Assembly (NCBI RefSeq): GCF_021032705.1
Contig: NZ_JAHVXI010000001.1
Span: forward strand, 372,001 to 436,000
Origin: Psychroserpens luteolus
GTDB lineage: Bacteria; Bacteroidota; Bacteroidia; Flavobacteriales; Flavobacteriaceae
DNA length: 64,000 nt
Reading direction: 5' to 3'
Position 1 is the stretch's first letter. The number at the start of each line of letters is the position of its first letter. The position numbers and the translations under genes are program-made. The notes beneath the pieces are model-generated. The model was not told the DNA's origin and did no database searches. It was given only the letters and a program-made list of their open reading frames with translations. Shown one piece after another: positions 1-64,000 of the stretch.

Positions 1-175
1 GATAATGTGCCAATAACATGATAGGTACTAAATTTCCAATATGTAAAGAATCTGCTGTTGGATCAAAACCAATATAGGCAGATCGCATCGCTTCCATTAA
101 ATGTTCTTCGGCTCCAGGCATGGTTTGATGAACCATTCCTCTCCATTGCAATTCTTCTACAAAATTCTTTATCAT
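1..175 (-). CDS. tyrS: Tyrosine--tRNA ligase, N-terminal fragment
   Basis: This is the first 58 codons of a gene that runs off the left edge. It would charge tRNA-Tyr with tyrosine in the cytoplasm. The translation from the ATG at 175 begins [13 protein letters not shown] and contains [16 protein letters not shown], the class I synthetase N-terminal region in which HIGN is the ATP-binding HIGH-type signature typical of bacterial TyrRS. A perfect -7 box (TATCTTTG) lies 25 bases upstream. It is divergent from the SDR gene at 262. The family assignment is firm; whether the rest of the gene is intact cannot be seen here. Confidence 0.93.
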
Positions 176-199
176 AATAAGTGTATTAGTAATCTTCCG

Positions 200-228
200 C
201 AAAGATAGATTTATACCTCTAATCACAA
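200..228 (-). promoter_or_regulatory. Predicted promoter of tyrS
   Basis: On the minus strand the sequence reads TTG, an 18-base spacer, then TATCTTTG. This matches the Bacteroidota primary sigma factor consensus (TTG-N17-21-TAnnTTTG). It would start transcription about 20 bases before the tyrS ATG. Confidence 0.7.
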
Positions 229-261
229 AAAGACAATCGAAAAAAAGCGTAATTTTATGCT

Positions 262-1278
262 ATGATTTTAGTCACAGGCGGCACAGGTTTGGTTGGTTCT
301 CACTTATTATTCAAATTGGTGAGTGATAATCAATTGGTAAGAGCCACATATAGAAGAGCTCATAAGTTAGACGCTGTAAAGAGCGTATTTGCTTATTATA
401 CAGATGATGTAGATACTCTTTATAATAAAATTGAATGGGTTGAAGCTAATATCAATGATATTCCTGCTTTAGAAATTGCTTTTTATGGTATTACACATGT
501 CTACCATTGCGCTGCATTTATAAGTTTTGAGCCAAACCGATACAAAGACCTTCGAAAAACAAACATCAAAGGCACTGCCAATATAGTCAACCTGTGTATT
601 TCAAATTCAATACAAAAATTGTGTTATGTGAGTTCTATCGCTGCGATTGGACAAGAACAAGATGCTGAAACATTGATTAACGAAACTACAGAATGGAACC
701 CAGAAAACGATAATAGTGTTTACGCCATAACCAAGTATGGTGCCGAAATGGAAGTCTGGCGAGGTACTCAAGAAGGCGTCAATGCAGTGATTGTTAATCC
801 AGGTATTATTTTAGGACCAGGCTTTTGGAAAGGTGGTGGCAGTGGCAGCTTATTTAGGCAAATTTACAAAGGGCTAAACTATCATGCTCAAGGAACTTCA
901 GCATATGTAGATGTTTGGGATACGGTTTCTGTTATGATACAATTAATGAATGGTTCTACTAAAAATGAGCGCTTTATTGTGATTTCAGAAAATGTATCAT
1001 TCAAAACCTTTGGGCATAAAGTTGCTAAACAATTAAGTGCAAAGCCATCAACCAAGGAAGCCACACCTTTTTTACTATCTGTAGTTTGGCGTTTGGATTG
1101 GGTCAATCATAAATTGTTTGGTAAACGTAGAAAATTATCAAAACAATTGGCAAAATCTATTTCAGAGAAAACGATTTATGACAATTCTAAGGTGAGGACT
1201 GAACTCAACTTTAAGTTTCAACCTATTGATGAATCAATAGCAAAGGTTTCTCAATATTATCTAGATGATCTAAAATAA
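262..1278 (+). CDS. NAD(P)-dependent epimerase/dehydratase family protein (extended SDR)
   Basis: This 338-residue soluble oxidoreductase belongs to the extended short-chain dehydrogenase superfamily. The Rossmann glycine motif GGTGLVG is at residues 6-12, the catalytic-type Ser is at 124-125 (YVSSIAA), and Tyr154 with Lys158 forms YAITK. The pattern resembles dihydroflavonol-4-reductase-like or 3-beta-HSD-like SDRs, but the substrate is not identifiable. It is divergent from tyrS and convergent with dihydroorotase, with only 7 bases between the stop codons. No terminator hairpin is visible in that gap. The superfamily call is secure; the specific reaction is unknown. Confidence 0.85.
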   Translation: MILVTGGTGLVGSHLLFKLVSDNQLVRATYRRAHKLDAVKSVFAYYTDDVDTLYNKIEWVEANINDIPALEIAFYGITHVYHCAAFISFEPNRYKDLRKTNIKGTANIVNLCISNSIQKLCYVSSIAAIGQEQDAETLINETTEWNPENDNSVYAITKYGAEMEVWRGTQEGVNAVIVNPGIILGPGFWKGGGSGSLFRQIYKGLNYHAQGTSAYVDVWDTVSVMIQLMNGSTKNERFIVISENVSFKTFGHKVAKQLSAKPSTKEATPFLLSVVWRLDWVNHKLFGKRRKLSKQLAKSISEKTIYDNSKVRTELNFKFQPIDESIAKVSQYYLDDLK

Positions 1279-1285
1279 ATCTTAT

Positions 1286-2632
1286 TTATCTGTCAAATGT
1301 TAATCGCTTGGCCGCTTTTACATCTAAGACTTTAAAATTATTATAGACTAAAGTTCCATTTAATAAGGTATGTGTTACTCGAGATTTAAAAGTAGTTCCT
1401 TCAAAAGGTGACCATCCGCAATGATATAGAATATTCTCTTTTTTAACAGTCCATGGATTATTAATATCTACAATAACTAAATCGGCATAATACCCTTCTC
1501 TAATATAACCTCGTTTTTCAACTTGAAACAATATAGATGGATTATGTGCCATTTTTTGAGCGATCTTAGGTAAAGAGATTTTATCCTTATGATACATTTC
1601 TATCATTGCCACCAAAGCATGTTGAACTAATGGTCCTCCAGATGGTGCTTTTGTATACACATTACTTTTCTCTTCAAGGGTATGTGGAGCATGATCTGTG
1701 GCAATTACATCAATTCTATCATCTAAAAGTGCCTTCCAAAGCTGGTCTCTATCCTTAGCTGTTTTCACTGCAGGATTCCATTTAATATGCGTGCCTTTTT
1801 GTTTATAATCTTCATCGCTAAACCAAAGATGATGGATACACACCTCGGCAGTAATCTTTTTATCTTTTAACGGAATTTTATTACTGAATAATTTGGTTTC
1901 CTTTCCAGTTGATAAATGAAATACATGCAATCTAGCTCCAGTTTTTTTGGCCAATTCAATCGCTTTAGAAGATGATAGATAGCAAGCCTCTTCACTTCTA
2001 ATGATTGGATGTTTTTCAATAGGAATATCGTCACCATATTCATCAATATGCGCTTCCATATTTTTCTTAATAGTAGCTTCATCTTCACAATGCACAGAAA
2101 TCACCATATCAGTGCTACTAAAGATTTTCTCAATTACTTTTGGATCATCAACTAGCATGTTTCCTGTTGAAGACCCTAGAAACAGTTTTAATCCAGCAAC
2201 AGTTTTAGGATCGACTTTAAGGATTTCATCCAAATTATCATTGGTACCTCCAAACATAAATGAATAGTTTGCATATGATGTATTTGAAGCGACTTCAAAT
2301 TTTTCCTCAAGTTTGTCTACTGTTGTGGTTTGAGGATTTGTATTGGGCATTTCAATGAAAGAGGTAATACCTCCTGCAATGGCTGCTTTAGATTCTGAGG
2401 CAATATTTCCTTTATGAGTGAGGCCAGGTTCTCTAAAATGAACTTGATCATCTATAACTCCAGGAAACACATAATTGCCTTCAGCATCAATTACAACAAC
2501 ATCGGCCGATTTTGCACTTATCGTCTCAGAAATTTCTTTGATAAATTCGCCTTCAATTAAAATATCGCCTTCAATGATTCTATTATCATTTACGATTTTA
2601 GCATTTTTAATGAGTATGGTTTTTTCTTGCAT
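1286..2632 (-). CDS. Dihydroorotase-type amidohydrolase (class I)
   Basis: This cyclic amidohydrolase of about 448 residues is expected to interconvert carbamoyl-aspartate and dihydroorotate in pyrimidine synthesis. Visible family motifs are DDQVHFREPGL (residues 61-71), GLKLFLGSS with the likely carboxylated lysine, SVHCEDE, HVFHLST and TDHAPHTLEEK. The first histidine of the usual HxH metal pair is Gln63, so the motif is QVH rather than HVH. From memory the same substitution occurs in Bacteroidota homologues. The ATG at 2632 is preferred over an upstream TTG at 2644, because it leaves one base after the stop of the glycosyltransferase gene. The two genes probably form one transcript. Allantoinase or hydantoinase activity is the main alternative. 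Confidence 0.85.
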   Translation of the reverse strand: MQEKTILIKNAKIVNDNRIIEGDILIEGEFIKEISETISAKSADVVVIDAEGNYVFPGVIDDQVHFREPGLTHKGNIASESKAAIAGGITSFIEMPNTNPQTTTVDKLEEKFEVASNTSYANYSFMFGGTNDNLDEILKVDPKTVAGLKLFLGSSTGNMLVDDPKVIEKIFSSTDMVISVHCEDEATIKKNMEAHIDEYGDDIPIEKHPIIRSEEACYLSSSKAIELAKKTGARLHVFHLSTGKETKLFSNKIPLKDKKITAEVCIHHLWFSDEDYKQKGTHIKWNPAVKTAKDRDQLWKALLDDRIDVIATDHAPHTLEEKSNVYTKAPSGGPLVQHALVAMIEMYHKDKISLPKIAQKMAHNPSILFQVEKRGYIREGYYADLVIVDINNPWTVKKENILYHCGWSPFEGTTFKSRVTHTLLNGTLVYNNFKVLDVKAAKRLTFDR

Positions 2633-2633
2633 C

Positions 2634-3359
2634 TTATTTAGCAAATAAACTTTTAAACTTCATATTAATAACTCCAAAAATAGCTTCAGAAATAATACTT
2701 CCACTCATTTTAGATTTTCCTTTTGTTCGATCTGTGAATACAATCGGAACCTCAACGATATTAAACTTTTTAAGATAAGCTTTAAACTTCATTTCAATTT
2801 GAAAGGCATAACCAACAAATTTAATTTTATCCAAGTTGATGGTTTCTAGTACATGTCGTTTATAGCAAATAAAACCAGCTGTGGTATCATCTATACGCAT
2901 CCTAGTGATAAATTTGACATATTTAGAAGCGAAATATGACATGAGCAATCGTTTCATATCCCAGTCGACTACATTCACTCTATTATCGATGTAGCGCGAG
3001 CCAATGGCCATATCTGCATCTTCAACTGCACATGCATTATAAAGATGAATAAGATCATTGGGATTATGTGAAAAATCGGCATCCATTTCAAATATGTACT
3101 CATAATGTTTTAGCAAACACCATTTAAATCCAGCAATGTAAGCTGTACCGAGTCCTGTTTTATTAGCCCTTGACAACAAGTGAAGTCGATTAGGGAATTC
3201 ATTTTGCAACGCTCCAACTTTTGCACCTGTACCATCTGGAGAATTATCATCTACAACTAAAATATCAAAAGCCTTATCTTGAGCAAAAACAGCCCTTATG
3301 ATCGCTTCAATGTTTTCTATTTCATTATAGGTTGGTATGATGACAATAGCATCTTGCAT
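2634..3359 (-). CDS. Polyprenol monophosphomannose synthase-like family 2 glycosyltransferase
   Basis: This 241-residue GT-A fold enzyme resembles dolichyl/polyprenyl-phosphate mannosyltransferase (DPM1 type). It would transfer a sugar from a nucleotide donor to a polyprenyl phosphate at the inner face of the cytoplasmic membrane. The nucleotide-binding segment is at residues 35-44 (VVDDNSPDGTG region) and the metal-binding DAD is at 93-95 within EMDADFSHNP. It lacks the C-terminal membrane helices of some relatives. It is upstream of, and probably co-transcribed with, the dihydroorotase gene. A -7 box lies at 3395-3402. The sugar and the final acceptor cannot be told from sequence. Confidence 0.88.
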   Translation of the reverse strand: MQDAIVIIPTYNEIENIEAIIRAVFAQDKAFDILVVDDNSPDGTGAKVGALQNEFPNRLHLLSRANKTGLGTAYIAGFKWCLLKHYEYIFEMDADFSHNPNDLIHLYNACAVEDADMAIGSRYIDNRVNVVDWDMKRLLMSYFASKYVKFITRMRIDDTTAGFICYKRHVLETINLDKIKFVGYAFQIEMKFKAYLKKFNIVEVPIVFTDRTKGKSKMSGSIISEAIFGVINMKFKSLFAK

Positions 3360-3394
3360 CGGGAGTTATAATAGTTTTTAATGTTAGTCAACGA

Positions 3395-3402
3395 CAAAAG
3401 TA
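3395..3402 (-). promoter_or_regulatory. -7 box upstream of the glycosyltransferase gene
   Basis: The minus strand reads TACTTTTG, a full TAnnTTTG match 35 bases before the ATG. No clear TTG was found at the expected -33 distance. Confidence 0.45.
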
Positions 3403-3510
3403 AGTGTTTTATGATTTAAAAATAAGGCTTAAAATCATAAACATTGTTAATCTTACCTTATTGATTTGAAGTTGCAGAATATAAGACACCTATTCATCAA
3501 ATATTCTTCA

Positions 3511-3518
3511 TAGTTTTG
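3511..3518 (+). promoter_or_regulatory. -7 box placed for a leaderless mRNA (DUF4271 gene)
   Basis: TAGTTTTG matches TAnnTTTG and ends exactly four bases before the ATG at 3523. With the usual start of transcription three to four bases after this box, the transcript would begin at or next to the start codon. No good -33 element is visible. Confidence 0.45.
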
Positions 3519-3522
3519 TAGT

Positions 3523-4176
3523 ATGCTCAGAGATGTAATTTACAACGATTGGTTTACAGTTTTTCTAATTCTTGGCCTCGTCTTTATTACCTTATCCAAA
3601 TATGTTTTTGCACATAGGTTTAAAGATTTTTTGGCAGTTATTGGCAACTCTAAGTATTTAAAGATCTATGCTAGAGATCAAAAATTTATTGATGGGTTTG
3701 ATGCACTTCTTTTTTTCAATGGCATTATTTCTGTTTCTATTTTTGCATTCATCTGTTATTCTACCTTAGTCAATCCTTCAGAATTTGACCTTAATCTCTT
3801 TTTCAAGCTATTATTTGGTGTTGGTGTTTTGTTTCTAATTAAGATCCTCTTGGAACGATTAATTGGCAGCCTTTTTGAGATTGATGGGCTTATAGATTCA
3901 TATTTATTTCAAAAAACAACATTTAAAAACTATACTGGTTTTGTCTTATTTCCTATTAATTGCATTTTGATTTACACTTTAAATCCCTCAAAAACAATAA
4001 TTTATATAATTATCTGCATTATGGTCTTAATTAATTTGATAGGATTTATTTCTTCCTTAAAGAATCATCAAAAGTTACTTTTAAATAACATATTCTATTT
4101 TATTTTGTATCTTTGCGCACTTGAAATTGGACCCTATCTAATTTTATATAAGTTAATTAAAGATTTCAACGCTTAA
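3523..4176 (+). CDS. DUF4271 domain-containing membrane protein
   Basis: This 217-residue protein is almost entirely hydrophobic. About six membrane helices are visible, including stretches near residues 13-30, 63-82, 92-110, 140-150, 153-175 and 185-205. Its composition and position directly before hemD match the DUF4271 family of Bacteroidota. The function is unknown. The stop codon is 16 bases before hemD, which suggests co-transcription, so a link to tetrapyrrole metabolism or to the envelope is possible but is only inferred from neighbourhood. Confidence 0.8.
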   Translation: MLRDVIYNDWFTVFLILGLVFITLSKYVFAHRFKDFLAVIGNSKYLKIYARDQKFIDGFDALLFFNGIISVSIFAFICYSTLVNPSEFDLNLFFKLLFGVGVLFLIKILLERLIGSLFEIDGLIDSYLFQKTTFKNYTGFVLFPINCILIYTLNPSKTIIYIIICIMVLINLIGFISSLKNHQKLLLNNIFYFILYLCALEIGPYLILYKLIKDFNA

Positions 4177-4192
4177 AAACACTTTAAGGAAT

Positions 4193-4945
4193 ATGACGAA
4201 AGTGAAAACGATTTTAGTATCTCAGCCAGAACCTAAGATAGAAAATTCGCCTTACTTTGATCTTCAAGAAAAGCAAAAGGTAAAAATAGATTTCAGACCA
4301 TTTATACACGTAGAAGGTGTAGAAGCCAAAGAGATTAGGCAGCAAAAAGTGGATCTTTCTAATTACACTGCTATTATACTAACTAGTAGAAACTCGGTAG
4401 ATCACTTTTTTAGAGTTGCAGATGAAATGCGATTTAAAGTTCCAGATACGATGAAATATTTTTGTCAATCTGAAGCTGTTGCTTATTACCTTCAGAAATA
4501 TGTGGTGTATAGAAAACGTAAGATATATGTAGGCAAACGCACATTTAAAGATTTATCGCCATTAATCAAGAAATATAAAGAAGAGAGTTTCTTACTTCCA
4601 ACAACTGATAAGTTAAAACCTGAAGTTCCAGAAATTTTGGACAACTTAAATGTGAAGTGGAAACAATCGGTTTTTTATAAAACGGTTATCAGTGACTTAT
4701 CAGATTTGGCAAATGTATACTATGATATTTTAGTGTTTTTCAGTCCTTCTGGTATTGAATCTTTGTTTCATAATTTTCCAGAATTTAAGCAAAATGATAC
4801 ACGTATTGCTGTTTTTGGAAATACGACAATTAAAGCAGTAGAATCACATGGTTTAAGAGTAGATATTGCAGCTCCAACACCTGAGACACCGTCAATGACT
4901 ATGGCTTTAGAGAAATATATAGATAAAGTTAATAAAGGAAAATAA
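4193..4945 (+). CDS. hemD: Uroporphyrinogen-III synthase
   Basis: This 250-residue cytoplasmic enzyme closes and inverts hydroxymethylbilane to uroporphyrinogen III in heme and siroheme synthesis. HemD family sequences diverge strongly. The call rests on the two-lobe layout, the start VKTILVSQPEP, the segment IILTSRNSVDHFF (a 'TSxNxV' motif), VFFSPSGIESLF in the second lobe, and AVFGNTTIKAVESHGLRVDIAAPTPE near the end, which is the HemD 'G..T......G' signature. It follows the DUF4271 gene and is closed by a strong terminator. Confidence 0.88.
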   Translation: MTKVKTILVSQPEPKIENSPYFDLQEKQKVKIDFRPFIHVEGVEAKEIRQQKVDLSNYTAIILTSRNSVDHFFRVADEMRFKVPDTMKYFCQSEAVAYYLQKYVVYRKRKIYVGKRTFKDLSPLIKKYKEESFLLPTTDKLKPEVPEILDNLNVKWKQSVFYKTVISDLSDLANVYYDILVFFSPSGIESLFHNFPEFKQNDTRIAVFGNTTIKAVESHGLRVDIAAPTPETPSMTMALEKYIDKVNKGK

Positions 4946-4968
4946 TTCTTTTAGATATAATAACGTAC

Positions 4969-5005
4969 AAAAAAGCGTCCCGATAAATTATCGGGACGCT
5001 TTTTT
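4969..5005. terminator. Bidirectional terminator between hemD and pckA
   Basis: This is a near-perfect inverted repeat with arms 4969-4986 and 4988-5005 and a core of GCGTCCCGATAA. It is flanked by A and T runs, so it yields a U-tailed hairpin in both directions and serves the convergent genes hemD and pckA. Confidence 0.9.
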
Positions 5006-5024
5006 ATTTATATTGATTTCTAAC

Positions 5025-6632
5025 TTACTTTAAAGGTGCTCCTGCCATTATTTCTGCATTTGCAAACTCTTCAAATTGCTTGAAGTTGTCTCTAAATGAT
5101 TGTGATAATTTAGCTGCTGTCTTGTAGTAACCTTCGTCGTTATTCCAAGTTGATCTTGGGCTCAAGACTTCTGTAGGTACATTTGGACATGTTCTCGGTT
5201 GCTTCACTCCAAATACAGAGTGAATATGATAATTATCCTTATTTGCTGCTTCAAGGCTTCCATTCATCGCAGCACTAATCATTGCACGAGTATATTTTAA
5301 TTTCATACGAGAACCAACACCGTAAGGGCCACCAGTCCATCCTGTGTTTACCAACCAAACATTAACACCTGCTTCTTGCATTTTTTTGCTTAGCATTTCA
5401 GCATATTTCGTTGGATGTAAAGGCATAAAAGGTGCTCCAAAACATGCAGAGAAACTTGGTAATGGTTCATCTATCCCTGCTTCAGTTCCTGCTACTTTTG
5501 CTGTGTATCCTGAAATAAAATGGTAAGCAGCTTGTCCTGGAGTTAACTTAGAAATTGGAGGCAAAACACCAAAAGCATCAGCAGTTAAGAAAAATATATT
5601 TTTAGGATTCTTTCCAATAGATGGTACACGGATATTATCAATATGGTGAATTGGATAACTCACTCTTGTATTTTGTGTGATAGATGTATTAGCAAAATCT
5701 ACTTCTCCATCATCATTCATGACAATATTCTCAAGAATGGCTCCTTTTTTAATAGCGTCATAAATTTCTGGTTCTTGCTCTCGTGATAAATTAATCACCT
5801 TAGCATAGCAACCACCTTCAAAATTAAATACGGTATTTTCATTAGTCCATCCATGTTCATCATCACCAATCAAACTGCGGTCTGGGTCTGTTGATAAGGT
5901 CGTTTTACCTGTTCCTGATAAACCAAAAAAGATGGCAGTATCTCCATCTTTTCCAACATTTGCACTACAATGCATTGGTAAGGTATTCTTATATACTGGA
6001 AGAATAAAGTTCAATGCAGAAAAGATACCTTTTTTAATTTCTCCTGTATAGCCTGTACCACCAATAAGTGCAATTTTCTTTGAAAAGTTTAAAATCGCAA
6101 AGTTATGTTGTCTTGTTCCATCCACTTCGGCATCAGCCATAAAACCTGGCGCATTAATAACTGTCCATTCTGGAGAGAAATCTTTTAACTCATCTTCTGT
6201 TGGTCGTAAGAACATATTGTAAGCAAACATGTTACTCCATGGATATTCATTAACCACTCTAATATTAAGTTTATAATCTTCATCTGCACATGCATAACTA
6301 TCTCTTACAAATACTTCTTTACCTGATAAATAATTAGTGACCTTATCATATAACTTATCAAAAGCATCTGGCTCAAAAGGAATATTTATATTTCCCCACC
6401 AAATACGATCTTTTGTAATATCATCTTTAACAATAAATCTATCTTGAGGAGAACGACCTGTGAACTCACCTGTTCTAACAGCTAAAGTGCCAGATGATGT
6501 TTCTTGACCTTGTCCTTTTGAGATTGTAAGTTCCTGCAGTTCGTCTGGAGACAATTGATATCTTACTTGAGCATTTTTAATTCCGTAAGTATCTAACGAA
6601 ATCGTTTTCGTTGTATGTGTATGGTTTACCAT
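5025..6632 (-). CDS. pckA: Phosphoenolpyruvate carboxykinase (ATP)
   Basis: This 535-residue enzyme decarboxylates and phosphorylates oxaloacetate to PEP with ATP, the entry step of gluconeogenesis. The P-loop GLSGTGKT is at about residues 237-244 and is followed by STDP. Other PEPCK segments are RTGEFTGRSPQDRF near the N-terminus, GGTGYTGEIKKG, DDEHGW and NTGWTGG. The length is that of the ATP-dependent family. The ATG at 6632 is chosen over a TTG nine codons upstream, because the residues between do not belong to the family. A -7 box TAATTTTG lies 25 bases upstream. It is convergent with hemD across a shared terminator. Confidence 0.96.
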   Translation of the reverse strand: MVNHTHTTKTISLDTYGIKNAQVRYQLSPDELQELTISKGQGQETSSGTLAVRTGEFTGRSPQDRFIVKDDITKDRIWWGNINIPFEPDAFDKLYDKVTNYLSGKEVFVRDSYACADEDYKLNIRVVNEYPWSNMFAYNMFLRPTEDELKDFSPEWTVINAPGFMADAEVDGTRQHNFAILNFSKKIALIGGTGYTGEIKKGIFSALNFILPVYKNTLPMHCSANVGKDGDTAIFFGLSGTGKTTLSTDPDRSLIGDDEHGWTNENTVFNFEGGCYAKVINLSREQEPEIYDAIKKGAILENIVMNDDGEVDFANTSITQNTRVSYPIHHIDNIRVPSIGKNPKNIFFLTADAFGVLPPISKLTPGQAAYHFISGYTAKVAGTEAGIDEPLPSFSACFGAPFMPLHPTKYAEMLSKKMQEAGVNVWLVNTGWTGGPYGVGSRMKLKYTRAMISAAMNGSLEAANKDNYHIHSVFGVKQPRTCPNVPTEVLSPRSTWNNDEGYYKTAAKLSQSFRDNFKQFEEFANAEIMAGAPLK

Positions 6633-6656
6633 AATTTGTTTGTGTTGTTTAAAGTG

Positions 6657-6664
6657 CAAAATTA
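6657..6664 (-). promoter_or_regulatory. -7 box of pckA
   Basis: The minus strand reads TAATTTTG, a full TAnnTTTG match 24 bases before the pckA ATG at 6632. It lies in the short gap after the DUF423 gene, so pckA can be transcribed independently. Confidence 0.5.
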
Positions 6665-6692
6665 AACATTATTTTAAAGTAGACTGCTAATT

Positions 6693-7088
6693 TTAAGATT
6701 TATCGGTCTTGGTTTTCAAAAAGTTTATCAACAATATAAACCAAGCCATAATTAATAGTAATCCGCCAATTGGAGTAATGAAACCTATTTGTTTAAAATC
6801 AAAGCCTGAAAGCTCATTTGTAGCTAACCCATAAATCGAACCTGAAAAAAACAAAACACCAAATAATACCAAATAAAAAATGATCTTTTTTGCTTTTTGA
6901 TTCAATGCCGAATAACTTCCTATAAATAAAAGAAATAAGGCATGATACATTTGATAACGCACTCCTGTTTCAAAAGATTGTTGAGATTCTATCGAAATAA
7001 TTGATTTTAAACCGTGTGCGCCAAAAGCTCCTATAACTATAGCTATTAGACCTAAAACACATCCTGTAACAAGAATTTTTTTGTTCAT
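6693..7088 (-). CDS. DUF423 domain-containing membrane protein
   Basis: This 131-residue inner-membrane protein has four predicted helices (about residues 4-24, 49-63, 71-91 and 103-125). The N-terminal GAFGAHGLK motif followed by a conserved YQMYHALFLL segment identifies the DUF423 (YwdK/YgdD) family. No biochemical function is established. It lies upstream of pckA on the same strand, but pckA has its own promoter. Confidence 0.87.
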   Translation of the reverse strand: MNKKILVTGCVLGLIAIVIGAFGAHGLKSIISIESQQSFETGVRYQMYHALFLLFIGSYSALNQKAKKIIFYLVLFGVLFFSGSIYGLATNELSGFDFKQIGFITPIGGLLLIMAWFILLINFLKTKTDKS

Positions 7089-7180
7089 ATATAAATTGAC
7101 TTTTGGTTTTTATAACCCTTACTATTTAGTAAATTCGTGCTGAATTTATCTTAAAACAAAATTACTCAACTCAACCCATT

Positions 7181-8545
7181 ATGCGAAAGATTTTAGTCAT
7201 AGGTTCAGGAAAATCTGCATCTTACCTCATAAAATACTTATTAGATAAATCTATTGAAGAAGAACTTCATGTCATCGTAGGTGACATCAACATACTAAAC
7301 GCTAAAAAATTAATTGGCGATCACGAAAATGCCAATGCTATTACTTTGGACGTTTTTGATAAATCATCTAGACAAACTGCTATTGAAAATGCAGATATCG
7401 TCGTATCTATGTTACCTGCGAGGTATCACATAGAAGTTGCAAAAGATTGTATCACCTTTGGAAAAAATATGGTTACTGCGTCATATGTAAGCGATGACAT
7501 GCAAAAACTCAACAAAGCGGTAACTGAAAAAGGATTGGTATTTATGAACGAGATAGGTGTAGATCCAGGCATCGATCATATGAGTGCTATGCAGGTTATT
7601 GATAGTGTCATTGATAAAGGTGGAAAAATGGTGCTTTTCGAGTCGTTTACTGGTGGTTTGGTAGCACCAGAAAGCGATAATAATCTGTGGAATTATAAAT
7701 TCACATGGAATCCTAGAAATGTTGTTGTTGCTGGACAAGGAAGTGCTGCAAAGTTTTTACAAGAAAACGCTTATAAATATATCCCATATAATAGATTATT
7801 TAGAAGAACAGAGTTTTTAGAAATTGATGGTTTTGGGCGTTTTGAAGCGTATGCCAATAGAGATTCTCTTAAATATCAATCTGTTTATGGATTAGATGAT
7901 ATCAAAACCTTATATCGAGGCACTATGCGTCGTGTGGGATTTAGCCGTGCCTGGAATATGTTTGTACAATTGGGTCTAACAGATGACAGCTACACTATTG
8001 ATGATAGTGAAAATATGAGTTATCGCGATTTTGTCAACGCTTTTTTACCATACAGTCCTACAGATTCTGTAGAATTAAAATTTAGGCATGCACTCAAAAT
8101 AGATCAAGATGATATTGTTTGGGATAAGCTCGAAGAATTAGATCTGTTTAGTAAAACCAAAATGGTTGAACTCAAAAAAGCAACACCTGCACAAATTCTT
8201 CAGAAGATATTAATGGATAGTTGGACCCTTAAAAAAGAGGATAAAGATATGATTGTTATGTACCATAAGTTTGGATATGAACTTAATGGCAACATGCATC
8301 AAATTGATTCCACTATGGTTACTATTGGAGAAGATCAAACCTACACTGCAATGGCTAAAACAGTTGGTTTACCAGTAGCAATTGCCACATTAGCGATTTT
8401 AAACGAAAAGATTACGACGCCTGGCGTTCAGATTCCAATTACAAGAGAAGTTTACGAACCTATTTTAAAGGAGTTAGAAGATTTCGGAATTCAATTTTCA
8501 GAAAAAGAAGTTCCTTATTTAGGCTATAACCCTTTAAACATATAA
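7181..8545 (+). CDS. Saccharopine dehydrogenase family protein
   Basis: This 454-residue NAD(P)-dependent oxidoreductase has an N-terminal Rossmann motif (VIGSGKSASYL, residues 6-16). The central region contains NEIGVDPGIDHMSA, a hallmark of saccharopine dehydrogenase and reductase C-terminal domains. In lysine metabolism such enzymes join or split saccharopine. In bacteria the family also includes homospermidine and carboxynorspermidine synthases, so the substrate is uncertain. It is followed after 12 bases by an Lrp/AsnC regulator on the same strand, which fits an amino-acid catabolic role under control by an amino acid ligand (inference). Confidence 0.82.
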   Translation: MRKILVIGSGKSASYLIKYLLDKSIEEELHVIVGDINILNAKKLIGDHENANAITLDVFDKSSRQTAIENADIVVSMLPARYHIEVAKDCITFGKNMVTASYVSDDMQKLNKAVTEKGLVFMNEIGVDPGIDHMSAMQVIDSVIDKGGKMVLFESFTGGLVAPESDNNLWNYKFTWNPRNVVVAGQGSAAKFLQENAYKYIPYNRLFRRTEFLEIDGFGRFEAYANRDSLKYQSVYGLDDIKTLYRGTMRRVGFSRAWNMFVQLGLTDDSYTIDDSENMSYRDFVNAFLPYSPTDSVELKFRHALKIDQDDIVWDKLEELDLFSKTKMVELKKATPAQILQKILMDSWTLKKEDKDMIVMYHKFGYELNGNMHQIDSTMVTIGEDQTYTAMAKTVGLPVAIATLAILNEKITTPGVQIPITREVYEPILKELEDFGIQFSEKEVPYLGYNPLNI

Positions 8546-8557
8546 GATGTATTGCTT

Positions 8558-9028
8558 ATGAAAATTGTCAATCAAAACATACAAATTGATGGTATCGATA
8601 AAAAGATACTACGTGCATTAATGGCAGATGCCAGAACACCAATTTTAGAAATTGCACGTTTGGTTGGTATTTCGGGAGCAGCCATACATCAAAGGTTAAG
8701 AAAGCTTGAGAAATCTGGATTAATTTCGGGTTCTAAGTTTGTTATCAACCCAAAGGTCTTAGGGTATACAACCATGGCATTTATTGGAATATACTTAGAC
8801 AAGGCCATTAGTAATCCTGAAGCCGTTAAGCAATTACAAAAGATTCCCGAAGTTTTAGAATGCCATTACACCACAGGGAATTGGAGTATTTTTATAAAAA
8901 TTCTTTGTAAGGACAATGAGCATTTAATGCATGTTCTTAATCGTGATATTCAATCAATTACTGGTGTTTCAAGAACAGAGACCTTTATTTCCTTAGACCA
9001 GCAAATTGAGCGGCAAATCAAAATATAA
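8558..9028 (+). CDS. Lrp/AsnC family transcriptional regulator
   Basis: This DNA-binding regulator of about 156 residues is likely an octameric feast/famine protein. The N-terminal winged helix-turn-helix is seen in IDKKILRALMADARTPILEIA followed by VGISGAAIHQRLRKLEKSGLI. The C-terminal RAM ligand domain follows (YTTMAFIGIYLD to ISLDQQIERQI). The ATG at 8558 is preferred over a TTG two codons upstream. Placement 12 bases after the saccharopine-dehydrogenase-like gene suggests that it controls that gene and itself. A bidirectional terminator follows. Confidence 0.92.
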   Translation: MKIVNQNIQIDGIDKKILRALMADARTPILEIARLVGISGAAIHQRLRKLEKSGLISGSKFVINPKVLGYTTMAFIGIYLDKAISNPEAVKQLQKIPEVLECHYTTGNWSIFIKILCKDNEHLMHVLNRDIQSITGVSRTETFISLDQQIERQIKI

Positions 9029-9044
9029 TTGACTTTTAATTTAT

Positions 9045-9075
9045 AAAAAAAGCGACCATAAAAGGTCGCTTTTTT
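9045..9075. terminator. Bidirectional terminator after the Lrp/AsnC gene
   Basis: The arms AAAAAAGCGACC and GGTCGCTTTTTT are separated by six bases. The hairpin is T-tailed on both strands and lies between the regulator and the convergent secreted-protein gene. Confidence 0.9.
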
Positions 9076-9095
9076 GATTTAAGATCGATTGGTTA

Positions 9096-9866
9096 TTATT
9101 TAATCGTTAACTTCTTAGTAATAGAATTACGTTCTGAAGAAATAGTCACTAAATACAATCCTGATGTCAATACCGAACTAAAGTCTAAATCTTTATCAGT
9201 TGTAATGCCTTCTAAATTTTGGGTCAAAATTGTACGACCGTTCAAGTCGGTTACCACTACTTTCTCTAAAGCAACACCCGAATTTTTAATCGTAATTTTT
9301 CCGTCTGAAGGATTTGGAAAAATATCGATACTTTGTTCTAAAGACACATCCTCTGTGCTTAGCGTATCAAGAATTTCCACATTAATATTATGGAATCCAA
9401 AGTCGTTTAAATCATCTGTATCCGTAGGATTGATTTTAATCTGTGTAATACTTAATGCATTTGCAGCATTAGTAATGGTCAATGTTCCTGCACCTAAAGG
9501 ATAAGCCGTAGGGCTAGAGATGACTTCATCATCTTGATTGGTTACTGAAATTGTACCAGCTCCTAAGGTATCATAGTCAATACTATTCAAGTTAAAGTTA
9601 GTAGGCATTCCATTTTTGGTAATGCTCAATCTGTGTGGTGTAAGAGGATCAATGGCACTAAGAAAGAACACAAGGTCTCCACCTCCTAAATTGTCTAACT
9701 CCTCATTTCCTGAGTGATCAACAGTCAACACATAAGTATCTGGGCCGCTTACAATTGTTTCGGTAATTGTAGTGCCATTATCAGTCGCAGTATCAATAGT
9801 AAAGTTTAAATTTTGCGCAGTGCAAAACGATGAAATCAATAAGGTTAAAATGTAAAGTTTTCTCAT
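9096..9866 (-). CDS. Secreted protein with type IX secretion (type A) sorting domain, copy 1
   Basis: This protein of about 256 residues has a signal peptide (MRKLYILTLLISSFCTAQ) and a beta-rich, Asp/Thr/Gly-rich body. The C-terminal type A sorting domain has the motif IFPNPSDGKITIKN near residue 182 and the ending GLYLVTISSERNSITKKLTIK. It should cross the outer membrane by the type IX system, with the sorting domain removed on export. The body matches no enzyme family that I recognise. The ATG at 9866 is used because the 15 upstream codons precede the signal peptide. It is a tandem paralogue of the next gene upstream (10753-9941). Confidence 0.88.
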   Translation of the reverse strand: MRKLYILTLLISSFCTAQNLNFTIDTATDNGTTITETIVSGPDTYVLTVDHSGNEELDNLGGGDLVFFLSAIDPLTPHRLSITKNGMPTNFNLNSIDYDTLGAGTISVTNQDDEVISSPTAYPLGAGTLTITNAANALSITQIKINPTDTDDLNDFGFHNINVEILDTLSTEDVSLEQSIDIFPNPSDGKITIKNSGVALEKVVVTDLNGRTILTQNLEGITTDKDLDFSSVLTSGLYLVTISSERNSITKKLTIK

Positions 9867-9940
9867 AATATAAGTGTTTAATAAAATAGATTTGGAAGCT
9901 AAAGATAACATAATAAATCATCTAGCTTCCAATTATAAGG

Positions 9941-10753
9941 TCATTTAATAATTATTTTTTTTACTGCCGAACCCTTCTCAGAAGAGATTGTAATTAAGTA
10001 TAATCCTGCTGATAATTCTGAACTCATTTCAAGATTATGGTCGCCAATAACTCCGTTTAGATTTTGAGTAACAATTGTTCGTCCGTTTAAATCTGAAACA
10101 ACTACTTTTTCTAGAGCAATTGTCGAATTCTTTAAGGTGATGTCTCCATTTGACGGATTTGGAAAAATGGTAACATGATTTTCTAATAATGTACTTTCAT
10201 CTACGCCAAGCGTATCTAGAATGTCAATATTAATGTTATGAAATCCAAAATCATTGAGATCATCTGTGTCTGTAGGAAAGATTCTAATTTCTGTAATATC
10301 AAAACCATTTGTTGGATTTGATATAAATAACGATCCAGCTCCTAAAGGATAAAATGTAGGACTCGAAATGACTTCGTCATCTTGATTTCGTACAGAAATT
10401 GTACCAGCACCAAGTGTGTCGTAATCAATACTATTGAGCTTAAAATTAATAAGATTCCCATTTTTAGTGATTTTTAAACTATGAGGTGTAAGTGGGTCTA
10501 TTGCACTTAGGAAAAATACAAGGTCGCCTCCTCCTAAATTATCAAGTTCCTCATTTCCTGAATGCGCAACGGTTAAAACATAGGTATCTGATCCATTAAC
10601 AATAGTTTCGGTAATATCGGTGCCATTATCAACAGCTGTATCGATTGTAAAATTTAGATTTTGGGCTACACTACTAAAGCTTAAAAACAGCGAAAAACAC
10701 CAAACCATGGTGTTCAATAGTGATTTCTTTGAATAAGTGTAGTTTGTTTTCAT
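9941..10753 (-). CDS. Secreted protein with type IX secretion (type A) sorting domain, copy 2
   Basis: This 270-residue protein has a signal peptide that ends near SSVAQ and a body highly similar to its downstream neighbour. They share QNLNFTIDTA, LGGGDLVFFLSAIDPLTPH, NSIDYDTLGAGTISV and DTDDLNDFGFHNIN. The C-terminal sorting domain starts at IFPNPSNGDITLKN. The two genes are separated by 74 bases and point the same way, so they arose by tandem duplication and may be co-expressed with the tail-collar gene upstream. No catalytic motif is visible. A structural, adhesive or surface-layer role is a guess only. Confidence 0.88.
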   Translation of the reverse strand: MKTNYTYSKKSLLNTMVWCFSLFLSFSSVAQNLNFTIDTAVDNGTDITETIVNGSDTYVLTVAHSGNEELDNLGGGDLVFFLSAIDPLTPHSLKITKNGNLINFKLNSIDYDTLGAGTISVRNQDDEVISSPTFYPLGAGSLFISNPTNGFDITEIRIFPTDTDDLNDFGFHNINIDILDTLGVDESTLLENHVTIFPNPSNGDITLKNSTIALEKVVVSDLNGRTIVTQNLNGVIGDHNLEMSSELSAGLYLITISSEKGSAVKKIIIK

Positions 10754-10816
10754 AATAATAGAGTTTTATAACTAATGCAGAGTGTACTATAAAGCACACT
10801 CTACATTAATAATTAG

Positions 10817-11341
10817 TTAGCTTCTAGGTGGGAAAATACCTTCTAAAGCGATTATATAGTTTACCCCTAAATATGGTTGCATATTATCGTGAGCCTGGTT
10901 ACCACCAGTATTATTTGTTTGAACGGCATCTGCCGCCATTTTTACATTTTTGGCTGACGCATATGATCCGCCTTCTGCTGGGTAAGCATTTGTTGGATCA
11001 GTTGTTCCTTGTCCACGTCCTACCGGATTTGTAGCTTCAATTGTTCCTGTATGGCTATGCGCAGGGATTTGAGTCACGTTTAATGTCACTCTATTCTCTC
11101 CTCCTTTTTGACCAAGTGATACAGGGTCAATTCCTGGTCCATTACCTGCGTGTAATGCTGCTCTACCTCTTAAATCTGGTAAAGCAAAAGTTGTTCTTCC
11201 GTCACCTCCATAAGTGGTTCCTAAAATTGAAAATAATGCAGTGTGACTTGCAATCGGTAATAATTGTCCGTCGCAAAGCGCCCAATTTCTTGGGGCGAAA
11301 TTTCCTCCAAACATCATAATTTGTCCAATGTACTGTTCCAT
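10817..11341 (-). CDS. Phage tail-collar domain protein (microcystin-dependent protein family)
   Basis: This 174-residue protein starts MEQYIGQIMMFGGNFAPRNW and carries the tail-collar signature CDGQLLPIASHTALFSILG, TYGGDGRTTFALPDLRGR and IPAHSHTG. The same family includes bacterial MdpB-like proteins that are not part of phages. No signal peptide is visible. These proteins usually come in groups of two or three; here only one is present and there are no other phage genes nearby. It is divergent from a four-gene operon ending in a two-component system. A 7-bp inverted repeat (TAGTCTA/TAGACTA) lies directly before the ATG in the leader. The function is unknown. Confidence 0.85.
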   Translation of the reverse strand: MEQYIGQIMMFGGNFAPRNWALCDGQLLPIASHTALFSILGTTYGGDGRTTFALPDLRGRAALHAGNGPGIDPVSLGQKGGENRVTLNVTQIPAHSHTGTIEATNPVGRGQGTTDPTNAYPAEGGSYASAKNVKMAADAVQTNNTGGNQAHDNMQPYLGVNYIIALEGIFPPRS

Positions 11342-11523
11342 AATAGTCTAATTTTTTATATTGATTAATAGACTACAAATGTGGCAGTAAACCACTTATT
11401 TTTTAAGCGCAAAATCACTATAAGTTAAAAACACGTAGAAATACCTGTTTTTTAAAATAGGCTTCAATTTTAATTTCTAATTGAGTAGCTTTAAGGCATA
11501 TTAATCAACAAAAACTAAATATT

Positions 11524-11934
11524 ATGAGTGCATCAAGACCCTTAACAAGAACCCTTCAAGAAGGTAAAGATTGGACAGAAAACTGGCAAAGCAAGCACAA
11601 AACGCTGTCTAAAGCTTTTAGAATTCCGGTGGAAGATTTAATCGCCTGTTTTAATGAAATGAGCTTAAATTTCACTATAGATGCTAGTACCAAAAAGTTA
11701 CAAATTGTGCCTGGAGCCTATGAATTCTCATTACGAGGTTATATGGCTATCGATTATGATGGCGAAGAAAAGCTACTAATTGTTGGTACAGAAACGACAG
11801 ATGGAACACTTTATAAGGACATCACTACTGTTGATGGTGGGAAATCGGCTATTTACGATTTTACAACACCATGTCCCGCAGATTGTGACACTAAAAGTTT
11901 ACTCTATCACAAAATAACTTCAGAAGCGTATTAA
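11524..11934 (+). CDS. Uncharacterised 136-residue protein, first gene of a two-component operon
   Basis: I do not recognise this family. The protein is soluble, without signal peptide or membrane helix. It has a charged N-terminal part (residues 1-45), a beta-rich middle (about 50-100) and a CPADC motif near residue 120 that could bind metal or form a disulphide. Its stop overlaps the ATG of the next gene by one base (TAATG), a sign of translational coupling. The operon continues with a membrane protein, a histidine kinase and a response regulator, so a sensory input or output role is possible, but this is inferred from position only. Confidence 0.6.
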   Translation: MSASRPLTRTLQEGKDWTENWQSKHKTLSKAFRIPVEDLIACFNEMSLNFTIDASTKKLQIVPGAYEFSLRGYMAIDYDGEEKLLIVGTETTDGTLYKDITTVDGGKSAIYDFTTPCPADCDTKSLLYHKITSEAY

Positions 11935-12584
11935 TGAAATTAATAAATGTCATTTTTGAATACACAGGAATTATATTAATTTTTATTAATGCATTATTAT
12001 ATCTTATAGGCTACAAACGTTATAAAAACGTTTTAGCCTATAAGTATTTTAGCTGGTATTTATTTATTTCATTTATAGTCTCATTTACCGCTTTTGTCTA
12101 TGCTAAATTTAAAATTACAAATTTACATTTTTCGCATGCTTACTTCATTAGCCAATTTCTATTACTCTCATTGTTTTACAGATCATTATTCAAGTCAAAT
12201 CAAAAGAAGTATTTAGTGATTATTATGGTATTAGTCACTTTGATTTTGGCAATTCAGTATGCATTAAAACCAAGTTTGTTATATCAGTTTAATTTATTCG
12301 AAATATTCATTACCTCGTTTCCTATAGTTGTGTATGCTGCTATTCATTTATACAACTCTTTAAACACTGTTTACGTCTATAGTCTAATAAATGCAGGAGT
12401 TTTAATTTATATTACCTCAAGCACACTTATCTTTATTCTAGGTAATTATATATCTTATGAAGATATGAACAGCGACATTAAAAGAAATATATATTTAATA
12501 AACAAAATTCTCTATGTCGTATATTTAACTTTAATTTTGATACAATGGAAAACGAGTTTTCGGCCAGTCAAGAGCAAGTCATAG
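11934..12584 (+). CDS. Multi-pass membrane protein of a two-component operon
   Basis: This 216-residue integral membrane protein has about six or seven hydrophobic helices (for example near residues 9-25, 40-58, 70-85, 94-110, 120-140, 148-170 and 190-205). It resembles membrane proteins of unknown function often placed before NarL-type kinases in flavobacteria, although I cannot assign a named domain. It starts inside the stop of the preceding gene and overlaps the histidine kinase gene by 40 bases, so the genes are tightly coupled. A likely role is signal perception for the kinase, which has only one membrane helix (inference). Confidence 0.65.
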   Translation: MKLINVIFEYTGIILIFINALLYLIGYKRYKNVLAYKYFSWYLFISFIVSFTAFVYAKFKITNLHFSHAYFISQFLLLSLFYRSLFKSNQKKYLVIIMVLVTLILAIQYALKPSLLYQFNLFEIFITSFPIVVYAAIHLYNSLNTVYVYSLINAGVLIYITSSTLIFILGNYISYEDMNSDIKRNIYLINKILYVVYLTLILIQWKTSFRPVKSKS

Positions 12585-13351
12585 GAGCACTTGTTTATAG
12601 TATCATTTTTTTGGTTCTAGTCACTCTAGGACTCATACTGTTTTTCTATTATTCTCGTAAAAAAATTATTGAAAAAGAGGTCGAAAAGGTTAACATCAAA
12701 CTTGACCATCAGAAAAAAATACTACAAACGACTATTAAAGTTCAAGAAGAAGAACGTAACCGCATTGCTCAAGACTTACACGATGCTATTAGTTCAAAAC
12801 TAAACGTCGTGAGCCTAACGACTAATGTGTTAATTGAAGACGATACCATAGGTAACGAACACAAAGACGCCCTAAATCATATCCTTGATATCACCACCAG
12901 AACCTTGGAAAGCTCAAGAAAAATAGCCCACGAATTAATGCCACCAATCTTAGATAAGTTTGGTTTAAAAGTGGCTCTAGAAGAATTATTTGAAGAGTTT
13001 ACGTCAAACACCTCAATTAAAATCAATCACCAAATAGAATCACTTGATCAGCTTGATAAAAACAGCGAGCTTCACGTGTTTAGGATTGCTCAAGAATTGA
13101 TTAATAATGCACTAAGACATGGAAAGGCAGACCTGCTTCAAATGGAACTAAAAAAAGAAAAGCAAGGCTTTGAATTGGTTTTCAAAGATAATGGCATTGG
13201 ATTCAATATCAATGAACACAAAAAGAAATCCGGAATTGGATTACAAAATATAAAGAGTAGAGTTGCAATCTTAAATGGGCAACTTTTTGTTGAGAGCTCG
13301 AAAAAAACAGGAAGTATATTCACAATTAATTGTCACTCTTATGGATACTAA
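12545..13351 (+). CDS. Sensor histidine kinase (HisKA_3/NarL type)
   Basis: This 268-residue kinase has one N-terminal membrane helix (residues about 13-36) and a short coiled linker. The dimerisation domain carries the phospho-acceptor His79 in AQDLHDAISSKL. A HATPase domain follows, with NNALRHGKA (N box) and DNGIGF...GIGLQNIKSRV (G boxes). There is no large extracytoplasmic sensor domain, so input probably comes from the membrane partner encoded just upstream. The gene overlaps the upstream gene by 40 bases and the response-regulator start by 11 bases, which makes the regulator its clear partner. Confidence 0.92.
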   Translation: MENEFSASQEQVIGALVYSIIFLVLVTLGLILFFYYSRKKIIEKEVEKVNIKLDHQKKILQTTIKVQEEERNRIAQDLHDAISSKLNVVSLTTNVLIEDDTIGNEHKDALNHILDITTRTLESSRKIAHELMPPILDKFGLKVALEELFEEFTSNTSIKINHQIESLDQLDKNSELHVFRIAQELINNALRHGKADLLQMELKKEKQGFELVFKDNGIGFNINEHKKKSGIGLQNIKSRVAILNGQLFVESSKKTGSIFTINCHSYGY

Positions 13352-14018
13352 AATCACAATCGCTGTAGCTGACGATGAACTCTTATTTAGACAAGGGTTA
13401 ATCTCAATTTTAAGTAAGGAAAAAAACTTAGACATCTTATTCGATGCTGAGGACGGGAATCATCTTATGGAACAATTGCGTTCTGCAGAACAACTACCAG
13501 AAATTGTTATCACAGATTTAAAAATGCCTGGTCTTAATGGTGTAGAAACTACAAAACTCATACGAAAAGAATTTCCAGATATCAAGATCATAGCACTCAC
13601 AAGTTACTTTAGCAAACCGTTTATTATTAACATGATCTCTATCGGAGCTGTGGCATATTTAGCAAAGAATAGTACGCCAAAATTAATGCTTACTACCATT
13701 AAAGAAGTCGCAGACAAAGGATTTTATTATGATGAACAAGTGATGAAATTTATCCATGAAGGTCTATTAAACAATAATGATCAAGTTAAAAAGTCTAACT
13801 TTGATACGACGTATTTTACGAAGCGGGAAAAAGAAGTACTGGATCTTATCTGTAAGCAATACACCACCAATGAAATTGCCGAAAAGCTCTTTATTAGCCC
13901 AAGAACTGTTGATGGCCATCGCAATAATCTCTTATTAAAAACCGAAGCTAAAAATCTTGCAGGATTAGTGGTTTATGCTATTCAGAATAAATTAGTGAAT
14001 CTGGAAGAGCAGTTCTAA
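13341..14018 (+). CDS. LuxR/NarL-family response regulator
   Basis: This 225-residue two-domain regulator has a receiver domain (residues 1-125) with the acidic pair Asp11-Asp12, the phospho-acceptor Asp59 in VITDLKMPG, and the conserved Thr and Lys in ALTSY and YLAKN. The LuxR-type helix-turn-helix spans residues about 163-222 (FTKREKEVLDLIC, TNEIAEKLFISPRTVDGHRNN). The ATG at 13341 is chosen over one at 13275 because only the former gives a normal receiver N-terminus. It is phosphorylated by the overlapping upstream kinase. Targets are unknown; the divergent tail-collar gene and its own operon are the first candidates. Confidence 0.93.
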   Translation: MDTKITIAVADDELLFRQGLISILSKEKNLDILFDAEDGNHLMEQLRSAEQLPEIVITDLKMPGLNGVETTKLIRKEFPDIKIIALTSYFSKPFIINMISIGAVAYLAKNSTPKLMLTTIKEVADKGFYYDEQVMKFIHEGLLNNNDQVKKSNFDTTYFTKREKEVLDLICKQYTTNEIAEKLFISPRTVDGHRNNLLLKTEAKNLAGLVVYAIQNKLVNLEEQF

Positions 14019-14023
14019 TGGCA

Positions 14024-14052
14024 ATAAAAAAAGCATCCTTTTCAGAATGCTT
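14024..14052 (-). terminator. Terminator of the BI-1 gene
   Basis: On the minus strand a hairpin (AAGCATTC/GGATGCTT, one mismatch) is followed by seven T. It lies 23 bases past the BI-1 stop codon. The plus strand has no T tail. Confidence 0.6.
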
Positions 14053-14074
14053 CTGTATATATTCTTCGGAAGAA

Positions 14075-14800
14075 TTAATCTCTCGACATGAAAATTTGTA
14101 ATACATACCAAAAAAGCAACATCAACGATGCAAATAATCCTAAAGCTGCAGGTATATAATCCTCGGTTGAATATTTGTGTACCATATTAGACGTTTGATA
14201 TAAGATAGAACCACCTGCTAATAGGCACATGGCTACAGAGAACCATAAACCTAGATTAAATCCAAAAAGTATTCCAGCTACAATGAGTCCCATAGCAATA
14301 AAGAAACCAATCATTATTCCAGTTCTTAAAAACGAAAAATCTTTCTTGGTTATAAATACCACTGCCGATAATCCAGTAAATAAAGAAAGGGTTACAATAA
14401 CCGCTTGATATAAAATATCACCACCATCATTCAAAAATGCAGTGGCTATATAGAGAAGTGGTACGAAAATAAAAGCTTCGGCTAAGATATACAGTCCATA
14501 AGCCAAGTATTGCTTATTCTTATCTGGTGTTTTCAAAGCCATTCCTTCGGCGTAATTGGTAATAAACATAAAACCACCAAGCATAATAAGCCATCGCCAT
14601 CCTTGCGTCATTGACAATGCAAAATTAACAATAGTGTCACTCTGTAAAAGCATCCATTCAAACAAAATAAACACGAGTACACCTCCAGCAACATGAGCAT
14701 ACGTCTTTTTATAGAATGCTACACGATCAGTAGCAGACAAAGCGCTAATCATCAATTTTTCGTTAGTGTTTTCAATGGGGTTTTGATTGAAATTTTCCAT
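14075..14800 (-). CDS. Bax inhibitor-1/YccA family membrane protein
   Basis: This 241-residue protein has seven hydrophobic helices after a charged N-terminus of about 30 residues. The order and the conserved first-helix region (FYKKTYAHVAGGVLVFILFEW) and last-helix region (AALGLFASLMLLFWYVLQIF) match the BI-1/TMBIM family, which includes E. coli YccA and YbhL. Family members act as pH-sensitive calcium leak channels or modulate the FtsH protease. Which applies here is unknown. It is a single-gene unit with its own terminator. Confidence 0.9.
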   Translation of the reverse strand: MENFNQNPIENTNEKLMISALSATDRVAFYKKTYAHVAGGVLVFILFEWMLLQSDTIVNFALSMTQGWRWLIMLGGFMFITNYAEGMALKTPDKNKQYLAYGLYILAEAFIFVPLLYIATAFLNDGGDILYQAVIVTLSLFTGLSAVVFITKKDFSFLRTGIMIGFFIAMGLIVAGILFGFNLGLWFSVAMCLLAGGSILYQTSNMVHKYSTEDYIPAALGLFASLMLLFWYVLQIFMSRD

Positions 14801-14897
14801 AAGTACATTTAATTTTAGTTATATCGAAAGTAATAAAACAAAACCGAATCACGTGTAAAAAAACGTAATTCGGCTAAAATCTTATATGTATTTTTCT

Positions 14898-15602
14898 TTA
14901 ATCGCTTCCGCCAAATACTTGGAGTGCCCAATATAAAAGTGACGCCAATGCACCTACAGCTGCAACCAGATACGTTCTTGCTGCCCATTTCAAAGCATCT
15001 TCAGAACCTTTATACTCGTCGGGAGTCACAACATTTTTGTTCTTTAACCAGGCTAATGCTCTGTTACTTGCATCATATTCTACAGGCAATGTAATAAAGC
15101 TAAACAAAGTAGCAAATCCCATAAATACGAGTCCAGCAACTGATACCCAATAGCCTAGACCAACACCTGCAGCAGCACCTAGAATTAAACCTCCAATGAC
15201 CAACCAATGTGACATTCCTGAGGTAACACTAACAATTGGTACTAGTGCCGAACGCATTCCTAAAGCACTATACGCTTGAGCGTGTTGAACAGCATGTCCT
15301 ACCTCATGGGCAGCAACTGCCGCCGCAGCAGCATTACGTTGATTGTAAACCGCTTCACTTAAATTGACTGTTTTATTTTTTGGATTGTAATGATCTGTTA
15401 GCTGACCTGCCACAGAAATAACCTCAACGTCCATAATACCATTATCTGCAAGCATTTTTTCAGCAACTTCTCGTCCGCTCATGCCATTGCGCAACTGTAC
15501 TCTAGAGTACTTTGCGAATTTTTGTTTTAATTGATTACTTACCAACCAGCTTACCAATGCTATGGCACCAATTAGTATGTAATATCCCATCATTCCATTC
15601 AT
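14898..15602 (-). CDS. Zinc metallopeptidase, YugP type
   Basis: This 234-residue membrane-bound protease has an N-terminal helix (residues 6-20) and the zinc-binding HExxH variant HEVGH at about residues 99-103 within AAHEVGHAVQHAQAYSALG. Two or three further helices follow (about 118-150, 150-172 and 205-228). A conserved NLSEAVYNQRNAAA segment precedes the active site. This arrangement defines the neutral zinc metallopeptidase family PF04298. The natural substrates of this family are not known. No operon partner is evident; the neighbours are BI-1 and a secreted protein on the same strand, each separated by gaps of 75-97 bases. Confidence 0.9.
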   Translation of the reverse strand: MNGMMGYYILIGAIALVSWLVSNQLKQKFAKYSRVQLRNGMSGREVAEKMLADNGIMDVEVISVAGQLTDHYNPKNKTVNLSEAVYNQRNAAAAAVAAHEVGHAVQHAQAYSALGMRSALVPIVSVTSGMSHWLVIGGLILGAAAGVGLGYWVSVAGLVFMGFATLFSFITLPVEYDASNRALAWLKNKNVVTPDEYKGSEDALKWAARTYLVAAVGALASLLYWALQVFGGSD

Positions 15603-15677
15603 AATTTTAAGAATTAAATTGTTATTAATGTATTTACAAAAAGTAAGCCAATGGTATTGTTAGGGGAATTTTGTCAG

Positions 15678-16193
15678 TTATTGTTTTGTTAAAATCGCTT
15701 TTTGTATGACAGTCACAGGATAATTGATAACCTGAGGTGTGTCCTCATTGCCTTCAATGTTGGTCTTGTCATTCATATTAGAGAACACAATTTTAAACTC
15801 CATCTTATCATCATAAAAGGTTTCTGTGGTAGTCAATAAACTATTTTGAACTTCAAAAACACTATATAATGTGTTATCAATATAGTTAGCGGACAATATG
15901 ATACCATTATTTTCATCGATAAGAAACTCGCCTTTAGATTTATTCTTCACTCTTAATATATAATCCTTTTCAACGGGTTTGTCATTAACAATATACACAA
16001 GTTTATAAGTGAAGACATCAAGAGAATCGGTGTCTTTAAAATGAAATTCCATAGGAATAGTCTGTTTCCCTTGCGGATTGGTAATTACCAAATCTCCTTG
16101 ATATATACCTAAGTAATCATTTGGAAACACTTTGTCTTGAGCAAATGTTGACGTTGCAACTAACAGAATAACAAAAAATAAAAGACCTCTCAT
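15678..16193 (-). CDS. Uncharacterised secreted protein, 171 residues
   Basis: I do not recognise a named family. The ATG at 16193 gives a clean signal peptide (MRGLLFFVILLVATSTFAQ), so the 15 codons upstream are not used. The mature part starts DKVFPNDYLGIYQGDLVI. It is beta-rich, with alternating charged and hydrophobic residues and a repeated theme of deviation from a template (IPMEFHFKDT, FLIDENNGIILSANYI), in the manner of small lipocalin-like periplasmic proteins. It lies 41 bases after a BamE-like gene on the same strand and may be part of one transcript with it and leuS. Confidence 0.6.
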   Translation of the reverse strand: MRGLLFFVILLVATSTFAQDKVFPNDYLGIYQGDLVITNPQGKQTIPMEFHFKDTDSLDVFTYKLVYIVNDKPVEKDYILRVKNKSKGEFLIDENNGIILSANYIDNTLYSVFEVQNSLLTTTETFYDDKMEFKIVFSNMNDKTNIEGNEDTPQVINYPVTVIQKAILTKQ

Positions 16194-16234
16194 ACTATAT
16201 GTTTTAGTAAAAATAATGAAAGTTCTTAAGCTTA

Positions 16235-16597
16235 TCAATCTTCTGAGGATACAACTGCAACTTCAAAAGCTAGATTACTTTCAAAAAAAACAATGAGTTG
16301 TCGTTCTCCAGATTTAAAGAAACTTGGGGCTTTTCCAATATCATAAGACACGTGATCCACTTCAATAAGGTTGTCTGCATCTGGGCTACCCAAAATAAAA
16401 ATAACTTCTTCTTTAGTCTTTCCAATTAGCGTATCACTACTCACAATATGGTCTGCCATTTTATAACGCATTCGCGGATTAGTAATCCATTCGTCTCTAT
16501 CAAATCGTTCTTCAAAAAGCCAGATAAGAGAATAACCGATAACAATTGCTGCAAAAAAGAACAGCACAACCTTATCGTATTTCTTAATCCTAAACAT
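16235..16597 (-). CDS. Small membrane-anchored protein with BamE/SmpA-like segment
   Basis: This 120-residue protein has an N-terminal anchor (residues 9-27) and a soluble domain facing the periplasm. The segment LIGKTKEEVIFILGSPD (residues about 58-74) followed by YDIG resembles the helix-helix core of BamE/SmpA and of small bacterial 'GKTKxEVxxLLGxP' proteins. It is not a lipoprotein, since there is no lipobox. It sits between leuS and a secreted protein on the same strand, 7 bases after the leuS stop. A role in envelope assembly is conceivable, but only the fold-level resemblance supports it. Confidence 0.6.
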   Translation of the reverse strand: MFRIKKYDKVVLFFFAAIVIGYSLIWLFEERFDRDEWITNPRMRYKMADHIVSSDTLIGKTKEEVIFILGSPDADNLIEVDHVSYDIGKAPSFFKSGERQLIVFFESNLAFEVAVVSSED

Positions 16598-16604
16598 CTT
16601 AATT

Positions 16605-19600
16605 TTATCCTACTATATTAACAATTTTTCCAGGAACCACAATCACCTTTTTAGGCTCACGCCCTTGTAATTGTGCGATTGTCTTTTCATGGGCCATCAC
16701 CGTTTTTTCGATATCATCTTTACTCATATCTAAAGGCAGTTCTAAGGTGAAACGCATTTTACCGTTAAAAGAGATTGGATAGTTCTTACTGCTTTCTACC
16801 AAGTGTTTCTCTTCAAACTTCGGAAATGGAGCTGTCGAGATCGATTGGTCATTTCCTAATTTACTCCATAGCTCTTCAGCAATATGAGGTGCATACGGCG
16901 AAATTAATACCAATAATGGTTCAAGAATAGCCTTACTTGTACATTTTTGTTGTGTCAACTCATTGGAAGCAATCATAAAGGTCGACACAGACGTATTGAA
17001 CGAGAAGTTCTCAATATCGTCTTCTACTTTCTTAATCGTTTTATGAAGTGTTTTCAAGTTATCTTTTGAAGGCTCGGCATCGTTAACCTTTATGCCATTA
17101 TCATCCACATACAATTTCCATAGCTTTTTTAAGAACCCATGAACACCTGTAATACCAGCTGTATTCCAAGGCTTAGCTTGCTCTAAAGGCCCTAAGAACA
17201 TTTCATACAAACGTAGACTATCAGCACCATATTGCTCGCAAATCGCATCAGGATTAACGACATTGTATTTAGACTTGGACATTTTTTCGACCTCGCGAGA
17301 CACTAAAAATGAACCTTCTTTTAATAAAAATTCAGAATTACTCAGTTCTGGTCTCCATTTTTCAAATTTATTAGCATTCAACTTATCAGAAGAATCAACA
17401 AATGAAACATCTACATGCACTTTAGAAACGGTAAAACCAATACCCTCAATTACCTTCGACATATCCTTAAAGTGATTTCTCAATGCTTCATATATCTCAG
17501 GAATATATGTATGAAGGGTTCCTTTATTTTGTTCTGGAATCCATTCTTTAAAAGGATGATTTTTAACAAATTCATATGAGGCAAAAACCTTATTATTGTA
17601 GATTTCTATAAAAGAATCGATTTTCCTTTTTTCCTCTTGAGTAAATTCATTTCCAGTTAACACATTAGCTAAATAATCGGAATGATTTTCAAGTGTTAAT
17701 CTATAAACAAAAGCACTCGTCCCCAAGATCATCCCTTGATTAATCAGCTTTTTAAACGGCTCATCTACACCAACAAATCCTCTATCGTGCATAAACTTCA
17801 CCCAAAAGCGCGAGTACAATAAATGTCCTGTCGCATGTTCGCTTCCTCCAATATAGAGATCTACATTTTCCCAGTATTTTAATGCATCTTCCGTAGCAAA
17901 CACATTACCTCTATTCGCAGCTTCTTCCATATATCTGAAGAAATACCAAGAGCTTCCTGCCCAACCTGGCATTGTATTTAGTTCTAAAGGAAATACAGTT
18001 GTATCATTAATTTTATCATTAGGCACCACAGCATTACTTTCGGTACACCAAGCCCAAACATCGGCACGACCTAAAGGTGGTTCACCTTCTTCGGTTGGCA
18101 AGTATTTTTCCACTTCAGGTAATACAATTGGTAAATGCTCAAGTGCAATCATTTGTGGTTTACCGTTCACATAGTACACTGGGAACGGTTCGCCCCAATA
18201 ACGCTGACGTGAAAACACAGCATCACGTAATCTATAATTCGTTTTACCTTCGCCTTGACCTAACTGTTCCAATTCGTAAATAGCACGTTTGGTCGCTTTT
18301 TTATAGTTCATTCCGTTAAGGAAATCACTATTGGCGATAACCGTATTGTCTTTATCTGAATAGGCTTCTTCGGAAATATCAACCCCTTCAAAAATATTAG
18401 GTATCGGGATATTGAAATGCTTAGCAAAATCATAATCACGTTGATCACCACATGGTACAGACATCACTGCGCCTGTTCCGTAACCTGCTAGTACGTAATC
18501 ACCAATCCAAATCGGAATTGGTTCTTTAGTAAATGGATGCTCGGCATAAGCACCAGTAAAAGCGCCAGAAATGGTTTTTACATCTGCCATGCGATCGCGT
18601 TCGCTTCGTTTTGCTGTGGCTTCGATATAGGCATCCACTTCTGCCTTTTGAGCTGCTGTTGTAATTTTCGACACGAGATCATGTTCTGGTGCTAAGGTCA
18701 TAAACGACACACCATAAATAGTATCAGGACGTGTGGTAAATACATCAATAACAGCATCATGATTGTTCACATTAAACGTTACTGAAGCACCAACCGATTT
18801 TCCAATCCAATTGCGCTGACTCTCCTTTAGCGAGTCGGTCCAATCAATGGTGTCCAATCCTTGAAGCAAACGTTCAGCATAGGCTGAAATTCGCATACTC
18901 CATTGGGTCATTTTCTTTCTAATCACAGGATGGCCTCCACGTTCAGACACACCGTTTACGATCTCATCATTGGCTAATACGGTTCCCAATGCAGGACACC
19001 AGTTCACTTCAGTTTTGGCTAAATAGGTCAGTCTGTATTTTAGCAACATATCTTGTTGTTCTTCCGAAGAAAAACCGTTCCAATCTTCAGCAGTAAACGC
19101 TGTAACATCATCATCACAAGCTGCATTTATTCTTGCATTTCCTTCGGCTTCAAAAACAGAGATCAATTCGGCTATCGGTCTTGCCATATTTGAATCTTTA
19201 CAATAGTAAGACTCAAACAACTGAATAAAAATCCACTGCGTCCATTTATAATAGTCTGGATTACTCGTACGTACTTCTCTACTCCAATCAAATGAAAATC
19301 CGATTTGATCCAGTTGTCGTCTGTATGTTTTTATATTAGTTTCAGTAGTAATTGCTGGATGTTGACCTGTTTGAATAGCATACTGCTCTGCCGGCAAACC
19401 AAAGCTATCATACCCTTGTGGATGTAAGACATTAAACCCCTTATGACGCTTATAACGTGCATAAATATCACTTGCAATATAACCTAAGGGATGGCCAACA
19501 TGTAAACCTGCTCCACTAGGATAAGGGAACATGTCTAATACATAATATTTAGGCTTGTCACTGTTATTTTCAGCTTTAAACGTATGGTTGTCTGCCCAAT

Positions 19601-19643
19601 ATTTTTGCCATTTGGCTTCAATCTCATTAAAATGATAACTCAT
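16605..19643 (-). CDS. leuS: Leucine--tRNA ligase with an extra internal segment
   Basis: This 1012-residue class I synthetase charges tRNA-Leu. The HIGH-type motif HVGH is at residues 48-51, the editing domain is seen in TTRPDTIYGVSFM and YGTGAVMSVP, and KMSKS is at 787-791. The extra segment common in Bacteroidota enzymes is present near residues 155-205. In addition about 70-90 residues (about 650-738) lie between LGTSAFVYRL and VHVDVSFVD, just before the KMSKS region. Flavobacterial LeuRS as I remember it has only about 25 residues there and is near 930-950 in total. The reading frame is intact. Tandem -7 boxes precede the gene. Confidence 0.96.
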   Translation of the reverse strand: MSYHFNEIEAKWQKYWADNHTFKAENNSDKPKYYVLDMFPYPSGAGLHVGHPLGYIASDIYARYKRHKGFNVLHPQGYDSFGLPAEQYAIQTGQHPAITTETNIKTYRRQLDQIGFSFDWSREVRTSNPDYYKWTQWIFIQLFESYYCKDSNMARPIAELISVFEAEGNARINAACDDDVTAFTAEDWNGFSSEEQQDMLLKYRLTYLAKTEVNWCPALGTVLANDEIVNGVSERGGHPVIRKKMTQWSMRISAYAERLLQGLDTIDWTDSLKESQRNWIGKSVGASVTFNVNNHDAVIDVFTTRPDTIYGVSFMTLAPEHDLVSKITTAAQKAEVDAYIEATAKRSERDRMADVKTISGAFTGAYAEHPFTKEPIPIWIGDYVLAGYGTGAVMSVPCGDQRDYDFAKHFNIPIPNIFEGVDISEEAYSDKDNTVIANSDFLNGMNYKKATKRAIYELEQLGQGEGKTNYRLRDAVFSRQRYWGEPFPVYYVNGKPQMIALEHLPIVLPEVEKYLPTEEGEPPLGRADVWAWCTESNAVVPNDKINDTTVFPLELNTMPGWAGSSWYFFRYMEEAANRGNVFATEDALKYWENVDLYIGGSEHATGHLLYSRFWVKFMHDRGFVGVDEPFKKLINQGMILGTSAFVYRLTLENHSDYLANVLTGNEFTQEEKRKIDSFIEIYNNKVFASYEFVKNHPFKEWIPEQNKGTLHTYIPEIYEALRNHFKDMSKVIEGIGFTVSKVHVDVSFVDSSDKLNANKFEKWRPELSNSEFLLKEGSFLVSREVEKMSKSKYNVVNPDAICEQYGADSLRLYEMFLGPLEQAKPWNTAGITGVHGFLKKLWKLYVDDNGIKVNDAEPSKDNLKTLHKTIKKVEDDIENFSFNTSVSTFMIASNELTQQKCTSKAILEPLLVLISPYAPHIAEELWSKLGNDQSISTAPFPKFEEKHLVESSKNYPISFNGKMRFTLELPLDMSKDDIEKTVMAHEKTIAQLQGREPKKVIVVPGKIVNIVG

Positions 19644-19653
19644 GGTTTCTTTG

Positions 19654-19674
19654 CAAATTTAGACCGCAAATTTA
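19654..19674 (-). promoter_or_regulatory. Tandem -7 boxes upstream of leuS
   Basis: The minus strand reads TAAATTTG twice (19661-19654 and 19674-19667), 10 and 23 bases before the ATG. Both are full TAnnTTTG matches, spaced 13 bases apart. No T-box or leucine leader peptide is visible. Confidence 0.45.
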
Positions 19675-19765
19675 AAGGTATTACAACACATTTAAAAGTT
19701 TAAGCGTTGTAAACCTTAAACAAACAAATTGTTTTTTATTTTTACATCATTAATCTGTTCTATTT

Positions 19766-20644
19766 ATGGCGTCATCTTTTGATCAATATCAAAAACGAAA
19801 ATTAATTTCCTCCTACTTTTCTGTAGTCATCAGTATAGCTTTAGTCTTATTTTTATTAGGATGTTTGGGCTTATTGGTGCTAAATGCTAAAAAAGTAGCC
19901 GATCATTTTAGAGAGCAAGTTGTTGTGACCATTTATTTGAACGACTCTGCAAAGGATGTTGAAGTGAATCAACTTCAAAAAAGTTTAGCCATGGCAGATT
20001 ATACCAAAGAAGCGAAATATGTCTCTAAAGAAGAAGCTGCGCAAATCGTAAAATCTGATCTCGGCGAAGATTTTACCGAATTTTTAGGAACTAATCCTTT
20101 ACAAAACTCAATAGATGTATACCTTAAAGCAGATTTTGTGACTAACGAAACTTTAGATGGTATTACAGCAGAGTTATCTAACAAAGCCTTTATTGAAGAC
20201 ATTAAATATGACAACAACCTTGTTGAATTAATGAATGATAATGTCAAAAAAATTACATTTTGGGTTCTTATCCTTAGTGCTGTCTTTACATTAATTGCTG
20301 TGTTATTAATCAACAGTTCGATACGTTTAGCCGTGTACTCTAAACGTTTTATTATAAAAACCATGCAAATGGTAGGTGCAACAAAACGCTTTATTAGAAA
20401 ACCTTTTGTTTTTAAAAGTATTCAATTAGGAGTTATTGGAGCTATTGTAGCTTTAGTAGGAATGGGAGTTGTACTCTATTATCTCAATAAAACATTCCCA
20501 GAACTAGAATTACTTCAAAAACCTGTATTAATTAGTGCTCTGTTTATTGGTATTTTCCTTTTAGGTATTTTAATTACTTGGGTAAGTACATTTATTGCGA
20601 CACAGCGTTTCTTGAATTTAAAAACCGACCAATTGTATTATTAA
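19766..20644 (+). CDS. ftsX: Cell division protein FtsX
   Basis: This 292-residue permease-like protein pairs with the ATPase FtsE and activates peptidoglycan hydrolases at the division site. It has an N-terminal helix (residues 20-41), a periplasmic domain of about 120 residues starting REQVVVTIYLND, and then three C-terminal helices (about 166-188, 215-237 and 255-277). This is the FtsX layout, including the terminal segment ITWVSTFIATQRFLNLKTDQLYY. ftsE is not adjacent, which is usual in Bacteroidota. It opens a plus-strand run of seven more genes up to 24944. Confidence 0.93.
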   Translation: MASSFDQYQKRKLISSYFSVVISIALVLFLLGCLGLLVLNAKKVADHFREQVVVTIYLNDSAKDVEVNQLQKSLAMADYTKEAKYVSKEEAAQIVKSDLGEDFTEFLGTNPLQNSIDVYLKADFVTNETLDGITAELSNKAFIEDIKYDNNLVELMNDNVKKITFWVLILSAVFTLIAVLLINSSIRLAVYSKRFIIKTMQMVGATKRFIRKPFVFKSIQLGVIGAIVALVGMGVVLYYLNKTFPELELLQKPVLISALFIGIFLLGILITWVSTFIATQRFLNLKTDQLYY

Positions 20645-20657
20645 ATATTATATTATT

Positions 20658-21317
20658 TTGAAAAAACTATTATTTCTTATCACTATTCTTACAGCTTTTG
20701 CATGTAAAACAGAGTCTTCTAATATTCCCGAAAATTTCGATTATGGTAAAGTTGAAAACGGCGTATATACCAACAGTTATTTTAAAATGCGTATGCCTTT
20801 TGATGCAACTTGGGATGTACAATCAGTAGAAGAACGCAAAGAGATTTCTGAGCTTGGAAGAGACCTTATTGCAGATGAAGATCTAAAACGTGCTATAGAT
20901 GCTTCAACTATAAATAATGCGACTTTATTTACGGCCTATAAATATGAGTTAGGATCAACATTAGGCTACAATCCATCTATTAGTCTTATTGCAGAAAACA
21001 TCAATCAATTTCCACAGGTAAAACGTGGGAAAGATTACTTAGTAGAAGCCCAAAAGTTAATGGAACAGATGCAGCTAGATTATACATTTAATTATGTAGA
21101 CGAACCTAAAGTTATGGATAACTACTCGTTTGATATTCTAGAAGTTGATGTTGACTATTTAGGCTCACAATTTCAACAGCAATATATGTCAACAATTACA
21201 AAGGGCTTTAGCTTATTAATCGTTATTTCGTATGATACCGATGCACAGCGAGAAGAACTCGAAGCTTTAGTAAACAACATTGTGTTTTCTGAAGGACGAT
21301 CTAAGAAGAAAAGCTAG
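20658..21317 (+). CDS. Uncharacterised lipoprotein, 219 residues, TTG start
   Basis: The protein begins with a lipoprotein signal peptide (MKKLLFLITILTAFAC, Cys16 as lipidation site). The only start codon that yields it is TTG at 20658, 13 bases after the ftsX stop. The mature part has a short linker and a globular domain with no motif that I recognise (DYGKVENGVYTNSYFKMRMPF near residue 30). The composition is typical for periplasmic domains that sense or bind envelope components. Proximity to ftsX suggests co-transcription. The function is unknown. Confidence 0.7.
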   Translation: MKKLLFLITILTAFACKTESSNIPENFDYGKVENGVYTNSYFKMRMPFDATWDVQSVEERKEISELGRDLIADEDLKRAIDASTINNATLFTAYKYELGSTLGYNPSISLIAENINQFPQVKRGKDYLVEAQKLMEQMQLDYTFNYVDEPKVMDNYSFDILEVDVDYLGSQFQQQYMSTITKGFSLLIVISYDTDAQREELEALVNNIVFSEGRSKKKS

Positions 21318-21373
21318 ACCATATAATATCCTAGTGGTTTCATACGTTATCATTGAACATCAACCCACTAGTC

Positions 21374-21724
21374 ATGAAAAAACTGCGTCCTTTTTTTGTC
21401 CTAGCCCTTAGTCTCTTTTTTATAATAACCTTATCATTTAATTCCTGTATCATTACCAATCCAAAGCCTGAAGAATGCGATATTGAAATTGAAAAAATCA
21501 TCAGTATTAAAGAAGGAACATCCTCTGATATTATTTTTAGCGATGACCATGGTGACCACTATTATATTAATCGCGGATTAGAACGCGGTCTAAATTTAGA
21601 TTCTCTTAACGCAAAAGTTTTAAATAAAACCGTTACTTTGCACTTACCAAAATTATTTTTCGGTACCTCAGAGCATATAGCACAATTAGCAGTAGGTGAT
21701 GAGATTATTTTTTCAGAGTTTTAA
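21374..21724 (+). CDS. Small uncharacterised lipoprotein
   Basis: The ATG at 21374 is chosen over an in-frame TTG at 21353 because it begins a normal lipoprotein signal: MKKLRPFFVLALSLFFIITLSFNSC, with Cys25 as lipidation site. The mature part of about 90 residues is beta-rich (IKEGTSSDIIFSDDHGDHYYI) and ends with HIAQLAVGDEIIFSEF. I do not recognise a family. It lies between another lipoprotein gene and the DUF3098 gene, 6 bases before the latter, so it is likely in the same transcript. Confidence 0.65.
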   Translation: MKKLRPFFVLALSLFFIITLSFNSCIITNPKPEECDIEIEKIISIKEGTSSDIIFSDDHGDHYYINRGLERGLNLDSLNAKVLNKTVTLHLPKLFFGTSEHIAQLAVGDEIIFSEF

Positions 21725-21730
21725 AATAGT

Positions 21731-21988
21731 ATGGGAGAACAGAAACGTAAAGAAACATCTAAAGGCGATTTTATCTTCGGAAAGAAGAATTACAAATTCA
21801 TGATTATAGGCTTAGCCTGTATAGCACTTGGCTTTATTTTAATGTCTGGAGGTGGTAGTGACGACCCAAATGTATTTAACCCAGAAATCTTTAACTGGAG
21901 ACGTATTCGTTTAGCGCCAACTTTGGTTCTTATAGGTTTTGGTATTCAGGTCTATGCGATTTTATTAAACCCGAATAAAGGATCTTAA
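21731..21988 (+). CDS. DUF3098 domain-containing membrane protein
   Basis: This 85-residue protein has two membrane helices (about residues 26-42 and 63-80). The motifs DFIFGKKNYKFMIIGL, ALGFILMSGGGSDDP and FNWRRIRLAPTLVLIGF define the DUF3098 family, which in Bacteroidota is regularly found between ftsX and uppP, exactly as here. The function is unknown. The gene order points to peptidoglycan or division functions. Confidence 0.88.
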   Translation: MGEQKRKETSKGDFIFGKKNYKFMIIGLACIALGFILMSGGGSDDPNVFNPEIFNWRRIRLAPTLVLIGFGIQVYAILLNPNKGS

Positions 21989-22051
21989 TCTCAAAAGCAA
22001 CTCTTTTTTAGAAATTCATATACTTTTTAGCACTAGGTACATCAATTTTGA

Positions 22052-22059
22052 TATTTTTG
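22052..22059 (+). promoter_or_regulatory. -7 box placed for a leaderless mRNA (uppP)
   Basis: TATTTTTG ends four bases before the uppP ATG at 22064, the same spacing as at 3511-3518 and 50359-50366. uppP may therefore have its own promoter inside the operon and a leaderless transcript. Confidence 0.45.
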
Positions 22060-22063
22060 CCTC

Positions 22064-22861
22064 ATGGATATCATCGATTCAATTCTATTAGGAATTATTC
22101 AAGGACTTACCGAGTTTTTACCAGTATCATCAAGTGGTCATCTCGAATTAGGCAAGGCTATTCTTGGCGATAAGTCGGTACCAAAAGAAAGCCTATTATT
22201 TACAGTCGTTTTACATTTTGCTACTGCCCTTAGTACTATGGTTGTGTTTAGAAAAGATATTCTAGACCTTATCAAAGGAATTTTAAAGTTTGAATGGAAT
22301 GACGATTTGAAATTTGTGTCTAAAATTGCTATATCTATGATTCCTGCTGTAATCGTTGGTCTCTTTTTTGAAGAACAATTAGAACAATTATTTGGCGGAA
22401 ACATCTTACTCGTAGGCTGCATGCTTATTGTCACTGCAGCATTACTATTTTTAGCAGATCGCGCTAAGGATACCAATAAAAAAGTAAGTTTCCCTAATGC
22501 GTTCATTATTGGTATTTCACAAGCTATTGCCTTGCTTCCCGGTATTTCAAGATCTGGAGCAACAATTTCTACCTCTGTATTATTAGGGAATGATAAAACC
22601 AGAGCTGCTCGTTTCTCATTTTTAATGGTCGTACCCTTAATCTTTGGAAAAATAGCTAAAGATATATGGAGTGGTGATATTACTTATGAAAGTGCCAACT
22701 TTACAAGTTTAGGAATTGGTTTTATCGCAGCATTCATTTCTGGACTATTTGCTTGTACATGGATGATTGCTCTAGTTAAAAAAAGCAAGCTCTCTTACTT
22801 CGCACTTTACTGCGTTATTGTTGGTATCACAGCAATTATTTTCACCCTATTAAACCGTTAA
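22064..22861 (+). CDS. uppP: Undecaprenyl-diphosphate phosphatase (UppP/BacA)
   Basis: This 265-residue inner-membrane enzyme recycles the undecaprenyl carrier lipid by removing one phosphate, which sustains peptidoglycan synthesis and gives bacitracin tolerance. It carries both family signatures: GLTEFLPVSSSGH (residues about 14-26), with the catalytic Glu and the SSSGH loop, and LLPGISRSGATIS near residue 157. About eight hydrophobic helices are visible, as expected. Two bases separate it from truB. Confidence 0.96.
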   Translation: MDIIDSILLGIIQGLTEFLPVSSSGHLELGKAILGDKSVPKESLLFTVVLHFATALSTMVVFRKDILDLIKGILKFEWNDDLKFVSKIAISMIPAVIVGLFFEEQLEQLFGGNILLVGCMLIVTAALLFLADRAKDTNKKVSFPNAFIIGISQAIALLPGISRSGATISTSVLLGNDKTRAARFSFLMVVPLIFGKIAKDIWSGDITYESANFTSLGIGFIAAFISGLFACTWMIALVKKSKLSYFALYCVIVGITAIIFTLLNR

Positions 22862-22863
22862 TA

Positions 22864-23556
22864 ATGACAGCTGAAGATTTTCAATCTGGACAGGTTTTAC
22901 TTATTGACAAACCCCTTAATTGGACCTCCTTTCAAGCCGTTAATAAGCTGAGATGGGAAATTAGACAAGCCTTCAATATTAAAAAAATCAAAGTAGGTCA
23001 TGCTGGAACATTAGATCCTCTAGCCACAGGATTATTGATTATCTGTACTGGGAAAATGACCAAACAAATCAATACCTTTCAAGGGCAAGACAAAGAATAT
23101 ACAGGTACATTCGTTTTAGGAAGCACTACACCTTCCTATGATCTTGAAACTGAAATCGACCAAAGATTTCCTGTCGAGCACATTTCCGAAGCCTTAATTA
23201 AAGACACCACCAAGCAATTTATTGGAGCAATTGAACAGTTTCCTCCTGTATTTTCAGCATTAAAAAAGGATGGAAAACGTTTGTATGAGTATGCGCGTGC
23301 TGGTGAAGCTGTAGACATAAAATCACGAACTGTTCATATTTCAGAATTTGAAATTACACATATCGATGGTCAACATGTGAACTTTAGAGTTGTTTGCAGT
23401 AAAGGCACCTATATTCGTTCATTGGCTCATGATTTTGGTAAAGCCCTAAATTCTGGAGCACATCTTTCGGTATTGCGTCGCACTAAAATAGGAGATTTTG
23501 ATGTTGAAAACGCCGTTTCTCCAGAAGATTTTATTGCTACGCTTTCTTCGGAATAA
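22864..23556 (+). CDS. truB: tRNA pseudouridine(55) synthase TruB
   Basis: This 230-residue enzyme isomerises U55 in the T-loop of tRNAs. The catalytic Asp51 lies in GHAGTLDPLATGLL, preceded by the conserved DKPLNWTSFQAVNKLR. The later motif CSKGTYIRSLAHDFGK is also characteristic. It is shorter than the E. coli enzyme because the C-terminal PUA domain is absent, which is common in this phylum. It follows uppP by two bases. Confidence 0.96.
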   Translation: MTAEDFQSGQVLLIDKPLNWTSFQAVNKLRWEIRQAFNIKKIKVGHAGTLDPLATGLLIICTGKMTKQINTFQGQDKEYTGTFVLGSTTPSYDLETEIDQRFPVEHISEALIKDTTKQFIGAIEQFPPVFSALKKDGKRLYEYARAGEAVDIKSRTVHISEFEITHIDGQHVNFRVVCSKGTYIRSLAHDFGKALNSGAHLSVLRRTKIGDFDVENAVSPEDFIATLSSE

Positions 23557-23593
23557 TTCTTGATGCTTGTTTTGCTTCTAACAAAAATTAATC

Positions 23594-24133
23594 ATGAAGC
23601 AACTCTCTACTTTACTATTGTTATTGTCCGTTTTGATGATTCAAGCGCAAGATGAAGAAAAAACGCGCGGAATTTTCTACAAGGCATCATTATCTGCAAC
23701 TTTAACTACAAATGATAATTATACCATTGCCAATGATGATGGTGAATCATTTATTAATCTCAACGGTATTTTCATAAACAATACGATTGGTTACCAATTT
23801 GACACGCGCTCCAGTTTAGGGCTCAATATTGAATACGACCACTACATAGACCAAAATTTAAACTTTTTGCCTGTATATCTCGATTTTACGTATAACATCT
23901 TCGATTTTGATGATCAGGTCTTTGTTCGTGGTGGTTACGGGAAATTGGTCGACCTAGGGAAAGCCTTTGAAAACGGGAATACGTATAAATTAGGTATTGG
24001 GTATCGTGCCTATGACGATGACTTCAAAAATTCATTCTTAATCGGTTTCGATTTTAGTAGAAAACGCTTTGGTTTTAGGCAAACTGAAAAGCTCTCTAGC
24101 TTTGCCATTTTCTTTGAATTCATGCTCTTTTAA
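23594..24133 (+). CDS. Uncharacterised outer-membrane beta-barrel-like protein
   Basis: This 179-residue protein has a signal peptide (MKQLSTLLLLLSVLMIQAQ) and a body of alternating aromatic and polar residues that suggests 8 or so amphipathic strands. It ends LSSFAIFFEFMLF; a terminal Phe is typical of outer-membrane barrels recognised by BamA. I recognise no named family. It is 37 bases after truB in the ftsX-uppP-truB run, so an envelope function is likely but unproven. Confidence 0.65.
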   Translation: MKQLSTLLLLLSVLMIQAQDEEKTRGIFYKASLSATLTTNDNYTIANDDGESFINLNGIFINNTIGYQFDTRSSLGLNIEYDHYIDQNLNFLPVYLDFTYNIFDFDDQVFVRGGYGKLVDLGKAFENGNTYKLGIGYRAYDDDFKNSFLIGFDFSRKRFGFRQTEKLSSFAIFFEFMLF

Positions 24134-24191
24134 TCCAATTTATGTATATTGAACGTATATAACAGACCAACTATAATTAAAATTTGCCTAC

Positions 24192-24944
24192 TTGAATTTT
24201 GTTGAAAAACATAAAGCACTCCTTATCACGTCCTTAATTACAGGAACGTTAGTTCTTGCTATGTTTAGTTTTCATATCAAGAAAAAAGCAGAATTTATAG
24301 CCGAAAGTTATTACGAACTCGAACCTCAAACTATTGAAGAACTTGAGAAATTAGAGCGTTTAAAAGCTCTTGAAGAGCAGGAAAATGTGAGTCCGAAAAC
24401 AAACCAAGCTTTTAATGAAGATGAAGAGTTCAAGGAAATGATGCGGAACTTCAAGTCTATGAATTCTCAACCTGAAGACACCTCAGAAGATTCTGAAGAG
24501 CCTCAAGAAGAGTCATCTTCCACATCTGAAGAGGTAATGACCTCTAACTCATCATATGGAAGTTCAAAAAATTATGCTTTAAAAGAAAACGAGCGTAAAA
24601 CCTTCAATAAAGCAAATGACGTTTTAGCCATGCATTCACCAAAAGAAGATGCTAAAAACAATAAAGGGAATGCCAATAGTAGTGTGTCTTTTTCTTTAAC
24701 CAATCGATCAAGAGTTAAGTTACCACCTCCTGTGTATTTGTGTGAAGTTAGTGGAAAAATTGTGGTGAATATTACGGTTAATGAACTTGGGCAAGTCACA
24801 GATACTTATATCAACTCATCGTCATCAAGCAAGAATCAATGCTTAATTGATACTGCTTTAGAATATGCAAAAAACGCCCTATTCTCTTCAGCGGACAGAA
24901 AAAGTCAGATTGGGTCTATTACGTATTATTTTCAAGGAAAGTAA
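24192..24944 (+). CDS. TonB-like envelope protein, 250 residues, TTG start
   Basis: One N-terminal membrane helix (residues 10-27) is followed by a long acidic, low-complexity periplasmic stretch (residues 38-130, rich in Glu and Ser). A C-terminal domain of about 90 residues (PPPVYLCEVSGKIVVNITVNE to GSITYYFQGK) has the strand order of TonB C-terminal domains. The linker lacks the Pro-Lys repeats of classic TonB. No ATG is available; the TTG at 24192 gives the right N-terminus. It ends one base before the convergent thioredoxin-like gene. Whether it energises a receptor is unknown. Confidence 0.65.
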   Translation: MNFVEKHKALLITSLITGTLVLAMFSFHIKKKAEFIAESYYELEPQTIEELEKLERLKALEEQENVSPKTNQAFNEDEEFKEMMRNFKSMNSQPEDTSEDSEEPQEESSSTSEEVMTSNSSYGSSKNYALKENERKTFNKANDVLAMHSPKEDAKNNKGNANSSVSFSLTNRSRVKLPPPVYLCEVSGKIVVNITVNELGQVTDTYINSSSSSKNQCLIDTALEYAKNALFSSADRKSQIGSITYYFQGK

Positions 24945-25565
24945 TTACAATTCTAAAAGGCCTACCATATCTTCAATAATATTTTGACCTTTATTTTTAT
25001 TGTACCAAACCTGTAAATCTTCTTTAAACTCTGGAGTTAATGTACCATGTTCTGCTTTGTAATCGTTAACCATTTGTGTTGCTTCACTTGGTCTAGGTCC
25101 AAATGTATTTACAACATCTCCCGTAATGTTATCAATCATGATTAACTTGGCAATTGCGCGTCCACCATTAGTTAAAAACTGATTCATAAGCTCATCATTT
25201 TCATCTCTAAACACCAATTTCAAATCGATGTGCTCCGACAATTCTGCCAATTTATTAAGTACTGGTATCACATGAGCCGCATCACCACACCAACTTTCGG
25301 TAATGACCAACCATGTTACATTTCCGTTAAAATTAGCAAAACGTTCTTTAATGTCTTCAGAAACTTTAACGGTTTTATCCCAACGTTTCATTCGACGGTC
25401 GTTAAGCATTGTGTAGTTAACTAAGGGTTCTGTTTTTTCATTACCACTAGTAGATTCATCTTCTACTAATTGATGTACTAGTGTGCGGTAATCCTGATAT
25501 GAAATTGCTTTTTTTAAGCTGTCCTTTATAATGTCTTGTACTGTTATCTGTTCCAATGTTGTCAT
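24945..25565 (-). CDS. Thioredoxin-fold protein with WCGDA active-site loop
   Basis: This 206-residue cytoplasmic protein has a thioredoxin fold in its centre (residues about 75-165). The active-site loop is TESWCGDAAH: only the first cysteine of the usual CxxC pair is present. This loop is typical of the Thioredoxin_9 family (PF14595), so it is not a mutation of a standard thioredoxin. Such proteins may act as peroxiredoxin-like or monothiol factors; the reaction is not known. The stop codons of this gene and the TonB-like gene are directly adjacent with no terminator between them. Confidence 0.85.
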   Translation of the reverse strand: MTTLEQITVQDIIKDSLKKAISYQDYRTLVHQLVEDESTSGNEKTEPLVNYTMLNDRRMKRWDKTVKVSEDIKERFANFNGNVTWLVITESWCGDAAHVIPVLNKLAELSEHIDLKLVFRDENDELMNQFLTNGGRAIAKLIMIDNITGDVVNTFGPRPSEATQMVNDYKAEHGTLTPEFKEDLQVWYNKNKGQNIIEDMVGLLEL

Positions 25566-25708
25566 AATATTTAGATGTGCAATTTAAGTGAAACTAATGC
25601 AATGAAAGCTGATTTTAATCATGAAATCAATAAACCTTTTACATCGTCCTAAAATAAGACGGATTATTAAGCAAAAACTTACTATTTTTAAAATTCAATA
25701 GAACTATT

Positions 25709-26272
25709 ATGGCAAAACACAGATGTGGTTGGTGTGAAGGAGACACACTTTATGAAGCGTATCACGATGAGGAATGGGGAGTTCCTGTTTATGATGATGA
25801 TACTTTATTTGAATTCTTAATTTTAGAGACGTTTCAAGCGGGTTTAAGTTGGATTACTGTTTTAAGAAAGCGTGAAAACTTTAGAAAGGCATTTGATCAT
25901 TTTGATTATAAAACAATTGCGAAATACAATCAGAAAAAAGTAGATAAGCTACTTCAAAATGAAGGTATTATTAGAAACAAACTTAAAGTAAATGCAACCA
26001 TAACCAATGCACAGGCTTTCATGAAAATTCAAGATGAATTTGGTTCATTTTCAAAATACATTTGGGGTTTTGTCGATGGTAAGCCTATTAAAAATAGTTT
26101 TAAAGATTATAGAAAAGCTCCTGCAAATACACCGCTTAGTGATACGATTAGTAAAGACCTAAAAAAACGAGGTTTTAAATTTGTAGGCTCAACTGTTGTT
26201 TATGCTCATATGCAAGCTACAGGGATGGTAAATGACCACGAAATTAACTGCTTTAGGTATAATGAGGTTTAG
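25709..26272 (+). CDS. tag: DNA-3-methyladenine glycosylase I
   Basis: This 187-residue base-excision repair enzyme removes 3-methyladenine from DNA. The Tag signatures are the N-terminal RCGWCEGD, with zinc-binding cysteines, YHDEEWGVPVYDD, and LILETFQAGLSWITVLRKRENFRKAF, which holds the catalytic region. FKFVGSTVVYAHMQATGMVNDH near the end supplies further zinc ligands. Length and order match the E. coli enzyme. It is a monocistronic unit whose stop codon is three bases from that of the convergent aat gene. Confidence 0.96.
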   Translation: MAKHRCGWCEGDTLYEAYHDEEWGVPVYDDDTLFEFLILETFQAGLSWITVLRKRENFRKAFDHFDYKTIAKYNQKKVDKLLQNEGIIRNKLKVNATITNAQAFMKIQDEFGSFSKYIWGFVDGKPIKNSFKDYRKAPANTPLSDTISKDLKKRGFKFVGSTVVYAHMQATGMVNDHEINCFRYNEV

Positions 26273-26275
26273 AAA

Positions 26276-26902
26276 TTAGCTTAAATATTTTAAAAACTCT
26301 TCTCTAGGAATATCTTCAGCACCTAAACTTTCGAGATGATTTGTATAGACTTGGCAGTCTATAAGTTTATAGTTTGAATTTTGAATAAATGTTATAAAAC
26401 CTACTTTACTCGCATTACTCACTTTACTAAACATACTTTCACCACAAAAAATACCATTACCAATATCAACACCGTACAAACCACCAACAAGCTCATTATT
26501 TAACCAAACCTCGACAGATTTTGCAAAACCTAAAGTGTAGAGTTTAATATAAGCTTCCTTCATGCTTTGAGTAATCCATGTGCCTTGTTGACCTGGACGT
26601 TTCATTTTGCTACACTCGTCAATAACAGTTTCAAAGCTTTTATTTACTGTGACGTCAAAATTACTATTTCTAAGAACTTGCTTCATGCTTTTAGAAACTC
26701 TCATACGCTCTGGAAATAGTACAAAACGAGGATCTGGAGACCACCAAATAATAGGCTCCTCATTATCAAACCATGGAAAAATACCACTTTTGTAAGCCAA
26801 TATTAATCGTTCAGGAGATAAATCGCCACCAACAGCCAAAATACCCTCTTTTGTGGCATTGGATATATCTGGGAATTTTATGTCTTGATTAAGGAAATGC
26901 AT
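26276..26902 (-). CDS. aat: Leucyl/phenylalanyl-tRNA--protein transferase
   Basis: This 208-residue enzyme adds Leu or Phe from tRNA to proteins with basic N-termini, marking them for ClpS-ClpAP in the N-degron pathway. Family motifs are ILAVGGDLSPERLILAYKSGIFPWF (residues about 21-45), IIWWSPDPR, GTWITQSMKEAYIKLYTLGFAKSVEVW and GGLYGVDIGNGIFCGESMFS. The length is normal. The leader contains the perfect palindrome CTATAACGTTATAG. Confidence 0.96.
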   Translation of the reverse strand: MHFLNQDIKFPDISNATKEGILAVGGDLSPERLILAYKSGIFPWFDNEEPIIWWSPDPRFVLFPERMRVSKSMKQVLRNSNFDVTVNKSFETVIDECSKMKRPGQQGTWITQSMKEAYIKLYTLGFAKSVEVWLNNELVGGLYGVDIGNGIFCGESMFSKVSNASKVGFITFIQNSNYKLIDCQVYTNHLESLGAEDIPREEFLKYLS

Positions 26903-26909
26903 TGAATCA

Positions 26910-26923
26910 CTATAACGTTATAG
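26910..26923. repeat. 14-bp perfect palindrome in the aat leader
   Basis: CTATAACGTTATAG is self-complementary and sits 8 bases upstream of the aat ATG. It could be an operator half-site pair or a chance AT-rich palindrome. Confidence 0.35.
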
Positions 26924-26989
26924 TTGACTATTAGTATGTTAAATCTAGTTTTAAACTTTGAAAAGTATTGATTTTTCGCCATATTTGAT

Positions 26990-27100
26990 ATGACCTTTGT
27001 GAATTAAATTTTGTTCATCATTGCTTTTTTTTGAGTTTGTTTATAAAGGTCAAACCTAAAACCACAATACTAAGTCCCGGAATTTTTCGGGACTTTTTCT
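26990..27100 (+). ncRNA. Candidate small RNA between aat and the DUF3127 gene
   Basis: The gap has no gene but holds the parts of a plus-strand transcript. TTTG at 26957-26960 is followed after 19 bases by CATATTTG at 26980-26987, one mismatch from the -7 consensus. A GACCTTT/AAAGGTC helix (26992-26998 with 27045-27051) and a U-tailed terminator hairpin at 27072-27100 follow. The predicted RNA is about 110 nt. No protein-coding frame is present. It could be a trans-acting RNA or the 6S-like Flavo-1 RNA, but I cannot confirm either. Confidence 0.4.
27072..27100 (+). terminator. Plus-strand intrinsic terminator without a protein gene
   Basis: The stem AAGTCCCG/CGGGACTT with an 8-base loop is followed by TTTCT. 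The T tail exists only on the plus strand, yet both neighbouring genes are on the minus strand. It therefore probably ends the candidate small RNA. Confidence 0.75.
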
Positions 27101-27103
27101 TAT

Positions 27104-27133
27104 AAAAAAGCCTCAATTAGTATTGAGGCTTTT
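27104..27133. terminator. Terminator downstream of the DUF3127 gene
   Basis: AAAAGCCTCAAT and ATTGAGGCTTTT form a 12-bp stem with a 4-base loop and T runs on both strands. It lies 25 bases beyond the DUF3127 stop. Confidence 0.85.
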
Positions 27134-27157
27134 AAGATTTTTATTGAATAACTCCAA

Positions 27158-27529
27158 TTAGAATGGTAGATCATCATGATCTTCCTCATTTAAATTAGTA
27201 GCAGGTTCAAAAGCTTCAGTAGGTGCTACTGGTGGCATATTATCTGCTTCGGCTTGCAATGCTTCAATTCTCCATCCTTGTACAGAGTTAAAGTATTTTG
27301 TTTCTCCTTGAGGGTTTACCCACTCTCTTCCTCTTAAGTTGATGTTTACTTTTACAGATTGTCCAACTTGATAGTTGTTTAATAAGTCTGTTTTATCTTG
27401 AACAAATTCAACCAAAATATGTTGTGGATATTGTTCTTCTGTCGTTACTACCAATTCTCTCTTTCTAAACCCATTACTTCCAAACGTTTGAGTTTCTCCA
27501 ATCATTTTGATTTTTCCTTGTACTTCCAT
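27158..27529 (-). CDS. DUF3127 domain-containing protein (OB-fold-like)
   Basis: This 123-residue cytoplasmic protein begins MEVQGKIKMIGETQTFGSNGFRKRELVV and has the strand pattern of a small OB fold (residues 3-95). An acidic tail ends NEEDHDDLPF, reminiscent of the C-terminal tip of single-stranded-DNA-binding proteins. The DUF3127 family is common in Bacteroidota. A nucleic-acid-binding role is a structural inference only. It is a single gene with a strong terminator. Confidence 0.85.
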   Translation of the reverse strand: MEVQGKIKMIGETQTFGSNGFRKRELVVTTEEQYPQHILVEFVQDKTDLLNNYQVGQSVKVNINLRGREWVNPQGETKYFNSVQGWRIEALQAEADNMPPVAPTEAFEPATNLNEEDHDDLPF

Positions 27530-27570
27530 TTTTGTATTTACTTATGTTTAATTTAGATTGTTTTTATTAT

Positions 27571-28440
27571 TTAAGATAGTAACAATTTCCATGCACTATC
27601 TACATCGCCATAACTTAAATAGTTTCTGGCAATTTTATGTTTTTCGTGGTGAGACATCATCTTAATATTAGGGTATCGCTCACTTACATTATTTACAAAT
27701 TCATCAATTTCAGTTTGTTCAGGCAGGGTTTCAACATTACCTAACATTCCTAGGTCATTACCTGTTAAAACCATACTGTTTTTAACTTCACTTGGCATAG
27801 CATCTACACCTATCCCTAAGGTAGAAATTGGCTTAGGGATTTCAAAAAAACCTCTTTTTGCTCGGTTATAATAACTGCCTCCTGCTCTAGCTACTAAGTC
27901 TAATTTTTCTTGTACAATAACGTCCTTATCATCTAGAACATCATCAGAAATATGAAGCTTTACCACTTCACAAATTACTAGATTCCCTGCACCTCCTTCG
28001 GTCCCTAAATGTACAATTTCATTGACTTTACATTCAAATTGAACTGGAGATTCTGCTACTCTAAATGGTTTTACAATATCTGACTCCAGCATGGTTAATC
28101 CAGCTTTTTCAAACTCATTAACACCTTTAGCATACTCTGTGCTACTCAATGACATTTGCTGAACAATATCATAATTAACTACGTTAATAACCACCTCTTT
28201 AGTTGCTTCAACATTTTCTAAGGTGTGTTTAATCGTATTATTTCGAACTCGGCGAGCAGGAGAAAATATCATAATTGGCGGATTAGCGCTAAACACATTA
28301 AAAAAACTATAAGGTGATAAATTTGGCTTTCCATCGGCATCAACTGTACTTGCAAAAGCTATAGGTCTAGGCGCTACAGCACTTAATAAGTAGCCATGTA
28401 ACCGTCCTGTAGAAATGTCTTTTGGATTAAAAGATGCCAT
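27571..28440 (-). CDS. Flavin reductase family protein (FMN-binding split barrel)
   Basis: This 289-residue protein has the flavin-reductase-like FMN-binding domain in its first 190 residues: YLLSAVAPRPIAFASTVDADGKPNLSPYSFFNVFSANPP is the signature region (residues about 17-55), followed by VINVVNYDIVQQMS. A C-terminal extension of about 90 residues (GNDLGMLGNVETLPEQTEIDEF onward) is typical for the longer Bacteroidota members. It would use NAD(P)H to reduce free flavin or a bound substrate. The partner oxygenase, if any, is not encoded nearby. Confidence 0.87.
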   Translation of the reverse strand: MASFNPKDISTGRLHGYLLSAVAPRPIAFASTVDADGKPNLSPYSFFNVFSANPPIMIFSPARRVRNNTIKHTLENVEATKEVVINVVNYDIVQQMSLSSTEYAKGVNEFEKAGLTMLESDIVKPFRVAESPVQFECKVNEIVHLGTEGGAGNLVICEVVKLHISDDVLDDKDVIVQEKLDLVARAGGSYYNRAKRGFFEIPKPISTLGIGVDAMPSEVKNSMVLTGNDLGMLGNVETLPEQTEIDEFVNNVSERYPNIKMMSHHEKHKIARNYLSYGDVDSAWKLLLS

Positions 28441-28592
28441 TTTGTTGTTGTTTTCCCCTTAAACGCAACCGTTTCAAGATATTGAAATGCAAATGTAACC
28501 ATATTGCTAGTGTTATAAAAATGAATTCACCCTATCTCAACACAATATTATTAACATAAATCCTTTATATTTAAAATTCAAAAATATAGTTA

Positions 28593-29798
28593 ATGGCACT
28601 TACCATAAACCGCAATATGACACGATGGATTATCATCGTAACTTCATTTATAATTATCTCTCTTATTCTGTGGAATACTTATGTGTTTTTTCAAAATTTC
28701 AAAGCTGAAGAACGTAGCAAAATGGAAATCTGGTCATCGGCTCAAAGAGATCTACTTAAAGCAGTTGAAGATGCCGAACTCAGTAATAGTGATGATGTTT
28801 TTGCCGATCTAGATCTCGCTTTTGAAATACTTGACAACAATAATACAACACCAATGATTCTTATTGATGCAGATTCGGTTGTTGTAAATTTTAGAAATAT
28901 TATCAATAAAACAGAAGTTGATTCTATTCATAACATTGAAGAAACTAAATATGTCAATGAAAACCTTAAAATACTCATTTCAAAATATGGTAAAGAAAAT
29001 ACACCTATAGAAATTGGAACCAATAGTCAAACGCTTTACTATGGAAATTCACCACTATTAAACAAGCTTAAATTTTATCCATTAGCCTTATTACTCATCA
29101 TATTTTTATTTGCTGCTGTGGCTTATTTCTTCTACAAAAGCTCAAAAACTGCTGATCAAAATAAACTATGGACAGGTATGGCCAAGGAAACAGCACATCA
29201 AATCGGAACGCCATTGTCATCATTGGTTGGTTGGACTGAAATTTTAAGAAGCGAAAATGTGAATCCAGATTATTTATCTGAAATTGAAAAAGACATTACA
29301 AGATTGCAAACTATTACAGACCGTTTTAGTAAAATAGGTTCTGTACCTACGTTAGAAAAAACCGATGTTGTTAAAGAGACCTTAGACTCATATGAATACC
29401 TAAAAGCACGATCATCAAAATTGATCGATTTTGAAATTACAGCACCAGAACAGCAATTGTATGTAGACCTCAACAAGCAATTGTACAGTTGGACTATTGA
29501 AAATTTAGTAAAAAATGCCATTGATGCTATGAAAGGAAAAGGAGCATTAAAACTGGCCATAACGAATGATGATAAATATGTAAAAATAACAGTTCAAGAT
29601 ACTGGTAAGGGAATCTCTAAACAAAATTTCAATTCTGTTTTTCAACCTGGTTATACCACAAAAAAGCGTGGTTGGGGCTTAGGACTCTCATTGGCAAAAC
29701 GTATTATTGATGATTATCATAATGGCAAAATTAAAGTCCTTAATTCTGAAATTGGCAAAGGGACGACTATGCAAATTTCATTGAAATTGTTATCTTAG
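28593..29798 (+). CDS. Orphan sensor histidine kinase
   Basis: This 401-residue membrane kinase has helix 1 at residues 11-32, an extracytoplasmic region of about 125 residues, helix 2 at 161-181, a HisKA domain with His202 in KETAHQIGTPLSSLVGW, and a HATPase domain (NLVKNAIDAMKGKG, DTGKGI, GWGLGLSLAKRI). No HAMP linker is evident. No response regulator lies next to it; the next gene is a zinc-ribbon protein 9 bases downstream. The ATG at 28617 is an alternative start that shortens only the cytoplasmic tail. The signal is unknown. Confidence 0.92.
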   Translation: MALTINRNMTRWIIIVTSFIIISLILWNTYVFFQNFKAEERSKMEIWSSAQRDLLKAVEDAELSNSDDVFADLDLAFEILDNNNTTPMILIDADSVVVNFRNIINKTEVDSIHNIEETKYVNENLKILISKYGKENTPIEIGTNSQTLYYGNSPLLNKLKFYPLALLLIIFLFAAVAYFFYKSSKTADQNKLWTGMAKETAHQIGTPLSSLVGWTEILRSENVNPDYLSEIEKDITRLQTITDRFSKIGSVPTLEKTDVVKETLDSYEYLKARSSKLIDFEITAPEQQLYVDLNKQLYSWTIENLVKNAIDAMKGKGALKLAITNDDKYVKITVQDTGKGISKQNFNSVFQPGYTTKKRGWGLGLSLAKRIIDDYHNGKIKVLNSEIGKGTTMQISLKLLS

Positions 29799-29807
29799 TT
29801 ACACGAC

Positions 29808-30164
29808 ATGAAAGAACAACAATACTTTACGCTTAAAGAAGTACAGCTCAACAACAATTGTCCTGAATGTTATTCTAACGAAGGCTTGCAATTGACATTT
29901 AAGCAACGCTTTGTTGAGAATGCTTTTTATAAAGCCATAACTGGTGACACCACTCATGAAATGCGTTGCAATACCTGTAATACAGATATTTTTCCTGTAC
30001 GCTGGACCAACGATATTGAACAAGTAGTGGCGTATCAAGAACGTGCTGTAAACCCAAAACCAAAATCTACTAAGTTGAAAAAACTCGCTTGGATTTTCAT
30101 AATAGCTGATGCGCTATTATTAATTGTGGTCGTTCTTTTTGTAACGGGAATCTTATCTTTCTAA
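29808..30164 (+). CDS. Small protein with zinc-ribbon-like motifs and a C-terminal membrane helix
   Basis: In this 118-residue protein CPEC (residues 18-21) and CNTC (54-57) are spaced like the knuckles of a zinc ribbon. A single helix (residues about 92-115) would anchor it in the membrane with the ribbon in the cytoplasm. I do not recognise a named family. It follows the orphan histidine kinase by 9 bases on the same strand and abuts the convergent HIT gene with no gap, so co-transcription with the kinase is likely. Confidence 0.65.
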   Translation: MKEQQYFTLKEVQLNNNCPECYSNEGLQLTFKQRFVENAFYKAITGDTTHEMRCNTCNTDIFPVRWTNDIEQVVAYQERAVNPKPKSTKLKKLAWIFIIADALLLIVVVLFVTGILSF

Positions 30165-30554
30165 TTATAAAAACGATGCAATTTTACTAGCCGTCGCTTC
30201 AAATTCTTCTTTTGTTAAAGGCGTTTTACTAATAAATCGCGCATCTTCCATCGAGTTTAAAGGAATTAAATGCACATGCGTATGCGGTACTTCAAGTCCG
30301 ATAACAGTCATTCCAACACGTTTACAAGGCACTGCTTTTTCTAGCGCTATAGCGACTTGACGAGAGAATTCCATAAGTTTATGATACGACGCTTCATCTA
30401 AATCAAAAATTTTATCTATCTCCTGTTTTGGAATACAAAGCGTATGTCCTTTGGCATTAGGGTTAATGTCTAAAAAAGCGAGAAATTCTTCAGTTTCTGC
30501 AACTTTATAACAAGGGATTTCGCCATTAATTATTTTTGTAAAGATAGAAGCCAT
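30165..30554 (-). CDS. HIT family nucleotide-binding protein
   Basis: This 129-residue histidine triad hydrolase has the HIT motif HTHVHLIPL (residues about 91-99) with the catalytic histidine, and the N-terminal MASIFTKIINGEIPCYKVAE is typical of the Hint/YcfF branch. It would hydrolyse nucleoside phosphoramidates such as AMP-lysine or AMP-NH2. It lies after greA on the same strand, but a hairpin terminator separates the two genes. Confidence 0.94.
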   Translation of the reverse strand: MASIFTKIINGEIPCYKVAETEEFLAFLDINPNAKGHTLCIPKQEIDKIFDLDEASYHKLMEFSRQVAIALEKAVPCKRVGMTVIGLEVPHTHVHLIPLNSMEDARFISKTPLTKEEFEATASKIASFL

Positions 30555-30587
30555 GGCTATAATGTATTAGAGTGTATGTAAATATAA

Positions 30588-30614
30588 AAAGATTCCTCTT
30601 TTGAAGGAATCTTT
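30588..30614 (-). terminator. Terminator downstream of greA
   Basis: AAAGATTCCT and AGGAATCTTT form a 10-bp stem with a 7-base loop, followed on the minus strand by a T-rich tail. It lies between greA and the HIT gene. Confidence 0.75.
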
Positions 30615-30645
30615 TATCTATATATTATATTAACAAGACTTATAA

Positions 30646-31119
30646 CTATCTCGAGATTTCTAAAATATCAAATTTCATAATCCCGTTAGGCACTTCAACT
30701 TCTGCTACTTCACCAACAGACTTACCTAATAATCCTTTTCCAATAGGAGAATTCACAGAAATTTTACCTGAGGCTAAATCGGCTTCGCCATCAGCCACTA
30801 AGGTATAAGTCATTTCCATACCATTGGTTTGGTTTTTTATTTTCACTTTAGATAATACTAAAGCTTTCGACGTATCCATTTGAGATTCATCTATAACACG
30901 TGCACCTGCAAGTGTTTCTTCTAACTTAGAAATTTTCATTTCCAACATGCCTTGTGCTTCTTTTGCAGCATCATACTCGGCATTTTCACTTAAATCACCT
31001 TTATCTCTTGCTTCTGCAATAGCTTGAGATGCTCTTGGACGCTCTATATCTTTTAAATGTTGCAGCTCGTCTCTCAACTTTTTTAAACCTTCAGCTGTAT
31101 AATAAGATACTTTACTCAT
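30646..31119 (-). CDS. greA: Transcription elongation factor GreA
   Basis: This 157-residue factor rescues backtracked RNA polymerase by stimulating transcript cleavage. An N-terminal coiled coil (residues about 10-75) carries the conserved ARDKGDLSENAEYDAAKEAQ at its tip, with the acidic residues that enter the secondary channel. The C-terminal FKBP-like domain contains SPIGKGLLGKSVGEVAEVEVPNG. Its promoter and an unusual hairpin at the start of the leader lie at 31193-31228. Confidence 0.97.
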   Translation of the reverse strand: MSKVSYYTAEGLKKLRDELQHLKDIERPRASQAIAEARDKGDLSENAEYDAAKEAQGMLEMKISKLEETLAGARVIDESQMDTSKALVLSKVKIKNQTNGMEMTYTLVADGEADLASGKISVNSPIGKGLLGKSVGEVAEVEVPNGIMKFDILEISR

Positions 31120-31192
31120 AATTCAATCGTTTAATAATAAAAGATGCTGAAATCTAAGATATAAAATAAACTCATCTTATTCAGCATAAAAA

Positions 31193-31214
31193 AAATCTCG
31201 CCATCACGAGATTT
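31193..31214 (-). terminator. Terminator-like hairpin at the start of the greA leader
   Basis: On the minus strand AAATCTCG and CGAGATTT pair around a 6-base loop, and the descending arm continues into eight T. It begins only a few bases after the predicted transcription start and 74 bases before the greA ATG, so it looks like an attenuator rather than a terminator of another gene. Confidence 0.6.
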
Positions 31215-31220
31215 GTTATA

Positions 31221-31228
31221 CAAAGATA
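31221..31228 (-). promoter_or_regulatory. -7 box of greA
   Basis: The minus strand reads TATCTTTG, a perfect match to the Bacteroidota -7 element, about 100 bases upstream of the greA ATG. The nearest TTG upstream is 14 bases away, shorter than usual. Confidence 0.6.
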
Positions 31229-31287
31229 CAAAATATTTAATTCAACCTTTAAAATATTGTAAATTGCAACAAAAACTTAACAAGTCT

Positions 31288-31713
31288 ATGAAAAAAGGCC
31301 TCTTTATGTTATCTCTCTTGTTTTTAATGAATTGTGGGAGTGACGACAGAATAAATAATTGCAACTTTTTACTCAACGTTGGTGTAAATGCTTCGCTCAA
31401 TTTAAATTTACCTGAATTTAGTCAACTCATGTTCATTAGTAATTCGGTCTATGTGGCGAATCAAGGTAATGGTGGCATTTATGTTACAAACGTTGGCAAC
31501 GGCAACTATCGTGCTTGGGACGCTTTTGATCCAAATCACGCACCATCTAACTGTTCTTTTTTACAAATTGATGGTGTTAATGTGACTTGTGGATGCGCTG
31601 ACGAAAATGAATACAGTTTATTTACTGGTCAAGCTATTGGTGATCCTTTGCCTTGCGGATTAAAAGAATATCGTGTGACATTGTCTGGTAATACTTTGGT
31701 GATTAGTAATTAA
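31288..31713 (+). CDS. Uncharacterised lipoprotein, 141 residues
   Basis: The ATG at 31288 begins a lipoprotein signal, MKKGLFMLSLLFLMNC, with Cys16 as lipidation site followed by GSDD. The upstream in-frame codons have no signal character and are excluded. The mature domain is beta-rich, has pairs of cysteines (NNCNFLL, SNCSFL, TCGCADENEY, LPCGLKEY) and resembles small Rieske-like domains in strand pattern (VYVTNVGNGNYRAWDAFDPNHAPSNC), but the complete cluster-binding CxH pair is not evident. It is divergent from greA and closed by a bidirectional terminator. Confidence 0.65.
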   Translation: MKKGLFMLSLLFLMNCGSDDRINNCNFLLNVGVNASLNLNLPEFSQLMFISNSVYVANQGNGGIYVTNVGNGNYRAWDAFDPNHAPSNCSFLQIDGVNVTCGCADENEYSLFTGQAIGDPLPCGLKEYRVTLSGNTLVISN

Positions 31714-31736
31714 TCTCATCAAAATTAAATCATATA

Positions 31737-31776
31737 AAAAACTCCCAATCGTAAGATATGGGAGTTTTCTTTTTTA
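31737..31776. terminator. Bidirectional terminator between the lipoprotein and the TonB-dependent receptor
   Basis: AAAACTCCCA and TGGGAGTTTT pair around an 11-base loop, with A and T runs on the outside. It serves the two convergent genes. Confidence 0.85.
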
Positions 31777-31800
31777 GCTTCCTGTATTTCAGGAATTGTA

Positions 31801-33984
31801 TTAAAACTTCAACGTCACTCCTAACAAAAAGTTAGTTGTAGCCTGTGGATAGAATCCAGCAAAATAGCCTGTTGTAGTTCCTGTTGGACTTGAAGCATCA
31901 TCAAAATCAAATGACCCAAAATAGCCATTAGACACATACTTTTCGTTAAATATATTATTAACCAATCCTGAAAACACAACTGATTTGAACATTGATTTTG
32001 GCTTCCATTGGTAAGTCACATTAAGATCATTAACGAAATAACTATCTAATTTAGAATCGCGATTTTCGGTATTTCCCATAAACTGTTCCCCAACATATTT
32101 ACTTAATAATGCCATTTGAAAGCCTTCTTTTGGCTGAAATACAAAAGCATTGGCAGCAACCAATTCTGGAGAAAATGAAATATCTGTTTTACCAAGATCT
32201 AATAAGACACCATTTACAGATTCAAATGTTTCCCTATTTTTATTAGAACTGATCGTAAAGTTTGGTTGTACCGAAAATTGATTAGTAATTGCAATGGCTG
32301 CATCTACTTCTAAACCTAATCGATAACTATCACCATTATTTGCTCTAATTGGATCTCCAGTCGTATCAATTTGACCTGTTAAGACTAGTTGCTCATTATA
32401 TAACATGTAGTAGGCATTTACATTCAATCTAAACTTCTGCTCGTTATGTCTCCAACCCAATTCGAAATCGTTAAGTTGTTCTGGTTTTACGGTTGCATTA
32501 TTCTCAAAATCACTTCGGTTTGGTTCTCGATTTGCTCTGGCATATGAAAAATACAAACTATTATTTCCGTTAACTTTATACGTAATTCCTGCTTTTGGGT
32601 TAAAGAAACTATAGCTCTCATCAATATTAAACGGAATTCTATCTGAAGTTAATCCCGAAGTCTCATAACCTACCAAACGCAATTGTAAATCACCATACAA
32701 ACTTACCTTATCATTCACACGATATGTCGCTTTGGTAAATAAACTCCAATCTGTTTTTTGACCGTTTCCTTCATAATAGCGATCTCTTATTTCACTATCA
32801 CTTGCAAATTCTGCCCAGATGATTTCACCAAAATGGTCGCCGTCATAAAAGCTATATGAACTTCCGAAGATCAAATTCACTTCATTGTTTTTGTAATTAG
32901 CACTAGCATTTAATACATAGAAATCATTATCCAACCAACGACGTCTAATTAAATCTGTTGTGTTAACCGTTTCACTTCCTATCTCTAATGGCGTTAAATC
33001 ATAATCTGAAAAATCTTCATCTTCTCTATATTGTTCAAAGTAGCCTCGTCCATAGGTATAATTTAATCCAATATTTGTAGACCATCTGTTGTTATAACGT
33101 TGATTCCAATGCAACTGATAATGATCCTGATTGTAGTTGTCAACTTCATTATCATAGAAGCGCGTGTTACCATCGACATCTGTATACATGCCTGAAGGAT
33201 TAAAGGTTCTATTATTTGCTAAAGTTTCAGCGTCAATACCATTCCACGCCTGATAAGTCACTTCCTTACCACCAAACATAATAGCTTTAATCAATGTATT
33301 ATCATCAACATATGAGCCTTGTAAAAAGTACGATTTCAAATCGGTCTCTGCTCTATCGATATAACCATCAGACGAAATATTTGATAAACGGCCAGCAATT
33401 TCAATATGATCATTAAGTAAGCCTGTACTAAATTTTACAGTATGTTTTCTAGTATTAAAACTTCCAAAGGAATTAGAAATTTCTCCATTAGATTCTGTAG
33501 ACACAGCATCGGTTAATACATTGATACTAGCACCAAACGCTCCAGAACCATTGGTTGATGTTCCAACACCGCGCTGTAATTGCAAACTTTCTACAGACGA
33601 TGCAAAGTCTCCTAAGTTGACCCAAAATGTTCCTAAAGATTCAGCATCATTGTATGGGATTCCATTGATAGTGACATTGGTGGATTGCGCATTAATACCA
33701 CGCACTCTAATTCCTGTATAACCTACTCCTGCACCAGCATCTGTTGTGGTCACTACTGAAGGAAGATAGTTTAAAAGTACTGGAATATCTTGTCCTAAAT
33801 TGCGTTTTGCCAATTCCTTTTTGGTCACATTGCTATGTGTAATTGGCGATGTAGCTTCTACTCTTACGGCTTTAACGAGGACTTCATCAAGCTTTTCTGT
33901 TTTGGTAGAATCTTGTTGCTTTTCTTGTGCATAAGTACTGACTGATAACACAAGAAGTGTTAAAAAAAGAAAAATGTTTTTCAT
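31801..33984 (-). CDS. TonB-dependent receptor under a TPP riboswitch, predicted thiamine importer
   Basis: This 727-residue outer-membrane receptor has a signal peptide (residues 1-19) and a plug domain from about residue 45, with TGIRVRGINAQSTNVTINGIPYNDAES and QRGVGTSTNGSGAFGASINV. The 22-strand barrel ends ATTNFLLGVTLKF. It imports a ligand into the periplasm using TonB energy. General homology would suggest a siderophore or vitamin. The TPP riboswitch directly upstream indicates thiamine or a derivative as the ligand, like the TPP-regulated receptors (OMR1) described in Bacteroidota. No carboxypeptidase-like N-terminal domain or SusD partner is present. Confidence 0.9.
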   Translation of the reverse strand: MKNIFLFLTLLVLSVSTYAQEKQQDSTKTEKLDEVLVKAVRVEATSPITHSNVTKKELAKRNLGQDIPVLLNYLPSVVTTTDAGAGVGYTGIRVRGINAQSTNVTINGIPYNDAESLGTFWVNLGDFASSVESLQLQRGVGTSTNGSGAFGASINVLTDAVSTESNGEISNSFGSFNTRKHTVKFSTGLLNDHIEIAGRLSNISSDGYIDRAETDLKSYFLQGSYVDDNTLIKAIMFGGKEVTYQAWNGIDAETLANNRTFNPSGMYTDVDGNTRFYDNEVDNYNQDHYQLHWNQRYNNRWSTNIGLNYTYGRGYFEQYREDEDFSDYDLTPLEIGSETVNTTDLIRRRWLDNDFYVLNASANYKNNEVNLIFGSSYSFYDGDHFGEIIWAEFASDSEIRDRYYEGNGQKTDWSLFTKATYRVNDKVSLYGDLQLRLVGYETSGLTSDRIPFNIDESYSFFNPKAGITYKVNGNNSLYFSYARANREPNRSDFENNATVKPEQLNDFELGWRHNEQKFRLNVNAYYMLYNEQLVLTGQIDTTGDPIRANNGDSYRLGLEVDAAIAITNQFSVQPNFTISSNKNRETFESVNGVLLDLGKTDISFSPELVAANAFVFQPKEGFQMALLSKYVGEQFMGNTENRDSKLDSYFVNDLNVTYQWKPKSMFKSVVFSGLVNNIFNEKYVSNGYFGSFDFDDASSPTGTTTGYFAGFYPQATTNFLLGVTLKF

Positions 33985-34078
33985 ACGACTATACGTAAAT
34001 AATCGAATAAAAAGAGGTAATTATTCTTTAGCGTTAATAATTAATAAAAATTGTGAACATTAATATAAGTTTGATTAG

Positions 34079-34133
34079 AAAAATGCTAGAAGCATTTTTT
34101 TGCACCCACTAAAAATGTCCAGTGGACATTTTT
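34079..34133 (-). promoter_or_regulatory. Two-hairpin expression platform of the TPP riboswitch
   Basis: Two U-tailed hairpins follow the aptamer on the minus strand. The first has arms 34133-34124 and 34120-34111 (AAAAATGTCC/GGACATTTTT, 3-base loop). The second has arms 34099-34091 and 34087-34079 (AAAAATGCT/AGCATTTTT, 3-base loop). Both would stop transcription before the receptor gene, so control is most likely by premature termination, possibly in two steps. Confidence 0.7.
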
Positions 34134-34137
34134 TTAA

Positions 34138-34222
34138 CGTTCGCTTCCTAAACAGCATTACCTGTTCTAGGTTCAATGGGTATGATCTCAGCCGATAATA
34201 GGCACCCCTTTTTTGAGAACGC
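34138..34222 (-). promoter_or_regulatory. TPP riboswitch aptamer (THI element)
   Basis: On the minus strand the conserved THI-box parts occur in order: GGGGTGCC, CTGAGATCATACCC, ACCTAGAACAGGTAATGC and a closing GAAGCGAACG. GAACG pairs with CGTTC at the 5' side as P1. These are the pyrimidine-sensing and pyrophosphate-sensing cores of the TPP aptamer. Binding of thiamine pyrophosphate would favour the terminators at 34079-34133 and shut off the TonB-dependent receptor gene. Confidence 0.93.
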
Positions 34223-34224
34223 TG

Positions 34225-34232
34225 CAAAGATA
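34225..34232 (-). promoter_or_regulatory. -7 box of the riboswitch-controlled receptor gene
   Basis: The minus strand reads TATCTTTG, a perfect -7 match that ends just before the aptamer begins. The receptor therefore has its own promoter, separate from the arfB transcript upstream. Confidence 0.65.
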
Positions 34233-34277
34233 AAGTAGATTTATCATTTGCACATCAATAATTTTTGATTTTTTTAA

Positions 34278-34685
34278 TCAATCGATTTCTGGTGGTTTTC
34301 GATTGGCTTTTTTTTCTGAGTTTCTACGCTTATTAGTGAGTCGTTTTTTTACAACTGCCTTAGGTATTTTAGTAGGAATCCGTTCTTTGTCTTCAATCAA
34401 GTTAACCTTTAATAATCCTAAAAACCGTTGAATGATAATGGCTTTATTTCGAAACTGACTTCTGCTTTCACTACATTGCATGATGAGTACACCTTCTTTT
34501 GTCAATCTTGTTTGGAGATTTGTTTTGAGCAACTCTTTTTGCTCTGAAGTAAGGACTTGAGAATGTTCTAAATCAAAGGTCAGCTCTACTTTAGAAGCTG
34601 TTTTATTAACATGTTGTCCTCCAGATCCAGAACTTCTAATTGCTTTAAAAGTTAATTCATTTAATATGGTTTGCTCATCAAACAT
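34278..34685 (-). CDS. arfB: Alternative ribosome-rescue factor ArfB (peptidyl-tRNA hydrolase)
   Basis: This 135-residue protein has the release-factor-like catalytic motif GGQ at residues 22-24 within SSGSGGQHVNKTASKVEL and a basic C-terminal tail (KKRLTNKRRNSEKKANRKPP) that would enter the empty mRNA channel of stalled ribosomes. Size and tail match ArfB/YaeJ rather than a full release factor. It follows the DUF4301 gene with one base between the two genes, so they are co-transcribed. Confidence 0.93.
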   Translation of the reverse strand: MFDEQTILNELTFKAIRSSGSGGQHVNKTASKVELTFDLEHSQVLTSEQKELLKTNLQTRLTKEGVLIMQCSESRSQFRNKAIIIQRFLGLLKVNLIEDKERIPTKIPKAVVKKRLTNKRRNSEKKANRKPPEID

Positions 34686-34686
34686 G

Positions 34687-36243
34687 TTATTTGATTTGAT
34701 GTGGAGCCTTAAGCAAGTCGTTTACTGTTTTAACTGGATTGAAGGTAATTAATGGTACTTCGATAAAAATAGTATTCCAGTTGGCCATACTGCCATTCCA
34801 TAATCCAGGAAGTTCTAATGCTTTAAGATCTTTTCCTGTTTTAGTCTTCATTGAAATAAAAGCCGCTTTGGGATCTACAAACTTTCTAAGGTCAAACTTT
34901 TCGCCTCTATGATTTTTAACACCACAAACTAAGTCTACAGGGTTAAAATGTGTAGCCCCTTTTAAAATATCTTTCTGGTGCCTACTCTTTTTATTGATTT
35001 GAGCAGACTCCACAATTTGAAGGGAGGTATTTCCACTTTCGTCTTTTATCCAATACGGACCGCCTCCAGGTTCACCTTCATTTTTAACCATGCCACAAAC
35101 ACGAATTGGACGGTTTAATTTTTCAGCTAAATATTCGATTTGATACTTACGAGAATACTTTTCAAACTCCGAACTTATTCTGACATTCAATTTATTAGCC
35201 AAAAACTCAGCAACCTCAATAAGCAATTCTTCTGAAAGGTTGTCATTGTCAAGAACATCTAAGTATTTAAATGCTTGTTCTTGAATTTCAATAAGCATTC
35301 CAGCCAGTACTTTTTTGTACTTAGCCACTTCTGTTTTGTATTTATAGGTGACCACATTATCGATGTTTTTTATAAAAATAATATCGGCATCAAGGTCATT
35401 TAAATTCTCAATTAGTGCTCCATGTCCTGAAGGTCTAAATAGTAAAGATCCGTTCTCATTTCTAAAAGGCTTATTTTTTGGCGTAACAGCAATAGTATCT
35501 GTAGATTCCTTTTGATATGAAAATGAAATATCAAATTTGGAACCTGTTTTATCTTCTACTTTCTTTTCAATTCTGGCGAACTCCTCATCAAATTTATGAT
35601 TATGCTTTTCTGAAATAGTGAAATGCAATTTTGTTGGTTCATCGCTTGATGAATACAATGCAGATTCGTACAAATGCTCTTCAAAAGCAGTTGATATAAC
35701 TTGATTTTTATATTCATGAAAAGGTAATAGTCCTTTTGGAAAGTTTCCATAGTCTAATTTGTCACTATCTAGCATCATTTGAACAAATTTAAATCCTTGT
35801 TCGTCTATGGATAACTCATCAAAATTAGGGTTCTCTTCTTTAAGCCTAGCTCTAACAATATTATAAAAAGGAAACTTTTCTAAGCCCACAAAAAAGATAG
35901 ATAAGTCTTTATTTTTATTGGTGTTTATATACGAATTAATACTTTTCTTTTTAAAATCGTATTTATCCAAAAATGGATATAAGAACTTAAACATTCTAGT
36001 GGCTGCGCCAGATGCTGGAACAAATTTTAAAATAGAAATAGCATCTTTTTTTGCTTCAAAGCGAAAGATTAAACGTGTGTTTTCTTCATTAGATAATCTT
36101 AAAATCCCATTATCTATTGTTGCTTCAGAAACTAAGTTAGAAAAAGGTATTCCATTTTCAAAAAGTCTAATTTGCTGTTCAACTTTTTGTACTGTTAATC
36201 CTTTACTTTCTATTTGTTGTATATCTTTTTTAGAAAAATTCAA
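34687..36243 (-). CDS. DUF4301 family protein
   Basis: This 518-residue cytoplasmic protein has no signal peptide or membrane helix. Residues around 75-90 read FVPASGAATRMFKFLYPF, a glycine-rich segment that resembles a nucleotidyltransferase-type SGxxTRM loop. RPSGHGALIENLNDLDADIIFIKNIDN near residue 268 and VCGMVKNEGEPGGGPYW near residue 385 are typical of DUF4301. The fold may be related to UDP-sugar pyrophosphorylases, judged from the SGxxTRM and GHGA motifs, but the substrate is unknown. It overlaps the NadR-like kinase gene by 4 bases and so belongs to the thiamine-linked operon. Confidence 0.85.
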   Translation of the reverse strand: MNFSKKDIQQIESKGLTVQKVEQQIRLFENGIPFSNLVSEATIDNGILRLSNEENTRLIFRFEAKKDAISILKFVPASGAATRMFKFLYPFLDKYDFKKKSINSYINTNKNKDLSIFFVGLEKFPFYNIVRARLKEENPNFDELSIDEQGFKFVQMMLDSDKLDYGNFPKGLLPFHEYKNQVISTAFEEHLYESALYSSSDEPTKLHFTISEKHNHKFDEEFARIEKKVEDKTGSKFDISFSYQKESTDTIAVTPKNKPFRNENGSLLFRPSGHGALIENLNDLDADIIFIKNIDNVVTYKYKTEVAKYKKVLAGMLIEIQEQAFKYLDVLDNDNLSEELLIEVAEFLANKLNVRISSEFEKYSRKYQIEYLAEKLNRPIRVCGMVKNEGEPGGGPYWIKDESGNTSLQIVESAQINKKSRHQKDILKGATHFNPVDLVCGVKNHRGEKFDLRKFVDPKAAFISMKTKTGKDLKALELPGLWNGSMANWNTIFIEVPLITFNPVKTVNDLLKAPHQIK

Positions 36244-36815
36244 TCGGCTTTTTTTAAAAGTTCATCAATATGGGTTTTACAATAATTCAATCGTTCTTCA
36301 AACCCTCCTTTTACCACAATGTAAGGTTTTTTAGATGCTATTAACGCTTGTTCAAAGCGATTAAATTGCTGCAATCTGTTGTGTGGTTGGTCACGAATTC
36401 CATCAGCTTCCCACACCGTGTCAATATAAGTCAAAAAATACAAATCATAAGTATTTTCAAAAGCATATTTTTTGACTAATTCTGGACAAAACCCATGGTA
36501 ATAAAATTGAGAATACACTTGAGTTTCTAACAAATCGGTATCACAAATTAAAAGTCGGTTTGCTTTCTTTAATTGCTCATTTTCTAATTGCATTTGTCCT
36601 ATAGCAATGGGCAAAACGTCATCTTTAGTCAATTCATGGTTATCTAATGCCTTAGCTTCTGCATAGCTACGTGAGAATTCTTCGACATAAACTGTATCGT
36701 AGTAATTGGCCAACTCTTTTACCAGAGACGATTTTCCTGTAGACTCTGGTCCATATAAAACAACTTTTATACAGTTTGAGTTAATGTCACCGATTTGTTT
36801 AAGCTTTTCCTCCAT
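36240..36815 (-). CDS. NadR-type P-loop kinase next to the PnuC/PnuT-type transporter
   Basis: This 191-residue ATPase has Walker A GPESTGKSS (residues about 22-30), EEFSRSYAEAK, CDTDLLETQVYSQFYYG-like and DGIRDQPHNRLQQF motifs, which match the ribosylnicotinamide kinase domain of NadR. The nucleotidyltransferase half of NadR is absent. It overlaps the transporter gene by 49 bases and DUF4301 by 4. With a PnuC-type carrier it would trap the imported compound by phosphorylation. The ligand may be nicotinamide riboside, the classic case, or thiamine, as the neighbours on both sides suggest. I cannot decide between these from sequence. Confidence 0.8.
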   Translation of the reverse strand: MEEKLKQIGDINSNCIKVVLYGPESTGKSSLVKELANYYDTVYVEEFSRSYAEAKALDNHELTKDDVLPIAIGQMQLENEQLKKANRLLICDTDLLETQVYSQFYYHGFCPELVKKYAFENTYDLYFLTYIDTVWEADGIRDQPHNRLQQFNRFEQALIASKKPYIVVKGGFEERLNYCKTHIDELLKKAD

Positions 36816-37408
36816 GCTAAGTAGCCAAAAATGGCAATAAAAGTAAATCCAAAATATTGTAGGCTTGTAAAGGTAAACCCTTTATAGAAATATAATGGTA
36901 CGGAAATAATGTCGCCAATGATCCAAAATATCCAGTTTTCTAATTTACGCCTTGCCATAAGCCACATACCAACAAAAAATATAGCTGTTGTAACAGTATC
37001 AACATAAGCGACCCAACTCGTCCATTTATCAAAAGTTTTATAAACGATAAAAACAAATGCTAAAGTTGCAATAAAAATGAAGGTACTAATCTTTTTTTCT
37101 TTAGGCGTTGTTCGTGTAATTGGAGTTACGTGCATTTCATCAACTTTTCGAGTCCAAATGTACCAACCATAAACACTCATAATAAAATAATAAGCATTGA
37201 TCATCATGTCTCCAAGTAATTCCCATTTCACCAATAAATAAACAAAAATTGCAGTACTTATCATACCCGTTGGGAATACCCAAATTTTGTTTTGTTTTGA
37301 AAACCAAACCGACAGAAAACCAAAAACAACAGCAGTAGCTTCTAATACAACATCAATAGTAGAATACGTACTATATTGACCAAAAAAAAACTCAAAAATG
37401 TGGTTCAT
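36767..37408 (-). CDS. PnuC/PnuT-family vitamin transporter
   Basis: This 213-residue inner-membrane protein has seven hydrophobic helices and the PnuC signature region ISTAIFVYLLVKWELLGDMMINAYYFIMSVYGWYIW (residues about 50-85), plus NWIFWIIGDIISVPLYFYKG. Family members carry nicotinamide riboside (PnuC), riboflavin (PnuX) or thiamine (PnuT) by facilitated diffusion coupled to phosphorylation. The adjacent thiamine-binding-domain gene, which overlaps by 17 bases, and the TPP-controlled receptor downstream favour thiamine. Automatic annotation would probably call it a nicotinamide riboside transporter. Confidence 0.87.
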   Translation of the reverse strand: MNHIFEFFFGQYSTYSTIDVVLEATAVVFGFLSVWFSKQNKIWVFPTGMISTAIFVYLLVKWELLGDMMINAYYFIMSVYGWYIWTRKVDEMHVTPITRTTPKEKKISTFIFIATLAFVFIVYKTFDKWTSWVAYVDTVTTAIFFVGMWLMARRKLENWIFWIIGDIISVPLYFYKGFTFTSLQYFGFTFIAIFGYLAWRKSLNKSVTLTQTV

Positions 37409-37652
37409 AGTTGTGTCGATCAGATTTTACGATTTTCATATGTAAGAGTCCATTTTCAATAAGCTCGAAAGCTTCTTTTATTTCTGAAGTAAGCAAGGCC
37501 ATCACCTCATCATAGTTTCCATAAACTTGTGTACTCAAAGGGTTTTCAAGTACCTTAAAATTTGAAGCACGTAATTTTTTTATAAAATGAATGATGGCAG
37601 GTTCATAGTCATCATGTAATGGCGTTAAGGTTAACTCTACTGAAATATTCAC
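37392..37652 (-). CDS. Thiamine-binding-domain protein (MTH1187/YkoF-like), GTG start
   Basis: This 86-residue single-domain protein begins NISVELTLTPLHDDYEPAIIHFIKKLRAS. It has the ferredoxin-like beta-alpha-beta pattern of the MTH1187/YqgV and YkoF fold (PF01910), whose YkoF members bind thiamine or its pyrimidine moiety. No signal peptide is present, so it acts in the cytoplasm. The only suitable start is GTG at 37652, 7 bases after the stop of the preceding gene. It overlaps the transporter gene by 17 bases, which supports a joint role in thiamine uptake or salvage. Confidence 0.75.
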   Translation of the reverse strand: MNISVELTLTPLHDDYEPAIIHFIKKLRASNFKVLENPLSTQVYGNYDEVMALLTSEIKEAFELIENGLLHMKIVKSDRHNYEPHF

Positions 37653-37659
37653 GTACGTA

Positions 37660-38385
37660 TTATTTTTTTAATTCATCAAAAAAGGAGACATCATCTTCAA
37701 AAGCTGTTCCTATAACTACGATATCAGCTCCATTAGTATAAGCGGTTTCTAATTGATGTTGACTTCGTATACCACCACCAACAATAAGTGGAATCTTTAA
37801 TTCTTGTTTCACAAAACTAATAATTTCGGCTGGCACGGGATGCAGAGCACCACTTCCAGCTTCAAGGTATATAAGTTTCATCCCAAGAAGTTCTCCAGCT
37901 TTAGCTGTATCAACAATGTCTTGAACATTAAGTCTGGGTATAGGCTTCGTTTTTGTGACCTTCTCAACTGCTGTTTCTTTACCATTTTCAATGAGTACAT
38001 AACCCGTAGGAATTACTTCTAAATTAGAGCCTTTCAACTTTGAAACAGCCCGAATATGCTTCCCTATAAGATACTCTGGATTATTACCAGAAATCAATGA
38101 TAAAAATAAAACAGCGTCGGCACGATTTGTCAATTGCGTCACATCACCAGGAAATAAAACGATAGGTAAATTAGTATATGTTTTAATTTCTGTCACTAAA
38201 ATTTCAGTAGCATGATCATCAACTATACTTCCACCAACAAAGATCAAATTGGCCTTACTCTTATTGAGTTTTTTCATGAAATCAGATAAGCCTTCAGACT
38301 TCATTTTGTCTGGATCTATAAGTACCGCTAATCCTTTTTTGCCTTCGGAAATAGAATTCAATATGTTACTATAAACTGTCTTCAT
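37660..38385 (-). CDS. Geranylgeranylglyceryl/heptaprenylglyceryl phosphate synthase
   Basis: This 241-residue TIM-barrel prenyltransferase makes an ether bond between sn-glycerol-1-phosphate and a polyprenyl diphosphate. The motifs LIDPDKM near residue 22, FVGGSIVDDH, VLFPGDVTQLTNRADAVLFLSLISG, YLEAGSGALHPV and IVGGGIRS match the PcrB/GGGPS family; Bacteroidota enzymes of this type have been described as group II GGGPS. Its product would be an archaeal-like ether lipid precursor of unclear use in bacteria. It directly follows the phosphopantetheinyl transferase gene. Confidence 0.92.
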   Translation of the reverse strand: MKTVYSNILNSISEGKKGLAVLIDPDKMKSEGLSDFMKKLNKSKANLIFVGGSIVDDHATEILVTEIKTYTNLPIVLFPGDVTQLTNRADAVLFLSLISGNNPEYLIGKHIRAVSKLKGSNLEVIPTGYVLIENGKETAVEKVTKTKPIPRLNVQDIVDTAKAGELLGMKLIYLEAGSGALHPVPAEIISFVKQELKIPLIVGGGIRSQHQLETAYTNGADIVVIGTAFEDDVSFFDELKK

Positions 38386-39012
38386 TTAAGTGGTCACAAA
38401 AGCACAAGTAAATCCTTCAAACTCTAAAAACTCTGTGTTATATCTATATTTCTTGTTCATATAATCTATCCATGCTACAGTTTTCCCATCTTGTAACATA
38501 AATGGAATCACTAAAAAATGCTCTCTAAACAACATGCCTGGCGTCGCAAATAATTTGTAAAGTGATTCTTTAATTCCCCAAATAACTGTGAGTTTTTTTA
38601 TGTAAGTGTCGTCATCTTTGGAAAGATATTTAAATTCATAATCCACAAACTTCTTGGCAATGATTGCAATTTTTTCTCGTTGTTTTTCAATATCGATTCC
38701 TACTTCATTATCACTAATAATCACTCCTGAAAATATAAATGAATGGGTAATGGATATGTGTTTCCCATCTTTTAAATGCGGTTTTCCGTAGTCATCATAA
38801 TACAGGTCTTGATCTGTATAACCAAAATCTCTAAGTAAATGCCGAACACTTAGAAATCCGCGTTGGTGCAGCTCGCTTTTCATTCCTAAAACACGCTCTA
38901 AGCTATTTGATTTTAAATCTAAAGGTTTAAATAAGTCCTCATAAGACTCTGTAATCTTCCAGATTTTAACAGTAGTTTGTGAGTTTGGTTGGATAGTTTT
39001 ATAAAGTGGCAT
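38386..39012 (-). CDS. 4'-phosphopantetheinyl transferase superfamily protein
   Basis: This 208-residue Sfp-type enzyme transfers phosphopantetheine from CoA to carrier proteins. The two metal-binding motifs are visible: VGIDIEKQREKIA (residues about 103-115) and WGIKESLYKLFATPGM (about 144-160). KPHLKDGKHISITHSFIFSGV supplies the CoA-binding region. It is longer than AcpS and of the Sfp size class. It is the first gene of a minus-strand run that continues to the GGGP synthase and the thiamine-linked genes. The carrier protein served is not known. Confidence 0.92.
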   Translation of the reverse strand: MPLYKTIQPNSQTTVKIWKITESYEDLFKPLDLKSNSLERVLGMKSELHQRGFLSVRHLLRDFGYTDQDLYYDDYGKPHLKDGKHISITHSFIFSGVIISDNEVGIDIEKQREKIAIIAKKFVDYEFKYLSKDDDTYIKKLTVIWGIKESLYKLFATPGMLFREHFLVIPFMLQDGKTVAWIDYMNKKYRYNTEFLEFEGFTCAFVTT

Positions 39013-39035
39013 TTAATTATCTGAAACTTAATGGT

Positions 39036-39043
39036 TATCTTTG
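39036..39043 (+). promoter_or_regulatory. -7 box of ahcY
   Basis: TATCTTTG is a perfect TAnnTTTG match, 105 bases upstream of the ahcY ATG. It lies close to the divergent phosphopantetheinyl transferase start at 39012. The resulting leader is about 100 nt long. Confidence 0.6.
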
Positions 39044-39047
39044 CAGC

Positions 39048-39108
39048 GCCTTTGGCGAAATTGATATTTTGGTCAAGCGAATTTAACCAATTTCAAACTC
39101 TAAAAGGC
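39048..39108 (+). promoter_or_regulatory. Structured leader RNA of ahcY, possible cis-regulatory element
   Basis: The leader can fold with a closing helix GCCTTT/AAAGGC (39048-39053 with 39103-39108). Inside it GAAATTG (39057-39063) can pair with CAATTTC (39088-39094), and TTGGT can compete through ACCAA. A small CGCC-TTT-GGCG hairpin at 39047-39057 is an alternative to the closing helix. No match to the SAH or SAM riboswitch cores that I know is visible, so this is a candidate only. Confidence 0.3.
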
Positions 39109-39148
39109 AAAGCATAATTAAAAAATAAGAAAGCATAAAAATAAACAA

Positions 39149-40462
39149 ATGGATAAAACAACGACTTACGTACCTTACAAAGTAAAAGATATGTCTCTTG
39201 CGGCATGGGGAAGAAAAGAAATTGAATTGGCTGAAGCTGAAATGCCAGGACTTATGAGTCTTCGTGAAGAATACAAAAATTCACAACCTTTAAAAGGTGC
39301 TCGTATTGCTGGATGTTTACACATGACCATTCAAACAGCCGTTTTAATTGAAACGCTGCAAGCTTTAGGAGCAGAAGTGACTTGGAGTTCTTGTAATATT
39401 TTCTCAACACAAGATCAAGCTGCTGCTGCAATTGCAGATGCTGGAACTCCAGTGTACGCATGGAAAGATATGACAGAGGAAGAATTTGATTGGTGTATTG
39501 AGCAAACCTTATTCTTTGGTGAAGATCGTCAACCGTTAAATATGATTTTAGATGATGGTGGAGATTTAACGAACATGGTATTAGATAAATATCCAGAATT
39601 AGCTGCAGGTATCAATGGTTTATCTGAAGAAACAACAACAGGAGTTCATCGTTTATACGAACGTGTAAAGAACGGAACTTTACCAATGCCAGCGATTAAT
39701 GTAAACGATTCGGTTACGAAGTCAAAATTTGACAACAAGTATGGTTGTAAAGAAAGTGCTGTAGATGCGATTCGTCGTGCAACAGATGTAATGCTTGCTG
39801 GAAAGCGTGTTACTGTTTGTGGTTATGGTGATGTTGGTAAAGGAACAGCTGCTTCTTTTAAAGGTGCAGGAAGTATTGTAACGGTTACTGAAATTGATCC
39901 TATATGTGCATTACAAGCTGCAATGGACGGTTTTGAAGTTAAAAAATTAGAAACTGTTGTTGGAAACTCTGATATTGTGATTACAACGACAGGAAATAAA
40001 GATATCGTTCAAGCACGTCACTTTGAAGCTTTAAAAGACAAGGCCATCGTTTGTAATATTGGTCATTTTGATAATGAGATTGATATGGCATGGTTAAATG
40101 ACAATCATGGTCATACAAAGAATACGATCAAACCGCAAGTTGATAAATACACAGTAGATGGTAAAGATATTATCATTTTAGCTGAAGGTCGATTAGTGAA
40201 CTTAGGATGTGCTACAGGTCACCCAAGTTTTGTAATGAGTAATTCATTCACCAACCAAACATTGGCACAAATTGAGCTTTGGAATAATGCTGATGCCTAC
40301 GGAAATGAGGTTTATATGTTACCAAAGCATTTAGATGAAAAAGTAGCGAAATTACACTTAGAGAAAATTGGTGTTGAGTTGACTGAACTTCGTCCAGATC
40401 AAGCAGAATATATTGGTGTAACACCTCAAGGTCCATTTAAACCTGAGCATTACAGATACTAA
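39149..40462 (+). CDS. ahcY: Adenosylhomocysteinase
   Basis: This 437-residue NAD-dependent enzyme splits S-adenosylhomocysteine into adenosine and homocysteine, which keeps methyltransferases free of product inhibition. Signatures are [16 protein letters not shown] and [15 protein letters not shown] near residues 53-95, the NAD-binding [15 protein letters not shown], and the terminal [11 protein letters not shown]...FKPEHYRY that closes the active site of the neighbouring subunit. It is of the short type, without the insertion found in many bacterial homologues. It is monocistronic, with its own promoter, a structured leader and a terminator. Confidence 0.97.
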
Positions 40463-40467
40463 AAACA

Positions 40468-40544
40468 CGTCATGCTGAACTTGTTTATTCGTGGATTCTT
40501 ACTTTGAATTAAAGTAGTCATGAATCTTCGATTTCAGCATCTCA
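40468..40544. repeat. Interrupted palindrome, REP-like element downstream of ahcY
   Basis: Nested inverted repeats are present: ATGCTGAA (40472-40479) with TTCAGCAT (40533-40540), GGATTC with GAATC, and TACTTT with AAAGTA around a GAATT centre. Similar 'CATGCTGAA...TTCAGCAT' palindromes are scattered in intergenic regions of many flavobacterial genomes, as I remember. No transposase is nearby. Confidence 0.5.
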
Positions 40545-40552
40545 TAGTATAC

Positions 40553-40583
40553 AAACCCTTGCAGACATGTGAGGGTTTTTTAA
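40553..40583 (+). terminator. Terminator of ahcY
   Basis: AAACCCT and AGGGTTT pair around a 12-base loop and are followed by TTTT on the plus strand. It overlaps the end of the convergent secreted-protein gene. Confidence 0.7.
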
Positions 40584-41344
40584 TACCCACTCACCAACAA
40601 ACGCTTTGCACCTTTCAATCCGCATTTTTGGTAATGATGATATGCTTTTGCTGCACGTTCACTAATTTGAGCATCGGTTTCGTTGAGAATCCAACCGTCA
40701 ATAGCCCATTTTAAGGTATAGGCTTCTGGTGCCATTAAACCAGTTGTCCAAACCAACGGATTGGCTTTGGTTTGTTTCAGATAAGGTTTAAAATAATCTT
40801 TACTAATACAGGCTAAAATAATCGCATCGCGCTTCTTGTCATTAATAGGTTTAAAATTGCCTTGCACATTAAACTCCATCAATCCGTCATGACCTATATA
40901 CGATACTAGCTGCGAATCACCTCCAAATTGTAATGTTTGTTCCTTGTGCTTAATAGCAATAGGGTTTCTTCCTGCCGAAGCTTCCAGAAAATCGATAGTG
41001 GTTTGCTTAATATATTTTCCATCATAAGCATCTGCCAACAAATAAGTATTTGTCGTTTTATGCTTAAACAATACACGTTCTAAAATATGATTACCAATAT
41101 CTTTTTTTGAAGAGATAAGTGTCCAATCCTTACTATTTTTAAAATGTGTTTTCACGCCATACAATGCCGACCAGTATAAATTCCCTTTAATGTCTTGGCC
41201 GTTACCCAATTTGGCAGGAACAGGTACAATACCTTGGTTAACATTATCACATAAAGCGACAAACACATGAATGGTTTTGGATTTGGATTGGGAACTAACT
41301 GTTAATGACAGTAAACAGGTTATAAGAAGTAATAGTTGTTTCAT
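40580..41344 (-). CDS. Uncharacterised secreted protein, 254 residues
   Basis: The signal peptide spans residues 1-19 (ending TVSSQS). The mature protein starts KSKTIHVFVALCDNVNQGIVPVPAKLGNGQDIKGNLYWSALYGV. This looks like the N-terminal part of a nucleoside hydrolase-like or caspase-like alpha/beta domain (IHVFVALCDN strand then loop), but I cannot name the family. Other conserved-looking segments are VLFKHKTTNTYLLADAYDGK and YIGHDGLMEF. It is followed by the S46 peptidase gene on the same strand upstream, but a hairpin separates them. Confidence 0.65.
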   Translation of the reverse strand: MKQLLLLITCLLSLTVSSQSKSKTIHVFVALCDNVNQGIVPVPAKLGNGQDIKGNLYWSALYGVKTHFKNSKDWTLISSKKDIGNHILERVLFKHKTTNTYLLADAYDGKYIKQTTIDFLEASAGRNPIAIKHKEQTLQFGGDSQLVSYIGHDGLMEFNVQGNFKPINDKKRDAIILACISKDYFKPYLKQTKANPLVWTTGLMAPEAYTLKWAIDGWILNETDAQISERAAKAYHHYQKCGLKGAKRLLVSGY

Positions 41345-41383
41345 ATATGCTTAACGTATGCGTGACCAATATCGTATGAAATA

Positions 41384-41416
41384 AAAAAAACCTATCTATC
41401 TCTAGAAAGGTTTTTG
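41384..41416 (-). terminator. Terminator of the S46 peptidase gene
   Basis: On the minus strand AAAAACCT and AGGTTTTT pair around a loop of about 15 bases and are followed by more T. It begins 19 bases after the S46 stop codon. Confidence 0.7.
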
Positions 41417-41434
41417 TCTATAAAAGGTATTATT

Positions 41435-43519
41435 TTATTTTTTTGGGTGTACCAATTTCATTTCATCAATTAAGCGTTTGGCTCCTGCATATTTATCGAC
41501 AATAAACAAGACATAGCGCAAATCGACCATAATATTTCGGCAAATTTCTGGATCGTAATAAATATCACTCATGGTGCCTTCCCAAACACGATCAAAGTTG
41601 AGTCCTACGAGGTTTCCTTCGGCATCAATTGCTGGGCTTCCAGAGTTTCCTCCTGTGGTATGGTTAGTTCCTAAGAAACAAATAGGAAGCTTTCCATTTT
41701 TATCAGCATATTGCCCATAATCTTTAGCGTCATATAAGTCTCTCAACTTTTGTGGGACATCAAATTCATAATCGCCTGGCACATATTTTTCGATCACACC
41801 ATCTAAATAGGTCACCGGATTGTAATACACCGCATCACGAGGTGCATAGCCATTTACTTTTCCGTAGGTCACACGAAGTGTACTATTAGCATCTGGGAAG
41901 TAACGTTCATCTGGCATTACTTTCATTAAGGCTGTTATGTATGTTGTTTGAAGCGCGTTAATCTGGGTATTGATACGCTGAAATTCTGGTTCTAGCGTTG
42001 TGAAAAACTCTTTAATCAATGGTTTAGCATATTGGTATGCCACATCGTTATTTAGTTTTTCAAGCACCTCTGCTGACGTTCCTTTTAGTAAATCTAGGGT
42101 GCGATCCATATTGGTAAATGCAGTTTTATTATAAATTGAAGCATCTATAGTCTTGGAGTATAGTGGCATCACTAACTCATAAACCCCTTTATCCACTTTA
42201 GCATTATAGTTTTTATGAATACGCTCCATACGACTTTTAAAGCTTGCAATAGCTTTCGAATTTTCGGGATTTTTAGCAAGAGCTTGTTCCATTTGGTAGG
42301 CTCTAAAGGTCATTTGCATAAGTTCGTTGGTGCGGAAAAATACTTCAAGAAAATTGTTGCGTTTTACATTTACCGGCTCAAATTCTTTATACAAACGATC
42401 GAACTCTGGTAATATAGTACCATATTTTGCTTCCATTCCCTTAGCTTTTAAAGCTTTTGTAAACTCGCGTTCAAACTTGCGTTTTATTGCAACAGCACCA
42501 CTTTTTTCAATACCTAGATTTTCTCCAATCCACTTTTTCCAGGCATTAGCAATTCGTGCTTGTTTTGACGCATACTGAATTCTAATTTGGTCATCAGCTT
42601 TCATGTTGGCATCAATAACTTTTAAAGCGGCCTCTCTAATCGCGATATTGGATGGATTTACCTTTTGTGTAATTTGCTCTACGGCTACAGCTGGAAGATA
42701 CTCGTTGGTACGACCTGGAAATCCGAAAACCATAGTAAAGTCGCCTTCTTCGATACCATCTAATGATACTGGTAAGAAATGTTTTGGCTTATAAGGCACA
42801 TTATCTTTACTGTATTTTGCAGGCCGATTGTTTTTATCGGCATAGATTCTAAACATCGAAAAATCTCCTGTATGTCTTGGCCAAACCCAGTTGTCTGTAT
42901 CACTGCCAAATTTTCCAATACTGCTTGGAGGCGCGCCTACTAAACGAATATCTTCAAAGCGTTCGGTCACAAATAAATAATATTGATTGCCTTTATAAAA
43001 CGGTCTAATTTTAAGACCTTGCCAATCCTCTTTTTGAGTGGCTTTTACAACTCCATTTCTATTAATATCAATTTTTGATTGTTTTTCTCTCGGACTCATA
43101 TCTTCAGTCACTCCAGCTAACATAGCCTCTGTAACGTCTTCAATTCGTACAATGAATTCGACGTAAAGTCCGTCATTAGGAATTTCTTCCTCTAAAGACA
43201 TTGCCCAAAAACCATCTTTTAAATAATCGTTTTCCAAAGATGAGTGTGATTGTATTTGACTAAAGCCACAATGATGATTGGTTAATAATAATCCTTTAGG
43301 AGAGATGACTTCACTTGTACAACCGCCATTAAAATGGCCAATAGCATCTTTAAGACTCGAGTTATTGACATCGTAAATATCTTGTGCTGTTAATTTACTA
43401 CCTAAACTTTGCATTTCGTCTTCGTTCATGCCATCTAACAATGAAGGAATCCACATACCGCCTTGTTGGGCAGTCATTTGAAACGCAATAAAAAAGAAGA
43501 TAATTTTTAGAAATCTCAT
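41435..43519 (-). CDS. S46 family dipeptidyl peptidase, DPP11-type specificity
   Basis: This 694-residue periplasmic serine peptidase removes dipeptides from oligopeptide N-termini. The signal peptide is MRFLKIIFFFIAFQMTAQ. The chymotrypsin-like catalytic parts are TNHHCG (His) and TGGNSGSPAID (Ser), with DTDNWVWPRHTGDF between them. The residue 18 positions after the catalytic Ser is Arg (GLNFDR). The equivalent residue is Arg673 in Porphyromonas DPP11, which prefers Asp/Glu at P1, and Gly in DPP7. The ATG at 43519 is chosen because 25 upstream codons precede the signal peptide. Confidence 0.92.
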   Translation of the reverse strand: MRFLKIIFFFIAFQMTAQQGGMWIPSLLDGMNEDEMQSLGSKLTAQDIYDVNNSSLKDAIGHFNGGCTSEVISPKGLLLTNHHCGFSQIQSHSSLENDYLKDGFWAMSLEEEIPNDGLYVEFIVRIEDVTEAMLAGVTEDMSPREKQSKIDINRNGVVKATQKEDWQGLKIRPFYKGNQYYLFVTERFEDIRLVGAPPSSIGKFGSDTDNWVWPRHTGDFSMFRIYADKNNRPAKYSKDNVPYKPKHFLPVSLDGIEEGDFTMVFGFPGRTNEYLPAVAVEQITQKVNPSNIAIREAALKVIDANMKADDQIRIQYASKQARIANAWKKWIGENLGIEKSGAVAIKRKFEREFTKALKAKGMEAKYGTILPEFDRLYKEFEPVNVKRNNFLEVFFRTNELMQMTFRAYQMEQALAKNPENSKAIASFKSRMERIHKNYNAKVDKGVYELVMPLYSKTIDASIYNKTAFTNMDRTLDLLKGTSAEVLEKLNNDVAYQYAKPLIKEFFTTLEPEFQRINTQINALQTTYITALMKVMPDERYFPDANSTLRVTYGKVNGYAPRDAVYYNPVTYLDGVIEKYVPGDYEFDVPQKLRDLYDAKDYGQYADKNGKLPICFLGTNHTTGGNSGSPAIDAEGNLVGLNFDRVWEGTMSDIYYDPEICRNIMVDLRYVLFIVDKYAGAKRLIDEMKLVHPKK

Positions 43520-43577
43520 GGTAACTGATTTTAAATTTTGAATACACGTAAAGATAAAAAAGTTACTGAAAGTAAAC

Positions 43578-44357
43578 TTAATTAGTTGGTACATTCAAAC
43601 GCTCATTTAAAATCCAGCTTTCAATAAGTTTTTTGTTCGTTGATATTTCAGCAAACACATAGATATTAGAAGAAAAACAAGGTGACGTTTCGGCATCTTC
43701 TATCATTACTTTATCATCGACATAACTCGAATGCAGAAAGTAAAGTTCTTTGTCTTTTGATACTACATAACCCACGTGATTATCAAGTCCAACGAAATAA
43801 ATCCCGTCACTATACACGGCGTTGATCTTATGTTTTAAGGTTTCAAAAGACACGTTCGAAAAGATCTTGAGTTCAGATTTGGGTTGCAGTAGCTGAGCTT
43901 CAATAAGTCCAGCCTGTTGTGCCATTTTATAACGATTTAAATTAAATCCTAAATGTTTTAGAGTTGTCGACACAAAATAGCCACAAGCAATCTCACCATC
44001 ATTAGGTGTATTTGTATGGCCATTGAAATCCCATTCGGTCCCATACCAATGTGGTACAATCTCATTTAAAAGCTTAATATATAAATAGGTCGTGGCAGAA
44101 TCTATAGCTTTTTCTCTATTGGTTTGGTATACATTCTTAAAATAAGCTCTATCCGTTTTAAGTCTGTTTACTATACTACTGTAATTCCCTTTTGGTTTGA
44201 AATTAATTTGAAGTTTTATCGAATCTAATGATGGTATTTTATCTTCAACCGTAAATGAAATCTCGGGTGTTTGATTCGTTGAGTTTACAACAACTTTCTC
44301 TTCTTTGGAGTTACAAGAGACTATTAGAATAATTAGTAATACTAGTAATGGTTTGAT
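43578..44357 (-). CDS. Lipoprotein with a cysteine-peptidase-like domain; apparent ATC start codon
   Basis: The open frame runs from a stop at 44369 to 43578 and encodes a complete lipoprotein of 259 residues only if translation starts at ATC (44357): xKPLLVLLIILIVSC, with Cys15 as lipidation site. The first ATG, GTG or TTG in frame is the GTG at 43973, which lies in the middle of the domain. The domain has ACGYFVSTTLKHLGF, VGLDNHVGYVV and FLHSSYVDD, which resembles the Cys and His layout of NlpC/P60-type peptidases. Either the gene uses a rare start, or ATG was mutated to ATC and the gene is silenced. Confidence 0.7.
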   Translation of the reverse strand: MKPLLVLLIILIVSCNSKEEKVVVNSTNQTPEISFTVEDKIPSLDSIKLQINFKPKGNYSSIVNRLKTDRAYFKNVYQTNREKAIDSATTYLYIKLLNEIVPHWYGTEWDFNGHTNTPNDGEIACGYFVSTTLKHLGFNLNRYKMAQQAGLIEAQLLQPKSELKIFSNVSFETLKHKINAVYSDGIYFVGLDNHVGYVVSKDKELYFLHSSYVDDKVMIEDAETSPCFSSNIYVFAEISTNKKLIESWILNERLNVPTN

Positions 44358-44428
44358 AGTTAGAGATAATGGTTACTGGTTATACAACTCTCTTTTCTTT
44401 TAATTATTATCATTAGTATATTTACAAG

Positions 44429-45571
44429 ATGCAATTAGATCCAAAACTTACCAACGTAGAAACCTCGATCTTTTCAGTGATGAGCGCATTAGCTAATAAG
44501 CACAATGCAATTAATTTATCTCAAGGGTTTCCTAATTTTAAAAGTGATCAAAAGCTTATTGATAGTGTTTCAAAGGCTATGAACTCTGGTTATAATCAAT
44601 ATGCACCAATGCCTGGGAATTTTGAATTACGCCAAGCCATATCAAAAAAAATAGAATTACTATACAACACGCACTATCATCCAGAAAATGAAATCACCAT
44701 AACAGCAGGCGCTACTCAGGCTATTTTCACTATTATTTCAACCTTTATAAAACCAGAAGACGAAGTCATTATCTTTAAGCCTGCCTATGATTGTTATGAA
44801 CCAACAATAGACCTCAATGGAGGAAAAACAATTGCTATAGCTCTTGAAACTCCAAATTATCAAATAGATTGGGATAAGGTAGCACAACGTATTAACAAGA
44901 AAACAAAGCTCATCATTATAAATACACCACACAATCCAAGTGGTACTGTTATGAGTAAAGCAGATATGCTTAAACTTCAAGAACTTACTAATGGTACTAA
45001 TATTATTGTTCTAAGTGATGAAGTCTATGAGCATATAATTTTTGATAAAGTGCAACACCAAAGTGTGTGTTTATTTTCAGAATTAAAAAAACGAAGTTTT
45101 ATTACGGCTTCTTTCGGAAAAACATTTCATAATACTGGATGGAAAGTAGGCTCCTGCTGTGCACCAAAAGACTTAATGGATGCTTTTAGAACCGTTCATC
45201 AATTTAATGTGTTTTCGGTTCATCATCCCACTCAAAAAGCATTGGCCGATTACTTGAAAGAACCTCAGCATTATTTAGATTTATCTCATTTTTATCAAGA
45301 AAAACGCGATACGTTTCTCAATCTTATTAAGGACTCTAGATTTAAATTCACACCATCAAAAGGCACTTATTTTCAAGTGTTGGATTATTCTGAAATTACT
45401 TCGGAAAGCGATATTGATTTTGCCAAACGTCTTACTATTGAAAAAGGTATTGCTTCTATTCCGCTTTCAGTATTTAATGACGATAGACGTGATGATAAGG
45501 TACTTCGTTTTTGTTTTGCAAAAACCGATGAAACTCTAGAAGCTGCAGCGAAAATCCTAAATACAATTTAA
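44429..45571 (+). CDS. Methionine/glutamine aminotransferase (class I PLP enzyme)
   Basis: This 380-residue fold-type I aminotransferase of the YbdL/kynurenine aminotransferase group has the PLP lysine Lys231 in SFGKTFHNTGWKVG, Asn168 in NTPHNPSGTV, and Asp197 with Tyr200 in LSDEVYEH. The substrate Arg lies near the end in VLRFCFAKT. The family prefers methionine and aromatic or glutamine amino donors, for example in the last step of methionine salvage. An omega-amidase gene lies 0.7 kb downstream on the same strand, which supports a glutamine transaminase and omega-amidase pathway. Confidence 0.92.
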   Translation: MQLDPKLTNVETSIFSVMSALANKHNAINLSQGFPNFKSDQKLIDSVSKAMNSGYNQYAPMPGNFELRQAISKKIELLYNTHYHPENEITITAGATQAIFTIISTFIKPEDEVIIFKPAYDCYEPTIDLNGGKTIAIALETPNYQIDWDKVAQRINKKTKLIIINTPHNPSGTVMSKADMLKLQELTNGTNIIVLSDEVYEHIIFDKVQHQSVCLFSELKKRSFITASFGKTFHNTGWKVGSCCAPKDLMDAFRTVHQFNVFSVHHPTQKALADYLKEPQHYLDLSHFYQEKRDTFLNLIKDSRFKFTPSKGTYFQVLDYSEITSESDIDFAKRLTIEKGIASIPLSVFNDDRRDDKVLRFCFAKTDETLEAAAKILNTI

Positions 45572-45632
45572 CTTAAAGTGACTTTTTGAATATTTTTGTT
45601 TCTAATTATTAGAAGACACTAAACTACAGATT

Positions 45633-46142
45633 ATGAAATATATAATTACCCTTCTCTTTTTATGCTTTGCATTTACTATGAATGCACAAGAAGTTATTAA
45701 AGATGGTAAAACCTATGAGGTTAAAAAAGAAAAAATATACTTAAACGGCAAAGAAATTACTGAAACATTAAGTGCTGAAGAAAGGGCTAATATTTTTAAG
45801 CAGGCTGCTACGGTTTCAGAAAAAATGAAGCTAAAAGAAGCTGCAGAAAAACAAGAGAAGAAAAAGCAAAAAGAGGCAAAAAAGCTCGAAAAAGACAAGA
45901 AAAAAGCCGAAAAAGCACAAAAAAAGGCAGAAAAAGAGCAAAAACGTGCTGAAAAGGCATTGAAGAAAAAACAAAGAGCTCAAGATAAATTTGAAAAAGC
46001 CAATAAAAAACTAAGTGCTGCTCAAAAAAAATATGATAAGCTAAAACGCAAAGGCAAACTATCTCCTCAAGATGAAGTTAAATGGTTAAAAAAGCTTGAA
46101 GGATTAAGGGAAGATATTGATAAAGCCAAAAAGAAATTATAA
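45633..46142 (+). CDS. Secreted Lys/Glu/Ala-rich coiled-coil protein
   Basis: This 169-residue protein has a signal peptide (residues 1-18, ending MNAQ). A short N-terminal region follows (EVIKDGKTYEVKKEKIYLNGKEIT), then a charged helix of about 120 residues with heptad spacing, made almost only of Lys, Glu, Ala and Gln (residues 50-169). No known domain is present. It is strongly basic. It may act as a periplasmic spacer or bind polyanions. It lies between the aminotransferase and omega-amidase genes, with about 60 and 95 bases on each side, so it may be co-expressed with them. Confidence 0.65.
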   Translation: MKYIITLLFLCFAFTMNAQEVIKDGKTYEVKKEKIYLNGKEITETLSAEERANIFKQAATVSEKMKLKEAAEKQEKKKQKEAKKLEKDKKKAEKAQKKAEKEQKRAEKALKKKQRAQDKFEKANKKLSAAQKKYDKLKRKGKLSPQDEVKWLKKLEGLREDIDKAKKKL

Positions 46143-46237
46143 CCATCACATATATTGTTGACTATAAATCTATTTTGTTTGGTGATTTACCTTTCAAAAT
46201 AGATTTTTTTTATGCTTAAAATTTGTAATTTTAAGTC

Positions 46238-47017
46238 ATGCAAAATCAGTTAAACGTTGCTTTAATCCAATCGTCTTTAGTTTGGGAGAACCCAGTTCAA
46301 AACCGAATCAACCTTAGAGACAAAATCGAAACAATTTCTGAGCCTTTAGATTTAATCGTATTACCAGAGATGTTTACCACAGGATTTACCATGAATCCAA
46401 AAGATGTCGCTGAATCTATAGATGGAGTTACAGTTAAATGGATGACAAATATTGCCAAAGAAAAGCATTCGGCAATTGTTGGTAGTTGTATTATAAAAGA
46501 AAATGAAAAATTTTATAACCGGTTGCTATTTGTCGAACCTAATGGTAAAATTAATAGCTATGATAAACGGCATACATTCACACTTGCAGGTGAAGACAAA
46601 GTTTATGAATCGGGTAAAGACAGGTTAGTTGTAGACTATAAAGGATGGAAAATTTGTCCGTTGGTTTGTTATGATTTACGTTTCCCTGTCTTTGCAAGAA
46701 ATACAGATGATTACGATGTCATACTCTATGTTGCCAATTGGCCAAAAGTTCGAATTTCAGCATGGGATACATTACTTAAAGCTCGTGCTATAGAAAATAT
46801 GAGTTATTGTATTGGCGTTAATCGTGTGGGTCTAGATAGTAATAGTTATGAGTATTCTGGTCACTCAGCTGCTTATGATGTGCTTGGTGAACGAATAGAC
46901 AATATTCCAATTGGCAAAGAAGCTATAGCAATCGTTACGCTTGACAAAATGCATATTTCCAAATACAGGACGAAGCTTGGTTTTTTAAACGATAGAGATA
47001 CCTTTACTCTAAAATAA
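46238..47017 (+). CDS. Nitrilase-superfamily omega-amidase (YafV type)
   Basis: This 259-residue carbon-nitrogen hydrolase has the catalytic triad Glu44 (LPEMFTTGF), Lys110 (YDKRHTF) and Cys144 (LVCYDLRFP). DVILYVANWP and the closing LGFLNDRDTF are typical of YafV, which hydrolyses alpha-ketoglutaramate and alpha-ketosuccinamate, the products of glutamine or asparagine transamination. The gene pairs with the aminotransferase at 44429. Its 3' end overlaps the convergent Ig-like lipoprotein gene by 14 bases, so there is no terminator between them. Confidence 0.93.
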   Translation: MQNQLNVALIQSSLVWENPVQNRINLRDKIETISEPLDLIVLPEMFTTGFTMNPKDVAESIDGVTVKWMTNIAKEKHSAIVGSCIIKENEKFYNRLLFVEPNGKINSYDKRHTFTLAGEDKVYESGKDRLVVDYKGWKICPLVCYDLRFPVFARNTDDYDVILYVANWPKVRISAWDTLLKARAIENMSYCIGVNRVGLDSNSYEYSGHSAAYDVLGERIDNIPIGKEAIAIVTLDKMHISKYRTKLGFLNDRDTFTLK

Positions 47018-48608
47018 TTTCGATAACTGGATCCCAATTGGCTCTAGCATCTACGAGATCTGGATAGTGAGCAACCCGTTCTGGTTGTAGTTGCTTTAAG
47101 AAGTTACCAGAATCCCATTTTTTATTTCCGTTGGCATCAAAAATCACTCTAATGTAATATTTCCCTGGATTGAGATTTCTAAAATCAAACAATTGTTCTT
47201 GAGCAGCAAACTGTTCATACTTAACTTCTCCTCTTTCAGTCATGAGCTGAACAATCATAGGATACTCAGCATTTCTTAGTGTGATCCTAATATTAGAATA
47301 ATCAGAAAACGTTTTGGTTTTAACCGTATAATTAAGCGTATCGTTTACATTTCCGAAGAAATCTTCCAAAGCATTGGGAAGCATTCTAATTTTATAGGTG
47401 TTAGACTCTTCTTTATCAAACTGAAAACTATAAACATTGTCATAGTTACTATATGAGGTTTTAAAAGGAATATTAAGGGAATCCTTATCTAGAATAGTGA
47501 TCTGATTTTCATTAATAGTTTCAAATGGAATATTAGCCGAAATACTAAAATCATCATTAAAATTTATGGTTCCAGCTATTGTTGCCTTAACGGTTAATGA
47601 GTCTTTGGCAATATCGCGAAACCTATGCGTTAACGTATCGATATATGTCTTATTCTTTACAACAAATAATGCCGAATCCAACTCAATTTTTGGCTTGTAC
47701 CAATAATACAAAGTATCTGTTTTTTCGTCTTTAGTTATTCGAGTTTTATAATCTGCTGGTTGATTACCAAGCATTTCAATATCCATCGTTCTATAGTCGC
47801 CTTCATAACCAAACGCAATTTTTTGACCTGCAACTTGCTTAGGTCGTTTGGCCTCAAAATTTAATTCTTCCTTAAACAATTTGATGGTATATTCTTCTTC
47901 TGTTGGTGCAGTAATAAAGCCTTCGTAAAATCCTATTTTGTCCTTGTCTTGCTGAAATGTAAAGTTTCCATTTTCATCTTTAAGAGCCACTAGTTTATAG
48001 TTTCCCGGTTTTATATTGTCGATACTGAAATTTGTTATACTGTCTAAAGTATTGGTGATATATTTTGGTTTTTGTTTGTAAACAGTAGAGTCTGTATAGG
48101 TCGAATCTTGCTCGTACAACATCACAGAAATATAAGTATCAGGTTTTCTGTTTTCGGCATCTAAAATTTTTCCTTTCACCGAAAGTGAATCGATGTAATC
48201 ACCAGTAGAAAATACATACTTATAATAATCGTAAGGATTTTCTTCATTATTATCGACAATACTTTGTCCGAAATTAAAAGCATAAGTCGTATTATCATCT
48301 AAGGTGTCATTGATGATGATTTTAATCGATTTACTAGCAGTACCAAGAGGTGTCACAGTAGGTTCTATATCCATTGGAGGTGAAATGATAAGCTGCTTTT
48401 GAAGGTTTTTAATCTTAACATACTCATCAAAATAGATTCTAATCTCTTTTCCTTTAAAATTTGTCGTAAAATTCTCAGGAGTAGATTTTATAATTACAGG
48501 TGCTTCCACATCTTTTGGTCCACCAGAAGGATTTCCTCTATTAGCGCAACTCGCCAAGGTGATTATTATGGCAACTAGGACTAAACCTTGTAAAACAGTT
48601 TTATGCAT
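47004..48608 (-). CDS. Ig-like domain lipoprotein, 534 residues
   Basis: The ATG at 48608 starts a lipoprotein signal (MHKTVLQGLVLVAIIITLASC, Cys21). The N-terminal Ig-like (Big_5) domain is seen in PSGGPKDVEAPVIIKSTPEN and KGKEIRIYFDEYVKIKNLQ, a motif common to many Bacteroidota surface lipoproteins. The C-terminus has a SpaA/carboxypeptidase-like beta domain, LNPGKYYIRVIFDANGNKKWDSGNF. It is predicted to face the periplasm or the cell surface. The gene follows comF on the same strand with a 64-base gap. The function is unknown. Confidence 0.85.
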   Translation of the reverse strand: MHKTVLQGLVLVAIIITLASCANRGNPSGGPKDVEAPVIIKSTPENFTTNFKGKEIRIYFDEYVKIKNLQKQLIISPPMDIEPTVTPLGTASKSIKIIINDTLDDNTTYAFNFGQSIVDNNEENPYDYYKYVFSTGDYIDSLSVKGKILDAENRKPDTYISVMLYEQDSTYTDSTVYKQKPKYITNTLDSITNFSIDNIKPGNYKLVALKDENGNFTFQQDKDKIGFYEGFITAPTEEEYTIKLFKEELNFEAKRPKQVAGQKIAFGYEGDYRTMDIEMLGNQPADYKTRITKDEKTDTLYYWYKPKIELDSALFVVKNKTYIDTLTHRFRDIAKDSLTVKATIAGTINFNDDFSISANIPFETINENQITILDKDSLNIPFKTSYSNYDNVYSFQFDKEESNTYKIRMLPNALEDFFGNVNDTLNYTVKTKTFSDYSNIRITLRNAEYPMIVQLMTERGEVKYEQFAAQEQLFDFRNLNPGKYYIRVIFDANGNKKWDSGNFLKQLQPERVAHYPDLVDARANWDPVIEIILE

Positions 48609-48672
48609 TCTCACTTCAAATTTCAGCAAATTAACGATAAACCTCTTTATCCTCAAAACAATTAACTTCGTT

Positions 48673-49353
48673 TTAATCTGTAATAGCCATCGTGGCTAAA
48701 CTTAAGGTAACACCCTCAATTTTCAATAATTGATTAGCACAATCTTCTATAGTTGCTCCAGTAGTAATGATATCATCAACTAAAAGAATATGTTTATTTT
48801 TTAATGTCATTCCGTTTTGAATTTCAAAATTACTATGTGCACTAGACTGTCGTTTTAAACGATCTTTAAACACTTGCGTTTTTGTATTTGTTGTTTTCAC
48901 TAACATAGTAGTGTTATATTCTGCATGTAATGACTTAGCAATTGCCTTTGCAAATTTATCAACTTGATTATAACCTCTTGATTTTAGTTTTGCCCTGTGT
49001 AATGGCACAGGGATCACAACATCAATATCTTGATAAGAGCTCATTGGTTTCAATAGTTCACCTAGCCATTCTCCTAGAAACTCACCAATTTGTTCTTGGC
49101 CTCTATACTTTAAGTTATGTAGCATTTGCTGAACGATTCCTTTCTTTGAAAAGTGTAGTAAAGCGGTTGCTTGTTGTAGTTTTACTCTTCCATAAAGTAT
49201 TTTATGAACAGCATTATTAGGATCATCGTGAAAATTTGTTAGTGGTAATTGATGTCGGCAAGTCGTACATATTTGTAGTTCATTGTCTGACAAATGATTA
49301 CTACAAGCGCTACAAATTTGCGGAAAAAATAAGTTTAACAAGTTTTTTATCAT
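48673..49353 (-). CDS. ComF family phosphoribosyltransferase-like protein
   Basis: This 226-residue protein has a zinc-finger start (CSACSNHL, CTTCRHQLP) and a phosphoribosyltransferase domain with DVVIPVPLHRAKLKSRGYNQ and the PRPP loop LLVDDIITTGAT near residue 186. ComF homologues take part in DNA uptake during natural transformation or in DNA repair. In Bacteroidota the role is not settled. The gene is transcribed together with the Ig-like lipoprotein, at least by orientation. It is divergent from the coiled-coil protein at 49423. Confidence 0.92.
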   Translation of the reverse strand: MIKNLLNLFFPQICSACSNHLSDNELQICTTCRHQLPLTNFHDDPNNAVHKILYGRVKLQQATALLHFSKKGIVQQMLHNLKYRGQEQIGEFLGEWLGELLKPMSSYQDIDVVIPVPLHRAKLKSRGYNQVDKFAKAIAKSLHAEYNTTMLVKTTNTKTQVFKDRLKRQSSAHSNFEIQNGMTLKNKHILLVDDIITTGATIEDCANQLLKIEGVTLSLATMAITD

Positions 49354-49422
49354 TTCAACGATTAAAATCAGTTATCGGTTACATATTAATTAGTTTCGCA
49401 AGATAAAATAACGATATTAATA

Positions 49423-50307
49423 ATGATAGTTAACCCTCAATCATTTAACTACAGATTAATTATTGGTTCTTTAATAGTTGCGGTTGCAGTTTTAACAGTT
49501 TATAGTTTTACAAGTTACCAATCCATTGTATCGCATCAGCAATTTTTAGAACAGGAAAAGAAGCTAGTTGAAAGTGAGCTCTCCCAAATGATCACGCGCT
49601 ATGATGATGTTTCAATTTCAAATGATCTGATTTCTTCCCAGTTGGAAGATGCTAAAAAACGTACCCGAATAACTTTGGACTCACTTAGAATGCTTCGTAG
49701 TGACCTTTCGGTATTGTCTAAATTTAAGCGTCAATTATCCAACTTAAAGGCTAGAAACAAAATATTATTCAAAACAGTCGATTCTTTAGACGAGGTCAAT
49801 AAAAATCTAGAAAAGCAAAAACTCCTAGCATACAACGAATTAAGAAAACAAAAACGTGAAAACTCTACACTTTTAAAAGAAAATGAAGACCTTGAAAAGA
49901 GTATTGAAATTGGAGCTAAACTTACAGCTAATTCATTTCGTGCCAAAGGTTTTGAGAAATTCTTTGGTGCTAAACGCTCAAGTAATAAAGCAAAACGTGT
50001 TCAAAGTATCGAAGTGTGTTTTACACTTGCCGAAAACTCATTAACAGAAGCGGGAGAAAAAGAACTGTACATTCAAATATTAAATCCGAGAAATAATGTT
50101 GTAGCAGATAAAGGTGCTATTCACTTTGGTAATTCGTCTTTAATTTATAGCGCAAGAAAAGTGGTCAACTATGATAACAAAGTTATCGAAGTTTGTATTG
50201 ATGTTGATGCAGATATTGATGAACAGCCTCTAGTAAGTGGCGTGTATTATGTCTCCATATTTCACGAAGACCGAAAGCTTGGAAGTACAGAAGTAAAATT
50301 AAAATAA
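49423..50307 (+). CDS. Membrane-anchored coiled-coil protein, unknown function
   Basis: This 294-residue protein has one N-terminal membrane helix (residues 12-29), a long coiled coil (about residues 35-170, with LEDAKKRTRITLDSLRMLRSD and KDLE-like heptads), a basic hinge (FFGAKRSSNKAKR) and a C-terminal beta domain of about 100 residues (VQSIEVCFTLAENSLTEAGEKELYIQILNP to GSTEVKLK). The coiled coil probably lies in the periplasm. Some databases label such sequences as chromosome-partitioning proteins because of the coiled coil; there is no ATPase motif to support that. Confidence 0.7.
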   Translation: MIVNPQSFNYRLIIGSLIVAVAVLTVYSFTSYQSIVSHQQFLEQEKKLVESELSQMITRYDDVSISNDLISSQLEDAKKRTRITLDSLRMLRSDLSVLSKFKRQLSNLKARNKILFKTVDSLDEVNKNLEKQKLLAYNELRKQKRENSTLLKENEDLEKSIEIGAKLTANSFRAKGFEKFFGAKRSSNKAKRVQSIEVCFTLAENSLTEAGEKELYIQILNPRNNVVADKGAIHFGNSSLIYSARKVVNYDNKVIEVCIDVDADIDEQPLVSGVYYVSIFHEDRKLGSTEVKLK

Positions 50308-50327
50308 CCAACACTATATAATTTCTT

Positions 50328-50359
50328 AAAAACCGTTCCGTTAATTGGAGCGGTTTTTT
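50328..50359 (+). terminator. Terminator directly before glyS
   Basis: AAAAACCGTTCC and GGAGCGGTTTTT pair with one mismatch around a 7-base loop and run into T. Its last base is the first base of the glyS -7 box, so the end of one unit and the start of the next share DNA. Confidence 0.75.
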
Positions 50360-50366
50360 ATTTTTG
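50359..50366 (+). promoter_or_regulatory. -7 box placed for a leaderless mRNA (glyS)
   Basis: TATTTTTG ends four bases before the glyS ATG at 50371. Transcription would begin at or next to the start codon. The -33 region falls within the terminator stem of the preceding gene. Confidence 0.5.
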
Positions 50367-50370
50367 CACC

Positions 50371-51912
50371 ATGGCAAATGAAGATCAATTTAAAAAAGTA
50401 ATCTCTCACGCAAAAGAGTATGGTTACGTATTTCAAAGTAGTGAAATCTATGATGGATTAAGTGCAGTATATGATTATGCTCAAAATGGAGCAGAACTAA
50501 AGAAAAACATTCGTGACTACTGGTGGAAAGCTATGGTACAAATGAATGAAAATATCGTTGGTATAGATGCTGCAATTTTTATGCATCCTACCACATGGAA
50601 AGCCTCTGGTCACGTTGATGCATTTAACGATCCTCTAATTGACAATAAAGACTCCAAAAAACGGTATCGTGCAGATGTTTTAGTAGAAGACTATTGCGCA
50701 AAAATTGAAAATAAGATTGAAAAAGAAGTCAAGAAAGCTGCAAAACGTTTTGGTGACGCCTTTAACAAAGATGAATTTTTAAGTACCAACGGACGTGTTC
50801 TTGGCTATCAAGAAAAGATTGATACCATTTTGAAGCGTTTAGGGCAATCTCTAGAAAATGAAGATTTAGCAGATGTGAAAGCTTTAATTGAAGAGCTAGA
50901 CATTGCAGACCCGATGACAGGCTCACGAAATTGGACAGACGTCAAGCAATTTAACTTGATGTTTGGAACTAAGCTTGGGGCGTCAGCTGAAAGTGCTATG
51001 GATTTATACTTACGCCCTGAAACAGCGCAAGGTATTTTTGTAAACTTTCTAAACGTTCAAAAAACGGGGCGTATGAAAATTCCGTTTGGAATTGCCCAAA
51101 CAGGAAAAGCCTTTAGAAATGAAATTGTAGCAAGACAATTTATTTTTAGAATGCGCGAGTTCGAACAGATGGAAATGCAATTTTTTATCAAACCAGGTAC
51201 ACAAAAGGAATGGTTTGAGCATTGGAAAGACAACCGAATCAAATGGCATTTATCATTGGGAATGGGAGATGATAATTATCGTTTCCATGACCATGAGAAA
51301 TTAGCGCATTATGCTGATGCGGCCACTGACATTGAATTTAGATTTCCATTCGGATTTAAAGAATTGGAAGGGATTCACTCACGTACCGATTTTGATCTAA
51401 AGCAGCATGAAGAGTTTTCTGGTAAGAAACTACAGTATTTTGATCATGAAGATAATGCGAGCTATACACCTTATGTTTTAGAAACATCTATTGGTTTAGA
51501 TCGTATGTTCTTAGCTGTATTCTCTAATTCGCTTGAAGACGAAACTTTAGAAGATGGAAGTGTGAGAACTGTGTTGAAATTACCTGCAGTATTGGCACCA
51601 ACTAAAGCAGCTATACTTCCACTTGTGAAAAAAGATGGTTTACCAGAAATTGCGCGACAGATTATGGATGATCTAAAATGGGATTTCAATGTAGTGTATG
51701 ATGAAAAAGATGCTGTAGGAAGACGTTATAGGAGACAAGATGCTGCTGGAACCCCGTTTTGTATTACTGTAGATCATGATACTTTAGAAGACAATACGGT
51801 CACCATTCGTCATCGCGATACGATGGAACAACAACGTGTAAACATTGAAGACTTAAAAGATCTTATTAAAAAGGAAGTCGATGTCAAACATTGGCTTATG
51901 AAAATGAAATAA
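50371..51912 (+). CDS. glyS: Glycine--tRNA ligase
   Basis: This 513-residue class II synthetase of the single-chain (alpha-2, eukaryote-like) type charges tRNA-Gly. Evidence includes SSEIYDGLSAVYDYAQNG at the start, LRPETAQGIFVNFLNVQKTGRMKIPFGIAQTGKAFRNEI (motif 2 region) and the C-terminal anticodon-binding domain (VLAPTKAAILPLVKKDG onward). Length and layout match the bacterial alpha-2 enzymes. The promoter lies directly against the ATG, and a strong terminator follows. Confidence 0.97.
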   Translation: MANEDQFKKVISHAKEYGYVFQSSEIYDGLSAVYDYAQNGAELKKNIRDYWWKAMVQMNENIVGIDAAIFMHPTTWKASGHVDAFNDPLIDNKDSKKRYRADVLVEDYCAKIENKIEKEVKKAAKRFGDAFNKDEFLSTNGRVLGYQEKIDTILKRLGQSLENEDLADVKALIEELDIADPMTGSRNWTDVKQFNLMFGTKLGASAESAMDLYLRPETAQGIFVNFLNVQKTGRMKIPFGIAQTGKAFRNEIVARQFIFRMREFEQMEMQFFIKPGTQKEWFEHWKDNRIKWHLSLGMGDDNYRFHDHEKLAHYADAATDIEFRFPFGFKELEGIHSRTDFDLKQHEEFSGKKLQYFDHEDNASYTPYVLETSIGLDRMFLAVFSNSLEDETLEDGSVRTVLKLPAVLAPTKAAILPLVKKDGLPEIARQIMDDLKWDFNVVYDEKDAVGRRYRRQDAAGTPFCITVDHDTLEDNTVTIRHRDTMEQQRVNIEDLKDLIKKEVDVKHWLMKMK

Positions 51913-51928
51913 TTGTCTTTTTATATAT

Positions 51929-51962
51929 AAAAAAAGCGCCTTATAATCAAGGCGCTTTTTTT
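51929..51962. terminator. Bidirectional terminator after glyS
   Basis: AAAAAAAGCGCCTT and AAGGCGCTTTTTTT form a 14-bp stem with a 6-base loop, T-tailed on both strands. It serves the convergent glyS and secreted-protein genes. Confidence 0.92.
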
Positions 51963-52840
51963 TATCGTTTTAATAATACAATACTCGCTTTTTCTCTAAT
52001 TTTTAAATTAGTAAGTGCTTTATAGTTATTGGAAGAATCTTCAATCTCCAAAAACACAGTATTTGGTGACACCTTTCCAATATTTAATGCCTCAAGTTCT
52101 AAAACTGTTTCAGGTTTATCAAGAACTATTTCAATCTTCTTTTTATGTTTAGTAACGACATAATTTCTGAGCACAACCTTAGAATCAATTTTTAAATTGA
52201 TTTTGTCTCCGTCCTCTTGTCCAGCATCATACAACACAATGGTAATCTTTTTGTCTTTGCTAAAAAAGTTGAGTGTTTCATCTTTTGAAATGAAGGTGGT
52301 CTTTAATGAATCGACAAGTTTAACAACATTGATTTTTTCTTTAACTTCTTTTTTTACGAAAATATTTCTGTCGATCTTCTTATCTAACTTCTTAGCTTTC
52401 TTTTGAATTTTTTTCATATCAGCCATCAAAATTTCTCCACTAATACATTCTTGACCATCACTATACAAGCCTTTAAAATTGCCTTTAATTTCTCCTTTTC
52501 CGTTAAGTTTTTTTAATGATCCTCTAAAATTAACGAAGCAAAAATCATCACTACTCACTTCCGATTTTGTGTAAACAATACCTTGTTCTCTAAAGCTAAT
52601 TCTATTCTCTTTATCATTAAAAAATCCACTAATCATTGACTTTGTTTCATGCGGCCCACCAAGATCTGTAAGAGAATAACCATCTATAACACCTTCTTTT
52701 TCAGTAAAATGTACACTGTAACTTATAAACGATGTATCGTTTAATTTAATGGCGCCCATAAACTCTGAAGTATCTTGTCCGTAAGAAAAAAAGTACATCA
52801 CTGAACACAAAAAACATAGGAAATTTCTCATTAATAGCAT
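51962..52840 (-). CDS. Uncharacterised secreted protein, 292 residues
   Basis: A signal peptide (residues 1-22, ending FFSYGQ) is followed by two regions. The first (residues 25-150) is a beta domain that looks like a template-deviation assay fold (FMGAIKLNDTSFISYSVHFTEKEGVIDGYSLTDLGGPHETKSM). A Lys-rich connector (MKKIQKKAKKLDKKIDRN) and a second beta domain (KKITIVLYDAGQEDGDKINLKID onward) follow. I recognise no named family. The ATG three codons downstream at 52831 is an equally likely start. It ends inside the terminator shared with glyS. Confidence 0.65.
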   Translation of the reverse strand: MLLMRNFLCFLCSVMYFFSYGQDTSEFMGAIKLNDTSFISYSVHFTEKEGVIDGYSLTDLGGPHETKSMISGFFNDKENRISFREQGIVYTKSEVSSDDFCFVNFRGSLKKLNGKGEIKGNFKGLYSDGQECISGEILMADMKKIQKKAKKLDKKIDRNIFVKKEVKEKINVVKLVDSLKTTFISKDETLNFFSKDKKITIVLYDAGQEDGDKINLKIDSKVVLRNYVVTKHKKKIEIVLDKPETVLELEALNIGKVSPNTVFLEIEDSSNNYKALTNLKIREKASIVLLKR

Positions 52841-52884
52841 TTTAATTATTATACTTGTAAATATAAACTTATAAATTAAATCTT

Positions 52885-53259
52885 ATGAAATTTAAAATTA
52901 TTCTTTCCCTCTTAGCTTTAATGCTAACAGTAAACTTAAGCTATGCTTCATTTCCTGTGGTAAAAGCTAAAACTACAAGCGCAGAAGTTGTGACTACTGT
53001 AGACACTGAAGACAACGGTACATTTTATTCACCAGCTGCAAAAGCTGCTCAAAAAAGTCAAGGGGTAGCCTTATTGCTTTGGTTTTTCTTAGGAGGTCTT
53101 GCTGGACACAGATGGTACTTAGGAAGTCCTGTTGGATGGAACATTCTATTTATCCTTACTTTAGGAGGTCTTGGTATTTGGGCAATTGTCGATTTAATTG
53201 GAATTATTACCGGATCGTACGAGCCTAAAAATGGATCATACAAAAGTAGTTTCTTCTAG
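52885..53259 (+). CDS. TM2 domain-containing protein
   Basis: This 124-residue protein has a signal-like first helix (residues 1-21), a spacer rich in Thr and Val (30-55) and a TM2 domain: VALLLWFFLGGLAGHRWYLGSPVGWNILFILTLGGLGIWAIVDLIGIITGSY (two helices joined by a turn with the DRF-like HRWYLG). The function of TM2 proteins in bacteria is not established. It is a single gene closed by a bidirectional terminator. Confidence 0.9.
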   Translation: MKFKIILSLLALMLTVNLSYASFPVVKAKTTSAEVVTTVDTEDNGTFYSPAAKAAQKSQGVALLLWFFLGGLAGHRWYLGSPVGWNILFILTLGGLGIWAIVDLIGIITGSYEPKNGSYKSSFF

Positions 53260-53310
53260 GATTTTAAATTAAGATTCTGATATCATCAAACATGATATCT
53301 ATAAACTATA

Positions 53311-53343
53311 AAAAACTCCCAAGCCAATGGTTTGGGAGTTTTC
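53311..53343. terminator. Bidirectional terminator after the TM2 gene
   Basis: AAAACTCCCAA and TTGGGAGTTTT form an 11-bp stem with a short loop and flanking A/T runs. It serves the TM2 gene and the convergent metal ATPase gene. Confidence 0.88.
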
Positions 53344-55306
53344 ATATTTTATACCTCAGCAATCGCAAGGCATTAATCACTACCAATAAGGTAGAACCTT
53401 CATGAATGGCAACTGCGCTTCCAATATTTGCCCAACCCATCATGGTTATTGGTACTAGAAAGGCAACAACGCCCAAACTAATCCAAAGGTTCTGTTTTAT
53501 AATGGATCTAGATTTACGACTCAAGCCAATAACAAACGGTAAGCTTTCAATTTTATCAGACATCAAGGCAACATCTGCTGTTTCTAGAGCCACATCGCTT
53601 CCCGCTGCTCCCATAGCTATACCAACAGTACTGTTTGCCATTGCTGGTGCATCATTTACACCATCTCCAACCATTGCAATTTTAGAATCTCTTTGTTTTA
53701 GCTTTTGAATTGCTTTTACTTTATCTTCAGGTAGTAAATTTCCTTTAGCTTCAGTCAAACCAATTTGACGTGCAATAGAATTACCTACATTTTGGTGATC
53801 TCCTGTAAGCATAATCATGTTTTTAATGCCTATTGCTTTTAGGCGTTGCAAGGTGTCTTTAGCAAATGGCCTGGGCATGTCCATAACGCTAATTAAGCCT
53901 ATGAGTTCTTTATGATAGGCCACGAGCATAACGGTCTCACCATCTTGAAGTAAATCACGCATTTGTTGTTCTATTTCAGTAGACACATCAATACCATTAT
54001 CGGTCATCAATCGCGGATTACCAATGAACACCTCATCTCCTTGATATTGGGCCTTAATACCTTTTCCTTGAATCTCAGACATATCAGAGGCTTGGTTATT
54101 CGTTTCAATTTGATACTGTTCCCTAATATCTTTTGATATAGCTCTAGCCAACGGATGATTACTCAAACTTTCGACATCTAATACCAAACTCAAGAAATTG
54201 GTTTTATCGAACCCACTCAATGGAATAACATTGGTTAATTTAGGTTTACCTTCTGTTAAGGTTCCTGTTTTATCAAAAGCGATAGTGGTTAAGGTTCCCA
54301 TATCTTCCAATGCACGACCACCTTTAATCAACACTCCACTTTTGGCCGCTCTAGCAATACCACTTAAGACAGCACTTGGTGTAGAAATTGCCAAAGCACA
54401 AGGACTAGCCGCAACTAAGACACATATGGCTCTATACAAACTTTGATTAAATGTTTCGTCAATAACTAAGTACGCAAAACACAGCACAACCACTAGTAAA
54501 ATAACTATTGGAACAAACCACTTTTCAAACTTTTTGGTTAGTAGTTGTGTTGGTGATTTTTGAGTTTCGGCATCACTTACCATTTTCACTAAACGAGCAA
54601 TCGTACTATCTTCACTAAGTTTGAGCACTTTGACTTCAATAACATTATCTCCATTAATGGTGCCAGTAAATACTTTGTGCTTACTTTCGATATCATTAAA
54701 CTCAGTGTGAGTTTGTAAGGAAGAAATAGCATATTTATCTACAGGAATACTCTCACCTGTTACTGATGCCTGATTAATACTACTCTTCCCTTTTATAACG
54801 ACACCATCTGCAGATACTTTAGTGTTAGGTTTTATTACAATGACATCTCCAATTTGAAGCGATTCAATAGGTATTTCTACCAATTCGTTCTCCTTTTTTA
54901 ACAATGCTATTTTAGGTGATAAATTTCCGAGGGCCTCAATAGATTTTTTTGCCTTATTCATCGCATAATGCTCTAAAGCATGACCTAAACTAAATAAGAA
55001 TAATAACAGCGCTCCTTCTCCCCAACTTCCGATATATGCTGCTCCAATAGCAGCTGCCAACATTAAAAAATCGATTTCAAACTCACCTTTCTTAATCTTA
55101 TTAATCGCTTCTAGAGTTGTGAAATAGCCTCCAAAAAAATAAGCGGCTATAAAACATCCCAATGACCACTCTTGGACAGTACTGAAATGTTCAATAAACA
55201 ATCCTGTAAAAAAGAACACACCGCTTAAAATGGCAAAATACAGTTCTGTTTTTTCACCTAAAATTCCGTGATTATGACTATGTTCATTAGGTTTATTTTG
55301 ATTCAT
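53342..55306 (-). CDS. P1B-4-type metal-transporting ATPase
   Basis: This 654-residue P-type ATPase exports divalent metals such as Zn, Co or Fe. Key parts are the His-rich N-terminus (NEHSHNHG, no HMA domain), the TM4 motif SPC in AASPCALAISTPSAVL, the phosphorylation site DKTGTLTEG, the actuator TGES, the hinge MVGDGVNDAPAM, and the TM6 motif HEGSTLLVV. SPC plus HEGS/T defines subgroup P1B-4. The ATG at 55306 is preferred over a TTG seven codons upstream. No metal-responsive regulator is adjacent. Confidence 0.93.
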   Translation of the reverse strand: MNQNKPNEHSHNHGILGEKTELYFAILSGVFFFTGLFIEHFSTVQEWSLGCFIAAYFFGGYFTTLEAINKIKKGEFEIDFLMLAAAIGAAYIGSWGEGALLLFLFSLGHALEHYAMNKAKKSIEALGNLSPKIALLKKENELVEIPIESLQIGDVIVIKPNTKVSADGVVIKGKSSINQASVTGESIPVDKYAISSLQTHTEFNDIESKHKVFTGTINGDNVIEVKVLKLSEDSTIARLVKMVSDAETQKSPTQLLTKKFEKWFVPIVILLVVVLCFAYLVIDETFNQSLYRAICVLVAASPCALAISTPSAVLSGIARAAKSGVLIKGGRALEDMGTLTTIAFDKTGTLTEGKPKLTNVIPLSGFDKTNFLSLVLDVESLSNHPLARAISKDIREQYQIETNNQASDMSEIQGKGIKAQYQGDEVFIGNPRLMTDNGIDVSTEIEQQMRDLLQDGETVMLVAYHKELIGLISVMDMPRPFAKDTLQRLKAIGIKNMIMLTGDHQNVGNSIARQIGLTEAKGNLLPEDKVKAIQKLKQRDSKIAMVGDGVNDAPAMANSTVGIAMGAAGSDVALETADVALMSDKIESLPFVIGLSRKSRSIIKQNLWISLGVVAFLVPITMMGWANIGSAVAIHEGSTLLVVINALRLLRYKI

Positions 55307-55365
55307 CTCAATAATTTTATGGATCAAATATTGGTTTCGTAACTACCCTATAAAACTTCCAAAAC

Positions 55366-58300
55366 CTAAAAATAAGCTTTTAACTGCACAGTTCCTGTAT
55401 GAATGGTTTTACTGGTCTCCGTTTTCCTTCCGAAGTAATTTAAATTTAGATCCAAGAACTTGGTAAGCTTCTTCTGCGCAAGTAAGCTCCATGTAAAGTT
55501 ATTTCCTGGTTGCAAACCTTCTAATATTTGATAAGCTACTGGAGTATTAGCATTTCCGGAGAATTCATTTTTAAAGAAATTAACTTCTCCTGTTAGTGCA
55601 ATTTTATTGGCATTGTTATAGGTAAATGATAAGCCGTAATTGCTTTGGGTAAGTCGTTCCATCTCACCAATAGTATTATCTTTAGACGTGTATTGATAAA
55701 ACACATCAAAACGAGCATTTTCATTAAATATATAGGATAGCTTAGGTTGAAATCGTACTTCGTCCAGCTCATAATTTCTAGTCGCAAAATTTTCATTAAA
55801 ACTCTTATTCTTTTGATAACTCGTTTCAAAATTCATCAACCAACTTTTTGCAAACTTGTGATTAAACTGTAATTGATGGCTGTTGAGCTTATTTTGCAAT
55901 AACCCTATAGATAACAAGTTTCTAGTCTTGTTAGACAAAAAAGTATAGGACGTTGTAAAATGTTGTTTTGATCTATTAAAAAACAATACATTTCTCACAC
56001 TCTGATTGATTAAAAAATAATCGTCTAAATCTAGATTTTCTTTCAGTGCTTCAAATGGATTTAAATTGAATTTATTCTCTTCTCTTTTCTTTTTGCTTTC
56101 TACTAAAAAAGAGGTTTGATTATAGAAATGTGACCAGAATTTCTTCCCTTTATCTTCAGAGCTAGACCATTGCTTTGGATTGATCGTCAAAGTTTGACTA
56201 AATCTATTTTGATGCGTTTTTACAAACACCTGATTTGGTAACAAGACACGAATATAACTGCCTTGATCTGCAAATTGTGCAACTTCAAACTCGTTGAGTT
56301 CTTGAATTCCGTTGTCATTATAATCAATCCATGTGTAAGCGCCTTGGCCAGGCTCTACTTCTACATAGGTAAAATCTTGCTGTGGCAATGTGCCAGAATT
56401 GGTTTCAAAAACCGTATTCCAAAGGACTAGATTGCCCCACAATTTTTGATTAAAATTTAACCTCGAGTTCAAAGAGTTTTCATCTTCAATACCTTCATCT
56501 TCGCTTTTTAATGTTCTGTAGTTGGCATACAGTCCTAAATTGGTGGTTTTATTCTGAATGATTTGAGATTTCAAATAGTAGGTATTAGATGTATTAACAC
56601 GTTTAACCTCATTGGTGCGCAAACTATCATTTACTCTAAATTTATAGCCTATTTCAACAAAAACACCTGTGCTATCTCCATAACCTGTAAAGGCTTCGTA
56701 AGACTTAAATCGCTGACTCAAATTCGTTAATAGGTCTGTAGATCTTTCACGTTGTTCACTATCTTCTAAAGCGATTTTTGCACCAACCCATTGTTTGTCT
56801 TTATTAAAATTATAAGTGACTCGATTAAAAGAACGTACAAAAGTTGATGTTGACACACTACTTTTATTACTTAAAAAGCTAGAATTAGAAAATATATTGA
56901 ATCTATTGAGCTGGAGATTTGCCAACATATTATGGCGATTCCCATTAAAATTTTCGGAATAATTAAGATGCTCAAATTTATAGGTTGCAACGCCTTTTTT
57001 TGGATGGAGTAATTCAACACCTGAAGACAATAATATCTGATTTCCGAGCGGGTCTTCTAAATTCCAATCACGATTAAATTCGGCTCTGTATAAGCGTTGT
57101 ATGGTTTTGAAGTTCTTATTGATAATATCGGCATCGGCATAAGCATTTAAATTCCATAAGCTATCTGTTTTAATAAGCTTTTGATTGATGCGGAACTTAC
57201 CAGCAAAGCCATCGTTATCATCATCATCCATGCTAGAAAATAAGTTAAGGTCATTTTTACTTCCTGCCAATTCAAAATAAACATCTGTTTTTTCGTTTGG
57301 TTTGTAGGCACCATTAACAACAGCAACTTGCAGTTTTTCTGGTGCAATTAATCGTACGATAGGTTCATAATTTCCCTGAGGAATGCCATTTATTGGTGCA
57401 ACATACTCGAAGATATTTTCTACAGCGTTACTATTTATGATGATATAATTTCCTTGGTTTTCGCCCACTAAAGTAAATCGAACACTAAACAAATCGTCAT
57501 CAGGATTATTAGAGAACACAAAAATTTCTTCACCACCAACAATATCCTTTCTGTATAAAATACGGTTATCATCAAACGCTTGTGCAACATCGGAAGGCGC
57601 TACCATTAATGATTGATCATCTCCAGCATTAGATAAGATATCCACCTGTTCGGTAGATAAATTTTGTTGTAATGGTTGATTTTTAGCATCTGCTTCAGAG
57701 TATACCGAAACTCCAAGTTTAAGCTTTTCAGTTTCATAAGTTCCACCTCCAAAAACCGTAAAGCGAGAGAAATTACGATCACTAAATTGATAATCTACTG
57801 TAATTCGCATTTCCGAAGTGATAGGATACGTCGAATTAAAGATGATCTCACCAGCGTTATAATCGATAATATAATCTTTGTTCTCGCCACGCTCAATAGG
57901 AATACCGTTAACATAAACCGTTTCGCTACCAGAGACGATAAGCACAAATAATTCGTTATTAGGACCTGTCAACTTATAGGGACCTTGGTTGCCTTCTTGT
58001 GCCACAAACTGGCTTGTTGTAAACTGTCCTCGAACTAGTGCTCCAGAAGCAAATAGGTTGGTTTTAGACGATTCTCCTTCAAAATTTGCGGCCACTTGTA
58101 ATCCTTGAACACGTTTAGTAAAGCTGGCAAAATAACTATTAGTGTTGGCTAGATCTATATCTCCTGCTCTAATGTTCCATCGATCACTAAACAATTCGAT
58201 AAATACCTGATCGAACTCATCTAATCGCTGTGAATATCCACTCTCTTGCAAAGGAATATTAGCATCCTGAATTGACGCTCTTAGTGATACCTTATCACTT

Positions 58301-58797
58301 AGCTTTCCTGAAATCTGTAAATCCAATTCACTGTTCAACACCGAGTTTTGATTATTACCAAGTGTGACACCTCTTGAGATGCTTCCTGAAGTGCTCAGCC
58401 CATCAAAAGGGGTGAAATTCTTTTCGACATTGGATTGATTGAGTTTGTACAAACGTTGAAGGTTGTCGGTATTATCAACAATAATCTTATCGTCTAGTTG
58501 GAAATATTTCCGAGTTAAAAAATCGGGATATCGCAAATAATTAATCTCTATAGAATCAACTGCAATCGGTTTTTTGAACGTTAATAAAGCTTTGGCAAAA
58601 TCAACTTTATAATACGAGGTATCAATGGTCGTTTTATCTTTACGCTTTAAGATAAACCAACTGGAATTAATACTTACAGTATCGACTTTAATAGAATCTC
58701 TAACGGCTACTTTCTTTGTTCTATAATTAGATTGTTCCTCTTGTGCTAAGGCACAAAAGGACATCATAAAGCACATAAGCGAAATAGCAATTTTCAT
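55366..58797 (-). CDS. Large uncharacterised outer-membrane protein, 1143 residues
   Basis: The signal peptide covers residues 1-18 (ending CALAQ). The protein is rich in aromatic and polar alternating strands from about residue 130 to the end and closes with HTGTVQLKAYF, as expected for a large outer-membrane barrel. GSISRGVTLGNNQNSVLNSELDLQISGKLSDKVSLRASIQD (about residue 140) and YIIDYNAGEIIFNSTYPITSEMRITVDYQF (about residue 310) look like recurrent motifs of a Bacteroidota-specific family that I know only as hypothetical. There is no TonB box or plug. The role is not known. Confidence 0.75.
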   Translation of the reverse strand: MKIAISLMCFMMSFCALAQEEQSNYRTKKVAVRDSIKVDTVSINSSWFILKRKDKTTIDTSYYKVDFAKALLTFKKPIAVDSIEINYLRYPDFLTRKYFQLDDKIIVDNTDNLQRLYKLNQSNVEKNFTPFDGLSTSGSISRGVTLGNNQNSVLNSELDLQISGKLSDKVSLRASIQDANIPLQESGYSQRLDEFDQVFIELFSDRWNIRAGDIDLANTNSYFASFTKRVQGLQVAANFEGESSKTNLFASGALVRGQFTTSQFVAQEGNQGPYKLTGPNNELFVLIVSGSETVYVNGIPIERGENKDYIIDYNAGEIIFNSTYPITSEMRITVDYQFSDRNFSRFTVFGGGTYETEKLKLGVSVYSEADAKNQPLQQNLSTEQVDILSNAGDDQSLMVAPSDVAQAFDDNRILYRKDIVGGEEIFVFSNNPDDDLFSVRFTLVGENQGNYIIINSNAVENIFEYVAPINGIPQGNYEPIVRLIAPEKLQVAVVNGAYKPNEKTDVYFELAGSKNDLNLFSSMDDDDNDGFAGKFRINQKLIKTDSLWNLNAYADADIINKNFKTIQRLYRAEFNRDWNLEDPLGNQILLSSGVELLHPKKGVATYKFEHLNYSENFNGNRHNMLANLQLNRFNIFSNSSFLSNKSSVSTSTFVRSFNRVTYNFNKDKQWVGAKIALEDSEQRERSTDLLTNLSQRFKSYEAFTGYGDSTGVFVEIGYKFRVNDSLRTNEVKRVNTSNTYYLKSQIIQNKTTNLGLYANYRTLKSEDEGIEDENSLNSRLNFNQKLWGNLVLWNTVFETNSGTLPQQDFTYVEVEPGQGAYTWIDYNDNGIQELNEFEVAQFADQGSYIRVLLPNQVFVKTHQNRFSQTLTINPKQWSSSEDKGKKFWSHFYNQTSFLVESKKKREENKFNLNPFEALKENLDLDDYFLINQSVRNVLFFNRSKQHFTTSYTFLSNKTRNLLSIGLLQNKLNSHQLQFNHKFAKSWLMNFETSYQKNKSFNENFATRNYELDEVRFQPKLSYIFNENARFDVFYQYTSKDNTIGEMERLTQSNYGLSFTYNNANKIALTGEVNFFKNEFSGNANTPVAYQILEGLQPGNNFTWSLLAQKKLTKFLDLNLNYFGRKTETSKTIHTGTVQLKAYF

Positions 58798-58908
58798 TCA
58801 GTATATAAACTTCTAAAGGCGGAAATTATTTTATCCTTAAAATCGGGTTAAAATAATAGTGTAAAAGTACAGTATTATTTAATTTAGCTGAAATCTTAAC
58901 TTTTCAGA

Positions 58909-59670
58909 ATGAAAATCATCTCATACAATGTCAACGGTATTCGAGCTGCAATGAATAAAGGCTTTATCGATTGGCTTAAAAGCGCAAATCCAGATGTGAT
59001 TTGTTTACAGGAAATTAAAGCCATGAAGGAGCAAGTTGATATTGAAGCCATCGAAAATGCTGGCTATATATATAATTATTGGTTTAGTGCTCAAAAAAAA
59101 GGCTATAGTGGTGTTGCCATTTTAAGTAAAACGGAACCAGACCACATAGAATATGGAACTGGAATAGAATCTATGGACTTTGAAGGGCGAAATCTAAGAG
59201 CCGATTTTAATGGTTTATCCGTAATGAGTATGTATTTACCTTCTGGAACTAATGATGCTCGATTAGCACACAAATTTGAATACATGGATATGATTCATTC
59301 GTATTTAAACAACTTGAGACAAGAGAAACCCAACTTAGTTGTTCTTGGCGATTATAACATTTGTCATGAAGCGATTGATATTCACAATCCAAAAATGAAG
59401 GGTGTTTCTGGTTTTTTACCTGAAGAACGTGAATGGTTGGGTCGTTTCATTGATAGCGGTTTTATCGATTCGTTTAGATACTTACACCCAGAGAAACAAG
59501 AATTTTCATGGTGGAGTTATCGTGCCAATTCCAGAGCAAACAATAAAGGTTGGCGTTTAGATTATGCCATGGTTAGCCAACCATTACAAGAAAACATCAA
59601 ACGTAGCGTTATCCTCACAGAAGCGGTTCATAGTGACCATTGTCCAATCTTAGTAGAAATAGAAAATTAA
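58909..59670 (+). CDS. xth: Exodeoxyribonuclease III
   Basis: This 253-residue AP endonuclease and 3'-5' exonuclease acts in base-excision repair. It begins MKIISYNVNGIRAAMNKGF, with the catalytic Asn; LQEIKAM supplies the metal-binding Glu. LGDYNICHEAIDIHNP, DSFRYLHPE, WWSYR and RLDYAMVS follow, and VHSDHCPILVEI carries the terminal Asp-His. All parts of the exonuclease III/APE1 family are present. It follows the large outer-membrane gene divergently and is 25 bases before the OmpA lipoprotein gene. Confidence 0.96.
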   Translation: MKIISYNVNGIRAAMNKGFIDWLKSANPDVICLQEIKAMKEQVDIEAIENAGYIYNYWFSAQKKGYSGVAILSKTEPDHIEYGTGIESMDFEGRNLRADFNGLSVMSMYLPSGTNDARLAHKFEYMDMIHSYLNNLRQEKPNLVVLGDYNICHEAIDIHNPKMKGVSGFLPEEREWLGRFIDSGFIDSFRYLHPEKQEFSWWSYRANSRANNKGWRLDYAMVSQPLQENIKRSVILTEAVHSDHCPILVEIEN

Positions 59671-59695
59671 TTATAACAAACTTAACCTGATTAAC

Positions 59696-60655
59696 ATGAT
59701 TAAAAAATTGTCATTAATAGCACTAACCTTAGTACTTACAACGTCTTGTGTATCTAAAAAAATATACACTGATTTAGAAGATAAATATGCAGATCTGAAA
59801 AAGGAGCACCGCAAATTATCTGATAGTAATAGGGATTTAGAAACAGCTTTGAACAAAGCCGAAAATGACCTAACTAGACTCCAGCAAGATTATGATAAGA
59901 CTTTAGCGCAACGTAATAAGCTCCAATCTGAATACGACGCAACCAAATCAAACCTTGATAATTTAAAAGCTTCATATGATGCCCTTGAAAAAAATAGCAG
60001 TGCGTCAATCGCTGCCAATTCAAAAAAGAATAGAGAATTATTAGCGCAGTTAGAAGCAAAGGAGCAAGCATTAGTTGCAGAAAACGCACGACTGGAAAAA
60101 TTAAAAAAAGAATTAGACTCCAGATCACAACGTGTTGCCGAGCTTGAAAATGTGATTGCGACTAAAGATGCAGCAATGACAAAATTAAAAGATGCTATTT
60201 CTAAGGCATTAACCAATTTTGAAGGTAAAGGGTTAACCGTAGAACAGCGTAACGGTAAAGTATATGTGTCTATGGAAAATAAACTTCTTTTTCAATCTGG
60301 AAGTTGGGCAGTTGGTACACAAGGAAAACAAGCCGTTAAGCAACTAGGTGATGTACTGGCCGACAATCCTGAGATTGCCATCTTAATAGAAGGACATACC
60401 GATGATGTTCCTTATAAAGGGAATTCGCAATTGAGTGGCAACTGGGATCTTTCGACTAAGCGAGCTACGGCAATAGTGAATATTCTTAGAGAAAATTCAG
60501 CAATTAATCCTGAAAATTTAACAGCTGCAGGTCGTGGTGAGTATGCACCAATTGCAAGCAATGATACTTCCGAAGGCAAAGCAAAAAATCGCCGTATCGA
60601 GGTAATTTTAACGCCAAAATTAGATGAGATTTCAAAACTATTGAACGACATTTAA
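59696..60655 (+). CDS. OmpA-family lipoprotein with coiled coil
   Basis: This 319-residue lipoprotein (signal peptide ending LTTSC, Cys18) has a coiled coil of about 140 residues (23-165, KYADLKKEHRKLSDSNRDL and onward) and an OmpA peptidoglycan-binding domain at 190-319 with VSMENKLLFQSGSW, IEGHTDDVPY and AAGRGEYAPIASNDT...NRRIEVIL. It links the outer membrane to the cell wall. The layout resembles the Bacteroidota OmpA-like proteins with long helices. It lies 25 bases after xth on the same strand and ends at a hairpin terminator. Confidence 0.93.
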   Translation: MIKKLSLIALTLVLTTSCVSKKIYTDLEDKYADLKKEHRKLSDSNRDLETALNKAENDLTRLQQDYDKTLAQRNKLQSEYDATKSNLDNLKASYDALEKNSSASIAANSKKNRELLAQLEAKEQALVAENARLEKLKKELDSRSQRVAELENVIATKDAAMTKLKDAISKALTNFEGKGLTVEQRNGKVYVSMENKLLFQSGSWAVGTQGKQAVKQLGDVLADNPEIAILIEGHTDDVPYKGNSQLSGNWDLSTKRATAIVNILRENSAINPENLTAAGRGEYAPIASNDTSEGKAKNRRIEVILTPKLDEISKLLNDI

Positions 60656-60683
60656 GCGCTTCAAAACCTTAACATAGATTTAG

Positions 60684-60722
60684 GATGGTTCAGTTTTTAA
60701 AAAGCTGAACCATCTTCTTATC
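60684..60722 (+). terminator. Terminator after the OmpA-family gene
   Basis: GATGGTTCAG and CTGAACCATC form a 10-bp stem, with further pairing of TTTTT and AAAAA in the loop, and are followed by a T-rich stretch (TTCTTATCTTT). Confidence 0.65.
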
Positions 60723-60751
60723 TTTACACTTCTTAAAATTAAACCAACACC

Positions 60752-61789
60752 ATGAGATACACCACATTACCAAAAACCGATATAAAAGTTAGTAAAATTT
60801 GTTTAGGAACTATGACTTGGGGAAATCAAAACACTCAAGACGAAGGTTTTGCTCAAATGGATTTAGCCATAGACAAAGGTGTCAACTTTTTTGATGTGGC
60901 AGAGTTGTATCCTGTTCCAGCAACGGCAGAAACTTATGCCGAAACCGAACGTATTATTGGAAATTGGTTTGAGAAAACTGGAAATAGAGATAAGGTTGTT
61001 CTGGCCACCAAAATTGCTGGTCCAGGAGATTATACTGCACATATTAGAACCAACGGATTTAGTAAAGCTGCACTTAATGACGCTGTAGATAACAGTTTAA
61101 AGCGTCTGAAGACCGATTATATTGACTTATACCAATTACATTGGCCAGAGCGTCAAACCAATATGTTTGGTGTTAGGGATTACAATCATAATGCTAACGA
61201 TCCATGGACCGATAATTTTAATGAGATCCTACATAATTTGGATGAGATTATCAAATCTGGAAAAATACGTCAGGTTGGAATTTCAAATGAAAAAGCTTGG
61301 GGAACTATGCGTTATTTGGAAGAATCTAATGCACATAACTTACCAAGAATGATCACCATACAAAATGCATATTCGTTATTAAACCGTGTCTTTGAAGGTG
61401 ATATGGCAGAAGTTGCCATTCGGGAAGAGATTGGTTTATTAGCCTATTCACCAATGGCATTTGGTGTACTCTCAGGAAAATATATTAAAGGTACTGCATC
61501 AGATAATGCACGCTTAAAGCTCTTTCCTAGATTTGCACGTTACAGCGGAGCTACAGCAACTGAGGCAACCAAACGTTATATGCAAATTGCTGAAGACAAT
61601 GGTATGACCTTAGCGCAAATGGCATTAGCTTTTGTAACCGATAGACCTTTTATAACGAGTAATATTATTGGTGCGACCTCTTTAGAACAATTAGAAGAAA
61701 ATATCGATAGTATTGATATAATATTAAGTGACGAGCTCTTAAAAGCCATCAATGAGGTGCATGCAGAAATTCCTAATCCAGCGCCATAA
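60752..61789 (+). CDS. Aldo-keto reductase, Tas type
   Basis: This 345-residue NADP(H)-dependent oxidoreductase has the AKR catalytic set Asp-Tyr-Lys-His: FDVAELYPVPAT (residues about 49-60), VLATKIAGPG (about 84-93) and YQLHWPERQTNM. The NADP site ends NIIGATSLEQLEENI. The start MRYTTLPKTDIKVSKICLGTMTWGNQN and the central length match E. coli Tas. The native substrate is not known. It is monocistronic, with a near-consensus -7 box (TATCTTTA) upstream. Confidence 0.93.
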   Translation: MRYTTLPKTDIKVSKICLGTMTWGNQNTQDEGFAQMDLAIDKGVNFFDVAELYPVPATAETYAETERIIGNWFEKTGNRDKVVLATKIAGPGDYTAHIRTNGFSKAALNDAVDNSLKRLKTDYIDLYQLHWPERQTNMFGVRDYNHNANDPWTDNFNEILHNLDEIIKSGKIRQVGISNEKAWGTMRYLEESNAHNLPRMITIQNAYSLLNRVFEGDMAEVAIREEIGLLAYSPMAFGVLSGKYIKGTASDNARLKLFPRFARYSGATATEATKRYMQIAEDNGMTLAQMALAFVTDRPFITSNIIGATSLEQLEENIDSIDIILSDELLKAINEVHAEIPNPAP

Positions 61790-61813
61790 TAGCATTCTTT
61801 TTTGAAGTTTATA

Positions 61814-61844
61814 TTGATTTGTTGTCGATTATATTCTATATTTG
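61814..61844 (+). promoter_or_regulatory. Predicted promoter of the small membrane protein gene
   Basis: TTG (61814-61816), a 20-base spacer and TATATTTG (61837-61844) match the Bacteroidota promoter. The -7 region is part of TTCTATATTTGGTT, a 14-base sequence that recurs exactly in the promoter at 62217-62230. Confidence 0.6.
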
Positions 61845-61865
61845 GTTGACACTAAATCAATCGAC

Positions 61866-62084
61866 ATGAACATATTTAATCTATCTCTTCTAATTTTACA
61901 GAACCCTCCTTATGAATTAAATGACAGTGCTTCTGGATTTGCAATATTTTCAGTGATCTTATACGTTCTTTATATTGCTGCTGTAATAAGCTTTTTTGTG
62001 CTTTTTATATTTCTATATATTAGAATCATGACATACTTTAAATTAAAGAACAAACTCATGCAACGTGAGCTTGATAAGGAGTAG
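61866..62084 (+). CDS. Small membrane protein, 72 residues
   Basis: The ATG at 61866 is preferred over a TTG eight codons upstream. The protein has one long hydrophobic helix (about residues 20-47, FAIFSVILYVLYIAAVISFFVLFIF) followed by a basic cytoplasmic tail (KLKNKLMQRELDKE). No known family is recognised. It has its own promoter and terminator. The shared promoter sequence suggests co-regulation with the lipoprotein gene at 62303. Confidence 0.55.
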   Translation: MNIFNLSLLILQNPPYELNDSASGFAIFSVILYVLYIAAVISFFVLFIFLYIRIMTYFKLKNKLMQRELDKE

Positions 62085-62118
62085 AATTAAAAACTATTTC
62101 AAGAAAACAACTATCTAT

Positions 62119-62152
62119 AAATCCTGGCTGTGACTAGGATTTTATATTTTTT
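62119..62152 (+). terminator. Terminator after the small membrane protein gene
   Basis: AAATCCT and AGGATTT pair around a 10-base loop and are followed by TATATTTTTTT on the plus strand. Confidence 0.7.
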
Positions 62153-62204
62153 TAGCCTCCTTAACAGTATTAAATATCAATAAATCAAATATTTAATTGC
62201 ATCT

Positions 62205-62250
62205 ATATAGAATATTTTCTATATTTGGTTATGTAGAAAATATTCTATAT
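62205..62250. repeat. Perfect 17-bp inverted repeat around a -7 box
   Basis: The arms ATATAGAATATTTTCTA (62205-62221) and TAGAAAATATTCTATAT (62234-62250) are exact reverse complements separated by 12 bases. The spacer and the end of the left arm carry the -7 element at 62220-62227. The predicted transcription start falls in the spacer, so the left arm is not transcribed; the element works as DNA, most simply as an operator. Confidence 0.7.
62220..62227 (+). promoter_or_regulatory. -7 box inside the inverted repeat
   Basis: TATATTTG is a full TAnnTTTG match, 75 bases before the lipoprotein ATG at 62303. It sits in TTCTATATTTGGTT, which is also present at the promoter of the small membrane protein gene (61834-61847). 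Confidence 0.55.
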
Positions 62251-62302
62251 GGTTATTTAATCGATTAAAATCACTGAACACTAACTTAAATTCAATAGTA
62301 CA

Positions 62303-63811
62303 ATGAAACATAATTTTAAAACGGCTGTCCTACTCTTTCTAGGGCTACTACTAGCTTGGTCTTGCGAGACAAACGATAACGCAAATGAACACGCCAATCA
62401 ATACAAAGTACCAAGTATTGAAAAAGCCAGAACTTACTTCAATGAAAAAATAAACTTGTCTTCCTTAGAAACGACTGATTTATTTAGAAATGGCGATAGC
62501 TCATTAGACACCGATTGGGACAAATCGAAATCTAAAACATATAAGGAGGAACCTCAAGAAACTCTGGATATTTTGTATACACCCATTTACTTACCCACTT
62601 CTGGAAAAGCCAAAAGCTTCATTGGGTCTGTAGAAATTAATGGAGACATGCAATCAAAAATTTTCATCCTGTTTTATAAGCAGAGTACAAATGATACTGC
62701 CTTTTCTGGCTTTATGCTCATCTATAACTTGGATGGTATAATTGAATATGCCTATGAATATGATGATGGCGAGCGCATCTCAGAAGGCCTACCTAATTTG
62801 GCAAGTCAAACACTTAACAGAACCGATACTGGCGATTGCGAGAGCCCTTTTGATAGTCTTGGTTGTCTTCTCGATTGGGTTGGTGGTGACTGGTTTGGAC
62901 TTGATGGTTTTATTGAGAATGACGTCGTCGAAATTATAGCTGTGGGAGATTCTAGCACTGGCGGTCCCATAAGCGATTCTAGCTTTGGAAATCCTGGTTT
63001 TAGTATTCCAGCTTTAGATGAAGGCATCGCAGGCACTAATGGTAGTATTGAAGAGCCTTGGTGGCTAGATAATACTGTAAGTGCCAACCCACTTTCTATC
63101 ATTATGGCTTTAGAATTAGAGCATGTGGCTTTGCCTGAAGCAGAATGGCTGCTCAATCAAGCCTCTCAAGAGCAATTAACATCCATTGCTAATTTTTTGA
63201 ATGCCAATCGTGCCAAGGATAAAAATAACGATAGTATTGAAGATAGTGGTTTAGATCCAAATCAAATGACTGAAATCTCACAGGAGGCTTTAGATTTTGC
63301 AATGAGCATGATTAATTATTTGATGAATAATCCTAATGTAACGTTAGAATACGATCTATCGAATCAAATAAATAACTATCCCAATTTTGACACATTTGAT
63401 GAAGTAGAAGATTTTTTTGAAAATTCAAATAATTCATCATCTCATACTGTTTCAGTAGAAAGAGATAATTTTACTTTCAACTTTTTAATGCCACTATTTA
63501 GTTATGCTATAGAAATGGATGTTGATAAAGAAATTCCTGATGGAAATTCTTGCGATTGCATAGAGATTCTTGACGTAAAAACTTATATTAGTGGAAATGA
63601 AACAATAACATCTTATACAGAAATTGGAGAATATTGGACAGACATTTCCAGTGAACAAAACACAATTAAAGTAAGTATAAAAGGAAAAATAACAACTGGT
63701 TTAAATATAGATGGATTCCCTTGGAAAAGATCTAAAGTTTATACCTTTTATGTTGTATATAATCACTCAACTGGAAATATAATCACATATGGCTATGATT
63801 TGCAAAACTAA
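62303..63811 (+). CDS. Large lipoprotein, 502 residues, unknown function
   Basis: The lipoprotein signal MKHNFKTAVLLFLGLLLAWSC gives Cys21. The N-terminal part (residues 22-170) has a beta domain ending GIIEYAYEYDDGERISEG. A Gly/Ser/Asp-rich region (200-260) follows, then a helical, acidic middle (LELEHVALPEAEWLLNQASQEQLTSIANFLNANRAKD) and a C-terminal beta domain with CDCIEILDVKTYISG. I do not recognise a family; the modular layout with a variable end recalls surface lipoproteins with toxin-like tips, but no toxin motif is visible. Its 3' end overlaps the next gene by 23 bases. Confidence 0.75.
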   Translation: MKHNFKTAVLLFLGLLLAWSCETNDNANEHANQYKVPSIEKARTYFNEKINLSSLETTDLFRNGDSSLDTDWDKSKSKTYKEEPQETLDILYTPIYLPTSGKAKSFIGSVEINGDMQSKIFILFYKQSTNDTAFSGFMLIYNLDGIIEYAYEYDDGERISEGLPNLASQTLNRTDTGDCESPFDSLGCLLDWVGGDWFGLDGFIENDVVEIIAVGDSSTGGPISDSSFGNPGFSIPALDEGIAGTNGSIEEPWWLDNTVSANPLSIIMALELEHVALPEAEWLLNQASQEQLTSIANFLNANRAKDKNNDSIEDSGLDPNQMTEISQEALDFAMSMINYLMNNPNVTLEYDLSNQINNYPNFDTFDEVEDFFENSNNSSSHTVSVERDNFTFNFLMPLFSYAIEMDVDKEIPDGNSCDCIEILDVKTYISGNETITSYTEIGEYWTDISSEQNTIKVSIKGKITTGLNIDGFPWKRSKVYTFYVVYNHSTGNIITYGYDLQN

Positions 63812-64000
63812 AAACTTTATAAGATTATACTCTTGTATTTTTCTTATGCTATCAGTTTCTTTAAATAAAGTTTCAGCCCAAAATGAAACTCATATTAAAT
63901 TGAATGATAGTCTAATAAAAACTTATGTAAATATTAATGACACCCAATATAATGTGATTAAGAAAAAAGCAGGTGTCATGAAAGAACTTCACTTAGCCAT
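63789..64000 (+). CDS. Secreted protein, partial at the right edge
   Basis: An open frame starts at ATG 63789 (alternative ATG 63795) and runs to the window end without a stop. It encodes a signal peptide-like start, residues about 5-32, with RLYSCIFLMLSVSLNKVSAQ as the likely cleavage region, and a mature part NETHIKLNDSLIKTYVNIND. It overlaps the upstream lipoprotein gene by up to 23 bases, which is a sign of an operon and coupled expression. The family cannot be told from 70 codons. Confidence 0.7.
   Translation, partial: MAMICKTKNFIRLYSCIFLMLSVSLNKVSAQNETHIKLNDSLIKTYVNINDTQYNVIKKKAGVMKELHLA

Follow-up and report, generated by a model that had tools for sequence, protein, structure and literature searches.

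A NadR-type P-loop kinase in a TPP-riboswitch locus as a probable substitute for thiamine pyrophosphokinase in Bacteroidia

PnuT of Shewanella woodyi, a thiamine facilitator of the PnuC family, is said to depend on trapping through phosphorylation, and the trapping enzyme of that system is a pyrophosphokinase. In Escherichia coli, the thiamine kinase is ThiK (YcfN), a protein of a superfamily other than that of the kinase considered here. The locus that we describe lies in a window of 64,000 nucleotides (the whole stretch of DNA analysed) from Psychroserpens luteolus. As in S. woodyi, a PnuC-family thiamine facilitator is proposed, but with a NadR-type kinase in the place of the pyrophosphokinase. 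As with ThiK, the proposed route leads from thiamine to thiamine monophosphate (TMP) and then through ThiL, whereas a Pfam scan of the kinase gives P-loop families only. The OMR1/OMthi-PnuT-Tnr3 thiamine cluster of Bacteroides, where Tnr3 is a thiamine pyrophosphokinase (TPK), is described in PMC5613172; the two loci share a TPP riboswitch, a TonB receptor, and a PnuT-family carrier that is directly followed by a kinase gene, and they differ in the family of the kinase, in the riboswitch following the carrier and kinase, in an extra Thiamine_BP gene, and in a presumed need for ThiL. We consider it highly probable (about 0.8) that the locus is a thiamine uptake-and-trap system in which the kinase phosphorylates thiamine to TMP and substitutes for TPK in many Bacteroidia.

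The sequence-only reading had described a module of overlapping genes on one strand, and every part of it is present on the minus strand, in the order Thiamine_BP-like protein, PnuC-family carrier, NadR-type kinase, DUF4301, ArfB, TPP aptamer, and TonB-dependent receptor (Table 1). The overlapping pairs are the 86-aa protein and the carrier, the carrier and the kinase, and the kinase and DUF4301.

Table 1. Features of the locus, in positions of the window
Feature	Position	Strand	Evidence
TonB-dependent receptor, OMR1/OMthi-type thiamine receptor by context	31801..33984	-	PF00593 95.4 bits, PF07715 43.7 bits
Hairpin with terminal T run, overlapping the 3' tail of the TPP aptamer	34111..34133	-	RNA fold
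TPP riboswitch aptamer of the short type, lacking the optional P3a arm	34128..34219	-	RF00059 38.2 bits
Promoter-like element TATCTTTG	34225..34232	-	Match to the Bacteroidota -7 element TAnnTTTG
ArfB, ribosome-rescue hydrolase	34278..34685	-	NF006718 117.5 bits against a cut-off of 100
DUF4301 protein, function unknown	34687..36243	-	PF14134 734 bits
NadR-type P-loop kinase, proposed thiamine kinase	36240..36815	-	PF13521 (AAA_28) 129.5 bits
PnuC-family carrier, proposed thiamine carrier PnuT	36767..37408	-	PF04973 183 bits
Thiamine_BP/YkoF-like protein, 86 aa	37392..37652	-	PF01910 22.6 bits, below the cut-off of 24.9

A search of the genome for thiN, thiL, and other TPP riboswitches, which the same reading had suggested, found ThiL (325.6 bits), encoded away from the locus, and a single TPP match; ThiC, ThiE, and TPK have no match in this 99.95% complete genome. 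Given this content, the organism is probably a thiamine auxotroph without a recognised thiamine-phosphorylating enzyme. ThiL scores over the cut-off in 231 of 237 genomes of the class, including those with TPK; with ThiL nearly universal, its presence alone need not imply a thiamine kinase, and as proof of one it is a weakened argument.

The stronger evidence comes from the distribution of the kinase. ThiC is missing from 164 genomes of the class sample (237); of these, 120 carry the kinase, 36 carry TPK, and none carries both (Fisher test, 7.7e-29); the 8 with neither count against the proposal. Among the 73 with ThiC, the kinase is found in 8 and TPK in 11 (4 with both), and 58 have neither. 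By families, the 45 that include ThiC-less genomes divide into 29 with the kinase only, 12 with TPK only, 4 with neither, and none with both (6.3e-8), the family and class names of sampled genomes being inferred from named relatives. In the window's family the kinase is present in 115 of 120 genomes; three of the remaining five have TPK and two have thiC behind a TPP riboswitch. Kinase and TPK do occur together in 5 of these 120 genomes, and in 4 of the class sample, all of one genus, which also counts against the proposal. The kinase was counted in 128 of the 136 class genomes with a match: weak matches (G253, G262, G266, G292, G330, and G147, E 1e-4 to 1e-3) and genomes with a true NadR only (G213 and G332) were left out, and divergent or split matches (G339, G307, G169, G127, G217, and G146) were kept. 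ThiE was counted in 84 genomes at >=91 bits, out of 120 at E<=0.001, because the weaker matches look like TenI.

Genomic neighbourhoods point the same way. As the sequence-only reading had proposed to examine, the short kinase is tied in relatives to the TPP riboswitch, the TonB receptor, and a PnuT-type carrier. In the window's family, 111 of 120 genomes have a TPP match, which lies within 12 kb of the kinase gene in 86 of 115, always downstream and on the same strand (86/86). The conserved TPP core occurs in 23 of 80 named loci (24 matches, against 1.4 in shuffles), and 13 of the 14 core-bearing loci that were checked with Rfam reach the cut-off. Counting against the proposal, 57 of the 80 have no core within the stretch examined, and outside the family the core is found in 6 and a receptor beside the kinase in 12 of 24 sampled loci. 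Among 14 TPK loci examined, four (L222, L235, L237, and L238) have the order receptor-PnuT-TPK. In one relative (G100) PnuT, DUF4301, ArfB, the TPP element, and the receptor are all kept, the kinase is missing between PnuT and DUF4301, and TPK is encoded elsewhere.

The TPP aptamer had been placed at 34138-34222; it is present, with the Rfam boundaries given in Table 1. Its score falls below the gathering score of 54.3, so the default whole-window scan did not list it. It was recovered with E 5.1e-6 in a 501-base scan and with E 9.2e-6 in the genome search, where it is the sole TPP match at E<=0.001 across 3.84 Mb. The alignment covers the full model (1-105 of 105), with a conserved core (GGGGTGC, CTGAGA, ACCC, and GAACCT) that is alike in relatives. 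The adjoining hairpin is possibly the terminator arm of an expression platform (RNA folded over 34080-34240, z -2.40, matched in stability by 4 of 200 shuffled sequences). The -7 promoter element of Bacteroidota has the consensus TAnnTTTG. A match to it, TATCTTTG, sits 16 nt before the GGGGTGC of the aptamer, and such matches stand 12-16 nt upstream of the aptamer core in 21 of 21 loci (shuffle mean 0.54), these being the loci with the full core pattern among 30 given.

The receptor, a TonB plug and barrel, is the first gene after this sub-threshold riboswitch, and the gene order is kept in relatives. Control of the receptor by the aptamer, as earlier claimed, agrees with this arrangement; control of the carrier and kinase would not, as both lie upstream of the aptamer and of its promoter-like element. 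We rejected riboswitch control of these two genes, since the 86 linked aptamers are downstream of the kinase and the promoter-like element is at the aptamer. On these grounds the riboswitch should control the receptor only, and that carrier and kinase are not behind it counts against the proposal.

The kinase itself is a protein of 191 aa with a P-loop ribosylnicotinamide kinase domain. Its match to NCBIfam TIGR01526 (112.7 bits, where the cut-off is 341) is confined to the kinase half (model 165-324 of 325), and in this comparison it lacks the N-terminal NMN adenylyltransferase domain, with its HxGH motif, of bifunctional NadR. The AlphaFold model has a pLDDT of 92.5. Short and long kinases were told apart by frame length unless the locus was read; two apparently long NadR proteins (L112/G267 and L120/G343) were rejected as such because their sequences have no adenylyltransferase domain. 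In the kinase tree, the 8 proteins that carry the HxGH motif branch outside the short kinases, with a support (80/80) that is not strong.

The resemblance to NadR raises the alternative of nicotinamide riboside salvage, in which PnuC would import the riboside, the kinase would make NMN, and the TPP-regulated receptor would be a chance neighbour. NadR and PnuC are indeed the best-scoring named families, and they agree with the names in close relatives, as the sequence-only reading had expected of standard annotation: the carrier is called 'nicotinamide riboside transporter PnuC' and the kinase 'AAA family ATPase', 'ATP-binding protein', or 'NadR type'. They also include the closest solved structures by sequence, NadR for the kinase (profile A4, E 1.3e-29) and PnuC 4qtn for the carrier. 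Like NadR, the kinase adjoins a PnuC-family carrier, is homologous to the NadR kinase domain, and has the same catalytic residues, so a side activity on nicotinamide riboside is possible. Unlike NadR, it has no adenylyltransferase domain, stands in a thiamine context, and differs at sites Y51, E78, K99 (Q in the window), and P144 (a count that left out L085, without a P-loop by the pattern used). Moreover, its presence tracks ThiC loss and TPK absence; G264, G310, and G133 have a true PnuC-NadR pair besides the short kinase; and true bifunctional NadR loci (HxGH motif) have a TPP core or Thiamine_BP in 0 of 8 cases by the core pattern, against the 86/115 linkage given above. We regard salvage of nicotinamide riboside as very unlikely.

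The carriers provide a further comparison. The window's carrier and all four TPK-locus carriers fall in one group (support 89/94), and 6 of 7 NadR-locus carriers form one separate clade; counting against the proposal, 25 of 62 kinase-locus carriers are not members of the group containing those of the TPK loci. The tree took 20 hand-listed named loci out of 60 with a carrier and left out carriers of <=40 bits and the distant L087. The carrier is accordingly named here as a proposed thiamine carrier, PnuT.

A P-loop thiamine pyrophosphokinase would transfer pyrophosphate directly and make ThiL unneeded for salvage. The kinase does replace TPK in the profile and in the locus, but ThiL is present to complete TPP, and the NadR kinase domain, in what PMC7221760 says of it, makes NMN by single-phosphate transfer and resembles thymidylate kinase, which renders direct transfer highly improbable. 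A true TPK was also rejected on the protein itself, which has no match to the TPK catalytic domain (PF04263). Thus the earlier suggestion of a NadR-like kinase in the TPK position stands as regards the thiamine module (pathway hole, profile, and linkage); rather than a true TPK, the kinase, given the presence of ThiL, most likely makes TMP and is a functional substitute. Weakest is the idea that the carrier brings another thiamine-related alcohol (hydroxyethylthiazole or hydroxymethylpyrimidine) to the kinase, which is extremely improbable: the family of the YkoF-like partner is linked to thiamine/HMP binding, but the genome has no ThiE match, so the usual enzyme for coupling the thiazole and pyrimidine moieties would be lacking.

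That 86-aa partner matches PF01910 below the curated cut-off; 17 of the 23 proteins of its alignment match the family at E<=0.01, and the alignment profile matches solved structures (YkoF 1s7h, E 1.3e-3; 2ibo, E 4.7e-5; 2eky, E 7.4e-5). It probably binds thiamine or its pyrimidine. A Thiamine_BP relative is found in 20 of the 80 named loci, including Bacteroidales and bins labelled Chlorobiota. DUF4301, previously counted as part of the thiamine module, and ArfB are probably not core parts of the function: neither adjoins the kinase in any of 24 sampled loci of other families. DUF4301 and the kinase form fused reading frames in L115, L116, L131, and L192. We dropped these as proof of joint function, since a Hymenobacter (L173) has the kinase joined to an aldose epimerase, and in L112 it has, by eye, an acetyltransferase-like tail; the fusions thus seem to be a side effect of gene order. 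G174, counted for the kinase by its frame length, proved on reading of the sequence to have the kinase followed by an epimerase-like tail. The DUF4301 profile has no match among solved structures, and a role as nucleotidyltransferase on the same thiamine phosphate as the kinase would be a long shot.

In the proposed mechanism, the riboswitch would, judging from its family and position, reduce the TonB receptor in the presence of abundant TPP. Thiamine would cross the outer membrane and then the inner membrane via the PnuT-type facilitator; the NadR-type kinase, from the overlapping gene, would turn it into TMP, which could not leave, and ThiL would convert TMP to TPP. The kinase is most likely a thiamine kinase derived from the NadR kinase domain, whose substrate and product we infer from the pathway hole and the profile, and it would be a non-orthologous substitute for TPK in many Bacteroidia. 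No paper naming it as a thiamine kinase was found in a library of open-licence papers. Thiamine auxotrophy is reported to be common among coastal bacteria, reaching as much as 78% of the taxa of a single fjord; counting against the proposal, Bacteroidetes, too, expressed genes for thiazole and B1 synthesis in a Baltic metatranscriptome (PMC12442306). It is likely that the NadR kinase domain gave rise to a class of thiamine kinases, for which no name was found, that form the principal route of B1 into metabolism in most thiamine-auxotrophic Bacteroidia. If so, this would account for the lack of TPK in most of the ThiC-less genomes of the class (128/164), two common names, PnuC and NadR, would be corrected where the gene context is recognisable, and the kinase gene could mark B1 dependence in genome-based prediction.

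Among the ThiC-less genomes of a class sample, the NadR-type kinase and thiamine pyrophosphokinase (TPK) do not occur together. In this sample of 237 Bacteroidia genomes (at least 90% complete; the names Flavobacteriaceae and Bacteroidia for the sampled family and class are inferred), scored for kinase, TPK, ThiC and ThiE, the 164 ThiC-less genomes comprise 120 with the kinase, 36 with TPK, 8 with neither and none with both (Fisher 7.7e-29). Because the genomes are related, counts were collapsed to families: 29 of the 45 families with ThiC-less genomes have the kinase only, 12 TPK only, 4 neither and none both (Fisher 6.3e-8). When ThiE is also absent (152 genomes), the kinase is found in 111, TPK in 35 and neither in 6. 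ThiC-bearing genomes (73) mostly have neither (58), with the kinase in 8 and TPK in 11, including 4 with both. ThiL is nearly universal (231/237 over the cut-off) and does not discriminate; nearly all TPK-bearing genomes lacking ThiC and ThiE retain it. Counter-evidence comes from 5 Flavobacteriaceae genomes, and from 4 of the class sample (one genus), where kinase and TPK occur together.

The 120 Flavobacteriaceae genomes, from 119 genera, include 115 with the kinase, 8 with TPK and 5 with both. Among the kinase-less relatives, G002, G016 and G100 have TPK, and G020 and G079 have thiC behind a TPP riboswitch (PF01964, 615 and 624 bits); at the G079 locus (L223), ArfB and DUF4301 precede the riboswitch, and thiC stands in place of the receptor. 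G100 (locus L228) keeps the PnuC-family carrier proposed for thiamine (PnuT), DUF4301, ArfB, TPP core and receptor, with a PnuT-DUF4301 gap of 376 bases holding no kinase, and encodes TPK elsewhere. The order receptor-PnuT-TPK, reported for Bacteroides (PMC5613172), is found at 4 of the 14 TPK loci examined (L222, confirmed by Pfam, L235, L237 and L238). At L225, from G002, no carrier, kinase, DUF4301 or ArfB is recognised, and the space from GGGP synthase to the TPP riboswitch holds an unrecognised frame of 216 aa (9485-10135).

Features of the locus in the window, in order of transcription
Feature	Position	Strand	Remark
Phosphopantetheinyl transferase	38386-39012	-	first in transcription order
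GGGP synthase	37660-38385	-	second in transcription order
Thiamine_BP-like protein		-	86 aa
PnuC-family carrier		-	
NadR-type kinase	36240-36815	-	191 aa
DUF4301 protein	34687-36243	-	
ArfB		-	
TPP aptamer	34128-34219	-	38.2 bits, below the Rfam cut-off of 54.3
TonB receptor		-	

In the window, the genes from the Thiamine_BP-like protein through DUF4301 overlap one another, and the aptamer is the sole TPP match in the genome at E<=0.001. The kinase's closest named relatives (95% identity) come from Psychroserpens, which makes a Psychroserpens-like marine flavobacterium the probable source. Of the 115 Flavobacteriaceae kinases, 86 have a TPP match no more than 12 kb away, always downstream and on the same strand (86/86). 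Seven wide stretches chosen from the other 29 (G061, G029, G068, G080, G042, G039, G105) all show a TPP core downstream by pattern. Of 24 loci from other families, 18 have a PnuC-family carrier next to the kinase, 12 a TonB receptor no more than 4 kb downstream and 6 a TPP core. The best 80 named loci of one scan, from Pontibacter, Hymenobacter, Pedobacter, Chitinophaga, Bacteroidales, bins labelled Chlorobiota and others, include 60 with the carrier (immediately before the kinase in 51), 20 with a Thiamine_BP relative and 23 with a TPP core (24 hits; 1.4 in shuffles); in the stretches of up to 5 kb covered on each side, no core was seen in the other 57. Thirteen of the 14 core-bearing loci submitted to Rfam reach its cut-off.

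The consensus of the -7 element of Bacteroidota promoters is TAnnTTTG. Of 30 loci given to a promoter test, the 21 with the full core pattern were counted, and all have this element 12-16 nt upstream of the aptamer's GGGGTGC (0.54 in shuffles); therefore, the receptor mRNA probably begins at the aptamer. In the window, a hairpin with a T run follows the aptamer, and the carrier and kinase are upstream of it, outside its presumed control.

The true NadR set comprises the eight relatives from these genomes in which an HxGH adenylyltransferase motif is present; the five run against NCBIfam all match TIGR01526 at full length, below the cut-off. PnuC adjoins 7 of the 8, and none has a TPP core or Thiamine_BP at its locus. 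The catalytic core is common to NadR and the short kinases, but four positions differ: Y51 (117/126 short kinases versus 1/8 NadR), E78 (114/126 versus 2/8), K99 (110/126 versus 1/8; Q in the window's kinase) and P144 (113/126 versus 1/8). In the carrier tree, a separate clade unites six of the seven carriers from NadR loci, and the seventh sits among kinase-locus carriers. The window's carrier groups with all four receptor-PnuT-TPK carriers (89/94); 37 of the 62 kinase-locus carriers fall inside the group holding TPK-locus carriers and 25 outside. At L109, L113 and L114, a TonB receptor scoring low against thiamine-type receptors lies upstream of PnuC-NadR pairs, and is perhaps a nicotinamide riboside receptor.

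The DUF4301 motifs in the window (PASGAATRMFK, RPSGHGALIENL and FIKNIDN) resemble, by eye, those of nucleotidyltransferases of the UDP-sugar pyrophosphorylase kind; its profile has no match among solved structures. Kinase and DUF4301 share one frame in Flavobacterium turcicum (L192) and three other Flavobacteriaceae (L115, L116, L131). Three of the five named Hymenobacter loci (L173, L180, L185) have kinase frames of 478-497 aa; the tail in L173 is an aldose 1-epimerase, and the G174 frame (L242) looks similar.

No proposal of a NadR-type thiamine kinase was found in the portions consulted of a mainly open-licence literature, and an earlier mention in other journals is possible; in the part consulted of a human-gut reconstruction, thiamine phosphorylation is assigned to ThiL/ThiN only (PMC6593275).

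Searches of the P. luteolus genome (3.84 Mb, 99.95% complete) give no match to TPK, ThiC or ThiE, and therefore the organism should need thiamine; ThiL is encoded (325.6 bits). The same searches in 14 control genomes match TPK in 7, ThiC in 13, ThiE in 11 and ThiL in all 14 (9 over the cut-off). YjbQ can substitute for ThiE (PMC5613172). Among the enzymes searched (TPK, ThiC, ThiE, ThiL), none is recognised that makes thiamine monophosphate (TMP) or TPP from thiamine. The NadR kinase domain yields NMN by single-phosphate transfer (PMC7221760), and TMP would fit as kinase product for this reason. Gene content, gene order and distribution are observed directly; the kinase's substrate and product and the riboswitch control are inferred. 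The receptor, presumably governed by TPP, would import thiamine, PnuT would pass it by facilitated diffusion, the kinase would trap it as TMP, and ThiL would complete the conversion to TPP.
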